A stretch of 40,402 bases of DNA from Gammaproteobacteria bacterium (GTDB lineage: Bacteria; Pseudomonadota; Gammaproteobacteria; Steroidobacterales; Steroidobacteraceae), in assembly GCA_028293805.1 (NCBI GenBank), contig JAQGOC010000179.1:1-40402 (forward strand), written 5' to 3'. The notes beneath the pieces were generated by a model. The model searched no databases. It saw nothing but the letters and a program-made list of their open reading frames with translations, and had not been told where the DNA came from. A program made the translations under genes and the position numbers. Positions 1 through 40,402 of this stretch are shown here, piece after piece (the first letter of the stretch is position 1; every line of letters begins with the position of its first letter).

Positions 1-65
1 ACTTGTTGCTCTGGTCCGAGAGCAACGGTTCGCACCGGCATTTGCGGGTGACGCTTCTTGATTCC
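1..65 (+). ncRNA. ssrS: probable 3' end of 6S RNA (5' part outside the window)
   Basis: The first bases form a hairpin (gttgctct / agagcaac around positions 5-26). It is followed by a GGTTCGCACCGGC-like segment and an end in GATTCC. E. coli 6S RNA ends in the same order: a hairpin, then GTTACAGCCTGCGGCGGCATC, then GATTCC. The gene right after it is fau (ygfA), the usual 3' neighbour of ssrS in gammaproteobacteria. 6S RNA binds the sigma-70 RNA polymerase holoenzyme in stationary phase. The pairing 5' strand lies outside the window, so the closing stem cannot be checked. Confidence 0.5.
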
Positions 66-659
66 ACGCTGACCGATGCCCGCAAATCATTGCGAGCATC
101 ACTGCGCGCCCGCCGCCGGAGCGTGCCGCCAGGCGAGCGCGCCCGCGCCGCTCAACTCGTTGCGCGCAACGTCGATAGCCGGTTCCACCTGCGTTCCGGC
201 TTGCGCATCGCCGTCTACGCCTCGCTGCCATCCGAACTGGATACCGCACCACTCATTGCGCTCGCGCGCCGCCGCGGCTGCCGGATCTATGTGCCGCGAA
301 TCGACCGTCACACGTTGGGCCGCAAGATGCGGTTCGTGGAACTGACAGGACGCCAGCGACCCAACCGTCTGGGGATCGATGAGCCCGACGGTGCGCTGAC
401 GCTCGGCGCTCGCTGGCTCGATGTCGTGTTCCTGCCGCTCGTCGCCTTCGATTCGCACGGGGTGCGACTCGGCATGGGCGGCGGCTACTACGATCGCGCT
501 TTCGAATTCCGCCGCTGGCGAACCGTGTGGCATGCACCGCGTCTCGTCGGCCTCGCCTACTCCATTCAGCAAGTCGAACGAATCACTTTCGCCGCCCACG
601 ATGTCCGACTCGATGCGGTGGTGACGGAACAGAGGGCCTTTGAATGCGCTATTGGCTGA
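48..659 (+). CDS. fau: 5-formyltetrahydrofolate cyclo-ligase
   Basis: This cytosolic enzyme uses ATP to convert 5-formyl-THF to 5,10-methenyl-THF and so recycles a folate storage form. The family signature is the C-terminal glycine loop RLGMGGGYYDRAF, about 50 residues before the end. The N-terminal basic helix (ARKSLRASLRARRRS) is also typical, and about 200 residues is the normal length. The start is uncertain. The frame is open to the window edge, there is no in-frame ATG, and GTG at 48 is the best candidate, with TTG at 3 and CTG at 69 as alternatives. GTG 48 would lie inside the 3' end of the presumed 6S RNA, as if the two were processed from one transcript. The stop overlaps the next gene by 16 bases. 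Confidence 0.88.
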   Translation: MTLLDSTLTDARKSLRASLRARRRSVPPGERARAAQLVARNVDSRFHLRSGLRIAVYASLPSELDTAPLIALARRRGCRIYVPRIDRHTLGRKMRFVELTGRQRPNRLGIDEPDGALTLGARWLDVVFLPLVAFDSHGVRLGMGGGYYDRAFEFRRWRTVWHAPRLVGLAYSIQQVERITFAAHDVRLDAVVTEQRAFECAIG

Positions 660-1108
660 TGAAGACAGAACCGGGCACGTTCGGCGTCGAGGATCTCGAG
701 CGCGCGAAACGCGGCACCACCTCCTGGGATGGGGTGCGCAATTACCAGGCGCGCAACATGCTCAGGGACGAGATGAAGAGGGGGGACCAGGCGTTTCTTT
801 ATTATTCGAGCTGCGACGTACCGGGGATCGTCGCGACCCTGAAGATCGTGAAGGAAGGCTACCCCGACCCCACCGCCTTCGACCGCAAGGACCATCACTA
901 CGACCCGGACAGCGACCCCGAGAAGCCGCGCTGGTTCATGGTGGACGTGCAACTCGAGCGCCGCCTCGCCCGCACGATCACGCTCGACGAGCTGCGCAAA
1001 CATGCGACGAAAGAGCTTAAAAACATGGTTCTGCTGCGCAAGGGCAATCGCCTCTCGATCACTCCCGTGGAAGCCGCGGAATGGAAATTCATTCTCTCGC
1101 TCGAGTGA
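644..1108 (+). CDS. EVE domain-containing protein (PUA-like fold)
   Basis: This is a 154-residue single-domain protein of the EVE/thymocyte nuclear protein 1 family. It opens with MRYWLMKTEP and carries the W-D-G-V-R-N-Y-Q-A-R-N-M stretch near residue 30 that marks the family. EVE domains are related to PUA and YTH folds and bind modified bases in nucleic acids. The substrate of stand-alone bacterial members is generally unknown. The ATG lies inside the end of fau, with AGAGGG at 631-636 as ribosome site, so the two are probably translated together. Pairing with fau is common in proteobacteria. I see no sign of a modification-dependent restriction partner here, so a housekeeping role is more likely than defence. 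Confidence 0.85.
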   Translation: MRYWLMKTEPGTFGVEDLERAKRGTTSWDGVRNYQARNMLRDEMKRGDQAFLYYSSCDVPGIVATLKIVKEGYPDPTAFDRKDHHYDPDSDPEKPRWFMVDVQLERRLARTITLDELRKHATKELKNMVLLRKGNRLSITPVEAAEWKFILSLE

Positions 1109-1237
1109 TGCGCGGCGCCCGCGGCGACACCTCGAGCGCATGCGAAGGACGTCAGCGCATGCGCCGGTACGCTCCATCTCGCGTCGCCATTCATCGCGAA
1201 CGCCTATCACACTTGTCACAGTCGCGCGCACGCTTGC

Positions 1238-1265
1238 TTGTAATTTTGTTTCGCGTGTATATACT
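1238..1265 (+). promoter_or_regulatory. sigma-70-type promoter of the lysine-rich mini-gene
   Basis: TTGTAA at 1238-1243 and TATACT at 1260-1265 are separated by 16 bases in a locally AT-rich stretch. The mini-gene ATG is about 38 bases downstream of the -10 box. This is one of the clearest promoters in the window. Confidence 0.6.
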
Positions 1266-1302
1266 CCGACCTCGGACTAACCCGACAACCTGGAGAGCCA
1301 AC

Positions 1303-1353
1303 ATGGCGAAAGCGAAAAAGAAGGCCAAGAAGAAAGCTGCGAAGAAGAAGTAG
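1303..1353 (+). CDS. 16-residue lysine-rich peptide MAKAKKKAKKKAAKKK
   Basis: A very short frame encodes only Met, Ala and Lys (10 of 16 residues are Lys). It resembles a piece of the histone H1-like, Lys/Ala-repeat tails found on many proteobacterial DNA-binding proteins. Support that it is a real unit: a promoter (1238-1265), a GGAG ribosome site at 1292-1295 eight bases before the ATG, and two hairpins after the stop, the second a good intrinsic terminator. It would be a free polycation, possibly nucleoid- or RNA-associated; that role is inference. It could also be a remnant of a longer histone-like gene or a small RNA with an incidental frame. Confidence 0.5.
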   Translation: MAKAKKKAKKKAAKKK

Positions 1354-1398
1354 GCCTGACTCGGCGGTGAGCGCAAGCCGCCGCCGAGTGATCGCAGA

Positions 1399-1434
1399 GA
1401 CTGTGCCCGCTGATGAAGCGGGCACAGTCGTTTC
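1399..1434 (+). terminator. intrinsic terminator after the lysine-rich mini-gene
   Basis: A perfect 12-bp stem (GACTGTGCCCGC at 1399-1410 and GCGGGCACAGTC at 1418-1429) with a 7-base loop is followed by GTTTCT. A second GC-rich hairpin (tcggcggt / ccgccgccga, about 1361-1387) lies between the stop codon and this stem. Confidence 0.65.
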
Positions 1435-1667
1435 TGGAGATCGGTTTTCCTGCGGCTACCCCCCGCCCCAAGGGCTCGTTCAGGATGCCGCTTGCGAATG
1501 GGTCTCGAGATTCGCTTCTCGAACTGTCACCCATGTCCGGTTCAGGGTTTCGCTCGCGCCGTTTTAGCGCTAGTTTTCCAGGGTAATGCGCACTTCGGCC
1601 GGGGTATGCAGCCCCGGGTTCACACCCAAGGTCCTCTCCATTCCCATCTACGCATGAGGTACTAACG
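1435..1667. other. non-coding stretch before rpiA
   Basis: With the terminator hairpins, the gene-free interval is 1354-1667. I find no convincing frame, tRNA or known riboswitch in it. Only the rpiA ribosome site GAGGT (1656-1660) at the end is recognisable. Confidence 0.5.
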
Positions 1668-2327
1668 ATGTCTGCGGAAGGTGATGCAAAGAAGCAGCGC
1701 GCGGCGCAGGCGGCATTGGCCTACATCGAGGACGGCACCGTCATCGGCGTAGGCACCGGCTCTACGGTGAATTTCTTCATCGATGCGCTCGGCAAGTGCC
1801 CTGACCGGGTGCGCGCCGCCGTCTCGAGCTCTAACGCAACGACGGCCCGGCTGCGCGCCATCGGCATCGAAGTGCTCGACCTGAACGAGATCGAAGACCT
1901 CGGTCTCTATATTGATGGTGCCGATGAGGCCACTCGTGCTCGCCATCTCATCAAGGGCGGCGGCGGTGCACTCACGGGCGAGAAGATCATCACGGCCGCT
2001 GCGACGCGGTTCGTCTGCATGGTCGATGACACGAAGGTCGTCACGTCGCTCGGCAAGTTTCCCCTCCCCGTCGAAGTCATCCCCATGGCGCGCGCGCTCG
2101 TGTCCCGTCGGCTCGCGGCTTACGGTGGCCGTCCCGTATGGCGTGAGAACTGCGTCACAGATAGCGGCAACCACATCCTCGATGTCCACGGCCTTACCAT
2201 CGATGACCCACCTGCCCTGGAGCACAAGCTCAACCAGATCACCGGCGTCGTCACTGTTGGACTCTTCGCCGAACGCCCTGCCGACGTATTACTGATCGGC
2301 ACCGCCAGCGGAACGGATGTGGTGTAA
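1668..2327 (+). CDS. rpiA: ribose-5-phosphate isomerase A
   Basis: This enzyme interconverts ribose 5-phosphate and ribulose 5-phosphate in the non-oxidative pentose phosphate pathway. The 219-residue length matches the family. The phosphate-binding [12 protein letters not shown] near residue 28, the catalytic loop DGADEAT near residue 84 and the lysine-glycine loop [12 protein letters not shown] near residue 96 are all intact; these carry the catalytic Asp, Lys and Glu. The ATG is preceded at seven bases by GAGGT. The partner epimerase rpe lies 4 kb away on the other strand. The gene appears to be transcribed alone, as no plus-strand gene follows within 2.4 kb. Confidence 0.95.
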
Positions 2328-2375
2328 GCAGCGTTAATAGATAAGCGAGCAACACCTGTTCCGTTCGCCTCGTCC

Positions 2376-2403
2376 GTGCGTGCTTCTTGATTGAAGCACG
2401 CAC
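2376..2403 (+). terminator. hairpin downstream of rpiA, possible terminator
   Basis: A perfect 11-bp inverted repeat (GTGCGTGCTTC at 2376-2386 and GAAGCACGCAC at 2393-2403) with a 6-base loop lies 48 bases after the rpiA stop. The T-run is weak (ACTTTT, nine bases further), so intrinsic termination is only plausible. Confidence 0.4.
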
Positions 2404-2997
2404 TGCCCGAACTTTTCGATCTCGCTCGCGCTCACGATTCGTCACACTTGCTCCGCGATCGATTCGATAGCGTTTGTCCTCCCTTCGCCACTCCTCGATC
2501 CCGCGCGCGCAGCAACCTGCTCGACCTCTTCATCTCTGTTCGATCCCCGCACAACGAGCGATGCGATGTCGCCCACCCTTTGCGACTCTTTGATCCGCGC
2601 GCCGCGAAAGAAACACCGCGACAAAGCGGTCGCATATCACCTCTCCCCAGAACTCCACGCCATCAGCTCCCCATCACAAAGCCGCGAATTGGAAGGTGCC
2701 GCATCGCTATGACTCCAAGCGGCAATAACAAAGCGCTTGCGATGTGGACACACGATGAAGACGTTCGCACCACGTCGAGAGACCGCACGCAACGCCAGTG
2801 ATGACGAAGAAGCCGGCCACTATCCGCACCACACGCGGTGCGGGCGTTCAATGTCTGGCGACTCCACACTCCGCTCCAGCCTGAAAGAGACTCGCCCCTC
2901 TCCAACGGAATAATGGCGCGCCCTCCTCCAACGTCGGAAAGCGCGCAGCACCGAGAAGTCGTGAGGCGGCGAGCGATATCGATCAGGCGCGTCGAAA
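2404..2997. other. gene-poor stretch with no recognisable product
   Basis: About 600 bases between the rpiA hairpin and the tRNA-linked repeats. Short open frames exist on both strands but none resembles a known protein. The best-looking start is minus-strand ATG at 2635, with a purine-rich GGGGAGAGGTGAT before it. It gives a 67-residue Arg/Ser-rich frame that looks like a chance translation. The texture (many CGATCG-, TCGCGA- and GATCGC-like words, less GC-rich patches) differs from the flanking genes. It could be a decayed gene or an RNA locus. Confidence 0.4.
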
Positions 2998-3000
2998 ACA

Positions 3001-3028
3001 AAAAGGCCCGCGGTAACGCGAGCCTTTT
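3001..3028 (-). terminator. intrinsic terminator, minus strand
   Basis: Read on the minus strand, a 12-bp stem with one G-U pair (arms at plus 3017-3028 and 3001-3012, loop GTAA) is followed by seven T residues (plus 2998-3004), then G and TTTT. It would stop any transcript reading out of tRNA-Gln through the repeats. The plus-strand arm also ends in TTTT, so it may work both ways. Confidence 0.65.
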
Positions 3029-3143
3029 AATGCCGATGCTGATCTCGTCGGATGTGGCAGGGTTTTCCCCCAGTCGTTCCCCGATGCCAGCCGCCGCTTG
3101 CCAGAAGGCAAAACGCTCAAAACAGGCGTGGCGGCGCGAGCGT

Positions 3144-3300
3144 TTGATGCCGATCCAATCTCGTCCTCGTCCGGAGTGGGGGGACTAGGATTGCTCGGCG
3201 CGAGCGCCTCGGCCCTTCGGGCCCGTGGGTTTCGCAATGCGAAACCGACGTCATCCCAAGCCCCGCGCCAAAATGCAAAAGGGCCGGCTAGGCGCGAGCC
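3144..3300. repeat. tRNA-linked structured repeat, unit 1 (diverged)
   Basis: This unit shares its order of parts with unit 2 at 3303-3437, offset by 153-159 bases: GATGCCGATCCAATCTC, then GGGGGGACTAGGATTGCTCGGCGC, three small hairpins, then CGCCAAAATGCAAAAGG. Its outer stem (3180-3191 with 3253-3264) pairs at only 9 of 12 positions, so this copy has decayed. The inner hairpins are kept. GGGGGACTAGGATT equals the 3' acceptor and T-arm sequence of the neighbouring tRNA-Gln. Confidence 0.7.
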
Positions 3301-3302
3301 TC

Positions 3303-3437
3303 TTGATGCTGATCCAATCTCTTCCGGAATGGGGGGACTAGGATTGCTCGGCGCGGGGCGCCTCGGCCCTTCGGGCCCGTGGGTTTCGCAATGCGAAACC
3401 GACGTCATCCTAGTCCCCTCGCCAAAATGCAAAAGGC
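3303..3437. repeat. tRNA-linked structured repeat, unit 2 (cloverleaf-forming)
   Basis: The outer 12-bp stem GGGGACTAGGAT (3333-3344) / ATCCTAGTCCCC (3407-3418) closes three hairpins: GGCGC/GCGCC (3350-3362), GGCCC/GGGCC (3365-3377) and GGTTTCG/CGAAACC (3382-3400). That is a four-way, cloverleaf-like fold of about 86 bases. It is not a tRNA: it lacks a normal anticodon arm and T-loop. A third, more eroded unit can be traced to 2998-3140. Confidence 0.7.
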
Positions 3438-3454
3438 CCGCCATTTGGCGGGCC
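3431..3454 (-). terminator. terminator of tRNA-Gln
   Basis: On the minus strand GGCCCGCC-AAAT-GGCGGGCC (plus 3435-3454) is followed by TTTT (plus 3431-3434), starting 11 bases after the encoded CCA end. The hairpin lies inside a larger inverted repeat that reaches into the tRNA itself (3407-3482). Confidence 0.75.
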
Positions 3455-3464
3455 CTGTGCATTT

Positions 3465-3538
3465 TGGCTGGGGGACTAGGATTCGAACCTAGGTAAACGG
3501 AGTCAGAGTCCGTTGTCCTACCACTAGACGATCCCCCA
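3465..3538 (-). tRNA. tRNA-Gln(CTG)
   Basis: The minus strand folds as a full cloverleaf. The acceptor stem TGGGGGA/TCCCCCA has the U1-A72 pair and G73 discriminator typical of glutamine tRNAs. The anticodon stem ACGGA/TCCGT holds the seven-base loop CTCTGAC, so the anticodon is CTG, reading CAG. The T arm is CTAGG-TTCGAAT-CCTAG. The CCA end is encoded (plus 3465-3467). The gene is followed on its strand by a terminator and by repeats that copy its 3' end. It lies just downstream of rpsI on the same strand, so it may be co-transcribed with rplM-rpsI. Confidence 0.95.
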
Positions 3539-3610
3539 AAAGTGGCGGGGTGCGGCTCGCACGACCGACCGGATCCGGGGATTCTCCCCAGATCCAGCCC
3601 GTCTGCAAAC

Positions 3611-4018
3611 TTACCGCTTCGAGTACTGCGGACCGCGGCGAGCCTTGCGGCGTCCGACCTTCTTACGCTCGACCTCGCGCGCATCACGCGTCACGAAGCC
3701 CGCGTCACGCAGCGTCTTGCGCAGCGTCTCGTCGTACTCCATGAGCGCACGGGTAATCCCGTGACGAATGGCGCCGGCCTGTCCGGTGATTCCACCGCCG
3801 TCGACTCGCACGGTGATGTCGAACTTGCCCGTGAGCTGCACAGCCTCGAGCGGCTGGCGCACGATCATGCGACCGGTCTCGCGACCGAAGAACTCATCGA
3901 GCGAGCGCTCGTTGACTGTGATTTTGCCGGTGCCCGGCTTCATGTACACGCGCGCCGTCGCTGTCTTGCGGCGGCCGGTGCCATATTGACGGTCGGCCTG
4001 AGAGGATGAGGCTGGCAT
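3611..4018 (-). CDS. rpsI: 30S ribosomal protein S9
   Basis: S9 (uS9) sits in the head of the small subunit, and its basic C-terminal tail reaches the P-site tRNA. The [12 protein letters not shown] start of the fold, the [18 protein letters not shown] core and the terminal [11 protein letters not shown] tail are all present. The 135 residues match the usual length allowing for a short N-terminal extension ([11 protein letters not shown]). It follows rplM after 13 bases, the universal rplM-rpsI order. tRNA-Gln follows on the same strand. Confidence 0.97.
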
Positions 4019-4031
4019 TGGGATACGGTCC

Positions 4032-4463
4032 TTACTGAATCGCGAGCGGCTTCGGCTGCTGCGCCTGGTGGGGATGCTCGCCGCCGGCGAACACGTGGAG
4101 CTTCCTGAACATTTTCCGGCCGAGAGTGTTCTTCGGCAACATGCCCTTCACGGCGATCTCGATCACGCGCTCGGGGTGCTCCTTCAGGAGCTTCTCCAGC
4201 GCAATCGACTTGATGCCGCCGATGTAGCCGGTGTGATGGTAGTAGATCTTGTCGGAGAGCTTGCGTCCGGTGACGCGAATCTTCTCCGCATTCAGCACGA
4301 CGATGTGGTCGCCCATGTCGACGTGGGGGCTGTAAGCGGCCTTGTGCTTGCCTTTGAGGACATGGGCAAGCTGCGTGGCGAGCCGGCCGAGCGTCTTCTC
4401 GTTGGCGTCCACGACAAACCAGTCGCCACGGACGTTCTCGGCATTGGGAAATACGGTCTTCAT
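4032..4463 (-). CDS. rplM: 50S ribosomal protein L13
   Basis: L13 (uL13) is an early assembly protein of the large subunit. The sequence aligns with the E. coli protein throughout, including [19 protein letters not shown], the [12 protein letters not shown] stretch and [20 protein letters not shown] start it at ATG 4463 (MKTVFPN), the family start; a GTG four codons upstream is in frame. It is the first gene of rplM-rpsI. E. coli L13 is known to repress this operon by binding its own leader. Here the leader is about 115 bases and holds a GC-rich hairpin (4547-4571). Confidence 0.97.
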
Positions 4464-4546
4464 AGGTAACTGCACTTCACTGTCATGAGGCCGAACGCGC
4501 CCGGCCGCTTCTTGGAAGAGGCCCTTAATCCCGTCCGGCCGATAGG

Positions 4547-4571
4547 CGCCCCCGGGACTTTTCCGGGGGCG
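4547..4571 (-). promoter_or_regulatory. hairpin in the rplM leader
   Basis: A perfect 9-bp stem CGCCCCCGG/CCGGGGGCG with a 7-base loop lies just after the predicted rplM transcription start and about 85 bases before the ATG. The T-run is on the 5' side of the stem in the transcript, so it is not a terminator of rplM. A role in autogenous control by L13 is possible but inferred only from position. Confidence 0.4.
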
Positions 4572-4585
4572 AAAAAAGGCGGGGA

Positions 4586-4614
4586 AGTGTACTCAAGCAG
4601 GTCGGGCAATGCAA
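4586..4614 (-). promoter_or_regulatory. sigma-70-type promoter of rplM-rpsI
   Basis: On the minus strand TTGCAT (plus 4609-4614) and TACACT (plus 4586-4591) are separated by exactly 17 bases. The predicted start near 4579 gives a leader of about 115 bases. Confidence 0.6.
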
Positions 4615-4780
4615 AGGCATAGGGATGAGACGCCGCAATTCGCTCCTGGCGTCCCGGTCCGCGTGGAAGCTGCGCCGCGGCGCCCGCCCGAGCCCATTCC
4701 CCGCCCGTCCACCGGATGGGGACCCCAGGGCCAAGCCAGCGCGCTCATTTGCCCCTTATCCGGCGTGCCCGTTTGCCCCT

Positions 4781-4786
4781 TATAAT
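4781..4786 (+). promoter_or_regulatory. consensus -10 box (TATAAT) directly before coq7
   Basis: A perfect TATAAT ends six bases before the coq7 ATG at 4793, so transcription would begin at or next to the A of the start codon. No ribosome site precedes the ATG. The twelve bases TTTGCCCCTTAT occur twice, at 4748-4759 and 4772-4783, 24 bases apart, the second copy running into the -10 box. No good -35 is visible, so an activator may bind the repeats. Confidence 0.5.
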
Positions 4787-4792
4787 GAGTGC

Positions 4793-5446
4793 ATGCCACC
4801 TGCCGCGCCCCTGGACGCCCTCATTTCCGCAGCCGATCGCGCCCTGAGGTCCGTCTTCGCCCCAGCTCACGCTTCCCGTCCGACACCGGGACAGGCGCCC
4901 GCGACGGGCGGTCCGGACGATGCGGGTCGCCTATCGGGCCCCGAACGGCGCACCGCCGCGGCACTCATGCGCGTCAATCATGCCGGCGAAATCGCCGCGC
5001 AGGCGCTGTACCACGGCCAGGCGCTCGTGGCCCGATCCGAGGCGACTCGTAAAATCCTGCTCGAGGCGGCACGTGAAGAGTCGGATCATCTCGCCTGGTG
5101 CGAGGCCCGGCTCAAGGAGCTCGACTCGCGCCCGAGCCTCTTGAATCCGCTTTGGTACGCAGGCTCTTTTGCCATTGGCGCGCTTGCCGCGCTCATGGGA
5201 GACCGGACGAGTCTGGGCTTCGTCGTCGAGACGGAGCGGCAGGTGGAGGGTCATCTCGACGAACACCTCGCACGACTTCCATCGGATGATGCCCGCAGCC
5301 GTGCCATACTTCAGACAATGAGAGCAGACGAGATCGCACATGGAGCGAACGCGAGAGCAGCGGGGGCTGCCGAGCTGCCGTCGCCGGTGCGCTCACTGAT
5401 GCGAGGCACTGCGCGAGTCATGACGACCGCTGCATATTGGATCTGA
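4793..5446 (+). CDS. coq7: 3-demethoxyubiquinol 3-hydroxylase (Coq7, ubiquinone biosynthesis)
   Basis: This diiron monooxygenase carries out the penultimate step of ubiquinone synthesis at the inner membrane. All six iron ligands of the family pattern E...ExxH...E...ExxH are visible: E66 (VNHAGE), E96 and H99 (REESDH), E148 (VVETERQ), E180 and H183 (ADEIAH). The 217-residue length is normal. I chose ATG 4793 because the frame upstream (to 4625) has no family sequence and a consensus -10 sits just before this ATG. In Pseudomonas coq7 lies close to speD and vfr. Here the vfr-like regulator follows directly and speD is absent, which supports a shared ancestral neighbourhood. Confidence 0.93.
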
Positions 5447-5500
5447 ACGCATCACTTAAGATTTCAAGAGTGCTGACTGTTGCAATCGCGTCCGGTACGC

Positions 5501-5527
5501 TTGCAGTCAGGCAGCTATCTGTATAAA
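5501..5527 (+). promoter_or_regulatory. possible promoter of the CRP-family gene
   Basis: TTGCAG (5501-5506) and TATAAA (5522-5527) are spaced 15 bases, slightly short. The stretch from 5450 to 5530 is clearly AT-richer than its surroundings. No symmetrical TGTGA-N6-TCACA site is evident. Confidence 0.4.
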
Positions 5528-5568
5528 AAAGCGGGCCGCCGCTAATAAGCGACATTCGGGGAGCCGGT

Positions 5569-6333
5569 ATGGACGAAAACATCAAGCCGTTGAGCGACAT
5601 CCCGGCGATCAATCGATTTTTGAGCTACTGCCGGATACGCACCGTCCCTTCCAAGACGGTCGTCATCCACGCGGGCGACCTGCCCGACGTCCTCTACTAC
5701 ATCATCAGCGGCTCCGTCGAGGTGATGATCGAAGACGAGGAAGGCAACGAGATGGTACTGGCCTACCTCAACCGCGGACAATTCTTCGGTGAAATGGGCC
5801 TTTTCTACGAGCAGCCCACGCGCAGCGCCTGGGTCCGCACCCGAAACCAGTGCGAGCTGGCCGAAATGACCTACCCGCGCTTCCGGCAGATCGCCGCCGA
5901 AAGCCCGGGCCTGATCTTCGAGCTCGCGACGCAGTTGGCCACGCGCCTCGACCGCACCAACCGCAAGCTCGGTGATCTTGCCTTCGTCGACGTCACCGGC
6001 CGCGTCGCGCACGCCATCATGGACCTGTGCAATGAGCCCGATGCCATGACGCATCCGGAAGGCATGCAGATCAAAGTGAGCCGCCAGGAGCTCTCGCGCC
6101 TCGTCGGCTGCTCGCGCGAGATGGCCGGTCGCGTGCTGAAAGTGCTGGAAGAGCAGGGCCTGCTGCGCGCGACCGGCAAGACCATCGTTGTCTTCAATGC
6201 CCGCCCGAAGATGAAGACCCGTCCGGTCATCGTCCCGGCGAGGCCGGCCGCGGCGACCTCCAAGGTCAGCGGCCCGCTCGATATGGACGATGATGATGAG
6301 GATGACGACGACGATGAGGACGATGACGAGTAA
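5569..6333 (+). CDS. CRP/Vfr/Clp-type transcription regulator with an acidic C-terminal tail
   Basis: The protein is a global regulator of the CRP family. The N-terminal cyclic-nucleotide fold has FFGEMGLF and RSAWVRTR (about residues 72-91), whose E, R and S bind cAMP in E. coli CRP. A dimer helix follows, then a helix-turn-helix at about 161-188 with the recognition helix CSREMAGRVLK, keeping the Arg-Glu-x-x-x-Arg pattern of the CRP half-site reader. Up to about residue 212 it resembles Pseudomonas Vfr and Xanthomonas Clp. The remaining 40 residues are extra: a Pro/Ala linker and then 17 residues of which 16 are Asp or Glu. GGGGAG sits five bases before the ATG. Whether it binds cAMP or, like Clp, responds to cyclic di-GMP cannot be read from sequence. 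Confidence 0.93.
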   Translation: MDENIKPLSDIPAINRFLSYCRIRTVPSKTVVIHAGDLPDVLYYIISGSVEVMIEDEEGNEMVLAYLNRGQFFGEMGLFYEQPTRSAWVRTRNQCELAEMTYPRFRQIAAESPGLIFELATQLATRLDRTNRKLGDLAFVDVTGRVAHAIMDLCNEPDAMTHPEGMQIKVSRQELSRLVGCSREMAGRVLKVLEEQGLLRATGKTIVVFNARPKMKTRPVIVPARPAAATSKVSGPLDMDDDDEDDDDDEDDDE

Positions 6334-6468
6334 AGGTCTCGACTCCCGAGACACTCCCGGTTAGGTCCGCTCGCGTAAGGGACTGCTTGGGCAATCGGCC
6401 CGGAGTGCCAGTGCACGAGGCGTTCGCTGATCGCGAAACAGCCGCTGGCTACGACATCCAGCGGCCAC

Positions 6469-7143
6469 TTACCCCTTCGCGGCGCTAATCTCGGCGTGCA
6501 TCGCTCGGATGGTCTGAGCGTAATCCTTGCTTCCGAAGATCGCCGACCCCGCCACGAATGTATCGGCGCCCGCCTGCGCGACGGCTTTGATGTTGTCGAC
6601 CTTCACTCCGCCGTCGATCTCCAGGCGCACGGCGCGGCCGGACGCGTCGATCCGCCGCCGCACCTCCGCGAGCTTGCGGAGCGCCGTCGGAATGAATTTC
6701 TGCCCGCCGAAGCCCGGGTTCACCGACATGATCAGCACCAGATCGAGCTTCTCGAGCGTGTAATCCAGGTAATCGAGCGGTGTCGCCGGATTGAACACGA
6801 GGCCGGGTTTGCAACCGTGCTCACGAATGATCTCGATCGTCCGATCGATATGTTCCGAGGCTTCCGGGTGAAACGAGATGTACGTGGCACCGGCGGCCGC
6901 GAAGTCCGGCACGATTCGATCCACCGGCCGCACCATGAGGTGCACGTCTATCGGTGCCTGCACGCCGTGTTTACGCAGCGCCTCACACACCAGCGGGCCG
7001 ATCGTCAGGTTCGGGACGTAATGGTTGTCCATCACGTCGAAGTGAACGAGCTCCGCGCCGGCGCTCAGAACAGCGTCGACTTCCTCGCCCAGCCGGGCAA
7101 AGTCCGCGGAGAGAATGGATGGGGCGATCCATGGAGTTTGCAT
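6469..7143 (-). CDS. rpe: ribulose-phosphate 3-epimerase
   Basis: The enzyme interconverts ribulose 5-phosphate and xylulose 5-phosphate in the pentose phosphate pathway. It is a metal-dependent TIM barrel of 224 residues, the usual size. Visible motifs are [13 protein letters not shown] at the first strand, [12 protein letters not shown] (His and Asp metal ligands), [15 protein letters not shown] at the phosphate loop and EIDGGV with the catalytic Asp. It is convergent with the CRP-like gene. The purC gene lies upstream on the same strand with 113 bases between them, so joint transcription is possible. Confidence 0.96.
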
Positions 7144-7256
7144 GTCGATCAGTCTACGCGCGCCGTGATGCGTGGCAACTCGCGGTGCGCATCAGGGGAC
7201 GCGGATTCGACACAGGTACAGTCCAAGGTGGAACAACCCTGCGGGGCGGACGGGCT

Positions 7257-8144
7257 CTATTTCGTGAGTCTCGCCAGCGCCTCGCTGTAGTTCTCACTCG
7301 TGCGCGCGATGATGTCGGGCGGCAGCCGCGGCCCGGGCGCCTTCTTGTTCCAATCGAGCCTCTCCAGATAATCCCTGACAAACTGCTTGTCGAAGCTCGG
7401 CGGGCTCGTTCCAACGCGGTACGTATCGGCCGGCCAGAAGCGCGAGGAATCGGGCGTCAGCGCCTCATCGATCAACGTGAGCTGGCCGGTGTCATCCACG
7501 CCGAACTCGAACTTCGTGTCGGCGATGATGATGCCGCGGCTGCGCGCATGCTCGGCCGCGAAGTTGTAAAGCGAGATGGCGGTATCACGCACGCGCGCGG
7601 CCAGCGCCGTTCCAACCAACCGCTCCACCTGCGAGAACGTGATGTTCTCATCGTGTTCGCCCATGGCAGCCTTCGAGGCAGGCGTAAACAGCGGAGTGGC
7701 GAGGCGCTCGGCCTGCTGAAGTCCCGGCGGCAAAGCGATTCCGCACACGCTGCCGGTCTTCTGATAATCCTTCCATCCCGAACCGATGAGATAGCCGCGG
7801 ACCACAGCCTCGATCGGCAGAGCCTGCAACCGTCGCACGATACCGGCTCGGCCCGCGAGCAACGCTTGCTCCGCCGGGTCTTTGATGACGCTCGCGAGCG
7901 ACCGGTCCGTCAAATGATTCGGCACGAGGTGGCGCGTGCGGGCGAACCAGAAATCGGAGATCTGGTGCAGCACCCGCCCCTTGTTCGGGATGGGATCCGG
8001 GAGCACCACGTCGAAGGCGGACAGCCGGTCGGTGGTCACGATGAGCATCGACTCCGCATCCACCGCGTAGATGTCCCGCACCTTCCCTTCGTGGATTTTC
8101 TCCAGCCCTTTCAAGGCTGTACGGAATACGGTGGGCGACTGCAT
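7257..8144 (-). CDS. purC: phosphoribosylaminoimidazole-succinocarboxamide (SAICAR) synthase
   Basis: This is the purine pathway ligase joining aspartate to CAIR with ATP. The 295-residue length and sequence (KIHEGKVRDIYAVDAESMLIVTTDRLSAFD, then IPNKGRVLHQISDFWF) fit the long, yeast-like form of PurC rather than the shorter E. coli form. SAICAR signatures such as VVRGYLIGSGWKDYQKTG and DTKFEFG are clear. It is preceded by a minus-strand promoter at 8190-8219. purE and purK are 6 kb away on the other strand. Confidence 0.96.
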   Translation of the reverse strand: MQSPTVFRTALKGLEKIHEGKVRDIYAVDAESMLIVTTDRLSAFDVVLPDPIPNKGRVLHQISDFWFARTRHLVPNHLTDRSLASVIKDPAEQALLAGRAGIVRRLQALPIEAVVRGYLIGSGWKDYQKTGSVCGIALPPGLQQAERLATPLFTPASKAAMGEHDENITFSQVERLVGTALAARVRDTAISLYNFAAEHARSRGIIIADTKFEFGVDDTGQLTLIDEALTPDSSRFWPADTYRVGTSPPSFDKQFVRDYLERLDWNKKAPGPRLPPDIIARTSENYSEALARLTK

Positions 8145-8189
8145 GGTGCACTACATCGGGGCATGCCGGGGGATATCACGGCACTTGCT

Positions 8190-8219
8190 ACTATATCCGA
8201 GCCGATTTGGCCGGGTGAA
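8190..8219 (-). promoter_or_regulatory. possible promoter of purC
   Basis: On the minus strand TTCACC (plus 8214-8219) and TATAGT (plus 8190-8195) are 18 bases apart, about 45 bases before the purC ATG. The rest of 8145-8415 has several loose copies of GGTGAAT- and GTCATTCGG-like words and no gene. Confidence 0.45.
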
Positions 8220-8415
8220 TTTTGGTCGAGTGAATTTGCCTGAGTAAATGGGGTCGACCGAACGGGTCAGTCATTCGGTGGTGATCGCCGGCGGTGAATG
8301 GGCCGGGTGGCTTCGGTCCATGACCGGGCCGAGTCATTCGGGTTGAGCGGCTGGTCGAGCGCAAGCGGCTTTTTCGGGGAATCGTGGGGACTCGAGTGAG
8401 GGCAGCGGTGGTGAT

Positions 8416-9234
8416 ATGGCAGCGTCGGTAAAGTGGACGGGCAAGGTCGTCGGCGGCATTCTGGGCATGCTCACGCTCGGGCCGATCGGCGCGGCCGTGG
8501 GCCTGGTGCTCGGACACCAGTTCGATGAGGAAGCCGGCAACGCCGAAGCGGATCCGCGCCTGGGAGGCAGCGAGAGCCTTGCCGCGCTCGGTGAGCGGTT
8601 CTTCCGTACCACCTTCCGCGTCATGGGCTATCTCGCCAAGGCCGACGGCAGAGTCTCCGAGCGCGAGATCTCCGCGGCACGTGGCGTCATGTCGGACTTG
8701 CACCTGAATCCGGTGCAGGTACGCGCCGCGATCGATTACTTCACCGCAGGCAAACAACGCGATTTCAATCCCGTCGCGGAGCTCACCACTCTGCGCCAGG
8801 CATGCCAGGGCCGGCCCGAGCTGCTGCGCGTGTTCATGGAAATCCAGGTGCGCGCCGCGCTGAGCGGCAACAACCTCGAAGGTCCGGTGCGCGATCTGCT
8901 CACCCGGGTCGCCGCGCGCCTGGGCATTTCGAATCTGGAGCTGGCCCAGATCGAAACGGTGTTACGCATCCGCACCGGCAGCTTCCATCACGGCTACGCC
9001 CGCAGCAACGGCGCCGGGGTGGAGCAGCTCGAGCAGGCTTACAAGGTATTGGACACGACGGCCAGCGCAAGCAAGGCGGAAATCGTCAAAGCCTATCGCC
9101 GCCAGCTGAGTCGCCATCATCCGGACAAACTCAAGGCCAACGGCCTGCCCGAGTCGATGATCGAGCACGCCAAACAGCGCACCCAACAGATCATCGAAGC
9201 CTACGAGCTCATCTGCGAGCGCCGCGGAATCTAG
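8416..9234 (+). CDS. djlA: DjlA-like co-chaperone (TerB-like plus J domain)
   Basis: This is a membrane-anchored DnaJ-family co-chaperone for DnaK. One glycine-rich hydrophobic segment near the N-terminus (residues about 8-33) fits the DjlA transmembrane segment, with the bulk of the protein in the cytoplasm. A TerB-like helical domain follows at about 55-185. The last 70 residues form a J domain with the essential HPD tripeptide at 235-237 (SRHHPDKLKANG). At 272 residues it matches E. coli DjlA. The ribosome site is weak (GGTGGTGAT). The gene stands alone between purC and a convergent binding-protein gene. Confidence 0.9.
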   Translation: MAASVKWTGKVVGGILGMLTLGPIGAAVGLVLGHQFDEEAGNAEADPRLGGSESLAALGERFFRTTFRVMGYLAKADGRVSEREISAARGVMSDLHLNPVQVRAAIDYFTAGKQRDFNPVAELTTLRQACQGRPELLRVFMEIQVRAALSGNNLEGPVRDLLTRVAARLGISNLELAQIETVLRIRTGSFHHGYARSNGAGVEQLEQAYKVLDTTASASKAEIVKAYRRQLSRHHPDKLKANGLPESMIEHAKQRTQQIIEAYELICERRGI

Positions 9235-9249
9235 CCGCAGCCAGGTGCG

Positions 9250-10062
9250 CTATACGGCAGTCCGGCTGGCCCACTCCTCGATGACCGCCTGAATAGCCCG
9301 CACTCCGTCAGTCAACGCCGCAGGCCCAGGCTGCAGGATCAGTGACGATTTGATCTCTCGCACAAACCCATCGCGTATGGCGGGAATCGCCCCCCACCCC
9401 GCCCGCGCGGCAACCTGCGTGGGCTGAAACTTCTTGCCGCACCAGGAGCCCAGGATGATGTCGGGGGCACGCCGCGGCACCTCGAGCGGATCGGCAATGA
9501 TGCGCTGGCGGCCCAGCGACTGAATGCCCAGCTCCGGAAAACAATCCACCCCACCCGCCAGCTCGACGAGCTCCGACACCCAGCGGATCCCTGAAATCTG
9601 CGGCTCATCCCACTCCTCGAAATACACGCGCGGTCGACGCGTGAGAGCCGCCGCACGGCCACGCACCGCCGCCAGCCCCACCGTGAACTGCCGGACCAAC
9701 TCATGCGTTTTCGTCTCGCACCCGATCATTCCGCCCAGTGTGCGGATCATCCTCAGGATGTCCTCGATGCTGCGATGGTTGAATACGTGCACTTCGATAC
9801 CCGCACGCACCAGCTCGGCCGCGATGTCGGCCTGCAGGTCCGAGAAGCCCAGAACGAGATCGGGCTCGAGGGCCACAATGCGGTCGATCTTGGCGCTGGT
9901 GAACGCGGAGACGCGCGGCTTCTCCTTGCGGGCGCGCGGCGGTCTGACCGTGAAGCCGGAGATACCGACGATCCGCCAGTCCTCTCCGAGCAGGTATAGG
10001 GTCTCGGTCGTCTCCTCGGTCAGGCAAACGATCCGCTGCGGGAATCCGGTTGGTGTAGCCAT
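9250..10062 (-). CDS. BtuF-like ABC-type substrate-binding protein without a signal peptide
   Basis: The 270-residue protein has the fold pattern of the cobalamin/iron-siderophore binding family: RIVCLTEETTETLYLLG at the start, a VALEPDLVLGFSDLQ segment near residue 65-80, and a second lobe beginning near RPRVYFEEWDEP. In BtuF this family brings vitamin B12 to BtuCD. Oddly, the frame has a stop just upstream of ATG 10062 and the first residues are polar, so no export signal is encoded. No permease or ATPase gene is nearby. Such orphan, cobalamin-binding-like cytosolic proteins are seen in other proteobacteria; the ligand here is unknown. Confidence 0.75.
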   Translation of the reverse strand: MATPTGFPQRIVCLTEETTETLYLLGEDWRIVGISGFTVRPPRARKEKPRVSAFTSAKIDRIVALEPDLVLGFSDLQADIAAELVRAGIEVHVFNHRSIEDILRMIRTLGGMIGCETKTHELVRQFTVGLAAVRGRAAALTRRPRVYFEEWDEPQISGIRWVSELVELAGGVDCFPELGIQSLGRQRIIADPLEVPRRAPDIILGSWCGKKFQPTQVAARAGWGAIPAIRDGFVREIKSSLILQPGPAALTDGVRAIQAVIEEWASRTAV

Positions 10063-10083
10063 AGCGGGTGTTACCCTATCCTA

Positions 10084-11424
10084 ATGTCGGCGCGTATCTG
10101 GGCCTTCCTCGACTGGTGCTGCTTCGGGCCCCCTTCGACCCGAGCGGGCACACTTGGGCTCGTCCTGCGTGTTCTACGTTACCCGTACGCGGTCGTTCGC
10201 GATCTCTGGCGCGGTGCTATCAACCTGCGCGCGATGGGGCTCGTCTACACCACCCTGCTGTCGATCATCCCCCTGGTTGCCTTCAGCTTCGCCATTCTCA
10301 AGCTCTTCGGCGCACACCGTGATCTCGAGCCGATCGTTTACGAGTTCTTCCGTCCGGTGGGCGGCGCGGCCGCGGGCGAGCTCGCCTCACGAGTCGTAAA
10401 ATTCGCGGCTCGCGTGAGCGGCGTGGTCGGCACCCTCGGCTTCGCGCTCCTCGCGTGGACCCTGCTGGGTACGATCAAAAAGGTCGAGGACAGCTTCAAC
10501 TTTCTCTGGCGCGTGGACCACCCGCGAAGCTTCGGGCGGCGCATTGCAGAATACCTGAGCCTCATCGTAATGGGACCGCTGCTGCTGGGCGGCTTCATCG
10601 GCCTGTCGCATGCGGCGCTCGCCAGCGGACCCATGCAAGAGGTTGTGAGACTGCCGGTGCTCGATCGTCTGGCCGGTTTCGGCATCAGGCTCGCACCCTA
10701 CGCAATGGTCACCGCATTCTTCACCGGCCTTTACATGTTCATCCCCAATACGCGCGTGCAGTGGCGACCGGCGCTCATCGGCGCGCTCGTGGGCGGTGTG
10801 CTCTGGGCCGCGGTAGGGAAGATGTTCACGGCGTTCGTCGTGTATTCGACGCGGCTGACGATCGTCTATGCAGGCTTTGCGTTCGTCGTGGCGGCGCTGC
10901 TGTGGACCTACTTCGGCTGGCTGATTCTGCTCGCGGGAGCGCAACTGTCGTTCTACATCCAGAACCCGGCCTACCTGCGGCTCGGTCTGCAGGAGCTGCG
11001 GCTCTCGAGCGTCGAGCTCGAGCAACTCGCGCTGAAACTGATGTATTTCGCGGGGCGCGCGCACGTCAACGGCGAGCCGCGCTGGACGGTAGACCGGCTT
11101 GCCGCGGAGCTGGGGCTGCCCGGCATTGCTGTCGCACAGGTGTCGGCATCGCTCGAGCGAGCGGGCCTGCTCATCGTCAGGCAAAATGATGAGTTGGTTC
11201 CGGCGCGCGACATCGGCCGCATCCGTGTCTGCGACATACTGGAAATCGCCCGTAACCAGCGGAGCGGACACTTTGCTCCGCGGAACGTGGCGATTCCGCC
11301 CGTGGATCGTCTACTCGCCGCCATTGACGAAGCGCGCCGCAATCGTTGCGGCGATCTCACCCTGCGGGACTTGGTGGAAGAAGTGCCGCGCCCTTCTCTC
11401 ACGTTGGCTGCGCGCCGGGAGTAG
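10084..11424 (+). CDS. YihY/BrkB-family inner-membrane protein with a C-terminal winged-helix-like region
   Basis: This is a polytopic membrane protein of the family once called ribonuclease BN by mistake. About six hydrophobic segments lie between residues 50 and 300, including TTLLSIIPLVAFSFAILK and the family stretch TRLTIVYAGFAFVVAALLWTYF cut at the helix boundaries. The last 140 residues are soluble and look like a winged-helix module (WTVDRLAAELGLPGIAVAQV, then SLERAGLLIV), a layout known in proteobacterial members of about 420-450 residues. Function is not established. The start is 21 bases from the divergent BtuF-like gene, too little for two separate promoters. Confidence 0.88.
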   Translation: MSARIWAFLDWCCFGPPSTRAGTLGLVLRVLRYPYAVVRDLWRGAINLRAMGLVYTTLLSIIPLVAFSFAILKLFGAHRDLEPIVYEFFRPVGGAAAGELASRVVKFAARVSGVVGTLGFALLAWTLLGTIKKVEDSFNFLWRVDHPRSFGRRIAEYLSLIVMGPLLLGGFIGLSHAALASGPMQEVVRLPVLDRLAGFGIRLAPYAMVTAFFTGLYMFIPNTRVQWRPALIGALVGGVLWAAVGKMFTAFVVYSTRLTIVYAGFAFVVAALLWTYFGWLILLAGAQLSFYIQNPAYLRLGLQELRLSSVELEQLALKLMYFAGRAHVNGEPRWTVDRLAAELGLPGIAVAQVSASLERAGLLIVRQNDELVPARDIGRIRVCDILEIARNQRSGHFAPRNVAIPPVDRLLAAIDEARRNRCGDLTLRDLVEEVPRPSLTLAARRE

Positions 11425-11473
11425 ATCGTCGCCAAGGCCGGCAGGCGCTGCCGCAGCCGCGGGCGAGACCATC

Positions 11474-12838
11474 CTACTCGCCGGCGATCGTCATCTCGCC
11501 GATGAGGACCGAGCCCGTTCGTATCGCTCCCCGCATATCCACGTCGCTGCCGACAGCAACGATGTCGGCAAACATCTGCTTCAAGTTTCCGGCGATGGTG
11601 ATCTCCTGCACGGGATAAGTGACGACTCCGTTCTCGACCCAGAAGCCGCTCGCGCCGCGCGAATAGTCTCCCGTCACTCCGTTGACACCCTGACCCATCA
11701 GCTCTGTCACCAGCAGACCGGTGTGCATCCGTGTCAGGAAGCTTTGCAGATCGAGCGCCCTCCCAGGCGTGGCAACAATGAGGTTGTGCACGCCGCCGGC
11801 ATTGCCGGTGCTTTTCAGGCCGAGCCTGCGCGCCGAATAGCTGCCGAGCACGTAGCCGTCGAGAACGCCGTCGCGCACGAGGTCGCGGTCTTTCGTCGCG
11901 GCACCCTCATCGTCGAACGGGTTACTGGCGAGACCCTTCGGGATGTGGGGACGCTCGAAGATCTGCAGGAAGGACGGGAAGATCTCTTTCCCGGCCGCGT
12001 CGAGCAGGAAAGACGCCTTGCGATATTGCGCGGCACCGCGGATGGCCCCGGTGAAGGACCTGAACAAGCCGCGAGCCATGTCGGGCGAGAAGGCGACCGG
12101 CGCCTTGCGGGTCGTGAGCTTGCGCGAGCCCAACCGTGCCACGGCACGCTGTCCCGCAATGCGGCCAATCGCGTCCACCGCCTCGAGATCGGCAGGGTCG
12201 CGAGCAGTCGTGTACCAGTAGTCCCGTTGCATCTCATCGCTCTCTTGCGCAATGAGCGAGCAGCTCACGGAGTGACTCGTGCTGTGAACGCCGGCCAGAA
12301 AGCCCAGGGAGTTGCCATATACGCCGGTGTGGCGTTGGCTGTTGACGCTGCCGCCTTCGGAATTCGTGATGCGCGCATCGACAGCAAGGCCCGCAGCCTC
12401 GCACTGGCGCGCGATCTCGATGGCCGCTTCCGGAGTCAGGTCCCAGGGGTGGTCGAGATCGAGGTCGGGGATATCGCGGGCCAGAGCTTCGGGCTCGATG
12501 AGACCCGCATACGGATCCTCGGCCGTATAGCGAGCGATGGCACAGGCCTTCTCGACCGTGTCCCGGACGGCCTGCCTGCTGAGATCCGCCGTGCTAGCCG
12601 AGCCTTTACGCTTGCCGAAGTACACGGTGACCCCGAGGCCACGATCGCGCTGGTACTCGATGGTGTCGACCTCGCCCAGGCGGACGCTCACCCCGAGCCC
12701 CTGGCTCACGTTGGCGTCGGCTTCACACTGCGAGGCCCCTTGGCGGTGGGCTTCTTCCAGCACAAAACTGACCACATCCTGTAACTGCGGTATTCCCTTG
12801 GATTCGGCCGCCTGTTGCATTACATCCGCTTGGGTCAC
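11474..12838 (-). CDS. pmbA: PmbA/TldE subunit of the TldD-TldE metalloprotease
   Basis: PmbA (TldE) pairs with TldD to form a heterodimeric peptidase that trims unfolded peptides such as pro-microcin B17 and the CcdA antitoxin. In E. coli the zinc site is in TldD, and TldE shapes the chamber. The 454 residues align with the family over their length, with GLGVSVRLGEVDTIEYQRD near the N-terminus and GASGFWVENGVVTYPVQEIT near the C-terminus. There is no HExxH motif, as expected for this subunit. Its partner tldD is on the same strand 5 kb away. darP is divergent, 35 bases from this start. Confidence 0.95.
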   Translation of the reverse strand: MTQADVMQQAAESKGIPQLQDVVSFVLEEAHRQGASQCEADANVSQGLGVSVRLGEVDTIEYQRDRGLGVTVYFGKRKGSASTADLSRQAVRDTVEKACAIARYTAEDPYAGLIEPEALARDIPDLDLDHPWDLTPEAAIEIARQCEAAGLAVDARITNSEGGSVNSQRHTGVYGNSLGFLAGVHSTSHSVSCSLIAQESDEMQRDYWYTTARDPADLEAVDAIGRIAGQRAVARLGSRKLTTRKAPVAFSPDMARGLFRSFTGAIRGAAQYRKASFLLDAAGKEIFPSFLQIFERPHIPKGLASNPFDDEGAATKDRDLVRDGVLDGYVLGSYSARRLGLKSTGNAGGVHNLIVATPGRALDLQSFLTRMHTGLLVTELMGQGVNGVTGDYSRGASGFWVENGVVTYPVQEITIAGNLKQMFADIVAVGSDVDMRGAIRTGSVLIGEMTIAGE

Positions 12839-12873
12839 GAAGGAGTAGGGCAGAATTGTACCAGTCGCAAGCC

Positions 12874-13446
12874 ATGCGCCCGCGCCAGGACTTTAAATTG
12901 ACATCGGAACCGCCACGACACCCGCAAGACGACGCCCCGGAGCACGAGGGGCCGAGCAAAAGCGCACGCAAGCGCGCCGCTCACGCCGCCCAGGATCTGG
13001 GCGAGGAGCTGATACGCATGCGCGACAGCGACCTGAATACCCTGAATCTGCCTGAGCGCGTAATGGATGCCATTCACGAGGCCCGCCGGATAACGAGCCG
13101 CAGCGGCGGCGCGCGCCAGAGGCAGTACATCGGCAAGCTCATGCGCGACATCGACCTCGAGCCGATCTACACCTTCATCGCCTCCCGCAGCAAACTCGAT
13201 GCGCGCGAAACCGAGCGCTTCAAGCGCGTCGAGGCCTGGCGAGAGCGTTTGATCGTCGAAGGCGCGCCCGCATTGGAAGAGCTCGAGCGCTGGCGCCCGG
13301 GCCTGGACCGCGACGCATTGGCCCCTCTTCTTGGCGCCGCTCAAGCAGAACGCCAGCGCACCGGCCTCAATGGTTCCGCAGGCCGCGAGCTCTTCCGTGC
13401 CCTGCGCGCCATATTCGAGCAAGAGAGCAAAAGCACCGACGAGTAA
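12874..13446 (+). CDS. darP: ribosome-associated protein DarP (YjgA, DUF615)
   Basis: DarP associates with the 50S subunit precursor and helps late large-subunit assembly. The protein is 190 residues, highly charged and helical. Family stretches are visible: SKSARKRAAHAAQDLGEELI, then NLPERVMDAIHEAR and RQRQYIGKLMRDID. I start at ATG 12874 (MRPRQDF) rather than the in-frame TTG 18 bases upstream. Divergence from pmbA with a very short gap is also the arrangement in E. coli (yjgA-pmbA). Its last codons and following 120 bases are found again, decayed, 206 bases downstream. Confidence 0.93.
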   Translation: MRPRQDFKLTSEPPRHPQDDAPEHEGPSKSARKRAAHAAQDLGEELIRMRDSDLNTLNLPERVMDAIHEARRITSRSGGARQRQYIGKLMRDIDLEPIYTFIASRSKLDARETERFKRVEAWRERLIVEGAPALEELERWRPGLDRDALAPLLGAAQAERQRTGLNGSAGRELFRALRAIFEQESKSTDE

Positions 13447-13755
13447 AGTATCCAAACCGGCCCGTTACCTACAGGGCAAAAAAGACGCTTTTGCTCGGGG
13501 CGCGCTGCCCGGCGGGTGCGCAGCCCGGGCTGCCCAGCCCCGCTCGCGCGGCCGGGGGCCCAGCTGCGCGCCGCGAACCGAACCAGCCACTGGCCCCATT
13601 CGCTGGATGCACTGCAAACTGTCCGCCCGTGAGAAAAAGCACCGACGAATAAAGCGCCCAGAACCAGCCCGTTTTCTAGCGGCCAAAAGATGCTTTTTGG
13701 TCTGGGGGCGGGCAGCGGGGGCGCCAGCCCGGGGCGCGCAGCCTGGGGCCGCGAC
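13423..13755. repeat. tandem duplication of the darP 3' end and downstream DNA
   Basis: The segment from 13423 (GAGAGCAAAAGCACCGACGA, the end of darP, then TAAAG) is matched by one from 13630 (GAGAAAAAGCACCGACGA, then ATAAAG), 206 bases later. Similarity continues for about 120 bases: CCGGCCCGTT versus CCAGCCCGTT, then A-rich/CTTTT hairpins, then GC-rich CCCGGGGC stretches. The second copy still encodes the KKSTDE-stop tail but has no gene before it. The whole interval 13447-13853 holds no other gene. Confidence 0.65.
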
Positions 13756-13773
13756 GAGCCAGTAGGCGCGCTC

Positions 13774-13834
13774 GCTGAAAGCGCCGCAGGCGTCTTTCAG
13801 CCCATTGGACAACCGCCGCAGGCGTCTTTCAGCC
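13774..13834. repeat. twin 21-base repeat with hairpin before purE
   Basis: CGCCGCAGGCGTCTTTCAGCC occurs at 13782-13802 and again at 13814-13834, 32 bases apart (three helical turns). The first copy is preceded by GCTGAAAG (13774-13781), which pairs with CTTTCAGC to make a hairpin with an inner CGCC/GGCG stem. The second copy ends about nine bases before the purE -10 box, so it could be an operator or a read-through block. Confidence 0.6.
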
Positions 13835-13842
13835 AATTCGAT

Positions 13843-13848
13843 ACAATA
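13843..13848 (+). promoter_or_regulatory. -10 box (TACAAT) directly before purE
   Basis: TACAAT ends five bases before the purE ATG (13854), which would place the transcript start at or next to the start codon. No clear -35 or ribosome site is seen. Compare coq7. Confidence 0.4.
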
Positions 13849-13853
13849 CCCGG

Positions 13854-14354
13854 ATGAAACCGCTGGTTGGCATCATCATGGGCTCGTCTTCCGATTGGGA
13901 GACACTGCAGGCTGCTGCCGACATGTTGGATAAACTGTCCGTCCCGTACGAAGTCCGTATCGTGTCTGCGCACCGCACGCCCGATCTGCTCTTCGAATAC
14001 GCTTCGACGGCGCGCTCGCGCGGCCTCGAGGTCATCATCGCGGGCGCCGGCGGGGCCGCCCACCTGCCCGGCATGACGGCTGCGAAGACCAGCCTGCCGG
14101 TGCTTGGCGTCCCGGTGCAATCGAAAGCTCTGAGCGGCCTCGATTCCCTGCTCTCCATCGTGCAGATGCCGGCGGGAGTACCCGTCGCGACTTTCGCCAT
14201 CGGGGCGGCGGGCGCGGCGAACGCGGCCCTTTGCGCCGCAGCGATCCTCGGCAACAAGTACCCTGCCATTTCAATGTCGATTGACGCCTTTCGCGAGCAG
14301 CAGACCTCCAGCGTGCTTAACAAGCCCGATCCGCGCACGACGCCACACACATGA
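13854..14354 (+). CDS. purE: N5-carboxyaminoimidazole ribonucleotide mutase
   Basis: PurE moves the carboxyl group of N5-CAIR to give CAIR in purine synthesis. The 166 residues include the phosphate loop [13 protein letters not shown], the active-site VSAHRTPD near residue 43 and [13 protein letters not shown] near residue 65, all intact. It works with PurK, whose ATG overlaps the purE stop (ATGA), so the pair is a translationally coupled operon. The purE start has a -10 box immediately before it and no ribosome site. Confidence 0.97.
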
Positions 14355-15514
14355 CGGTTGGCATCGTGGGCGCCGGCCAGTTGGGCCGCATGCTCGCTTT
14401 GGCGGGCTATCCTCTGGGCCTCGACTTTCTGTTCCTGGATCCTGCGAAAGATGCCCCGGGCGGCAGGGTCGCCCCGGTCCTGCATGGCTTGTTCACCGAC
14501 CGCGAGCTGCTGGCGCAATTGGCACGGCGATCCGAGGTCCTTACGTTCGACTGGGAAAACGTGTCCGTGGAGGCGCTTCGCGCACTTGCCGGGTCCGCGA
14601 TCAAGTCTCCTGTCGGCCGCGGTAAGCGTCGTACGCAGGACGAACGTCGCACCAGAAGCGCTCGTATCTGTCCGCCGATCCCGGCCCTTGCGACCGCACA
14701 GGACCGCGTGAGCGAGAAGCGTTTGTTCGAGCGCCTGAAAATCCCAACGACTCGTTGGCGCGCGGTGGCTTCGCGCTCGCAACTCGAGCGCGCCATTCGT
14801 GAAATCGGCCTTCCGGGCGTGATCAAAACACGGCGGCTCGGCTACGACGGCAAAGGTCAGGCGGTCGTCCGGACGCCAGAGGACGCCGAACGCGCGTGGC
14901 AGGAGTTCGGGTCGGTCGGCCTCATTTACGAAGAGTGGATCCCGTTCGACTGCGAAGTGTCGATCATCGGGGCGCGAAGCCGGCGGGGTGAGGTTGCGAT
15001 TTACCCTCTCAACGGCAACGTCCACGCACAGGGAATCCTGCGGCTGACACGCGCTCCATTCGGGCCGCCGCGCTGGCAGCGGCTGGCCGCACGGTATCTG
15101 GAGCGTGTGCTGGCCCACTTCCACTACACCGGCATTCTGACCATCGAGTTCTTTGTGCGGGGTGGGCGGCTCATTGCCAACGAAATGGCGCCCCGGGTTC
15201 ATAACTCGGGCCACTGGACCATCGAAGGGGCGGTCACGAGCCAGTTCGAGAATCACCTGCGCGCGATTCTCGATCTCCCCCTGGGATCAACCCGCCCGGT
15301 GGGCTACAGCGCCATGCTCAACCTCATCGGTAGCATGCCGCCGCCGGCGGCGATTCTGGCCCACGAAGGGGTGCATTTACACCATTATGACAAGGAGCCC
15401 CGCCCGGGCCGCAAGGTGGGACACTGCACGATCGTGGAGCCCACACACCTGCGCCGGGACCGACGGGCACGGCAATTGCTCAGGGAGTTGGCCCCCGGGA
15501 TACGCATCCCTTAA
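14351..15514 (+). CDS. purK: N5-carboxyaminoimidazole ribonucleotide synthase
   Basis: PurK is an ATP-grasp enzyme that carboxylates AIR to N5-CAIR for PurE. The N-terminal [14 protein letters not shown] loop, the ATP-grasp strand [15 protein letters not shown] near residue 158, [16 protein letters not shown] and the metal-binding [15 protein letters not shown] near residue 278 are all present. The length is 387. Residues about 82-105 form a basic, low-complexity insert ([19 protein letters not shown]) just before the normal [12 protein letters not shown] segment. Related enzymes I recall pass directly from the first domain to this segment. The insert keeps the frame, so the enzyme should still fold. 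Confidence 0.95.
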
Positions 15515-15622
15515 TATCGGGCTCGTCGTTCGAGTCCTCAAAATGCGGCGCCCGCTGTACACAAGAAGGAATCGGAAGGCTGACAACATGCCGACCCCGG
15601 CCGGTTGTCGGCGTGAGCACTC

Positions 15623-16930
15623 ATGTATCTCGAACCGTTCAAACTGAAAGAGCTGCCCTTCCGGCTGAGCCCGGACCCGCAGTTCCTGTATCTGTCGAAA
15701 CAGCACGCCCGCGCCAAGGCGTACATGGAATCGACCATCTGGTTCACGGACGGCTTCGTCGTGATCACCGGAGAGATCGGCGCCGGCAAGACGACCCTCA
15801 TCGAATCCTTCCTCAAGGAAATCCAGACGGACGTGGTCGTCGCCCAGATCAACCAGACTCAGGTTTCGGCGATCGATTTCCTCCAGGCCGTGCTCGTGCA
15901 GTTCGGCTTCTCGCCCTTCAAGATGAAGAAGGCCGAGCTCATCGCCACGATCAACAACTTTCTCATCGAGCAGTACGCCGCCGGGCGCAAGGTGCTGCTC
16001 ATCGTGGACGAGGCGCAGAACCTCTCCATGCGGGTACTCGAGGAGATCCGGCTGCTCTCCGGCGTCGAGACGACGAAGGAAAAGGTGCTGCGCATCATCC
16101 TGGCGGGCCAGCCGGAGCTCAACGAGAAGCTCGATGCCCCGGAGCTCGTGCAGCTCACCCAGCGAATCCGCCTCCGCTTTCACCTGGCCACGCTGTCGCA
16201 GCCGGAGATGCGCGCCTACATCCAACATCGCCTGGAAGTGGCGGGCGCCGCCGATCGGCAGATTTTCGGCGAGGATACGTTCCCGGATATTTTCCGCTAT
16301 ACGGGCGGCGTGCCACGGCTCGTCAATACGCTGTGTGACACGGCGATGATGGCCGCCTATACCTCCGACCGCGACACCGTCACGAGCGAAGACATCAGGG
16401 GTGCCGTCGAAGAGCTGCAGTGGGTGGAATACGCCGACCGCCCCCATCACAACCTCGAAGTCCTGCCGGAGCTTGGGCAGCGAGCCGGGCAGGCGCACGA
16501 CTCCACGCAAACCGTCGTCGGCCGCTTGCTCGTGGCAACCGACGGTCGTACCGTGCAAGAGCTCACTCTGCACGTCGGACGGATCATCGTGGGCCGCACG
16601 ACGGACAATGACCTGCAGGTCGATAGCCGCTTCGTGAGCCGCCATCATTGCCAGATCATCACGACGACAAACTCCTCCGTGATCGAGGATCTGAACAGCA
16701 CGAACGGCATCTATGTGAAATCCAAGCGCGTGCGCCGCCACTACCTCAACGACGGCGACGTCGTAGTCCTCGGCAAGCACGAGCTCATCTATGTCGATGA
16801 GCGGCTGGCAAAGACACGCAACACCATGGCGGATACGTTACCGGGCCTGCACGCTCTGCAGACAGCGGGATCCGATGGGGTGGAAACGGAAGGCCTGATC
16901 AAGAACGGCGTGGAGCCGCTGGCTAAATAG
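15623..16930 (+). CDS. ExeA-type AAA ATPase fused to an FHA domain
   Basis: Residues 1-265 form an ExeA/MshM-type ATPase: the N-terminal MYLEPFKLKELPFRLSPDP signature, Walker A GEIGAGKTT (50-58) and Walker B LLIVDEAQ (125-132), followed by the usual RIRLRFHL and GGVPRLVNTLCD elements. Residues about 316-392 form an FHA domain with GRT (324-326), SRHH (339-342) and STNG (359-362), the residues that read phosphothreonine. ExeA-type ATPases assist assembly of secretin, type II secretion or polysaccharide export machines in the inner membrane. No such machine or kinase is encoded nearby. A hairpin (15590-15612) lies just before the ATG and the ribosome site is weak. Confidence 0.88.
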   Translation: MYLEPFKLKELPFRLSPDPQFLYLSKQHARAKAYMESTIWFTDGFVVITGEIGAGKTTLIESFLKEIQTDVVVAQINQTQVSAIDFLQAVLVQFGFSPFKMKKAELIATINNFLIEQYAAGRKVLLIVDEAQNLSMRVLEEIRLLSGVETTKEKVLRIILAGQPELNEKLDAPELVQLTQRIRLRFHLATLSQPEMRAYIQHRLEVAGAADRQIFGEDTFPDIFRYTGGVPRLVNTLCDTAMMAAYTSDRDTVTSEDIRGAVEELQWVEYADRPHHNLEVLPELGQRAGQAHDSTQTVVGRLLVATDGRTVQELTLHVGRIIVGRTTDNDLQVDSRFVSRHHCQIITTTNSSVIEDLNSTNGIYVKSKRVRRHYLNDGDVVVLGKHELIYVDERLAKTRNTMADTLPGLHALQTAGSDGVETEGLIKNGVEPLAK

Positions 16931-17207
16931 GCTCGCGCGTTTTGTCTTTAGCTTTCTCCGGGGGTGCGCTCGCGCCCAGGGAGTCGGGATTCGCGTATTG
17001 GGAGCGTAGCTCCCGGTAGTCCCGCCGCCGCAGCAGAATGACGCTGCCGCCGAGGACCCCGATGAGCCCCACCACACCTGCGATCAGGCTGGGAAACCGT
17101 GACGGCAGCAGGTAACTGGCGCTCAATGCTGCAATGCCGCATGCCAGATAGAACCAGGGAAGGCCTTCGTAGACCGGGCGGGACAGGCGCTGTGAGGACG
17201 GCTCCAT
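16923..17207 (-). CDS. small two-helix membrane protein, unknown function
   Basis: This is a 94-residue frame with two strongly hydrophobic segments (about residues 18-36 and 40-59), a short basic turn RRRDYRELR and a charged tail ending in PPEKAKDKTREPI. It is convergent with the AAA-FHA gene, the two stop codons overlapping by 8 bases. I do not recognise a family. The hydrophobic pattern, with Gly-rich helix LIAGVVGLIGVLGGSVILL, is too ordered for a chance frame. The start could be ATG 17207 or a later in-frame codon. Confidence 0.65.
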   Translation of the reverse strand: MEPSSQRLSRPVYEGLPWFYLACGIAALSASYLLPSRFPSLIAGVVGLIGVLGGSVILLRRRDYRELRSQYANPDSLGASAPPEKAKDKTREPI

Positions 17208-17300
17208 GGGCGCATCCTAGCGCGGTCGCGGCTCCAAGCGGGAACTTCAGCCCTGCGGTCCGCCAGATCCGCTACGGGCCGCACGTTCCGGCGCCCTGAT

Positions 17301-17327
17301 CCGTGCCGCGGCGCTTCCGCGGCACGG
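17301..17327 (-). terminator. perfect hairpin after the 58-residue gene
   Basis: CCGTGCCGCGG (17301-17311) and CCGCGGCACGG (17317-17327) form a perfect 11-bp stem with a 5-base loop, 11 bases after the stop of the small minus-strand gene. There is no T-run, so it may protect the mRNA end or terminate weakly. Confidence 0.45.
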
Positions 17328-17338
17328 GAACGACGAGC

Positions 17339-17515
17339 TCAGTGACTACTCTTTCCCAGCAGCTTTTCGATCAGACGCCCGAACAACGACGGCTTCATGG
17401 CCTCGATGCCGTAGTCGGTGTTCATTTTCGTCCGGCGACGGCTGACTTCGGTGACGAGGTCCTGGGGCAGGTTGAGTTGTGGCAACTCGGCCGTGGCGGC
17501 GCTATCAGCGTGCAT
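17339..17515 (-). CDS. 58-residue soluble protein, unknown function
   Basis: The minus-strand frame runs from ATG 17515 to a TGA at 17339. It starts MHADSAATAELPQLNLPQD, has a basic centre SRRRTKMNTDYG and ends in an amphipathic helix FGRLIEKLLGKSSH. A strong AGGAAGGA ribosome site (plus 17522-17529) lies six bases before the ATG, and a perfect hairpin follows the stop. These flanks are the main evidence that it is real. I do not recognise a family. No partner gene is evident. Confidence 0.6.
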   Translation of the reverse strand: MHADSAATAELPQLNLPQDLVTEVSRRRTKMNTDYGIEAMKPSLFGRLIEKLLGKSSH

Positions 17516-18078
17516 CGTATGTCCTTCCTCGAGATGAGCGGCTGGAAGTCAGCAAAGTACGGACCCGCGGCAGCCGGCGGTGTGCAGGAAGTCACAGCTT
17601 CGCGATAGTGAGCCGCGACGTCGCAGAACGCAGACGCTCCTCGCGGAACGAGCAGGAATTATGTTTCGCCGACGTGACCGCGTACGTCTCAATGAGACAA
17701 ATTTTCACACCATCACAGCAAGCGCCGCGCCACCGAAACGGTCTTTTCACACGCTTGCCGGAACAATGTACGGGCCGCGCGTTCCTGCGCACGTGGAAGC
17801 TTTCCTGCTTCGCCCGTGCACCCATGATGAGAGCGTCGCGCTGCTCAATGCGATCCTCCATTCGCAACGTGTTCATGTAAAAACATCAAAGCAAGTCGCT
17901 TTGGGCGCGGCTTCGAATAGAAATGGGCGCTCTCGCAAGCGGTGCGTTTAAATGGAGCACCGATCTCGCGTTGTCTGAGTGCGCGTTGCCTGCGCGCATT
18001 GCCCGCGTGCGCATTACCGGCGTGCGTGAGGCCGCGGGCGCGTTGGCGCCAAGCGCAGGCCTCCTCCGGAGAGTGCGC
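17516..18078. other. gene-poor stretch between the 58-residue gene and tldD
   Basis: No frame here resembles a known protein. A plus-strand frame from 17660 and a minus-strand frame at 17592-17876 are open but have Arg/Cys/His-rich, shadow-like sequences. From about 17965 to 18030 there is an imperfect alternation of GCGCGTTGCC / GCGCATTGCC / GCGCATTACC words that looks like a short decayed tandem repeat. The AT-richer part (17640-17910) may carry the promoter of the 58-residue gene. Confidence 0.4.
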
Positions 18079-19557
18079 TCAGCCGGTGCCGCCGACCGTA
18101 AGGCCTTCGATCTTCAACGTGGGCTGCCCTACACCGACAGGAACACTTTGCCCGTCCTTACCGCACGTTCCCACACCGTCATCGAGGCGGAGGTCGTTGC
18201 CAACCATCGAAACCCGGGTGAGCACGTCGGGGCCGTTGCCGATGAGCGTGGCGCCCTTGAGCGGCGCGCCGAGCCGCCCGTTCTCGATGGCGTAGGCCTC
18301 GCTCGCGGAAAACACGAATTTGCCCGAGGTGATATCGACCTGCCCGCCGCCGAAGTTGACCGCATAAATACCGTTCTTCACCGAGCGGATGATCTCTTCG
18401 GGGTCGTGAGGACCGGGACGCATGTAGGTGTTAGTCATGCGCGGCAGTGTCATATGCGCAAAGGACTCGCGGCGGCCGTTGCCTGTCGGCTGGACGCCCA
18501 TCAGCCGCGCGTTGAGCCGATCCTGCATATAACCGCGCAGGATGCCGTTCTCGATCAACATCGTGCACTGGGTCTGCGTGCCCTCGTCATCGATGTTGAG
18601 CGAGCCGCGCCGTTGCGAGATCGTGCCGTCATCCACGACCGTGCACTCCGGCGCGGCGACGCGTTCACCGATACGGCCCGCGAATGCCGAAGTGCCCTTA
18701 CGATTGAAGTCGCCTTCGAGACCGTGGCCGATCGCCTCGTGCAGCAGAATTCCCGGCCAACCCGGACCCAACACCACCGTCATCGAACCGGCGGGCGCAG
18801 GCCTCGCGTCGAGATTGACGAGTGCCTGGCGGACCGCCTCGCGCGCGAGCTCGATCGGCCGGTCGCCGGCAACCAGCTCGGCCAGCGAGTAGCGGCCGCC
18901 CGCCCCCGCATAACCCTGCTCGCGGCGGCCGTTCTGCTCGACGAGCACCGAAACATTGAAGCGCACCAGCGGCCGCACATCCGCGGCAAGTTGTCCTTCG
19001 CTCGTGGCTATCAGCACCACTTCATGCACGGCCGTGACACTCGCGGTCACGTGCACTACACGCGGATCGATGCGCCGTGCCTCACGATCAACTCTCTCGA
19101 GCCACGCTACCTTGTTCTCCGTCGACAGCGAAGCGACCGGATCCGCCGGCAAATACAACTGACGTCCGGCCTGCGGACTCCACGCCTTCACCTTGCGGTC
19201 GCCGCCGTGAACCGCAATCGCACGCGCGGCGCGTGAAGCCTCTTCGAGCGCGGGCAGCACGATCTCATCCGAATACGCGAATCCGGTCTTCTCGCCTGCG
19301 AGGGCGCGGACTCCCACACCTTGTTCGATACTGGCGCTGCCGTCCTTGACGATGCCGTCCTCCAGCGACCAGGACTCCTGGTGCGCCAGCTGGAAGTACA
19401 GATCGGCGAAATCCACGGAATGCGTCAGGACCTCGCCGAAGATGCGATCCAGGCGCCCGTCGTCCAGGCCGCTCGGGCGCAGGATGAGGTCGCGGGCAAT
19501 GCTCAACGGGTCGGAGGCGGCCACGGGGGGCGCTTTAATCGGCTGTGATTCTTCCAT
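18079..19557 (-). CDS. tldD: TldD, catalytic subunit of the TldD-TldE metalloprotease
   Basis: TldD carries the zinc site of the heterodimeric peptidase formed with PmbA/TldE. The family motif [11 protein letters not shown], which supplies the two His ligands and the catalytic Glu, lies at about residues 272-282. The start at ATG 19557 (MEESQPIK) gives 492 residues, close to the E. coli 481. The frame is open for 41 more codons upstream, but those run into the nit gene. It is the last gene of the maf-rng-yhdP-nit-tldD run, 22 bases after nit. Confidence 0.95.
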
Positions 19558-19579
19558 CAGTGACTTCCGGTAACTTTTA

Positions 19580-20401
19580 TCAGGGGTGGGCTGGCGCGAA
19601 AACGCGGTGGTCGAGCGCCGGGAAATTGCTGCGCACTTCAGCCTGGCGCTCGAGATCGATGTCGGCAACGACGCAACCACGGCCCCGCGGCAGGCGTTGG
19701 AGGATGCGGCCCCAGTGATCGACGATCATGCTGTCGCCGTAGGTCTCCCGCCCGTTGGCGTGAAACCCGGACTGCGCCGGGGCAATCACATAGCAGAGAT
19801 TCTCAATGGCACGTGCGCGGAGCAACGTTTCCCAGTGCGCGCGCCCGGTGGGACTCGTGAACGCAGAAGGCACGGTGAGCAGTTGCGCCCCTGCGGCGCT
19901 CAATGCGCGAAACAACTCCGGAAAGCGCACGTCGTAGCACACGGAGAGGCCGACTCGACCGACCGTGGTGTCCACGACCGCCGCGGTCGAGCCCCGCGCG
20001 ATATGAGCGGACTCGCGATAGCTCTCGGCGCGTCCCGGAATATTGACGTCGAACAGGTGAATCTTGTCGTAACGCGCGGTGCACTTCCCATCCTGGTCAT
20101 ATACCAACGAGGCGGCGGCCACGCGCCCGTCAGCACCGGCACGCAGCGGAATCGTGCCGCCCACAATCGTCATACGCAGCCGCCGCGCGGTGTTCGCCAG
20201 GAAGTCCTGGATGGGTCCGGTGCCTTCGCATTCCCCCACGTCGCGCTTGTCCGCGTCGTGCAGGCCCATGAACGCGAAGTTCTCCGGCAGCACCGTCAGT
20301 CCGGCGCCGAGCGCAGCCGCTTCTTCGAGAAGCCCGCAGGCCTGCTCGAGATTGACCGCCACATCCGGTCCGGACGTCATCTGTATTGCAGCGACTTTCA
20401 T
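19580..20401 (-). CDS. carbon-nitrogen hydrolase, nitrilase superfamily (Nit-like amidase)
   Basis: The nitrilase-superfamily catalytic triad is clear: E40 (LPENF), K113 (YDKIHLFD) and C155 ([14 protein letters not shown]). The 273-residue length and the sequence around the Cys resemble the Nit1/omega-amidase branch, whose E. coli member YbeM-like enzymes hydrolyse deaminated glutathione. The exact substrate is inferred, not shown. It sits between yhdP (18-base gap) and tldD (22-base gap); in E. coli yhdP and tldD are adjacent, so nit is an addition typical of some other gammaproteobacteria. Confidence 0.9.
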
Positions 20402-20419
20402 TGCTGAGCCGTTAAACCG

Positions 20420-23400
20420 TCAATTCGCCGCCACCACTATGGGGTCGTCCCACGAGCCCTGCAAACGGAGCGCGGCGCGAGATCCCTCGTCGGCACCCTC
20501 TGCGCCGGCGAATAGCTCGCGCAGAGACAGCCACGCTGCCGCTACGCGCGGGGACGGCGCCAATCGTCGCACGGCAGCGGGCAATCGACCCTCACCGCGA
20601 AGGATCCACACCTGCTGGTCGTAATCGCGCGCGACGAGGCCCGTACGGCCACGCATCAGGATCTCGGCATCGCCGTCGAAATGGAGGTTCGACGTGGATG
20701 CCTCGCCTGCGCGCAGGTCGAAATCCGCTTCCAGGCGCGCGAAGCGCAGCTCGCGCGCCTCGGGTGTGGCCGATGACGCGTCCCGGGGTCCCATACCGCT
20801 GACAAGCGCCGGCACCGAGAGCAAGGCGAACGGCCGGCCCGCGAGGTCGGAGCCCGGGTCGGCGCGCGTCGTGCCGTCCTCCAGGCGCATGCTGAGCCGC
20901 CCTACCAGCGTTGCGAGCACAGGCTGGTCCGAACGCGACTGCCATTCGAGGTCACCGTCCAGCACCGCCCGGGCCGCGGTCAGGTCGGGACGGAAGCCGA
21001 AGGCCTCCAGCGTGGACCCGGCGTTGGAACTCTCCAGGCTGAACTTGAGGCGGCACGCGGCGCCTTGGCAATGCACGGTGCCGCTCACGTCCTGAGTGCC
21101 TCCTGTCAGGCGCAGATCGCTCACGACCAGAGCATTGCCGCTCGACTTTATGGTGGCCGTCGCTCGCCCAATGGAGTGCCCCGCCCAGACCAAGTCCTCA
21201 ACGGACACCTGCGCCGCAGGTCCGAGCGCCGCGATCAGTTCAGCGCTTGCATCGAAAGCGCCACCTTCCGGCACATTGAGCCTGGCGAAATGGAACTGTG
21301 CCGGGTGCAGGGCGGTGGCACCAGAAGGCCAATGCGCCATGCCCGCGATGTCGGGTGAATGCAGTTGCAGATCCGCGCCCGACTCAGTTCGCTCCGCCAA
21401 CACGGACACCTCGGAATAGCGGTGCCCGGCGGCGAGCATCTCTCCGGCTACGAGCTCCGCCCGAATGGCGGGCGCCGTGGGATCCTGCCGAAGCTGCTGC
21501 CAGGCCGCCACGTAAGCCGGCAGATCGAGCTGGCTCACCCGCCCTTCGACCAACACCATGGGCTGAGTGGGTAGCGTCGCGGGCGTCGTGTCGAAGCGCA
21601 CGCTGCCGCGCTCAACCTGCCATGTCACGTCCTTGCGTCTTTGAAGTGAGAACAGGCTGTGCACACGCTCGCCAAGGTTCACGCGCAACTCCGCCGCGGT
21701 GCCCGCTCCCTGAAAATCGACATGCAGCGGTACGGCACCCCCGGCTTCCTTGGCGAGGGGTTCCGGCAGCCGGCTCGCAATGCCAACCAGGCTCGAATCC
21801 GCCCGGACCCGCCATCGCGCGGATTTCGAGGCGCTGCCGGTCAGGTACGCGAGCTCTCCGGTCCATTCGGTGCTGCCCGCCGGAGCGATGTTGCCATCGA
21901 TCGCTGCCCCGCCCGCAGCGGCGAGAACGAGTTGCCGGGCGTCCAACCGCCCGCGCCCCTGAATTGCCAGCACCGGCACTCCGTGCTCACGGCGCTCAAC
22001 AACATTCAACGTGACCGGGCCACCGAGCCATGTTCCGGTCAGCGTTGAGTGCCGCAAATGACCTGCATCGAAGATGAGTGTGCCGCGAACGGCGTCAATG
22101 GGCGGCACGCCTGCCACGGCTTGCAGTTGCGCTCCATCCAACACCGCACTGACGCGCGCCTGGATGTCCGGTGCACGGCCGGCAATCGCCTTGCGCCCAA
22201 CAGCCGGCAGCGTCAGGTTGAATTCGAGCTGCGCAGGGCCACGCACATCGATGTTCTGCACGCGCGGTGCGTACTCCTGCAGTTTCGGGTGATTGCGTAT
22301 CCAAGCAATGGCTTCTTCGAGATGCCCTGTGATCTGTCCGCTGATATGCGCGGCGTGCTCGCCGCGTGCGTCCCACTCCGCTCCCGCCGAACTCAGCACG
22401 AACGAGCCGGCGTGCCCTTTCTCGATTGCCGCGCGGATTCGAGTGCCGCGCCAATCGATCCGTGCATCGACGCCCTGTGCGTCGGGCCACAGATCGCCGC
22501 CGGAGAGGATCGCATCCCGCAAGACCAGGGAACCGGTGAAGCCTGTGCCGTCATCCCGGAACGGGAGCGTCGCATCGAGCGGGCCGCGCAGATCCAGCTG
22601 CGCGTGCTCGATGCGTCCGGCGGTCAGCTGCGACAAGACCGCACCCAGCCCCTCCATCAGGCTCGGGCCGGCCAGTCTCTCCAACAATGGAATGTCAGCG
22701 CCCGTCAACTCCGCGTGCGCAGTGATGTCCGGCGAGCGACCCGAGCCGTCTCCCGATACGGACCCGTGGACGCTCAGCCGCGTGGTCTCGTGTTGTAATT
22801 CGAGCTTCTCCGTCATGACCCGCCAGCCATCATCGGTCCGGCTGATCTGCAGCCGCGTGGCCACGTGGATCTCCTCTAGAGGATATTGTGGAGACTGCGC
22901 CAGCTCGAGTCGGGCGGCACGGGCTGCAAGGGCTGCGGTTAGATTGCTCTCGTCGCCGGACACTCGCCCGGACAGACCCGTCAGTGCGAAACCATGAGAC
23001 GCGGGCGCCACCGCCACATCCACGAGTCGCGCCGCAGCCCGCAGTCGCTGCCCAGCCGGACGCGATGTATTCCAATCGAAAGCGACGTCTCGGACCATGC
23101 CGCCGAATTCCACCGCCGCAACGTCCAACTGCGGCGCCAACCACCGGGCAACCGCGGCAACCGATCGCAGCGGCGCCTGCTCCAGCTTGCCCCGCACCCA
23201 CGCCCCCGTCGGGGCGGCGTCGAGCGCCAGCGTGGCCGGCGTAGCGTGATTCGCAGCATCGCCCAGCTCGAGCGAGTCGACTTGCAGGCGCCAATTGGAG
23301 CCGCGTTGCGCGAGCCGCCACTCAGCGCGCAGGTGATCGAGAGCGAGTACGCCGGCAGAAGCGGGCGGGTCCTTGGCAGACACGCCCAGCGCATCGAACT

Positions 23401-24355
23401 CGAGACCGCCCGCGCTGACCTTGCCATTCGCCTTGACTATGCGACCCCTCTCGAAGTCCACATTCAAGGTGACATCGCCGCCGCCCGCGCGCGGCAGGTA
23501 TCCCACCGCGTCCGGCGCGGCACCGAGGAGCTCGCGCCACCCGGCAAACAGGAGTCGGCGGCCTTCGAAACGCACCGTTCCGCTCAGAGCCGCGGGCTTT
23601 TCCAGATCGCCGTCGAGACGCAGCCCGATGCGCGCCGTGCGGCCCAGCCGCTCCGGCAGAAACACCAGACCGTAGCCGCTCCATTCGGAAGTCGAACGGC
23701 GCAAAGACGCCCGCCTGATCTGCAGGGTCAGCGGATTTGCGGAGCCACCCGGATCCGGCAACCGGAGGGTGCCGCCTTCGATGTCGACGCGTCCGCCCTG
23801 CCAGCGCTCCAGGATCCGCGCCCGCTCGGCGCTGGCTCCATCATGAGAGCCGGCGGACAGGCGCGCGGCGCCCGGCGCGGAGCCAACACGCTCGAAATCG
23901 ATATCCGGAGCAACGAGCGTGATCCGGCCCGCTTCGAGCTGCCCACTGCGCAGCGTGCGCCAGGCATCGAAGCCGACGACGAGCTCGGGCGCTCTGAGCA
24001 ACACGGTGGAACGGCCGGGCTCACCCAGCTCGACGCGCCGGAAAACGGCTTCCGGTCCGTACCAGCCCCACCGCAAGTCAAGCTCGTTGAAGCGCACATC
24101 CAGGCCGGTATGGGCGCGAACGATCCGCTCCAGCGCTGCACGGTGTTGCGGCACGCGGGCAACCGCGAGTTCATACGCGAGCAGAACGACACCGAAGAAC
24201 AATAGGGCGGCGGCGAGCACCCAGGCGGCCATTCGCAGTCCCTGCCAAGGCGGCCCCTGTGGGGGCGTGAGGGACGCGACCGAGCTCCCCGCCATGGCGG
24301 GCGATTCGCGCCCCCGTGATGGCGTGGGCTCGGTCTCGACCGTAGGGAACATCAC
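20420..24355 (-). CDS. yhdP: YhdP, AsmA-like phospholipid transport protein
   Basis: YhdP is one of the large AsmA-like bridge proteins (with TamB and YdbH) that carry phospholipids from the inner to the outer membrane. The 1311-residue protein has one N-terminal membrane anchor (about residues 43-66, AAWVLAAALLFFGVVLLAYE). A long beta-rich periplasmic body follows, ending in a DUF3971/AsmA-like C-terminal domain. Length and order after rng match E. coli YhdP (1266 residues). Translation starts at tandem GTG-ATG codons (24355, 24352), with the ribosome site AGGAA overlapping the rng stop, so the two are coupled. Confidence 0.93.
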   Translation of the reverse strand: MMFPTVETEPTPSRGRESPAMAGSSVASLTPPQGPPWQGLRMAAWVLAAALLFFGVVLLAYELAVARVPQHRAALERIVRAHTGLDVRFNELDLRWGWYGPEAVFRRVELGEPGRSTVLLRAPELVVGFDAWRTLRSGQLEAGRITLVAPDIDFERVGSAPGAARLSAGSHDGASAERARILERWQGGRVDIEGGTLRLPDPGGSANPLTLQIRRASLRRSTSEWSGYGLVFLPERLGRTARIGLRLDGDLEKPAALSGTVRFEGRRLLFAGWRELLGAAPDAVGYLPRAGGGDVTLNVDFERGRIVKANGKVSAGGLEFDALGVSAKDPPASAGVLALDHLRAEWRLAQRGSNWRLQVDSLELGDAANHATPATLALDAAPTGAWVRGKLEQAPLRSVAAVARWLAPQLDVAAVEFGGMVRDVAFDWNTSRPAGQRLRAAARLVDVAVAPASHGFALTGLSGRVSGDESNLTAALAARAARLELAQSPQYPLEEIHVATRLQISRTDDGWRVMTEKLELQHETTRLSVHGSVSGDGSGRSPDITAHAELTGADIPLLERLAGPSLMEGLGAVLSQLTAGRIEHAQLDLRGPLDATLPFRDDGTGFTGSLVLRDAILSGGDLWPDAQGVDARIDWRGTRIRAAIEKGHAGSFVLSSAGAEWDARGEHAAHISGQITGHLEEAIAWIRNHPKLQEYAPRVQNIDVRGPAQLEFNLTLPAVGRKAIAGRAPDIQARVSAVLDGAQLQAVAGVPPIDAVRGTLIFDAGHLRHSTLTGTWLGGPVTLNVVERREHGVPVLAIQGRGRLDARQLVLAAAGGAAIDGNIAPAGSTEWTGELAYLTGSASKSARWRVRADSSLVGIASRLPEPLAKEAGGAVPLHVDFQGAGTAAELRVNLGERVHSLFSLQRRKDVTWQVERGSVRFDTTPATLPTQPMVLVEGRVSQLDLPAYVAAWQQLRQDPTAPAIRAELVAGEMLAAGHRYSEVSVLAERTESGADLQLHSPDIAGMAHWPSGATALHPAQFHFARLNVPEGGAFDASAELIAALGPAAQVSVEDLVWAGHSIGRATATIKSSGNALVVSDLRLTGGTQDVSGTVHCQGAACRLKFSLESSNAGSTLEAFGFRPDLTAARAVLDGDLEWQSRSDQPVLATLVGRLSMRLEDGTTRADPGSDLAGRPFALLSVPALVSGMGPRDASSATPEARELRFARLEADFDLRAGEASTSNLHFDGDAEILMRGRTGLVARDYDQQVWILRGEGRLPAAVRRLAPSPRVAAAWLSLRELFAGAEGADEGSRAALRLQGSWDDPIVVAAN

Positions 24356-24361
24356 ACGTTC

Positions 24362-25846
24362 CTAGATGAGCACGACGTCGTACTGATCAACGCCGTAGAG
24401 CGCTTCAACCTGCAGGCGGATCGGGCGGCCGACCTGTGCTTCGAGCTCCGCCAGGGTGGTGGACTCTTCATCGAGCAGCCTGTCCACCACGTCCTGGTGC
24501 GCCAGTATCAGCAGCTCCCGGCTGGCAAACTGCCGGCTTTGTCGCACAATTTCGCGAAAAATCTCGTTGCACACGGTTTCCGGGGTTTTGACGAAGCCGC
24601 GTCCCTCACAACTTGGACACGGCGCGCATAGAAGATGTTCCAGGCTTTCGCGCGTACGCTTGCGCGTCATCTCGACGAGGCCCAGCGGTGAGAGACTCAC
24701 TATATGGGTCTGCGCTCGATCACCCGCCAGCGAACGCTCGAGCGCGGCGAGCACCTGCCGCCGGTGTGACTCATCGTGCATGTCGATGAAGTCGATGATG
24801 ATGATTCCACCGAGGTTGCGCAGGCGCAGCTGCCGCGCGATCGACACCGCCGCTTCGAGGTTTGTGCGGAAAATGGTTTCCTCGAGGTTGCGGTGACCGA
24901 CGTAGGCGCCGGTGTTCACATCGATGGTGGTCATCGCCTCGGTCTGGTCGATGACCAGATGCCCGCCGGACTTCAGCGTCACCTTGCGATCGAGCGCCTT
25001 GGCGATTTCCTCCTCGATGCCATGCAGGTCAAACACAGGTCGCGGGCCGGCATACAGCTCGATACGCGTGGCCGCATCGGGCATGAAGGCGGCCGCGAAA
25101 GCGACCATGTGCGCGTGCTCACCCGGCGAGTCGACCAGGACGCGACTCACCCCACGTGCCAGCTCGTCACGCAGAATACGTAACGCAAGCGGTAGGTCCT
25201 CATGGACAATCGCTCCCGCTTGCGTTTGCGTCGCACGCACGCGAACGTGATGCCAAAGCTTGTCGAGATAGGCCATGTCCTCTTGCAGGCTCTCGACAGA
25301 TACTCCCTGTGCCGCTGTACGGAGGATGTAGCCGCCAGCCGCTCCGGGCGCGAGCAGACTGGCAACCGCCGTTTTCAACCTCTGGCGTTCGGCTTCGTCG
25401 TCGATGCGCGTGGAGACTCCGATTCCCTCGCCGCGCGGCATGTACACGAGATAGCGGGAGGGCAATGCGACGAACGTAGTGAGGCGCGCTCCCTTGGTGC
25501 CGATAGGGTCCTTGATCACCTGCACGAGGATGTCGTCGCCCTGGTTCACGAGCCGGCGGATGTCCTCCACCTGTGACATGTTCATGGGCGCCATACCGAC
25601 CACCGTGTCGTCGGTCTGCGTGTTGGCAATGTCCGCGGCGTGCAGAAAGGCGGTGCGATCGAGTCCGATGTCCACGAAGGCGGCCTGCATGCCTGGCAAG
25701 ACCCTCGAGACGCGTCCCTTGTAGAGATTGCTCACGAGCCCACGCCGACTCGTGCGCTCGATGTAGATCTCCTGCAGGACACCGTTCTCGACAACTGCGG
25801 CGCGCGTTTCGCGTGGCGCGACGTTGACCAGAATCTCAATGCTCAA
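24362..25846 (-). CDS. rng: ribonuclease G
   Basis: RNase G processes the 5' end of 16S rRNA and decays some mRNAs. The start TTG 25846 gives the family N-terminus SIEILVNVAPRETRAAVVEN and 494 residues against 489 in E. coli. The S1 domain (LYKGRVSRVLPGMQAAFVDIG) is near residue 38. The catalytic metal-binding DQTEAMTTIDVNTGA and FIDM segments lie near residues 300-350, and the CPSCEGRG zinc-link motif near 405. There is no long C-terminal scaffold, which separates it from RNase E. It lies between maf (43-base gap) and yhdP (6-base gap). Confidence 0.95.
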   Translation of the reverse strand: MSIEILVNVAPRETRAAVVENGVLQEIYIERTSRRGLVSNLYKGRVSRVLPGMQAAFVDIGLDRTAFLHAADIANTQTDDTVVGMAPMNMSQVEDIRRLVNQGDDILVQVIKDPIGTKGARLTTFVALPSRYLVYMPRGEGIGVSTRIDDEAERQRLKTAVASLLAPGAAGGYILRTAAQGVSVESLQEDMAYLDKLWHHVRVRATQTQAGAIVHEDLPLALRILRDELARGVSRVLVDSPGEHAHMVAFAAAFMPDAATRIELYAGPRPVFDLHGIEEEIAKALDRKVTLKSGGHLVIDQTEAMTTIDVNTGAYVGHRNLEETIFRTNLEAAVSIARQLRLRNLGGIIIIDFIDMHDESHRRQVLAALERSLAGDRAQTHIVSLSPLGLVEMTRKRTRESLEHLLCAPCPSCEGRGFVKTPETVCNEIFREIVRQSRQFASRELLILAHQDVVDRLLDEESTTLAELEAQVGRPIRLQVEALYGVDQYDVVLI

Positions 25847-25889
25847 ATGACGTGCTCCGACGGGAAACCGTACGCTGATGTCGTGACAC

Positions 25890-26501
25890 TCAACAGCGCG
25901 CTCCCGCGCCAGCCACTCCTCGCCAATACGGTACGCCTGATGCACGCAGCAGCTCGGCCGTTTCAAACAACGGCAAACCCATCACCCCGGAATAACTACC
26001 GCTCAACGATTCGATGAACACGGCTGCGGCGCCCTGCACTGCGTAGCCGCCCGCCTTATCACGTGGTTCGCCGGTCTCCCAGTAAGCCGCGCATTCCTCT
26101 ACGGTGAGCTCGCGAAAGCGCACGGAGCTCACGCTCAAGCGCAACGCGACTCCTCGCTCCCCTGCGAAAGCGACGGCTGTCAGAACCTCATGTGTCCGTC
26201 CTGACAGGCGTCCGAGCATCGCGATCCCGTCCGCACGATCGCGCGGCTTGCCATAGACGACATCGTCCAGCACGACAGTGGTGTCGGCCGCCAATACCGG
26301 AAGCGTCTCCCCTCTATCCCGGACGGTGAGCGCTTTCTGCCGCGCCATTCGTCCGACATAGTCGCGAGGGGTCTCGCCAGCAAGGACGGTCTCATCGATA
26401 TCGGCCCCGGCGACGATGTGCGGCACTCCGATTTGCTCGAGCAGCTCCCGTCGCCGTGGGGAGACGGAGGCGAGACACAGTAAGGGTGGGCTGGATTTCA
26501 T
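25890..26501 (-). CDS. maf: Maf-type nucleoside triphosphate pyrophosphatase (YhdE-like)
   Basis: Maf enzymes hydrolyse dTTP, UTP and some modified nucleotides to monophosphates and limit their incorporation. Motifs are LASVSPRRRELLEQ at the N-terminus, the VLAADTTVVLDD loop near residue 70, GKPRDRADGIAML and the KAGGYAVQGAAAVFIES stretch near residue 150. The length of 203 is normal. ATG 26501 has a GGAG site 11 bases upstream. An alternative ATG at 26510 overlaps the rlmH stop as TGATG. This joint links the holA-rlmH group to the maf-tldD group. Confidence 0.93.
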   Translation of the reverse strand: MKSSPPLLCLASVSPRRRELLEQIGVPHIVAGADIDETVLAGETPRDYVGRMARQKALTVRDRGETLPVLAADTTVVLDDVVYGKPRDRADGIAMLGRLSGRTHEVLTAVAFAGERGVALRLSVSSVRFRELTVEECAAYWETGEPRDKAGGYAVQGAAAVFIESLSGSYSGVMGLPLFETAELLRASGVPYWRGVAGAGARC

Positions 26502-26509
26502 CGGGCACA

Positions 26510-26980
26510 TCACTCCCGATGATACGGATGATTGGCCAACACGCCATGAGCGCGATAGAGCTGCTCGGCCAGCACGACCCGTACCAGGGCATGGGGGAAA
26601 GTCAGTCGCGACAGCGACCATTTGAAATCGCTGCGGGTGAGGACTTCCGGGGCGAAGCCGTCCGGGCCGCCGACCAGGAATGTGAGATCGCGGCCGTCCT
26701 GCATGCGTGCTCCCAGCCAGGCTGCGAGCTGCAGCGTCGTCATTTCCGTTCCGCGCTCGTCCAGTGCAACAACGTAGTCGTCCTTGCGCACAGCCGCCAG
26801 GAGCTTCTGGCCCTCGGCCGCCACGGCCTTCTGCGCCGGCCGCGCGGCGCTGCGCGGGCCAGGCTCGATTTCGGTCAGCGCGACCTTGAGCCCGGAGCCG
26901 AGCCGCGTTATGTAATCTTCGTAGGCTTCACGCACCCACTTCGGCATGCGCGAGCCCACAGCGATCAGGCGCACGCGCAT
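26510..26980 (-). CDS. rlmH: 23S rRNA (pseudouridine-1915-N3)-methyltransferase
   Basis: RlmH methylates pseudouridine 1915 in helix 69 of mature 70S ribosomes. It is a small SPOUT enzyme of 156 residues with the C-terminal knot motifs: FLVGGPDGFAPEV, the glycine-rich SAM loop, and LTFPHALVRVVLAEQLYRA. The ending GVLANHPYHRE is characteristic of the family. It follows rsfS after 17 bases, the usual rsfS-rlmH order, and its stop overlaps a possible maf start. Confidence 0.96.
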   Translation of the reverse strand: MRVRLIAVGSRMPKWVREAYEDYITRLGSGLKVALTEIEPGPRSAARPAQKAVAAEGQKLLAAVRKDDYVVALDERGTEMTTLQLAAWLGARMQDGRDLTFLVGGPDGFAPEVLTRSDFKWSLSRLTFPHALVRVVLAEQLYRAHGVLANHPYHRE

Positions 26981-26997
26981 CGTCAGAGGGCTGCGGA

Positions 26998-27567
26998 TTA
27001 CGGCGTGGAACGAGGCCGGCGAGCCGGGGAGCGGGCGCCCGCCGGACGACGACTGGGCGCCCGGCCACCCGCCGCACGGCCAGCTCGACCCTTCGGAGCG
27101 GCTTGCGGCGCCGCCTGCACTTTGGGAGGAGCTTTGTAGACCGATCTCGGGGCTGGCTTCTCAGCCGCCGGGGGGGCCTCTCCCGTGTCCCACAGCCTTT
27201 CGAGGCCATAGAACTCCCGGACCCGCGGCAGCATCACGTGGACGAGGATGTCCGTCAGGTCGACGAGCACCCATTCGCCGTCGCGCGCGCCTTCGGTCCC
27301 GAGGGGGCGATACCCCGCTGCCTTGGCTTTCTGGGCGACATTTTCGGCGATCGAGCGGACATGGCGGTCGGAATTGCCGGAGGCGATGACCATGGTGTCC
27401 GCGATGTCGGTGAGTCCTCGTACATCCAGCACCTTGACGTTGACTGCCTTCATGTCATCGAGCGCTGCCGTGACGGTTTGCTGCAACGGCGAGACGCGCT
27501 CCGGAGAGCGGCGCGAGCGTGTACGGGTGGTCATGTGCTTAAGTGAGTTCTCCTGAGCGGACTGCAT
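26998..27567 (-). CDS. rsfS: ribosomal silencing factor RsfS with a basic C-terminal extension
   Basis: RsfS binds L14 on the large subunit and blocks subunit joining when nutrients are short. The core, about residues 27-130 (LQQTVTAALDDMKAVNVKVLD to FYGLERLWDTG), matches the family, including the IASGNSDRHVRSIAENV stretch. E. coli RsfS stops soon after the core. Here about 60 further residues follow, rich in Pro, Ala, Arg and Lys, ending in PARRPRSTP. ATG 27567 is the first start; ATG 27534 is as likely. The gap to nadD is 33 bases. Confidence 0.93.
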   Translation of the reverse strand: MQSAQENSLKHMTTRTRSRRSPERVSPLQQTVTAALDDMKAVNVKVLDVRGLTDIADTMVIASGNSDRHVRSIAENVAQKAKAAGYRPLGTEGARDGEWVLVDLTDILVHVMLPRVREFYGLERLWDTGEAPPAAEKPAPRSVYKAPPKVQAAPQAAPKGRAGRAAGGRAPSRRPAGARSPARRPRSTP

Positions 27568-27600
27568 TACCGGGCGCTATTTGGCGTGAAAAAGCACGCC

Positions 27601-28245
27601 TCAGCGTTGACGGGGAGCATAGCATTTCGTCTCCCGGATGATCTGTCGGACTGCGTCGGGAACGAGGTATCGGGGATCCCTGCCCGCGATGATGAGCTGG
27701 CGCAGCTCGGTCGAGGAAATCTCCAGCTGCGTGTTGGCGTGCACGTACACCCGGCCCGCCGGCCTTTCGTGCAGGTCCCTTATGGTGCCGGTGCCATGGT
27801 CCACCATGACCTCGCCCAGGGGCCCCATGGTGGGCGCCTTCCAGCCCGGACGAGTGGCGACCACTATGTGGGCCAGCCCGAGGATCTCCCGCCAGCGGTG
27901 CCAGTTCGGCACGCCCAGAAAAGCATCCATCCCGAGCAGGAGGCACAGCGAGCGGTCCGGGAACTCCGCCCGCAGCTCGGTCAGGGTATCCACCGAATAG
28001 GAAATGCCGGTGCGCCGGATCTCGCGGTCGTCCACCACGAACGCGGGCTGGTCCGCCACGGCCGCCCGCACCATCTGCAGGCGCAGCTCAGCGCTCGCAT
28101 AAGGCGGATCGCGGTGGGGTGGGCTCCCCGTGGGCAAAATGCGCACCTCGGTCAGGTGCAGCTCCTGCCACAGCTCGAACGCCGTGCGCAGATGTCCGTT
28201 ATGAATGGGGTCGAACTCGCCGCCGAAGAGACCAATGGGGTGCAT
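27601..28245 (-). CDS. nadD: nicotinate-nucleotide adenylyltransferase
   Basis: NadD adenylates nicotinic acid mononucleotide in NAD synthesis. The nucleotidyltransferase motif GGEFDPIHNGHLRTA is at the N-terminus. The second motif, ISSTELRQLI, replaces the usual ISSTxIR near the C-terminus. I start at ATG 28245 (MHPIGLFGGEFDP), giving 214 residues, the normal length. An ATG at 28314 is in frame but adds 23 residues not usual for the family. It lies in the holA-nadD-rsfS-rlmH order common to gammaproteobacteria. Confidence 0.94.
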   Translation of the reverse strand: MHPIGLFGGEFDPIHNGHLRTAFELWQELHLTEVRILPTGSPPHRDPPYASAELRLQMVRAAVADQPAFVVDDREIRRTGISYSVDTLTELRAEFPDRSLCLLLGMDAFLGVPNWHRWREILGLAHIVVATRPGWKAPTMGPLGEVMVDHGTGTIRDLHERPAGRVYVHANTQLEISSTELRQLIIAGRDPRYLVPDAVRQIIRETKCYAPRQR

Positions 28246-28333
28246 CGCCGCTGCCTGTTTCACGGAGGAGCCTGTCTGACCGATGGGCACGTCACGAGGG
28301 CGCAGTAGATGCACATCGGTTAGACAGGCCCCT

Positions 28334-29413
28334 CTATTTGAGCATGCTTTGGGTTAACGGTAGGGCCGGTCGTCCGCACAGATCCGCCGCGAGGAGTGCG
28401 ATCTCGTCCCACGCGTTTCCGGTGAGGCGGCCCTTTATCATGCGGTCGGCGCGGCCCGCGCGCACCGCAAGGGCCGGGAACGAGAGCCGTGACGCGCGGC
28501 GCAGACCTTTGTCGAGTGCGGCGGATTGCCGCTGCCAGCCCCGAGGTTTTGCTCCGCCGGGATCGACCATCCCATTCCACAGATCGCGCATGGCCTTCGT
28601 CAAAGACCAGAGCACCAGCGTCGCTTCCGTGCCTTCGGCGCGCAACCCTCCGACCATGCGCAGTGCGCGCTCTGCGTCTCCCGATAAAACAGCTTCCCCG
28701 AGCTGAAACACGTCGAAGCGCGCGCTGTCCGTGACGCTCGCCAGAATCGTGTCCGCCGTCACGCGTCCCTGCGGCGCGAGCAATGTAAGTTTTTCGAGCT
28801 CCTGGTGAGCGGCGAGCAGGTTACCCTCGGTACGCTCGGCCAGCAGCTCCAACGCCTCATCCGTCGCGTCCAGCTTCAAACGCCGGCACCGGCCCCGCAA
28901 CCAACTCACGAGCCGGTCGACATCGACGGGCCACACCTGTACCCACGCACCGTGCGCCTCGACGGCGCGCACCCAATCCGCACTCTGCGCATCCCGGTCG
29001 AGCCGCGGCGTCAGTATGAGGAACAGGGTGTCCCGATCGTTGCGCTCGAGCAGTGCGACCAGCGCTTTGTTGCCGGCCGTTCCCGGCTTGCCGCTCGGCA
29101 AACGGATCTCGACCACGCGCCGCGAGCTGAAGAGCGACATGTTGCCTGCCGACGCGCGCACATCATCCCAATCGGAGCCGCGCTCGAGAAAGTGCACCTC
29201 ACGTTCGGTGAACCCAACGGCACGCGCGCGTGCGCGCACTGCATCGGCGGCTTCGCCGGTCAACAGAGGCTCATCGCCAGAGACGAGATAGGCGGGAAGC
29301 AGCTGCTGCTCGAGGTGGGCGGTCAGGGTATCGGGATTGAGCTTCACGGGTTCGCGATGTTGCGGTTGGGCCGGTTCCGGGCCCTTGATGACGGGGGTTT
29401 TATTATCGCTCAT
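28334..29413 (-). CDS. holA: DNA polymerase III subunit delta
   Basis: The delta subunit opens the beta clamp within the clamp-loader complex. The 359-residue protein starts its family sequence at KLNPDTLTAHLEQQLLPAYLVSGDEPLL after a polar extension of about 22 residues (MSDNKTPVIKGPEPAQPQ). Other landmarks are LLAAHQELEKLTLLAP and VFQLGEAVLSGDAERALRMV. The start is ATG 29413; the frame continues ten codons further. In most gammaproteobacteria lptE is directly upstream; here a 4.7-kb block separates them. Confidence 0.92.
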   Translation of the reverse strand: MSDNKTPVIKGPEPAQPQHREPVKLNPDTLTAHLEQQLLPAYLVSGDEPLLTGEAADAVRARARAVGFTEREVHFLERGSDWDDVRASAGNMSLFSSRRVVEIRLPSGKPGTAGNKALVALLERNDRDTLFLILTPRLDRDAQSADWVRAVEAHGAWVQVWPVDVDRLVSWLRGRCRRLKLDATDEALELLAERTEGNLLAAHQELEKLTLLAPQGRVTADTILASVTDSARFDVFQLGEAVLSGDAERALRMVGGLRAEGTEATLVLWSLTKAMRDLWNGMVDPGGAKPRGWQRQSAALDKGLRRASRLSFPALAVRAGRADRMIKGRLTGNAWDEIALLAADLCGRPALPLTQSMLK

Positions 29414-29482
29414 CACCAGGCGGGTTGCCCGACGACCGGGCACAGGCTAGGCTTGTTCGTCCGCCAATAGGTATTTCCCCCC

Positions 29483-29782
29483 TTGAGCACGCGTATTCGC
29501 CGCAATCGCCTGGTCGCATTCATCGCGGCCCTGACGCTCATCGTAGCCTTGGGCGCCTATTCGGCGCACGGGATGAGCGAGCGCGGGCACGACAACGTGC
29601 ATTGCGACCTGTGCGTGCACTTCAGCGGCACCGCCGGATCTCCGGCGCAGGCGGCGCTCATCGGCAAGCCTGTGCTGGCCGTACGCGTGCCGCTCGAGTG
29701 GGCCGAAACCATCCGCTCCGCGCGCCGCAAAGTCGGCATACACCTTCCCCGCGCTCCTCCTGCCCGCCTCGAACTGATCTAG
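29483..29782 (+). CDS. small secreted/anchored protein with a CxxC motif, DUF2946-like
   Basis: This is a 99-residue frame starting at TTG 29483, with a basic N-terminus (RIRRNR) and a hydrophobic stretch LVAFIAALTLIVALGAYSAHG that fits a signal peptide or anchor. HCDLCVHF (C41, C44 with nearby His) then follows. DUF2946-type proteins share this plan and are often beside TonB-dependent receptors and metal genes. The link to copper or another metal is inferred. The TonB receptor follows after 136 bases on the same strand. Start codon and ribosome site are weak, so expression level is doubtful. Confidence 0.6.
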   Translation: MSTRIRRNRLVAFIAALTLIVALGAYSAHGMSERGHDNVHCDLCVHFSGTAGSPAQAALIGKPVLAVRVPLEWAETIRSARRKVGIHLPRAPPARLELI

Positions 29783-29918
29783 CTTGCGCTGACTCTCGCC
29801 TGCGCCTCGAGCGGGGGGAGAAGCTGCCTTTGGTTCGCGCGCTTGTTTCGAATGACGTCCGCACGTTCGGCCTCGGCCATGAACTGTGGCGCGCTCGATG
29901 CCTCCAGGAGTGATTTTC

Positions 29919-32225
29919 ATGTTTCGATCCAAGAACAACACCGGGACGGTCGTTGTTGCGACGATTGCCATCGTCTCGGCCTATCCTGTCCTGACCCATG
30001 CCGCGGACGGCGCTGTGTCCGACTCCGCTGCAACTGCCACTGCCGCCGGCGAGGCTTCTGGGGCAGCGTCCGGCGACGCTCCCGCTGCTGCGTCCGCCAG
30101 GGATTCAGCTAGCAGTACCACCGAAACTTCGGATGCTTCCGCTGATGCCTCTGCGACGGACAGCTCATCCTCCGGCATTTCGAGCGTGGTAGTCAGCGCA
30201 CAGCGACTCAACGAAGCGCGCGCGGGCATCCAGACACAAACCGGTGCCTCGACCTATACCATCGATGCGGCGGCCATCGCCGCAACACCGGGCGGCGACA
30301 ACACCATGCTGAATCAGGTGATCCTGCAGGCGCCCAGCGTTGCCCAGGACTCGTTCGGACAACTCCATGTCCGTGGGGAGCACAACGGTCTGCAGTACCG
30401 CCTGAACGGCATCGTTCTACCCGAGGGCATCAACGTCTTCGGACAGGCGCTGGATGCACATCTGATCCAATCGATGACTCTCCTCACCGGCGCGCTGCCC
30501 GCGGAGTTCGGCCTGCGCACCGCCGGGGTCATTGACCTCACGACGAAGAGCGGCATCTTCGATCCGCACGGATCGGTTTCGTTGTACGGCGGCAGCCACG
30601 GGGAATTCAGCCCGAGCTTCTTTCATGGCGGCTCGGTGGGCAAGCTGAACTACTTCGTGTCAGGCGACTTCATGCGCAACGATCTCGGCATCGAGTCGCC
30701 CGACCGCTCGATCACTCCGCTGCACGACAAGACCACGCAGTACCACGGCTTCGGCTATTTCGAATATCTGCTCGATGAGAACAACCGCGTGAGCGCCATC
30801 CTGGGGACCTCGCACGGCAAATTCCAGATTCCGAACCTGTCCGGCCAGCAGCCCTCGCTCGGCCTCACCGTCAATGGACAAACGGATTTTCCGAGCCAGA
30901 ACCTCAACGAGAACCAGACGGAGGTCACCCACTACGGAATCCTGAGCTTCCAGCACTCCGCGGGAAAATTCGATGTGCAGACCTCTTTCATCTCGCGTTA
31001 CTCGAGCCTGACTTTCGTGCCCGATCCGTTGGGCGATCTGCTCTATAACGGGCTCGCGCAATTCGCGTACAAGCGTGATGTCGCCTACGGTTTGCAGACC
31101 GACAGCTCCTACGCGCTGAATGACGATCACACTCTAAGAGCCGGGGTTTACCTCCAGCGCGATCGGGCGACGAGCCAGACGACGTCGCAGGTCCTGCAGA
31201 CCGACGACCTGGGCAATCCGATCAACGATGTGCCGGTCGCGATCGCCGACAACGGCCAGCAAACACAATGGATGGAAAGCGCGTATCTGCAGGACGAATG
31301 GAAGCTGCTGCCGCTGCTGACGATGAACTACGGCCTGCGATTCGATCACTACTCGGCCTACTCCAGCGGCCACCAGGTGAGTCCACGCCTGAATGTCGTG
31401 TGGAAGCCGATCGACGGCACGGTCGTGCATGCGGGGTATTCGCGCTACTTCTCGCCGCCGCCCTTCGAGCTGGTGGGTTCGACCACGGTCTCGAAATTCG
31501 CGAACACCACGGCGGCTGCCGGAGTGGCGCAATCGAATTCGCCGCTGGCGGAAACCGCTAACTACTACGACTTGGGTCTGGAGCAGCGGATCACGACGGG
31601 GCTCACCGCCGGGGTGGACACGTATTACAAGCAGTCGGTCAATCTCATCGACGAGGGGCAATTCGGCGCGCCGATCATCCTCACCCCGTTCAACTATGCG
31701 CATGGGCAGCAGTACGGAGCGGAGTTCACCCTCAATTACAACGTGGGGGCGTTCACGGCCTACGGCAACGCGGCGGTCATGAGAGATATCGGCAAGGACA
31801 TCGTCAGCTCGCAGTTCAACTTCGATCCGGTGGATCTGGCTTACATCGCGAGCCACTACATCCACCTCGATCACGAGCAGCAGTTTACTGCGTCGGGCGG
31901 TATGTCCTACCTGTGGCTCGACACGCGGTTCAGCGCGGATCTGTTGGTGGGGTCCGGGCTCCGCGCGAGTCTGACGTTACCCGACGGGACCAGCATACCA
32001 AATGGTTCGCATCTGCCCGGCTACCGGCAGGTCAATCTCGGCGTGAGCCATGCGTTCCATATCCCGGGTGTGGACCAGGGTAAGGATGCCTTGACCGTTC
32101 GCTTCGATGTCATCAACGCCTTCGACAGCGTCTACCAGATCCGCAACGGCACGGGCGTGGGCGTCGGCGCTTCGCAGTACGGTCCGCGCCGTGGATACTT
32201 TGTCGGGGTGTCGATGCCGTTCTGA
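29919..32225 (+). CDS. TonB-dependent outer-membrane receptor
   Basis: The 768-residue protein has a signal peptide (about 1-29, ending THAA), then an unusual Ser/Ala/Asp/Thr linker of some 57 residues. A TonB-box-like ISSVVVSA follows at 87-94. The plug begins near DAAAIAATPGGDNTMLNQVIL and includes the QLHVRGEHNGLQYRLNGI stretch. The rest is a 22-strand-type barrel ending in an aromatic residue (YFVGVSMPF), as outer-membrane sorting requires. AGGAG (29906-29910) sets ATG 29919. The substrate cannot be read from sequence. The DUF2946-like neighbour would fit a metal; no cobalamin riboswitch was seen upstream. Confidence 0.9.
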   Translation: MFRSKNNTGTVVVATIAIVSAYPVLTHAADGAVSDSAATATAAGEASGAASGDAPAAASARDSASSTTETSDASADASATDSSSSGISSVVVSAQRLNEARAGIQTQTGASTYTIDAAAIAATPGGDNTMLNQVILQAPSVAQDSFGQLHVRGEHNGLQYRLNGIVLPEGINVFGQALDAHLIQSMTLLTGALPAEFGLRTAGVIDLTTKSGIFDPHGSVSLYGGSHGEFSPSFFHGGSVGKLNYFVSGDFMRNDLGIESPDRSITPLHDKTTQYHGFGYFEYLLDENNRVSAILGTSHGKFQIPNLSGQQPSLGLTVNGQTDFPSQNLNENQTEVTHYGILSFQHSAGKFDVQTSFISRYSSLTFVPDPLGDLLYNGLAQFAYKRDVAYGLQTDSSYALNDDHTLRAGVYLQRDRATSQTTSQVLQTDDLGNPINDVPVAIADNGQQTQWMESAYLQDEWKLLPLLTMNYGLRFDHYSAYSSGHQVSPRLNVVWKPIDGTVVHAGYSRYFSPPPFELVGSTTVSKFANTTAAAGVAQSNSPLAETANYYDLGLEQRITTGLTAGVDTYYKQSVNLIDEGQFGAPIILTPFNYAHGQQYGAEFTLNYNVGAFTAYGNAAVMRDIGKDIVSSQFNFDPVDLAYIASHYIHLDHEQQFTASGGMSYLWLDTRFSADLLVGSGLRASLTLPDGTSIPNGSHLPGYRQVNLGVSHAFHIPGVDQGKDALTVRFDVINAFDSVYQIRNGTGVGVGASQYGPRRGYFVGVSMPF

Positions 32226-32258
32226 GGTCGAGCTGCGCTGCGTCGACGTGCGGCTGTG

Positions 32259-32304
32259 CGCCGAGCGGGTAATGCGACATGCATGTCAAAACCCGCTCGG
32301 CGCT
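32259..32304 (+). promoter_or_regulatory. 13-bp hairpin that competes with the following terminator stem
   Basis: GCGCCGAGCGGGT (32259-32271) and ACCCGCTCGGCGC (32292-32304) pair perfectly. The 20-base loop contains the 12-base palindrome GACATGCATGTC. The 3' arm is the same sequence that forms the 5' arm of the terminator at 32296-32326, so only one of the two can exist. Confidence 0.55.
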
Positions 32305-32326
32305 ATGCGCCGAGCCCCTGTTTTTG
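32296..32326 (+). terminator. terminator after the TonB receptor gene
   Basis: GCTCGGCGC (32296-32304), loop TAT, GCGCCGAGC (32308-32316), then CCCTG and TTTTT (32322-32326). The five-base spacer before the T-run is longer than usual. Confidence 0.55.
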
Positions 32327-32327
32327 A

Positions 32328-33578
<1,251 letters not shown>

Positions 33579-33610
33579 ACTCGGCGGGAGCGAGGAGGTG
33601 CGTCGCCCAC

Positions 33611-34093
33611 TCAGCTTCTCGTCAGCCCCGTCGGCCGCTCGCCGGCATCGATCACCCCATGATCGCGCAGCCAATGGCGCGCATCGCTCGCGTCTTCCTC
33701 GAACCAAGCCTGCGTGCTCCCAAGCCTGAAGCTGTATCCCCAGGCATCCATATCCGCGCACAGCCGCTTGCGGCCGACGCCCGGCAGCTCATCCGCCAGC
33801 AGGACCTGCAGGTAGCAGACCGCCGACTCCTCGAGATCATCCCCGCCGGCGTCGCGATCGAGCCCCGCCCGCCGCTCGGGCGCCATGCAGATGTAATGAC
33901 TCGCCTCGTGAAGAACGGAATGAAGCGGTGTGTCGAGCCGCGCGTAGAGCCGATCCGCCTTGAGCCCCGCCTCGCTGTCGCCCCAGTAAGAGCCCGGAAT
34001 GACTTCCTGAGGCGCGACGAGCGACAGCTCCATGCCGTAGCGATGCAACAGCAAGGCGACGGCAAGTCGGTCGACTGAGCTCAAAAGCAACAT
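33611..34093 (-). CDS. HExxH motif protein, putative zinc metallopeptidase-like, unknown role
   Basis: The 160-residue protein contains LHEASHYI (H62, E63, H66) and, 22 residues later, EESAVCYLQ, whose Glu could be a third zinc ligand as in gluzincins. There is no signal peptide, so it should be cytosolic. The general plan recalls EpmC (YfcM), a small hydroxylase of elongation factor P with an HExxH-like site, but I cannot align the rest with confidence. It lies 57 bases after lptE on the same strand and may be co-transcribed with leuS-lptE. The start ATG 34093 has a weak ribosome site; ATG 34033 is possible. Confidence 0.7.
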   Translation of the reverse strand: MLLLSSVDRLAVALLLHRYGMELSLVAPQEVIPGSYWGDSEAGLKADRLYARLDTPLHSVLHEASHYICMAPERRAGLDRDAGGDDLEESAVCYLQVLLADELPGVGRKRLCADMDAWGYSFRLGSTQAWFEEDASDARHWLRDHGVIDAGERPTGLTRS

Positions 34094-34150
34094 CGGGAAC
34101 GGCCTGGAAACCTGTCTTTCGATTGCGGCTGCGCCCGAGGGCGCGCGGGA

Positions 34151-34678
34151 CTACAGACTCGCGAGCCGCCGCATCACCATATCGGCGAGATCATGCGCCA
34201 TGTCCTGGCGCAGAATGGTCTCTTCGTGCCCCTTGGCCAGCAGCACTTGCTCGTTGAAACTGAAGCTGCGCACGTTGGAAATATCCGTCGGGGGGAGCAA
34301 CTCCTTGTCTCCCGCGGTCACGGAGACGCGGACCGTGTACGTGAGCTCGTACTCGTTCGGCTGGTTGGATGCCGAGACGGACAGCGTCCTGCGCACGACT
34401 TCGTCCCTGATGATGCTCACGACCGCGGATGCCTTATCCTTGCGCTCCACCGGATGGGCTCCCGAAGTCAGGAGTGCCCTGCGCAGACTCTGCACGAATT
34501 CGCTCTGCCGGTCAGTCGTCTGCACGTAGGGCGTCCTGATCGCCTCAGGCAAGGGTGTGTGGCCTTGAAGACGGAAGCCGCAAGCACTTGAGACGAGCGC
34601 CGCGGCGAGCAGCACGGTGCCAAGGCCGGCCCGGACAGAGCCTCGCTGTGAAAATCCCGCCCAGGTCGCAATTTTCAT
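34151..34678 (-). CDS. lptE: LPS-assembly lipoprotein LptE
   Basis: LptE plugs the LptD barrel and helps insert lipopolysaccharide in the outer membrane. It has a lipoprotein signal with the cleavage region LVSSACGF (Cys33) and then the family sequence GFRLQGHTPLPEAI. The body is a small alpha/beta domain ending in DMAHDLADMVMRRLASL. Its 175 residues are normal. It follows leuS by 16 bases, the standard order. The usual next gene, holA, is 4.7 kb away. Confidence 0.93.
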   Translation of the reverse strand: MKIATWAGFSQRGSVRAGLGTVLLAAALVSSACGFRLQGHTPLPEAIRTPYVQTTDRQSEFVQSLRRALLTSGAHPVERKDKASAVVSIIRDEVVRRTLSVSASNQPNEYELTYTVRVSVTAGDKELLPPTDISNVRSFSFNEQVLLAKGHEETILRQDMAHDLADMVMRRLASL

Positions 34679-34694
34679 TTGACGCCGTCCGCCT

Positions 34695-37418
34695 TCACAC
34701 CACGATGTTGACGAGCTTTCCCGGCACGACGATCACTTTCCTGATCGGCTTGTCACCCACGAATTTCCGGACGTGCTCGTCCCCGACAGCCGCCTCTCGA
34801 ACCGTCGCCTCATCGGCGCCCACGGCAACGCTGATGCGGCCGCGAAGCTTGCCATTCACCTGTACGACGATCTCGACGGCGTCTTGCACGAGCGCTGCCT
34901 TGTCGGCCTCCCGCCAGCGTTCATCAACCAGTGCGGTCTCATGCCCCAGCGCCTGCCACAGCGCATGACCCACGTGCGGTGTGATGGGTGCCAGCACTAT
35001 TACGGCAATCTCAAGAGCCTCATGCCGCACGGCGCGCCCCTGCGGCGACACATCGTCGAAGCGACCGATCGTGTTCAGCAACTCCATGATCGCGGCAATG
35101 GCCGTATTGAAATTGCGCCGGCGCCCGATGTCATCGGTGGCCTTGGCAAGTGCCTGATGCGCGGAACGGCGCAGATCGCGTTGCCCGGGCGTCAGGGTCC
35201 CCGTATCCAACTTGGACGGCAAACCCTTGGAAACATGGTCGTACACCGCAACCCACAGGCGCCGGATGAAACGCGAGGCACCCTGCACGCCCTCGTCCGA
35301 CCATGCGAGCGTCTGCTCGGGCGGCGATGCGAACATCGTGAACAAGCGCGCCGTATCGGCGCCGAAGCGGGCCACGAGGCCCTCCGGGTCGACGCCGTTG
35401 TTCTCCGACTTCGACATCTTGCCGAGGCCCTCGTGCACGACGCGGATCGCTCCGGCATCGCTCGTGGTCACCTCGTGAATCTCACTGCCATCCGCGTCAC
35501 GACGCGTAGTCACGTCCGTCGGATTGAAATAGCGCTTGCGGCCGTCGGGCGGCTGGTAGGAATAAATGTCGTTCAACACCATGCCTTGGGTGAGCAGGTT
35601 ATTGAACGGTTCGCTGATCTTCACCAGGCCCAGATCGCGCATGACCTTGGTCCAGAACCGCGAGTACAACAGGTGCAGAATCGCATGCTCGATGCCGCCG
35701 ATGTACTGGTCAGCAGGCAGCCAGTAGTCAACTCGCTCGTCCACCATCGCGCGGGACTGGTCGGCGCACGCGTACCGCAGGAAGTACCACGACGAATCGA
35801 CGAATGTGTCCATCGTGTCGGTTTCGCGCCGCGCGGGCTTGCCGCACTTCGGACACGTGCACTCGTAAAATGCCGGCGTCTTCGCCAGCGGATTCCCGCT
35901 GCCGTCCGGCACGAGATCCTCTGGCAACACGACGGGCAACTGCTCGTCCGGCGTCGGCACATCGCCGCACTCGCCGCAATGAACGATGGGAATCGGGCAG
36001 CCCCAGTAGCGCTGCCGTGAAACGCCCCAATCCCTGAGACGATATTGAATGCGCTTGCGGCCGAGGCCTTTCTTTTCCAGCGCCGCCGCGATGGCGTCCA
36101 CTGCCACCTTGAACTCGAGTCCCGAGAACTCGCTCGAGCTCAGGGTGATCCCGGAGTCGCCGTACCACGAGCGCCACTCATGCGTATCGAAGGAACGAGC
36201 CGCGATCTCGCGCTCCAGCGAGGCGATCCGCTCGGCTTTCGCCGCGTCGATCGCGCTACGCTCGGCCTCGATCCTGCCGCGTAACGCTGCGATTTCGGCG
36301 GGGAACGACTCCGGGAGGACGACCGGCACGATCGGCAGGGCATGCTTGAGCGCGAATTCGAAGTCGCGCTCGTCGTGAGCGGGCACGCCCATGACGGCGC
36401 CTTCGCCGTACCCCATCAACACGTAGTTCGCAACCCAGATCTCGATTGGCTCGCCCGTGAACGGATGCAGCACGTGCAGGCCCGTGGGCATGCCCTTCTT
36501 TTCCTGCGTGGCGACATCGGCCTCCATCACGCTGCCGCGGCGGCATTCTTCGATGAAGTCATTGAGTTCCGGGTTGGATTTTCCGGCCTCCAACGCGATG
36601 GGATGTTCGGCGGCAACGGCCATGAACGTGACACCGAATACGGTGTCGGCACGCGTCGTAAAGACCTTCAGCGCGCCATCGGCGGACATTGCCGCTCGCG
36701 TGTCGGGGCCGTAAGGAAACATGATCTCGCAGCCCTCGCTGCGTCCGATCCAGTTCGCCTGCATGAGCTTCACGCGCTCGGGCCAGCCCGGCAGGTCGTC
36801 CAAGGCGCCGAGCAGCTCGTCGGCGTAGCGCGTGATGTTGAGGTAGTACATCGGGATTTCGCGCTTCTCGATGAGCGCGCCCGTGCGCCAGCCACGGCCG
36901 TCGATCACCTGCTCGTTGGCGAGCACGGTCTGGTCGACGGGATCCCAGTTCACGACACCGGTCTTGCGGTAGGCGATTCCCTTCTCGAGCATGCGCAGGA
37001 ACAGCCATTGGTTCCAGCGGTAGTAACTGGGATCGCAGGTGGCCAACTCGCGCGACCAGTCGATGGCGAAGCCAAGGGACTTCAGCTGGTTGCGCATGTA
37101 GGCAATGTTCTGGCGTGTCCACTTGGCAGGGGGCACGCCGTTGCTCATCGCGGCGTTCTCCGCAGGAAGGCCGAAGGCGTCCCATCCCATCGGCTGCAGA
37201 ACGTTGCGGCCCTGCATACGCATGAAGCGGGCGAGCACGTCCCCGATCGTGTAGTTCCGCACGTGGCCCATATGGAGGCGGCCAGAGGGGTACGGGAACA
37301 TCGAGAGGCAGTAGTACTTCTCGCGCGCGTTATCCTCGCGCACTTCAAAGGTACGGCGTTGGTTCCAATACTCCTGCGCGGTACGCTCGACAGCCGCGGG
37401 GTCGTAGATCTCTTCCAT
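34695..37418 (-). CDS. leuS: leucyl-tRNA synthetase
   Basis: This class I synthetase charges tRNA-Leu. Visible are the HIGH-type motif ([13 protein letters not shown], about residue 45), the editing domain and the KMSKS loop ([14 protein letters not shown]). [21 protein letters not shown] zinc-type hairpin is present, which E. coli LeuRS lacks in part, and a C-terminal domain ending [15 protein letters not shown]. It has 907 residues against 860 in E. coli. Part of the extra length is a charged, helical insert at about residues 371-410 ([20 protein letters not shown] and following). lptE is next. Confidence 0.97.
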
Positions 37419-37679
37419 TGGAAAAAGAGCTGGAATCTCAGGTGGTTGGGGGGTGAGGGAGGATACACGAGTGAGGCGCGGGGCGCCGCATCGGAGACCA
37501 GGCCGCCCTGCGGTGCGGAAGGCACCGCCCCGCGATAGAAAGCCCTTTCTGCGCTCGCCTGATTAGCGGACGGAGCGCCGGCCGCGCGCGCTCGTAGCTC
37601 GGGCGACGATGACGGGGCGAACCGCCGGGCCGCCGTGGCCTCGACGCACGCTTCCAGTCACCGGCCCGGTGGTCGGCCG
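37419..37679. other. spacer between the HtrA gene and leuS
   Basis: 261 bases with no gene. On the minus strand the leuS promoter should lie here; a TATCCT about 50 bases before the leuS ATG is the only candidate -10 seen. AGAAAGCCCTTTCT near 37536-37549 is a small inverted repeat. Confidence 0.35.
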
Positions 37680-39179
37680 TCAGTTGATCCGCAACGGCAC
37701 GAAGATCTGCGCTTCCTCGCGCTGGATCAGCAGCGCCACGTTCTTGCCCGAGGACGTCGCGGCGTCCTGGAGCTCCTTGACCGTCTTCACGCGCTTGCCG
37801 TTGATGCCGAGGATGATGTCGCCGGGTTGCACGCCCGCCGCCGAGGCAGGGCCAGCGACCTCCTCGACCACGAGGTTGCCCGTGGTTTTCACCTGCGCCT
37901 TTTCCTGCGGTTCGAGCGGCCTGACCGTCAGCCCGAGCCGCGCTGCCTGGTCGGACTGACGGTTTCCCGGCTTGGCATTGGGATTGGCGCTGGCGGTCTG
38001 GGCCTGCTCTTTCAGCTCGGCAACCTTCACATTCACCGTCTGCTGCTTGCCGCCGCGCCACACCTGCAGAGTCGCATCAGTGCCGGGCTTCATGGCGGCG
38101 ATCGCACCGGATAGTTCGCCGTAACGCTCGATCGGATGCCCGTTGACCGAGAGGATGACATCGCCGGGCTGCAGGCCGGCTTTCGCCGCGGGACCGTCCT
38201 TCTCGACGGAGCTTACGAGCGCGCCGCGCGGACGATCGAGGCCGAAGGATTCCGCGAGTTGCGAATTGACGTCCTGGATCGTCACGCCGATGCGGCCGCG
38301 CACGACGTGGCCGGTCTTGACGAGCTGATCTTCGACGTTGCGCGCGACATCGATCGGGATGGCGAACGACACGCCCATGTAACCGCCCGTGCGACTGAAA
38401 ATCTGTGAGTTGATGCCGATGACTTCGCCCGACATGTTGAACAGCGGGCCGCCCGAGTTGCCGGGGTTCACGGCCACGTCGGTCTGGATGAACGGCACGT
38501 AGCTGCTGTCGCTCGGGAGCGAGCGCGCGGTGGCGCTGATGATGCCCGCCGTCGCGCTGTTCTCGAAGCCGAAAGGCGAGCCGATCGCCAGCACCCACTG
38601 GCCGGGCTTGATCTTCGTGGGATCGCCGAGCTTCACGGTGGGCAGGTTGCTGGCGGTGATCTTGATGACCGCCACGTCGGTGCGCTCGTCGGCGCCAATG
38701 ACCTTGGCCGGGAATTCGCGCCGGTCCGTCAATCGGACCGTCACCTCATCGGCGTTCGCGACAACATGGGTGTTGGTGAGAATGTAGCCGTCGGCGCTCA
38801 CGATGAAGCCGGACCCGGCACCGCGCACGGGCGGTTGGGCGCCACGCGGCTGCTGCTGGTCGGGGCCGGGTATGCCGAAGCGCCGGAAGAAGTCATAAAA
38901 CGGATCGTTCGGCGACAGTCCGCCCGGCGCGCCGCCGGTCGGCTGCGATTTCTCGACAACTTCCACGTTCACAACAGCAGGGCCGTACTTCTCCACCAAC
39001 GGCGAGAAATCCGGCAGCGCGCGCACTATGTTCTCGGCGCCCGAGGACACGGCTGGCGGGGGTGCCTGCGGAATTTGCGGACGCGAGGATTGCGCGCTCG
39101 ATTTCCCGGAACAAGCCGCCAATGCGATCGAAACGCATAACACCGGGACCGCACGATGGGCGGGGCGGGAAACTCTCAT
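37680..39179 (-). CDS. HtrA/DegP-family serine protease with a lipoprotein signal
   Basis: This is an envelope quality-control protease-chaperone. The trypsin-like domain has the triad His (ILTNTHVV), Asp (ERTDVAVIKI) and Ser (NPGNSGGPLFN), followed by two PDZ domains with GDVILSVNG and GDIILGINGKRV. That is the DegP/DegQ/MucD plan, 499 residues. I start at ATG 39179; the longer frame upstream is not family sequence. The signal ends in ALAACSG, a good lipobox (Leu20-Ala-Ala-Cys23). This predicts a lipid anchor rather than free periplasmic protein, with Ser at +2 favouring the outer membrane. lnt, which finishes lipoprotein acylation, is 52 bases upstream. Confidence 0.93.
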   Translation of the reverse strand: MRVSRPAHRAVPVLCVSIALAACSGKSSAQSSRPQIPQAPPPAVSSGAENIVRALPDFSPLVEKYGPAVVNVEVVEKSQPTGGAPGGLSPNDPFYDFFRRFGIPGPDQQQPRGAQPPVRGAGSGFIVSADGYILTNTHVVANADEVTVRLTDRREFPAKVIGADERTDVAVIKITASNLPTVKLGDPTKIKPGQWVLAIGSPFGFENSATAGIISATARSLPSDSSYVPFIQTDVAVNPGNSGGPLFNMSGEVIGINSQIFSRTGGYMGVSFAIPIDVARNVEDQLVKTGHVVRGRIGVTIQDVNSQLAESFGLDRPRGALVSSVEKDGPAAKAGLQPGDVILSVNGHPIERYGELSGAIAAMKPGTDATLQVWRGGKQQTVNVKVAELKEQAQTASANPNAKPGNRQSDQAARLGLTVRPLEPQEKAQVKTTGNLVVEEVAGPASAAGVQPGDIILGINGKRVKTVKELQDAATSSGKNVALLIQREEAQIFVPLRIN

Positions 39180-39231
39180 GCTCGACTCCGAAGCTGGTGG
39201 GGCGGGCCCGCGTGACGCGCTGGACTCGGGT

Positions 39232-40402
39232 TCATTGGGAGGGTTCCGGTCGAACAGCAGCACTTGGCGTGCCCGCGCGCGGCTGCCGACCATAAGATTT
39301 ACGCATCCACAGCCCGTACGCCAGCGCCGCGGTGGCGAGAAGCACGACCAGCCAGTTTCCAACACGGGCGTAGGGCGGAAGGCCGGAGCGCGGCGTTACC
39401 GAGGATACGAGGACGTACGGCTGAAACTCCGGAGCGCGTGCGATGACTTCGCCGTGCGGGCCGATGATGCCCGATACCCCGTTATTGGCCGCCCGGATCA
39501 GGAATCGGCCGGCCTCGAGGGCCCGCATCCGGGCGATCTGAAAATGTTGATAGCGGGCGCTCGAGTGGCCGAACCAGGCATCGTTCGTGACGTTGACGAG
39601 CGCATTGGCCTTATGCAGGACCTCGAGCATGGCGCTGCCGTAGGCATCCTCGTAACACACCGTGGTCGCGAGCTCGAGACCCGCGGCCGACAGCGGCGGC
39701 TGGTTGTCCCCGCCGCGCGTGAAGTCCGAATAGGGCAGACTCATCAGCTTCATCCAGGACCGCACGAAGCTCGGCACCGGAAAGAACTCGGCGAAGGGCA
39801 CGAGGTGATTCTTGTCGTACCAGCTCACTTTGGTGTCGAGCGCGAGCACCGAATTGAAATAGTGCTCGCCCTCGTCGGAGGCGCGCAGGACGCCAAACAC
39901 CATGGCCGAGTGGTGGCTGCGGGCGTCGTGGTACAGGTCGCTGATGTAAGGCAGCAGATTGTTCGCCAGATCCGGCGCCGCCGACTCCGGCCAGACGATC
40001 AGCTGCGTCCCCAGCACCTTCTGCGTGAGATCGCGATACAGCTTGAGGATCGTGTCGAGATTGCCGTCGAGCCATTTCTGCTCCTGCGAGACGGACCCCT
40101 GCACCACCGCTACCGACACCGGCGGTCCGGATGGATGAGTCCACTCGACGGAGCGCAGCCCCGCGCCCGCAATCCACGGCAGCACGAGAACGCCGGCCGC
40201 GATGAGGCGCACTCTTTTCGTACCGCAGATCATCGCGGTGAGGGCGCCGGCACAGACGAGCAGCAGCGCGCTGATCCCGTACACGCCCGCAATCGGCGCA
40301 AAGCTCGCGAGCCACGTGTCGGTCTGCGAGTAGCCCAGGGACAGCCATGAAAATCCCGACAGGAACCAACCCCGCCACCACTCTATGAGCAGCCAGGCCG
40401 CC
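39232..40402 (-). CDS. lnt: apolipoprotein N-acyltransferase, C-terminal part (gene continues beyond the window)
   Basis: Lnt adds the third acyl chain to lipoproteins in the inner membrane. The frame is open to the window edge and reads AAWLLIEWWRGWFLSGFSWL there, which matches an internal membrane region of E. coli Lnt, so the N-terminus is missing. The nitrilase-like domain has its triad: Glu (IVWPESAAPD), Lys (YDKNHLVPFAE) and Cys (TTVCYEDAYG). NDAWFG and the ARMRALEAGR motif follow, then a last membrane helix (GNWLVVLLATAALAYGLW) and a short tail. Confidence 0.95.
   Translation of the reverse strand, partial: AAWLLIEWWRGWFLSGFSWLSLGYSQTDTWLASFAPIAGVYGISALLLVCAGALTAMICGTKRVRLIAAGVLVLPWIAGAGLRSVEWTHPSGPPVSVAVVQGSVSQEQKWLDGNLDTILKLYRDLTQKVLGTQLIVWPESAAPDLANNLLPYISDLYHDARSHHSAMVFGVLRASDEGEHYFNSVLALDTKVSWYDKNHLVPFAEFFPVPSFVRSWMKLMSLPYSDFTRGGDNQPPLSAAGLELATTVCYEDAYGSAMLEVLHKANALVNVTNDAWFGHSSARYQHFQIARMRALEAGRFLIRAANNGVSGIIGPHGEVIARAPEFQPYVLVSSVTPRSGLPPYARVGNWLVVLLATAALAYGLWMRKSYGRQPRAGTPSAAVRPEPSQ

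Follow-up and report, generated by a model that had tools for sequence, protein, structure and literature searches.

The closest described counterparts of the locus considered here are the tRNA-linked repeats (TLRs) of Escherichia coli, whose record goes back to 1978 and the tyrT repeat (Egan and Landy, 1978; Rudd, 1999; both as cited in PMC8144298). According to the accessible portion of PMC8144298, TLRs are defined in E. coli by a stretch of 18–19 bp that repeats the 3′ end of the tRNA or rRNA lying upstream, and their function is not known. RrA, RrB and RrF lie between the rrn terminators T1 and T2; RrB is produced through read-through of T1, RNase E is proposed for it, and its homologues are reported for Enterobacteriales alone (PMC8144298, same portion). 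That text also counts the rrnB T1-T2 segment among the most used terminators of cloning plasmids. At tyrT and tyrV, the repeat is known as RttR or rtT RNA (RtT, Rfam RF00391), to which excerpts of two further papers attribute a tandem GA motif (PMC7657543) and, in a list, a change in tandem-repeat length (PMC2658671). In strain MG1655, the tyrT repeat begins with an inverted arm, which is followed by a hairpin core and then by the last 19 nt of the tRNA once more; the annotated end of RttR is the A of the CCA in this tail. The tyrT repeats match RF00391 at 132.9–137.5 bits, the gathering cut-off of the family being 45 bits.

The window, i.e., the whole stretch of DNA that was analysed, comprises 40,402 nucleotides of contig JAQGOC010000179.1 from a gammaproteobacterium of the Steroidobacteraceae. 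Its minus strand carries a tRNA-Gln gene with anticodon CTG and an encoded CCA (3465–3538, ARAGORN; Rfam tRNA 65.5 bits over 3468–3538), followed by an intrinsic-terminator-like hairpin (T1, 3433–3456, minus strand, terminator search). The ORFs just upstream of the gene (3611–4018 and 4032–4475, minus strand) we take, from their translation only, to be rpsI and rplM. The outer stem of T1 extends into the GCCA of tRNA-Gln and the first bases of an inverted arm, and the tRNA 3′ end, T1 and this arm form a palindrome (3407–3482). The preliminary description had reported an inverted repeat with arms of about 34 bases, the right one being the tRNA 3′ end. Both points hold, the arms being slightly longer (3407–3443 and 3446–3482, 37 nt, 89% complementary, 2 nt apart) and the right one comprising the 3′ part of tRNA-Gln(CUG) and the outer stem of T1. 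The minus strand from 3540 to 3405 folds with −78.5 kcal/mol (z −8.0), and none of 200 shuffles is as good. The view of an isolated inverted duplication, on the other hand, has to be given up: the left part of the palindrome belongs to a tRNA-linked repeat, of which it is the 5′ arm and which has a tail of its own. With the tRNA tail on one side of T1 and the first repeat unit's arm on the other, the palindrome is the visible edge of a larger array, beyond which lies a second terminator-like hairpin (3001–3028, minus strand, terminator search). A 234-aa ORF (2983–3687, minus strand) spans the tRNA and both repeat units and contains recurring SNPSPP strings; in all likelihood it is spurious and results from translating the repeats. 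A plasmid search with a 701-base flank returned 40 records and, among the 20 matches listed, the tRNA part alone aligned.

The array consists of two tandem units downstream of tRNA-Gln(CUG) and T1, with a period of 153–154 nt. Each unit opens with an arm that is an inverted version of the tRNA 3′ end, continues with a hairpin core and closes with that end again, now in direct orientation and from A58 of the T-loop onwards. In unit 1, the arm (3407–3418), which provides the 5′ strand of the closing helix, precedes a core that ends in GAGC (3346–3406) and direct copy 1 (3332–3345), all on the minus strand. In unit 2, a substituted arm (3253–3264) precedes its core (3193–3252) and direct copy 2 (3179–3192), again on the minus strand; both arms were located by repeat search and RtT alignment. 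Over 14 nt, both copies read AATCCTAGTCCCCC on the minus strand, exactly as the tRNA 3′ end does from A58 on; neither they nor the second arm appeared in the preliminary description. Both tails are identical to the tRNA over 14 of the 19 nt from A58, the discriminator and CCA being lost. Because CCA is lost, the two units are read as probably decaying.

As the TLR definition has it, both units lie downstream of a tRNA and on the same strand. Both align over all 130 model positions of RF00391 (model 1–130), unit 1 at 3327–3429 (minus strand, 32.6 bits, E 2e-4) and unit 2 at 3174–3275 (minus strand, 20.2 bits, E 0.23), but with these scores, below the gathering 45, they are not RtT members by Rfam's own rule. 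In the RtT alignment, the closing helix between arm and tail contains no non-standard pair in unit 1 and one marked pair in unit 2. The window shares with the tyrT/tyrV repeats of E. coli the inverted arm, the tRNA 3′-end copy from A58, the tandem arrangement behind a tRNA, and a core with CCCGAAGGG and a GCGC-type hairpin. The differences concern the host, which is tRNA-Tyr in E. coli, the CCA, which is kept there, and the window units themselves, which are shorter, lack CCA and remain under the cut-off. With RrB, the window shares the tail rule of TLRs and the downstream site; the RrB core has GGA, a motif missing from both cores of the window. To the known kind of the TLR, the window adds a new, worn member far from E. 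coli.

The preliminary description had also proposed that the trailer of a read-through transcript competes for the tRNA 3′ end, and part of this stands. In stability, the 76-nt hairpin exceeds the cloverleaf, so that interference is possible in read-through RNA only; on the other side, the tail of unit 1, 62 nt beyond the arm, offers an alternative partner identical to the tRNA 3′ end. In a secondary-structure model that leaves aside modifications, tertiary contacts and kinetics, keeping the cloverleaf costs 36.5 kcal/mol for the tRNA, terminator and arm; the cost drops to 28.3 kcal/mol with the unit tail included, and the cloverleaf-kept fold then forms the arm-tail helix of Rfam RtT. As modelled, competition with the tRNA-Gln cloverleaf is a possibility of read-through RNA only, with no sign of selection. 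A regulatory role, in which the arm of a read-through RNA binds the 3′ end of the tRNA and thereby reduces maturation of tRNA-Gln, would draw on the great stability of the hairpin, but it requires read-through of T1, and the unit's own tail competes for the arm. Moreover, the family stands behind many tRNAs, each with its own closing helix, and 22 of 27 sister tRNA-Gln loci have no tail copy (≤4 changes, next 500 nt). Such a role is very unlikely.

Within its own genome, the array has no better match elsewhere than one with an E of 0.16, and among 35 tRNA genes only tRNA-Gln(CUG) is followed within 500 nt by a copy of its tail (≤4 changes), five of the 35 having less than 140 nt of downstream sequence and two of these five none. 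The sequence downstream of tRNA-Gln was examined in 27 relatives of the same genus and two of the same order. Besides the 22 loci without a tail copy, four of the 27 same-genus loci carry the complete 19-nt tail (L030, L034, L037 and L041) and a fifth carries it with 4 changes (L022); L040 has a near-complete inverted arm only. With 5 of 27 loci bearing a unit, presence is patchy within the genus. The preliminary description would have taken the feature for a neutral duplication if relatives had the same tRNA without the inverted copy and no read-through RNA; the sequence half of this is borne out by the comparison, in which five of the 27 tRNA-Gln loci have a tail copy, four of them exact. 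An exact search for TGAGAACCNNNGGTTCGACAA found it in 5 of 60 relatives, exact matching being too strict. In two same-genus genomes, units also occur behind tRNA-Ser and tRNA-Arg, each ending in the tail of its own tRNA (G002), and behind tRNA-Gln(TTG), again with its own tail (G010). Of nine related loci scanned, four match RtT at E≤1 (L132, 41.0 bits; L030, 37.1; L034, 30.0; L041, 29.8), and L037, L115, L153, L117 and L118 do not. In the unit at L037:1576–1859 (G027), additional sequence stands behind the CCCG of hairpin three and may be a nested insertion.

These units bear on the idea of a local snap-back or tandem duplication without any mobile core, in which the likeness to RtT would be a convergence of GC-rich hairpins. 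The arm and the tail are indeed copied from the neighbouring tRNA, and the RtT score is sub-threshold. However, the RtT alignment is full-length, complete units are found at the same place in sister genomes, and the CCCGAAGGG hairpin with the GAGC-AATCC junction is common to sister species and, in changed form, to E. coli. Purely local duplication is therefore very unlikely.

Across the class, RF00391 matches 86 of 342 genomes (E≤0.1), with 22 above the cut-off; among 14 control genomes, E. coli alone matches. Ninety loci, drawn from the better-scoring matches listed, were examined. A tRNA is called in 83 of them, and a copy of the host tail (≤4 changes in 19) is present in 69. The hosts of these 69 are tRNA-Ser (31), Gln (25), Tyr (6), Arg (4), Glu (2) and Val (1), a spectrum that is biased because the RtT consensus includes the tRNA-Tyr tail. 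The tail is identical to the host over positions 59–76 in 59 of the 69 loci and, in comparison with 34 tails, that of the own host is strictly best in 65, tied in two and not best in two. The copy begins at A58 or A59 in all but one locus (68/69), and no more than 0–1 nt 5′ of A59 agrees with the host there. The match to the host is at 0.96–1.0 identity over 59–76, falls to 0.83 directly behind CCA and to about 0.5 forty nucleotides later; 5′ of the core, where the T-arm motif (52–58) matches by construction, having been used to find the core start, identity beyond this motif is 0.65, 0.48 and then 0.21. Pairing of the arm reaches 10.1 of 14 positions with the own tail and 8.8 with tails taken from hosts of a different amino acid, the own tail being the better partner in 56 of 69 loci. 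The 21 loci without a tail copy, inspected by eye (L188 and a few others in part), comprise contig ends, tails that carry more changes or deletions, tails that are lost, and interrupted tRNAs. The pattern GATTCGAACCNNNGGTTCGA, whose spacing was badly chosen, had no match in 370 class genomes. In the parts of the literature covered, older papers lying outside them, neither the core as an insertion element, nor class-wide host-specific tails, nor an origin of TLRs was found described.

The cores could be cut out of 66 of the 69 tail-bearing loci. They measure 59–97 nt (67–82 nt in 60 of 66) and exactly four hairpins are predicted in 49; the cores of the window have three predicted hairpins instead of the four of a typical class core, and that of unit 1 is shorter. 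Since hairpins differ in length between cores, an alignment of 51 cores (MAFFT/RNAalifold) yielded no more than 6 pairs, and pairing was therefore tested by swapping arms: with both arms from the same core, the first hairpin keeps all of its outer 7 pairs in 33 of 66 cases, and 2.2% of the swapped combinations do so. G-U accounts for 53 of 1561 predicted core pairs, and 113 of 142 triloops (240 loops in all) are C(GNA)G. C(GNA)G triloops are a property of ssDNA hairpins. Their frequency in the predicted folds suggests hairpins of this kind, although the case is not rested on them. Similarity between cores is higher within a genome, at different tRNAs (0.743, 13 pairs), than between genomes at the same tRNA (0.670, 259 pairs), an excess reached by one of 2000 label shuffles. 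A core-only model built from the 51 cores (R1) matches 114 of 342 class genomes (E≤0.001). It has no match in the window (E≤0.1) and none in the genome that the window comes from (E≤0.001, 14 candidates scored), and across 16 sources it also misses L037, L153 and L118.

GGA in a hairpin loop is the kind of loop that CsrA binds. Among the 49 four-hairpin cores, GGA occurs in both end-hairpin loops of 20, in neither of 25 and in one of 4 (Fisher 3e-9, kinship ignored). The window species might make an active read-through sRNA that binds CsrA and Hfq, as RrB, itself a TLR, does according to the accessible portion of PMC8144298, and the 20 class cores with paired GGA loops speak for this. However, GGA is absent from both cores of the window and CCA from both tails, which makes an RrB-type sRNA highly improbable here.

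Several loci contain cores inside tRNA copies. At L261, three tandem copies of tRNA-Gln(TTG) are broken between A58 and A59 and precede an intact gene; they are complete up to A58 but miss the last few nt. At L202, a tRNA-Ser copy holds one core in the D-loop and one in the T-loop and has a truncated tail, ahead of an intact tRNA-Ser. Inspection by eye places further cores in the 3′ halves of tRNA-Ser or tRNA-Lys (L249, L255 and L260), and others lie in an anticodon loop (L344), in a D-loop (L438) and between 5S-like flanks (L511). This distribution matters for the proposal of attachment-site scars, in which integrase elements came and went repeatedly at the 3′ end of the tRNA and the att-like tails are what they left. 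Such scars would agree with a tRNA 3′ end that is copied directly and in tandem and has its boundary in the T-loop, but a structured core, common to tRNAs and genomes, lies between the copies, and cores also occupy D- and anticodon loops; scars of this kind are highly improbable.

In E. coli, the core query has 1–9 matches in 3562 of 5426 genomes (E≤1), and in all five regions examined the core directly follows a 5S gene; the sequence we take to be the rrnB T1-T2 spacer. This identity rests partly on the accessible portion of PMC8144298. An rrnB-type core also occurs on the small plasmid pAK51 (L524:1501–1568), upstream of a beta-lactamase gene, where it is probably an rrnB T1-T2 segment.

In genomes G164, G276, G356 and G322, the core rides in dispersed repeats, several of them palindromic. 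Of the 42 matches of the G164 repeat, 30 were examined: 5 contain the core and 25 do not, with junctions that read, for example, CCTGA|core|AATCGAAT when filled and CCTGA|AATCGAAT when empty. Of 41 matches of the G276 repeat, 30 examined copies divide into 18 filled and 12 without a full core (one, L378, with a truncated core), and one base differs beside the junction of the empty site. Filled copies share sequence, and few insertions may lie behind them; the filled and empty sites could also reflect precise loss of the core. Among 73 full-length cores, distinct by sequence and with amplified repeats included, GA precedes the core in 66 and A follows it in 58. Four loci (L464, L520, L455 and L513) show GA|core|A junctions with no tRNA call nearby and similar flanks in locus pairs; these cores possibly lie inside protein genes. 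In two core-only query sets, cores within 250 nt of a tRNA are in sense orientation in 28 and 24 cases and antisense in 1 and 0, a core being scored as sense if any tRNA in range is on its strand and the sole antisense case being a 17-bit match; 7 and 80 loci, respectively, have no tRNA within 250 nt. This bias towards the sense strand, despite the palindromic T-loop target TTCGAA, would point to a single-stranded target (RNA or an ssDNA hairpin).

Small hairpins, insertion without target duplication and strand preference are features of the ssDNA elements of the IS200/IS605 type and of REP/RAYT elements. The core has all three in common with them, the clearest insertion case being without target duplication. 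Y1_Tnp and the core occur together more often than expected, with Y1_Tnp present in 88 of 114 core genomes and in 122 of 228 others (Fisher 2e-5, genome size and kinship ignored). In contrast to these elements, 26 of the 114 core genomes have no Y1_Tnp match (E≤1e-6), nor does the genome of the window.

With the anatomy of the units, their tandem period, a sub-threshold but full-length RtT match, complete sister units and host-specific tails across the class all observed, and with the dispersal of cores and their filled and empty sites observed as well, positions 3429–3174 (minus strand) are likely a tandem pair of degenerate TLRs of the RtT type behind tRNA-Gln that originated as a core inserted in a tRNA T-loop. 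Against this reading stand the RtT scores of the window, which are below the cut-off, and the failure of R1 to match the window cores, in which three hairpins are predicted rather than four. In this mechanism, a small non-coding core, putatively mobile, would enter a duplicated 3′ part of a tRNA at the T-loop, after GA (A58^A59), while the intact upstream tRNA would keep the cell alive. With the core inserted after A58, everything 3′ of it would be the last 18–19 nt of the tRNA. Tandem duplication would then make arrays. Transcribed only through read-through of T1, a unit could fold as a domain closed by arm and tail, a mimic of the acceptor/T stem and, where CCA is kept, its end could be matured like that of a tRNA or 5S RNA. 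Conservation of the tail up to CCA and the end of RttR at the A of CCA suggest, at the level of sequence, such tRNA-like 3′ maturation where CCA is kept. The rise of the inverted arm is not accounted for by simple insertion.

On balance, we lean slightly towards a broader proposal: TLRs would be the sites where one of the smallest mobile DNAs known has come to rest, namely a non-coding core with four hairpins and a length of about 70–80 nt that inserts precisely after GA. Its targets would be tRNA, 5S-like and palindromic sequences, and its orientation would almost always be that of the sense strand of the tRNA. If true, settling in the T-loop of duplicated tRNA ends would directly yield the 18–19 bp rule by which TLRs are recognized, and the window would represent the worn end of the TLR process at a tRNA-Gln, distant from E. 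coli.
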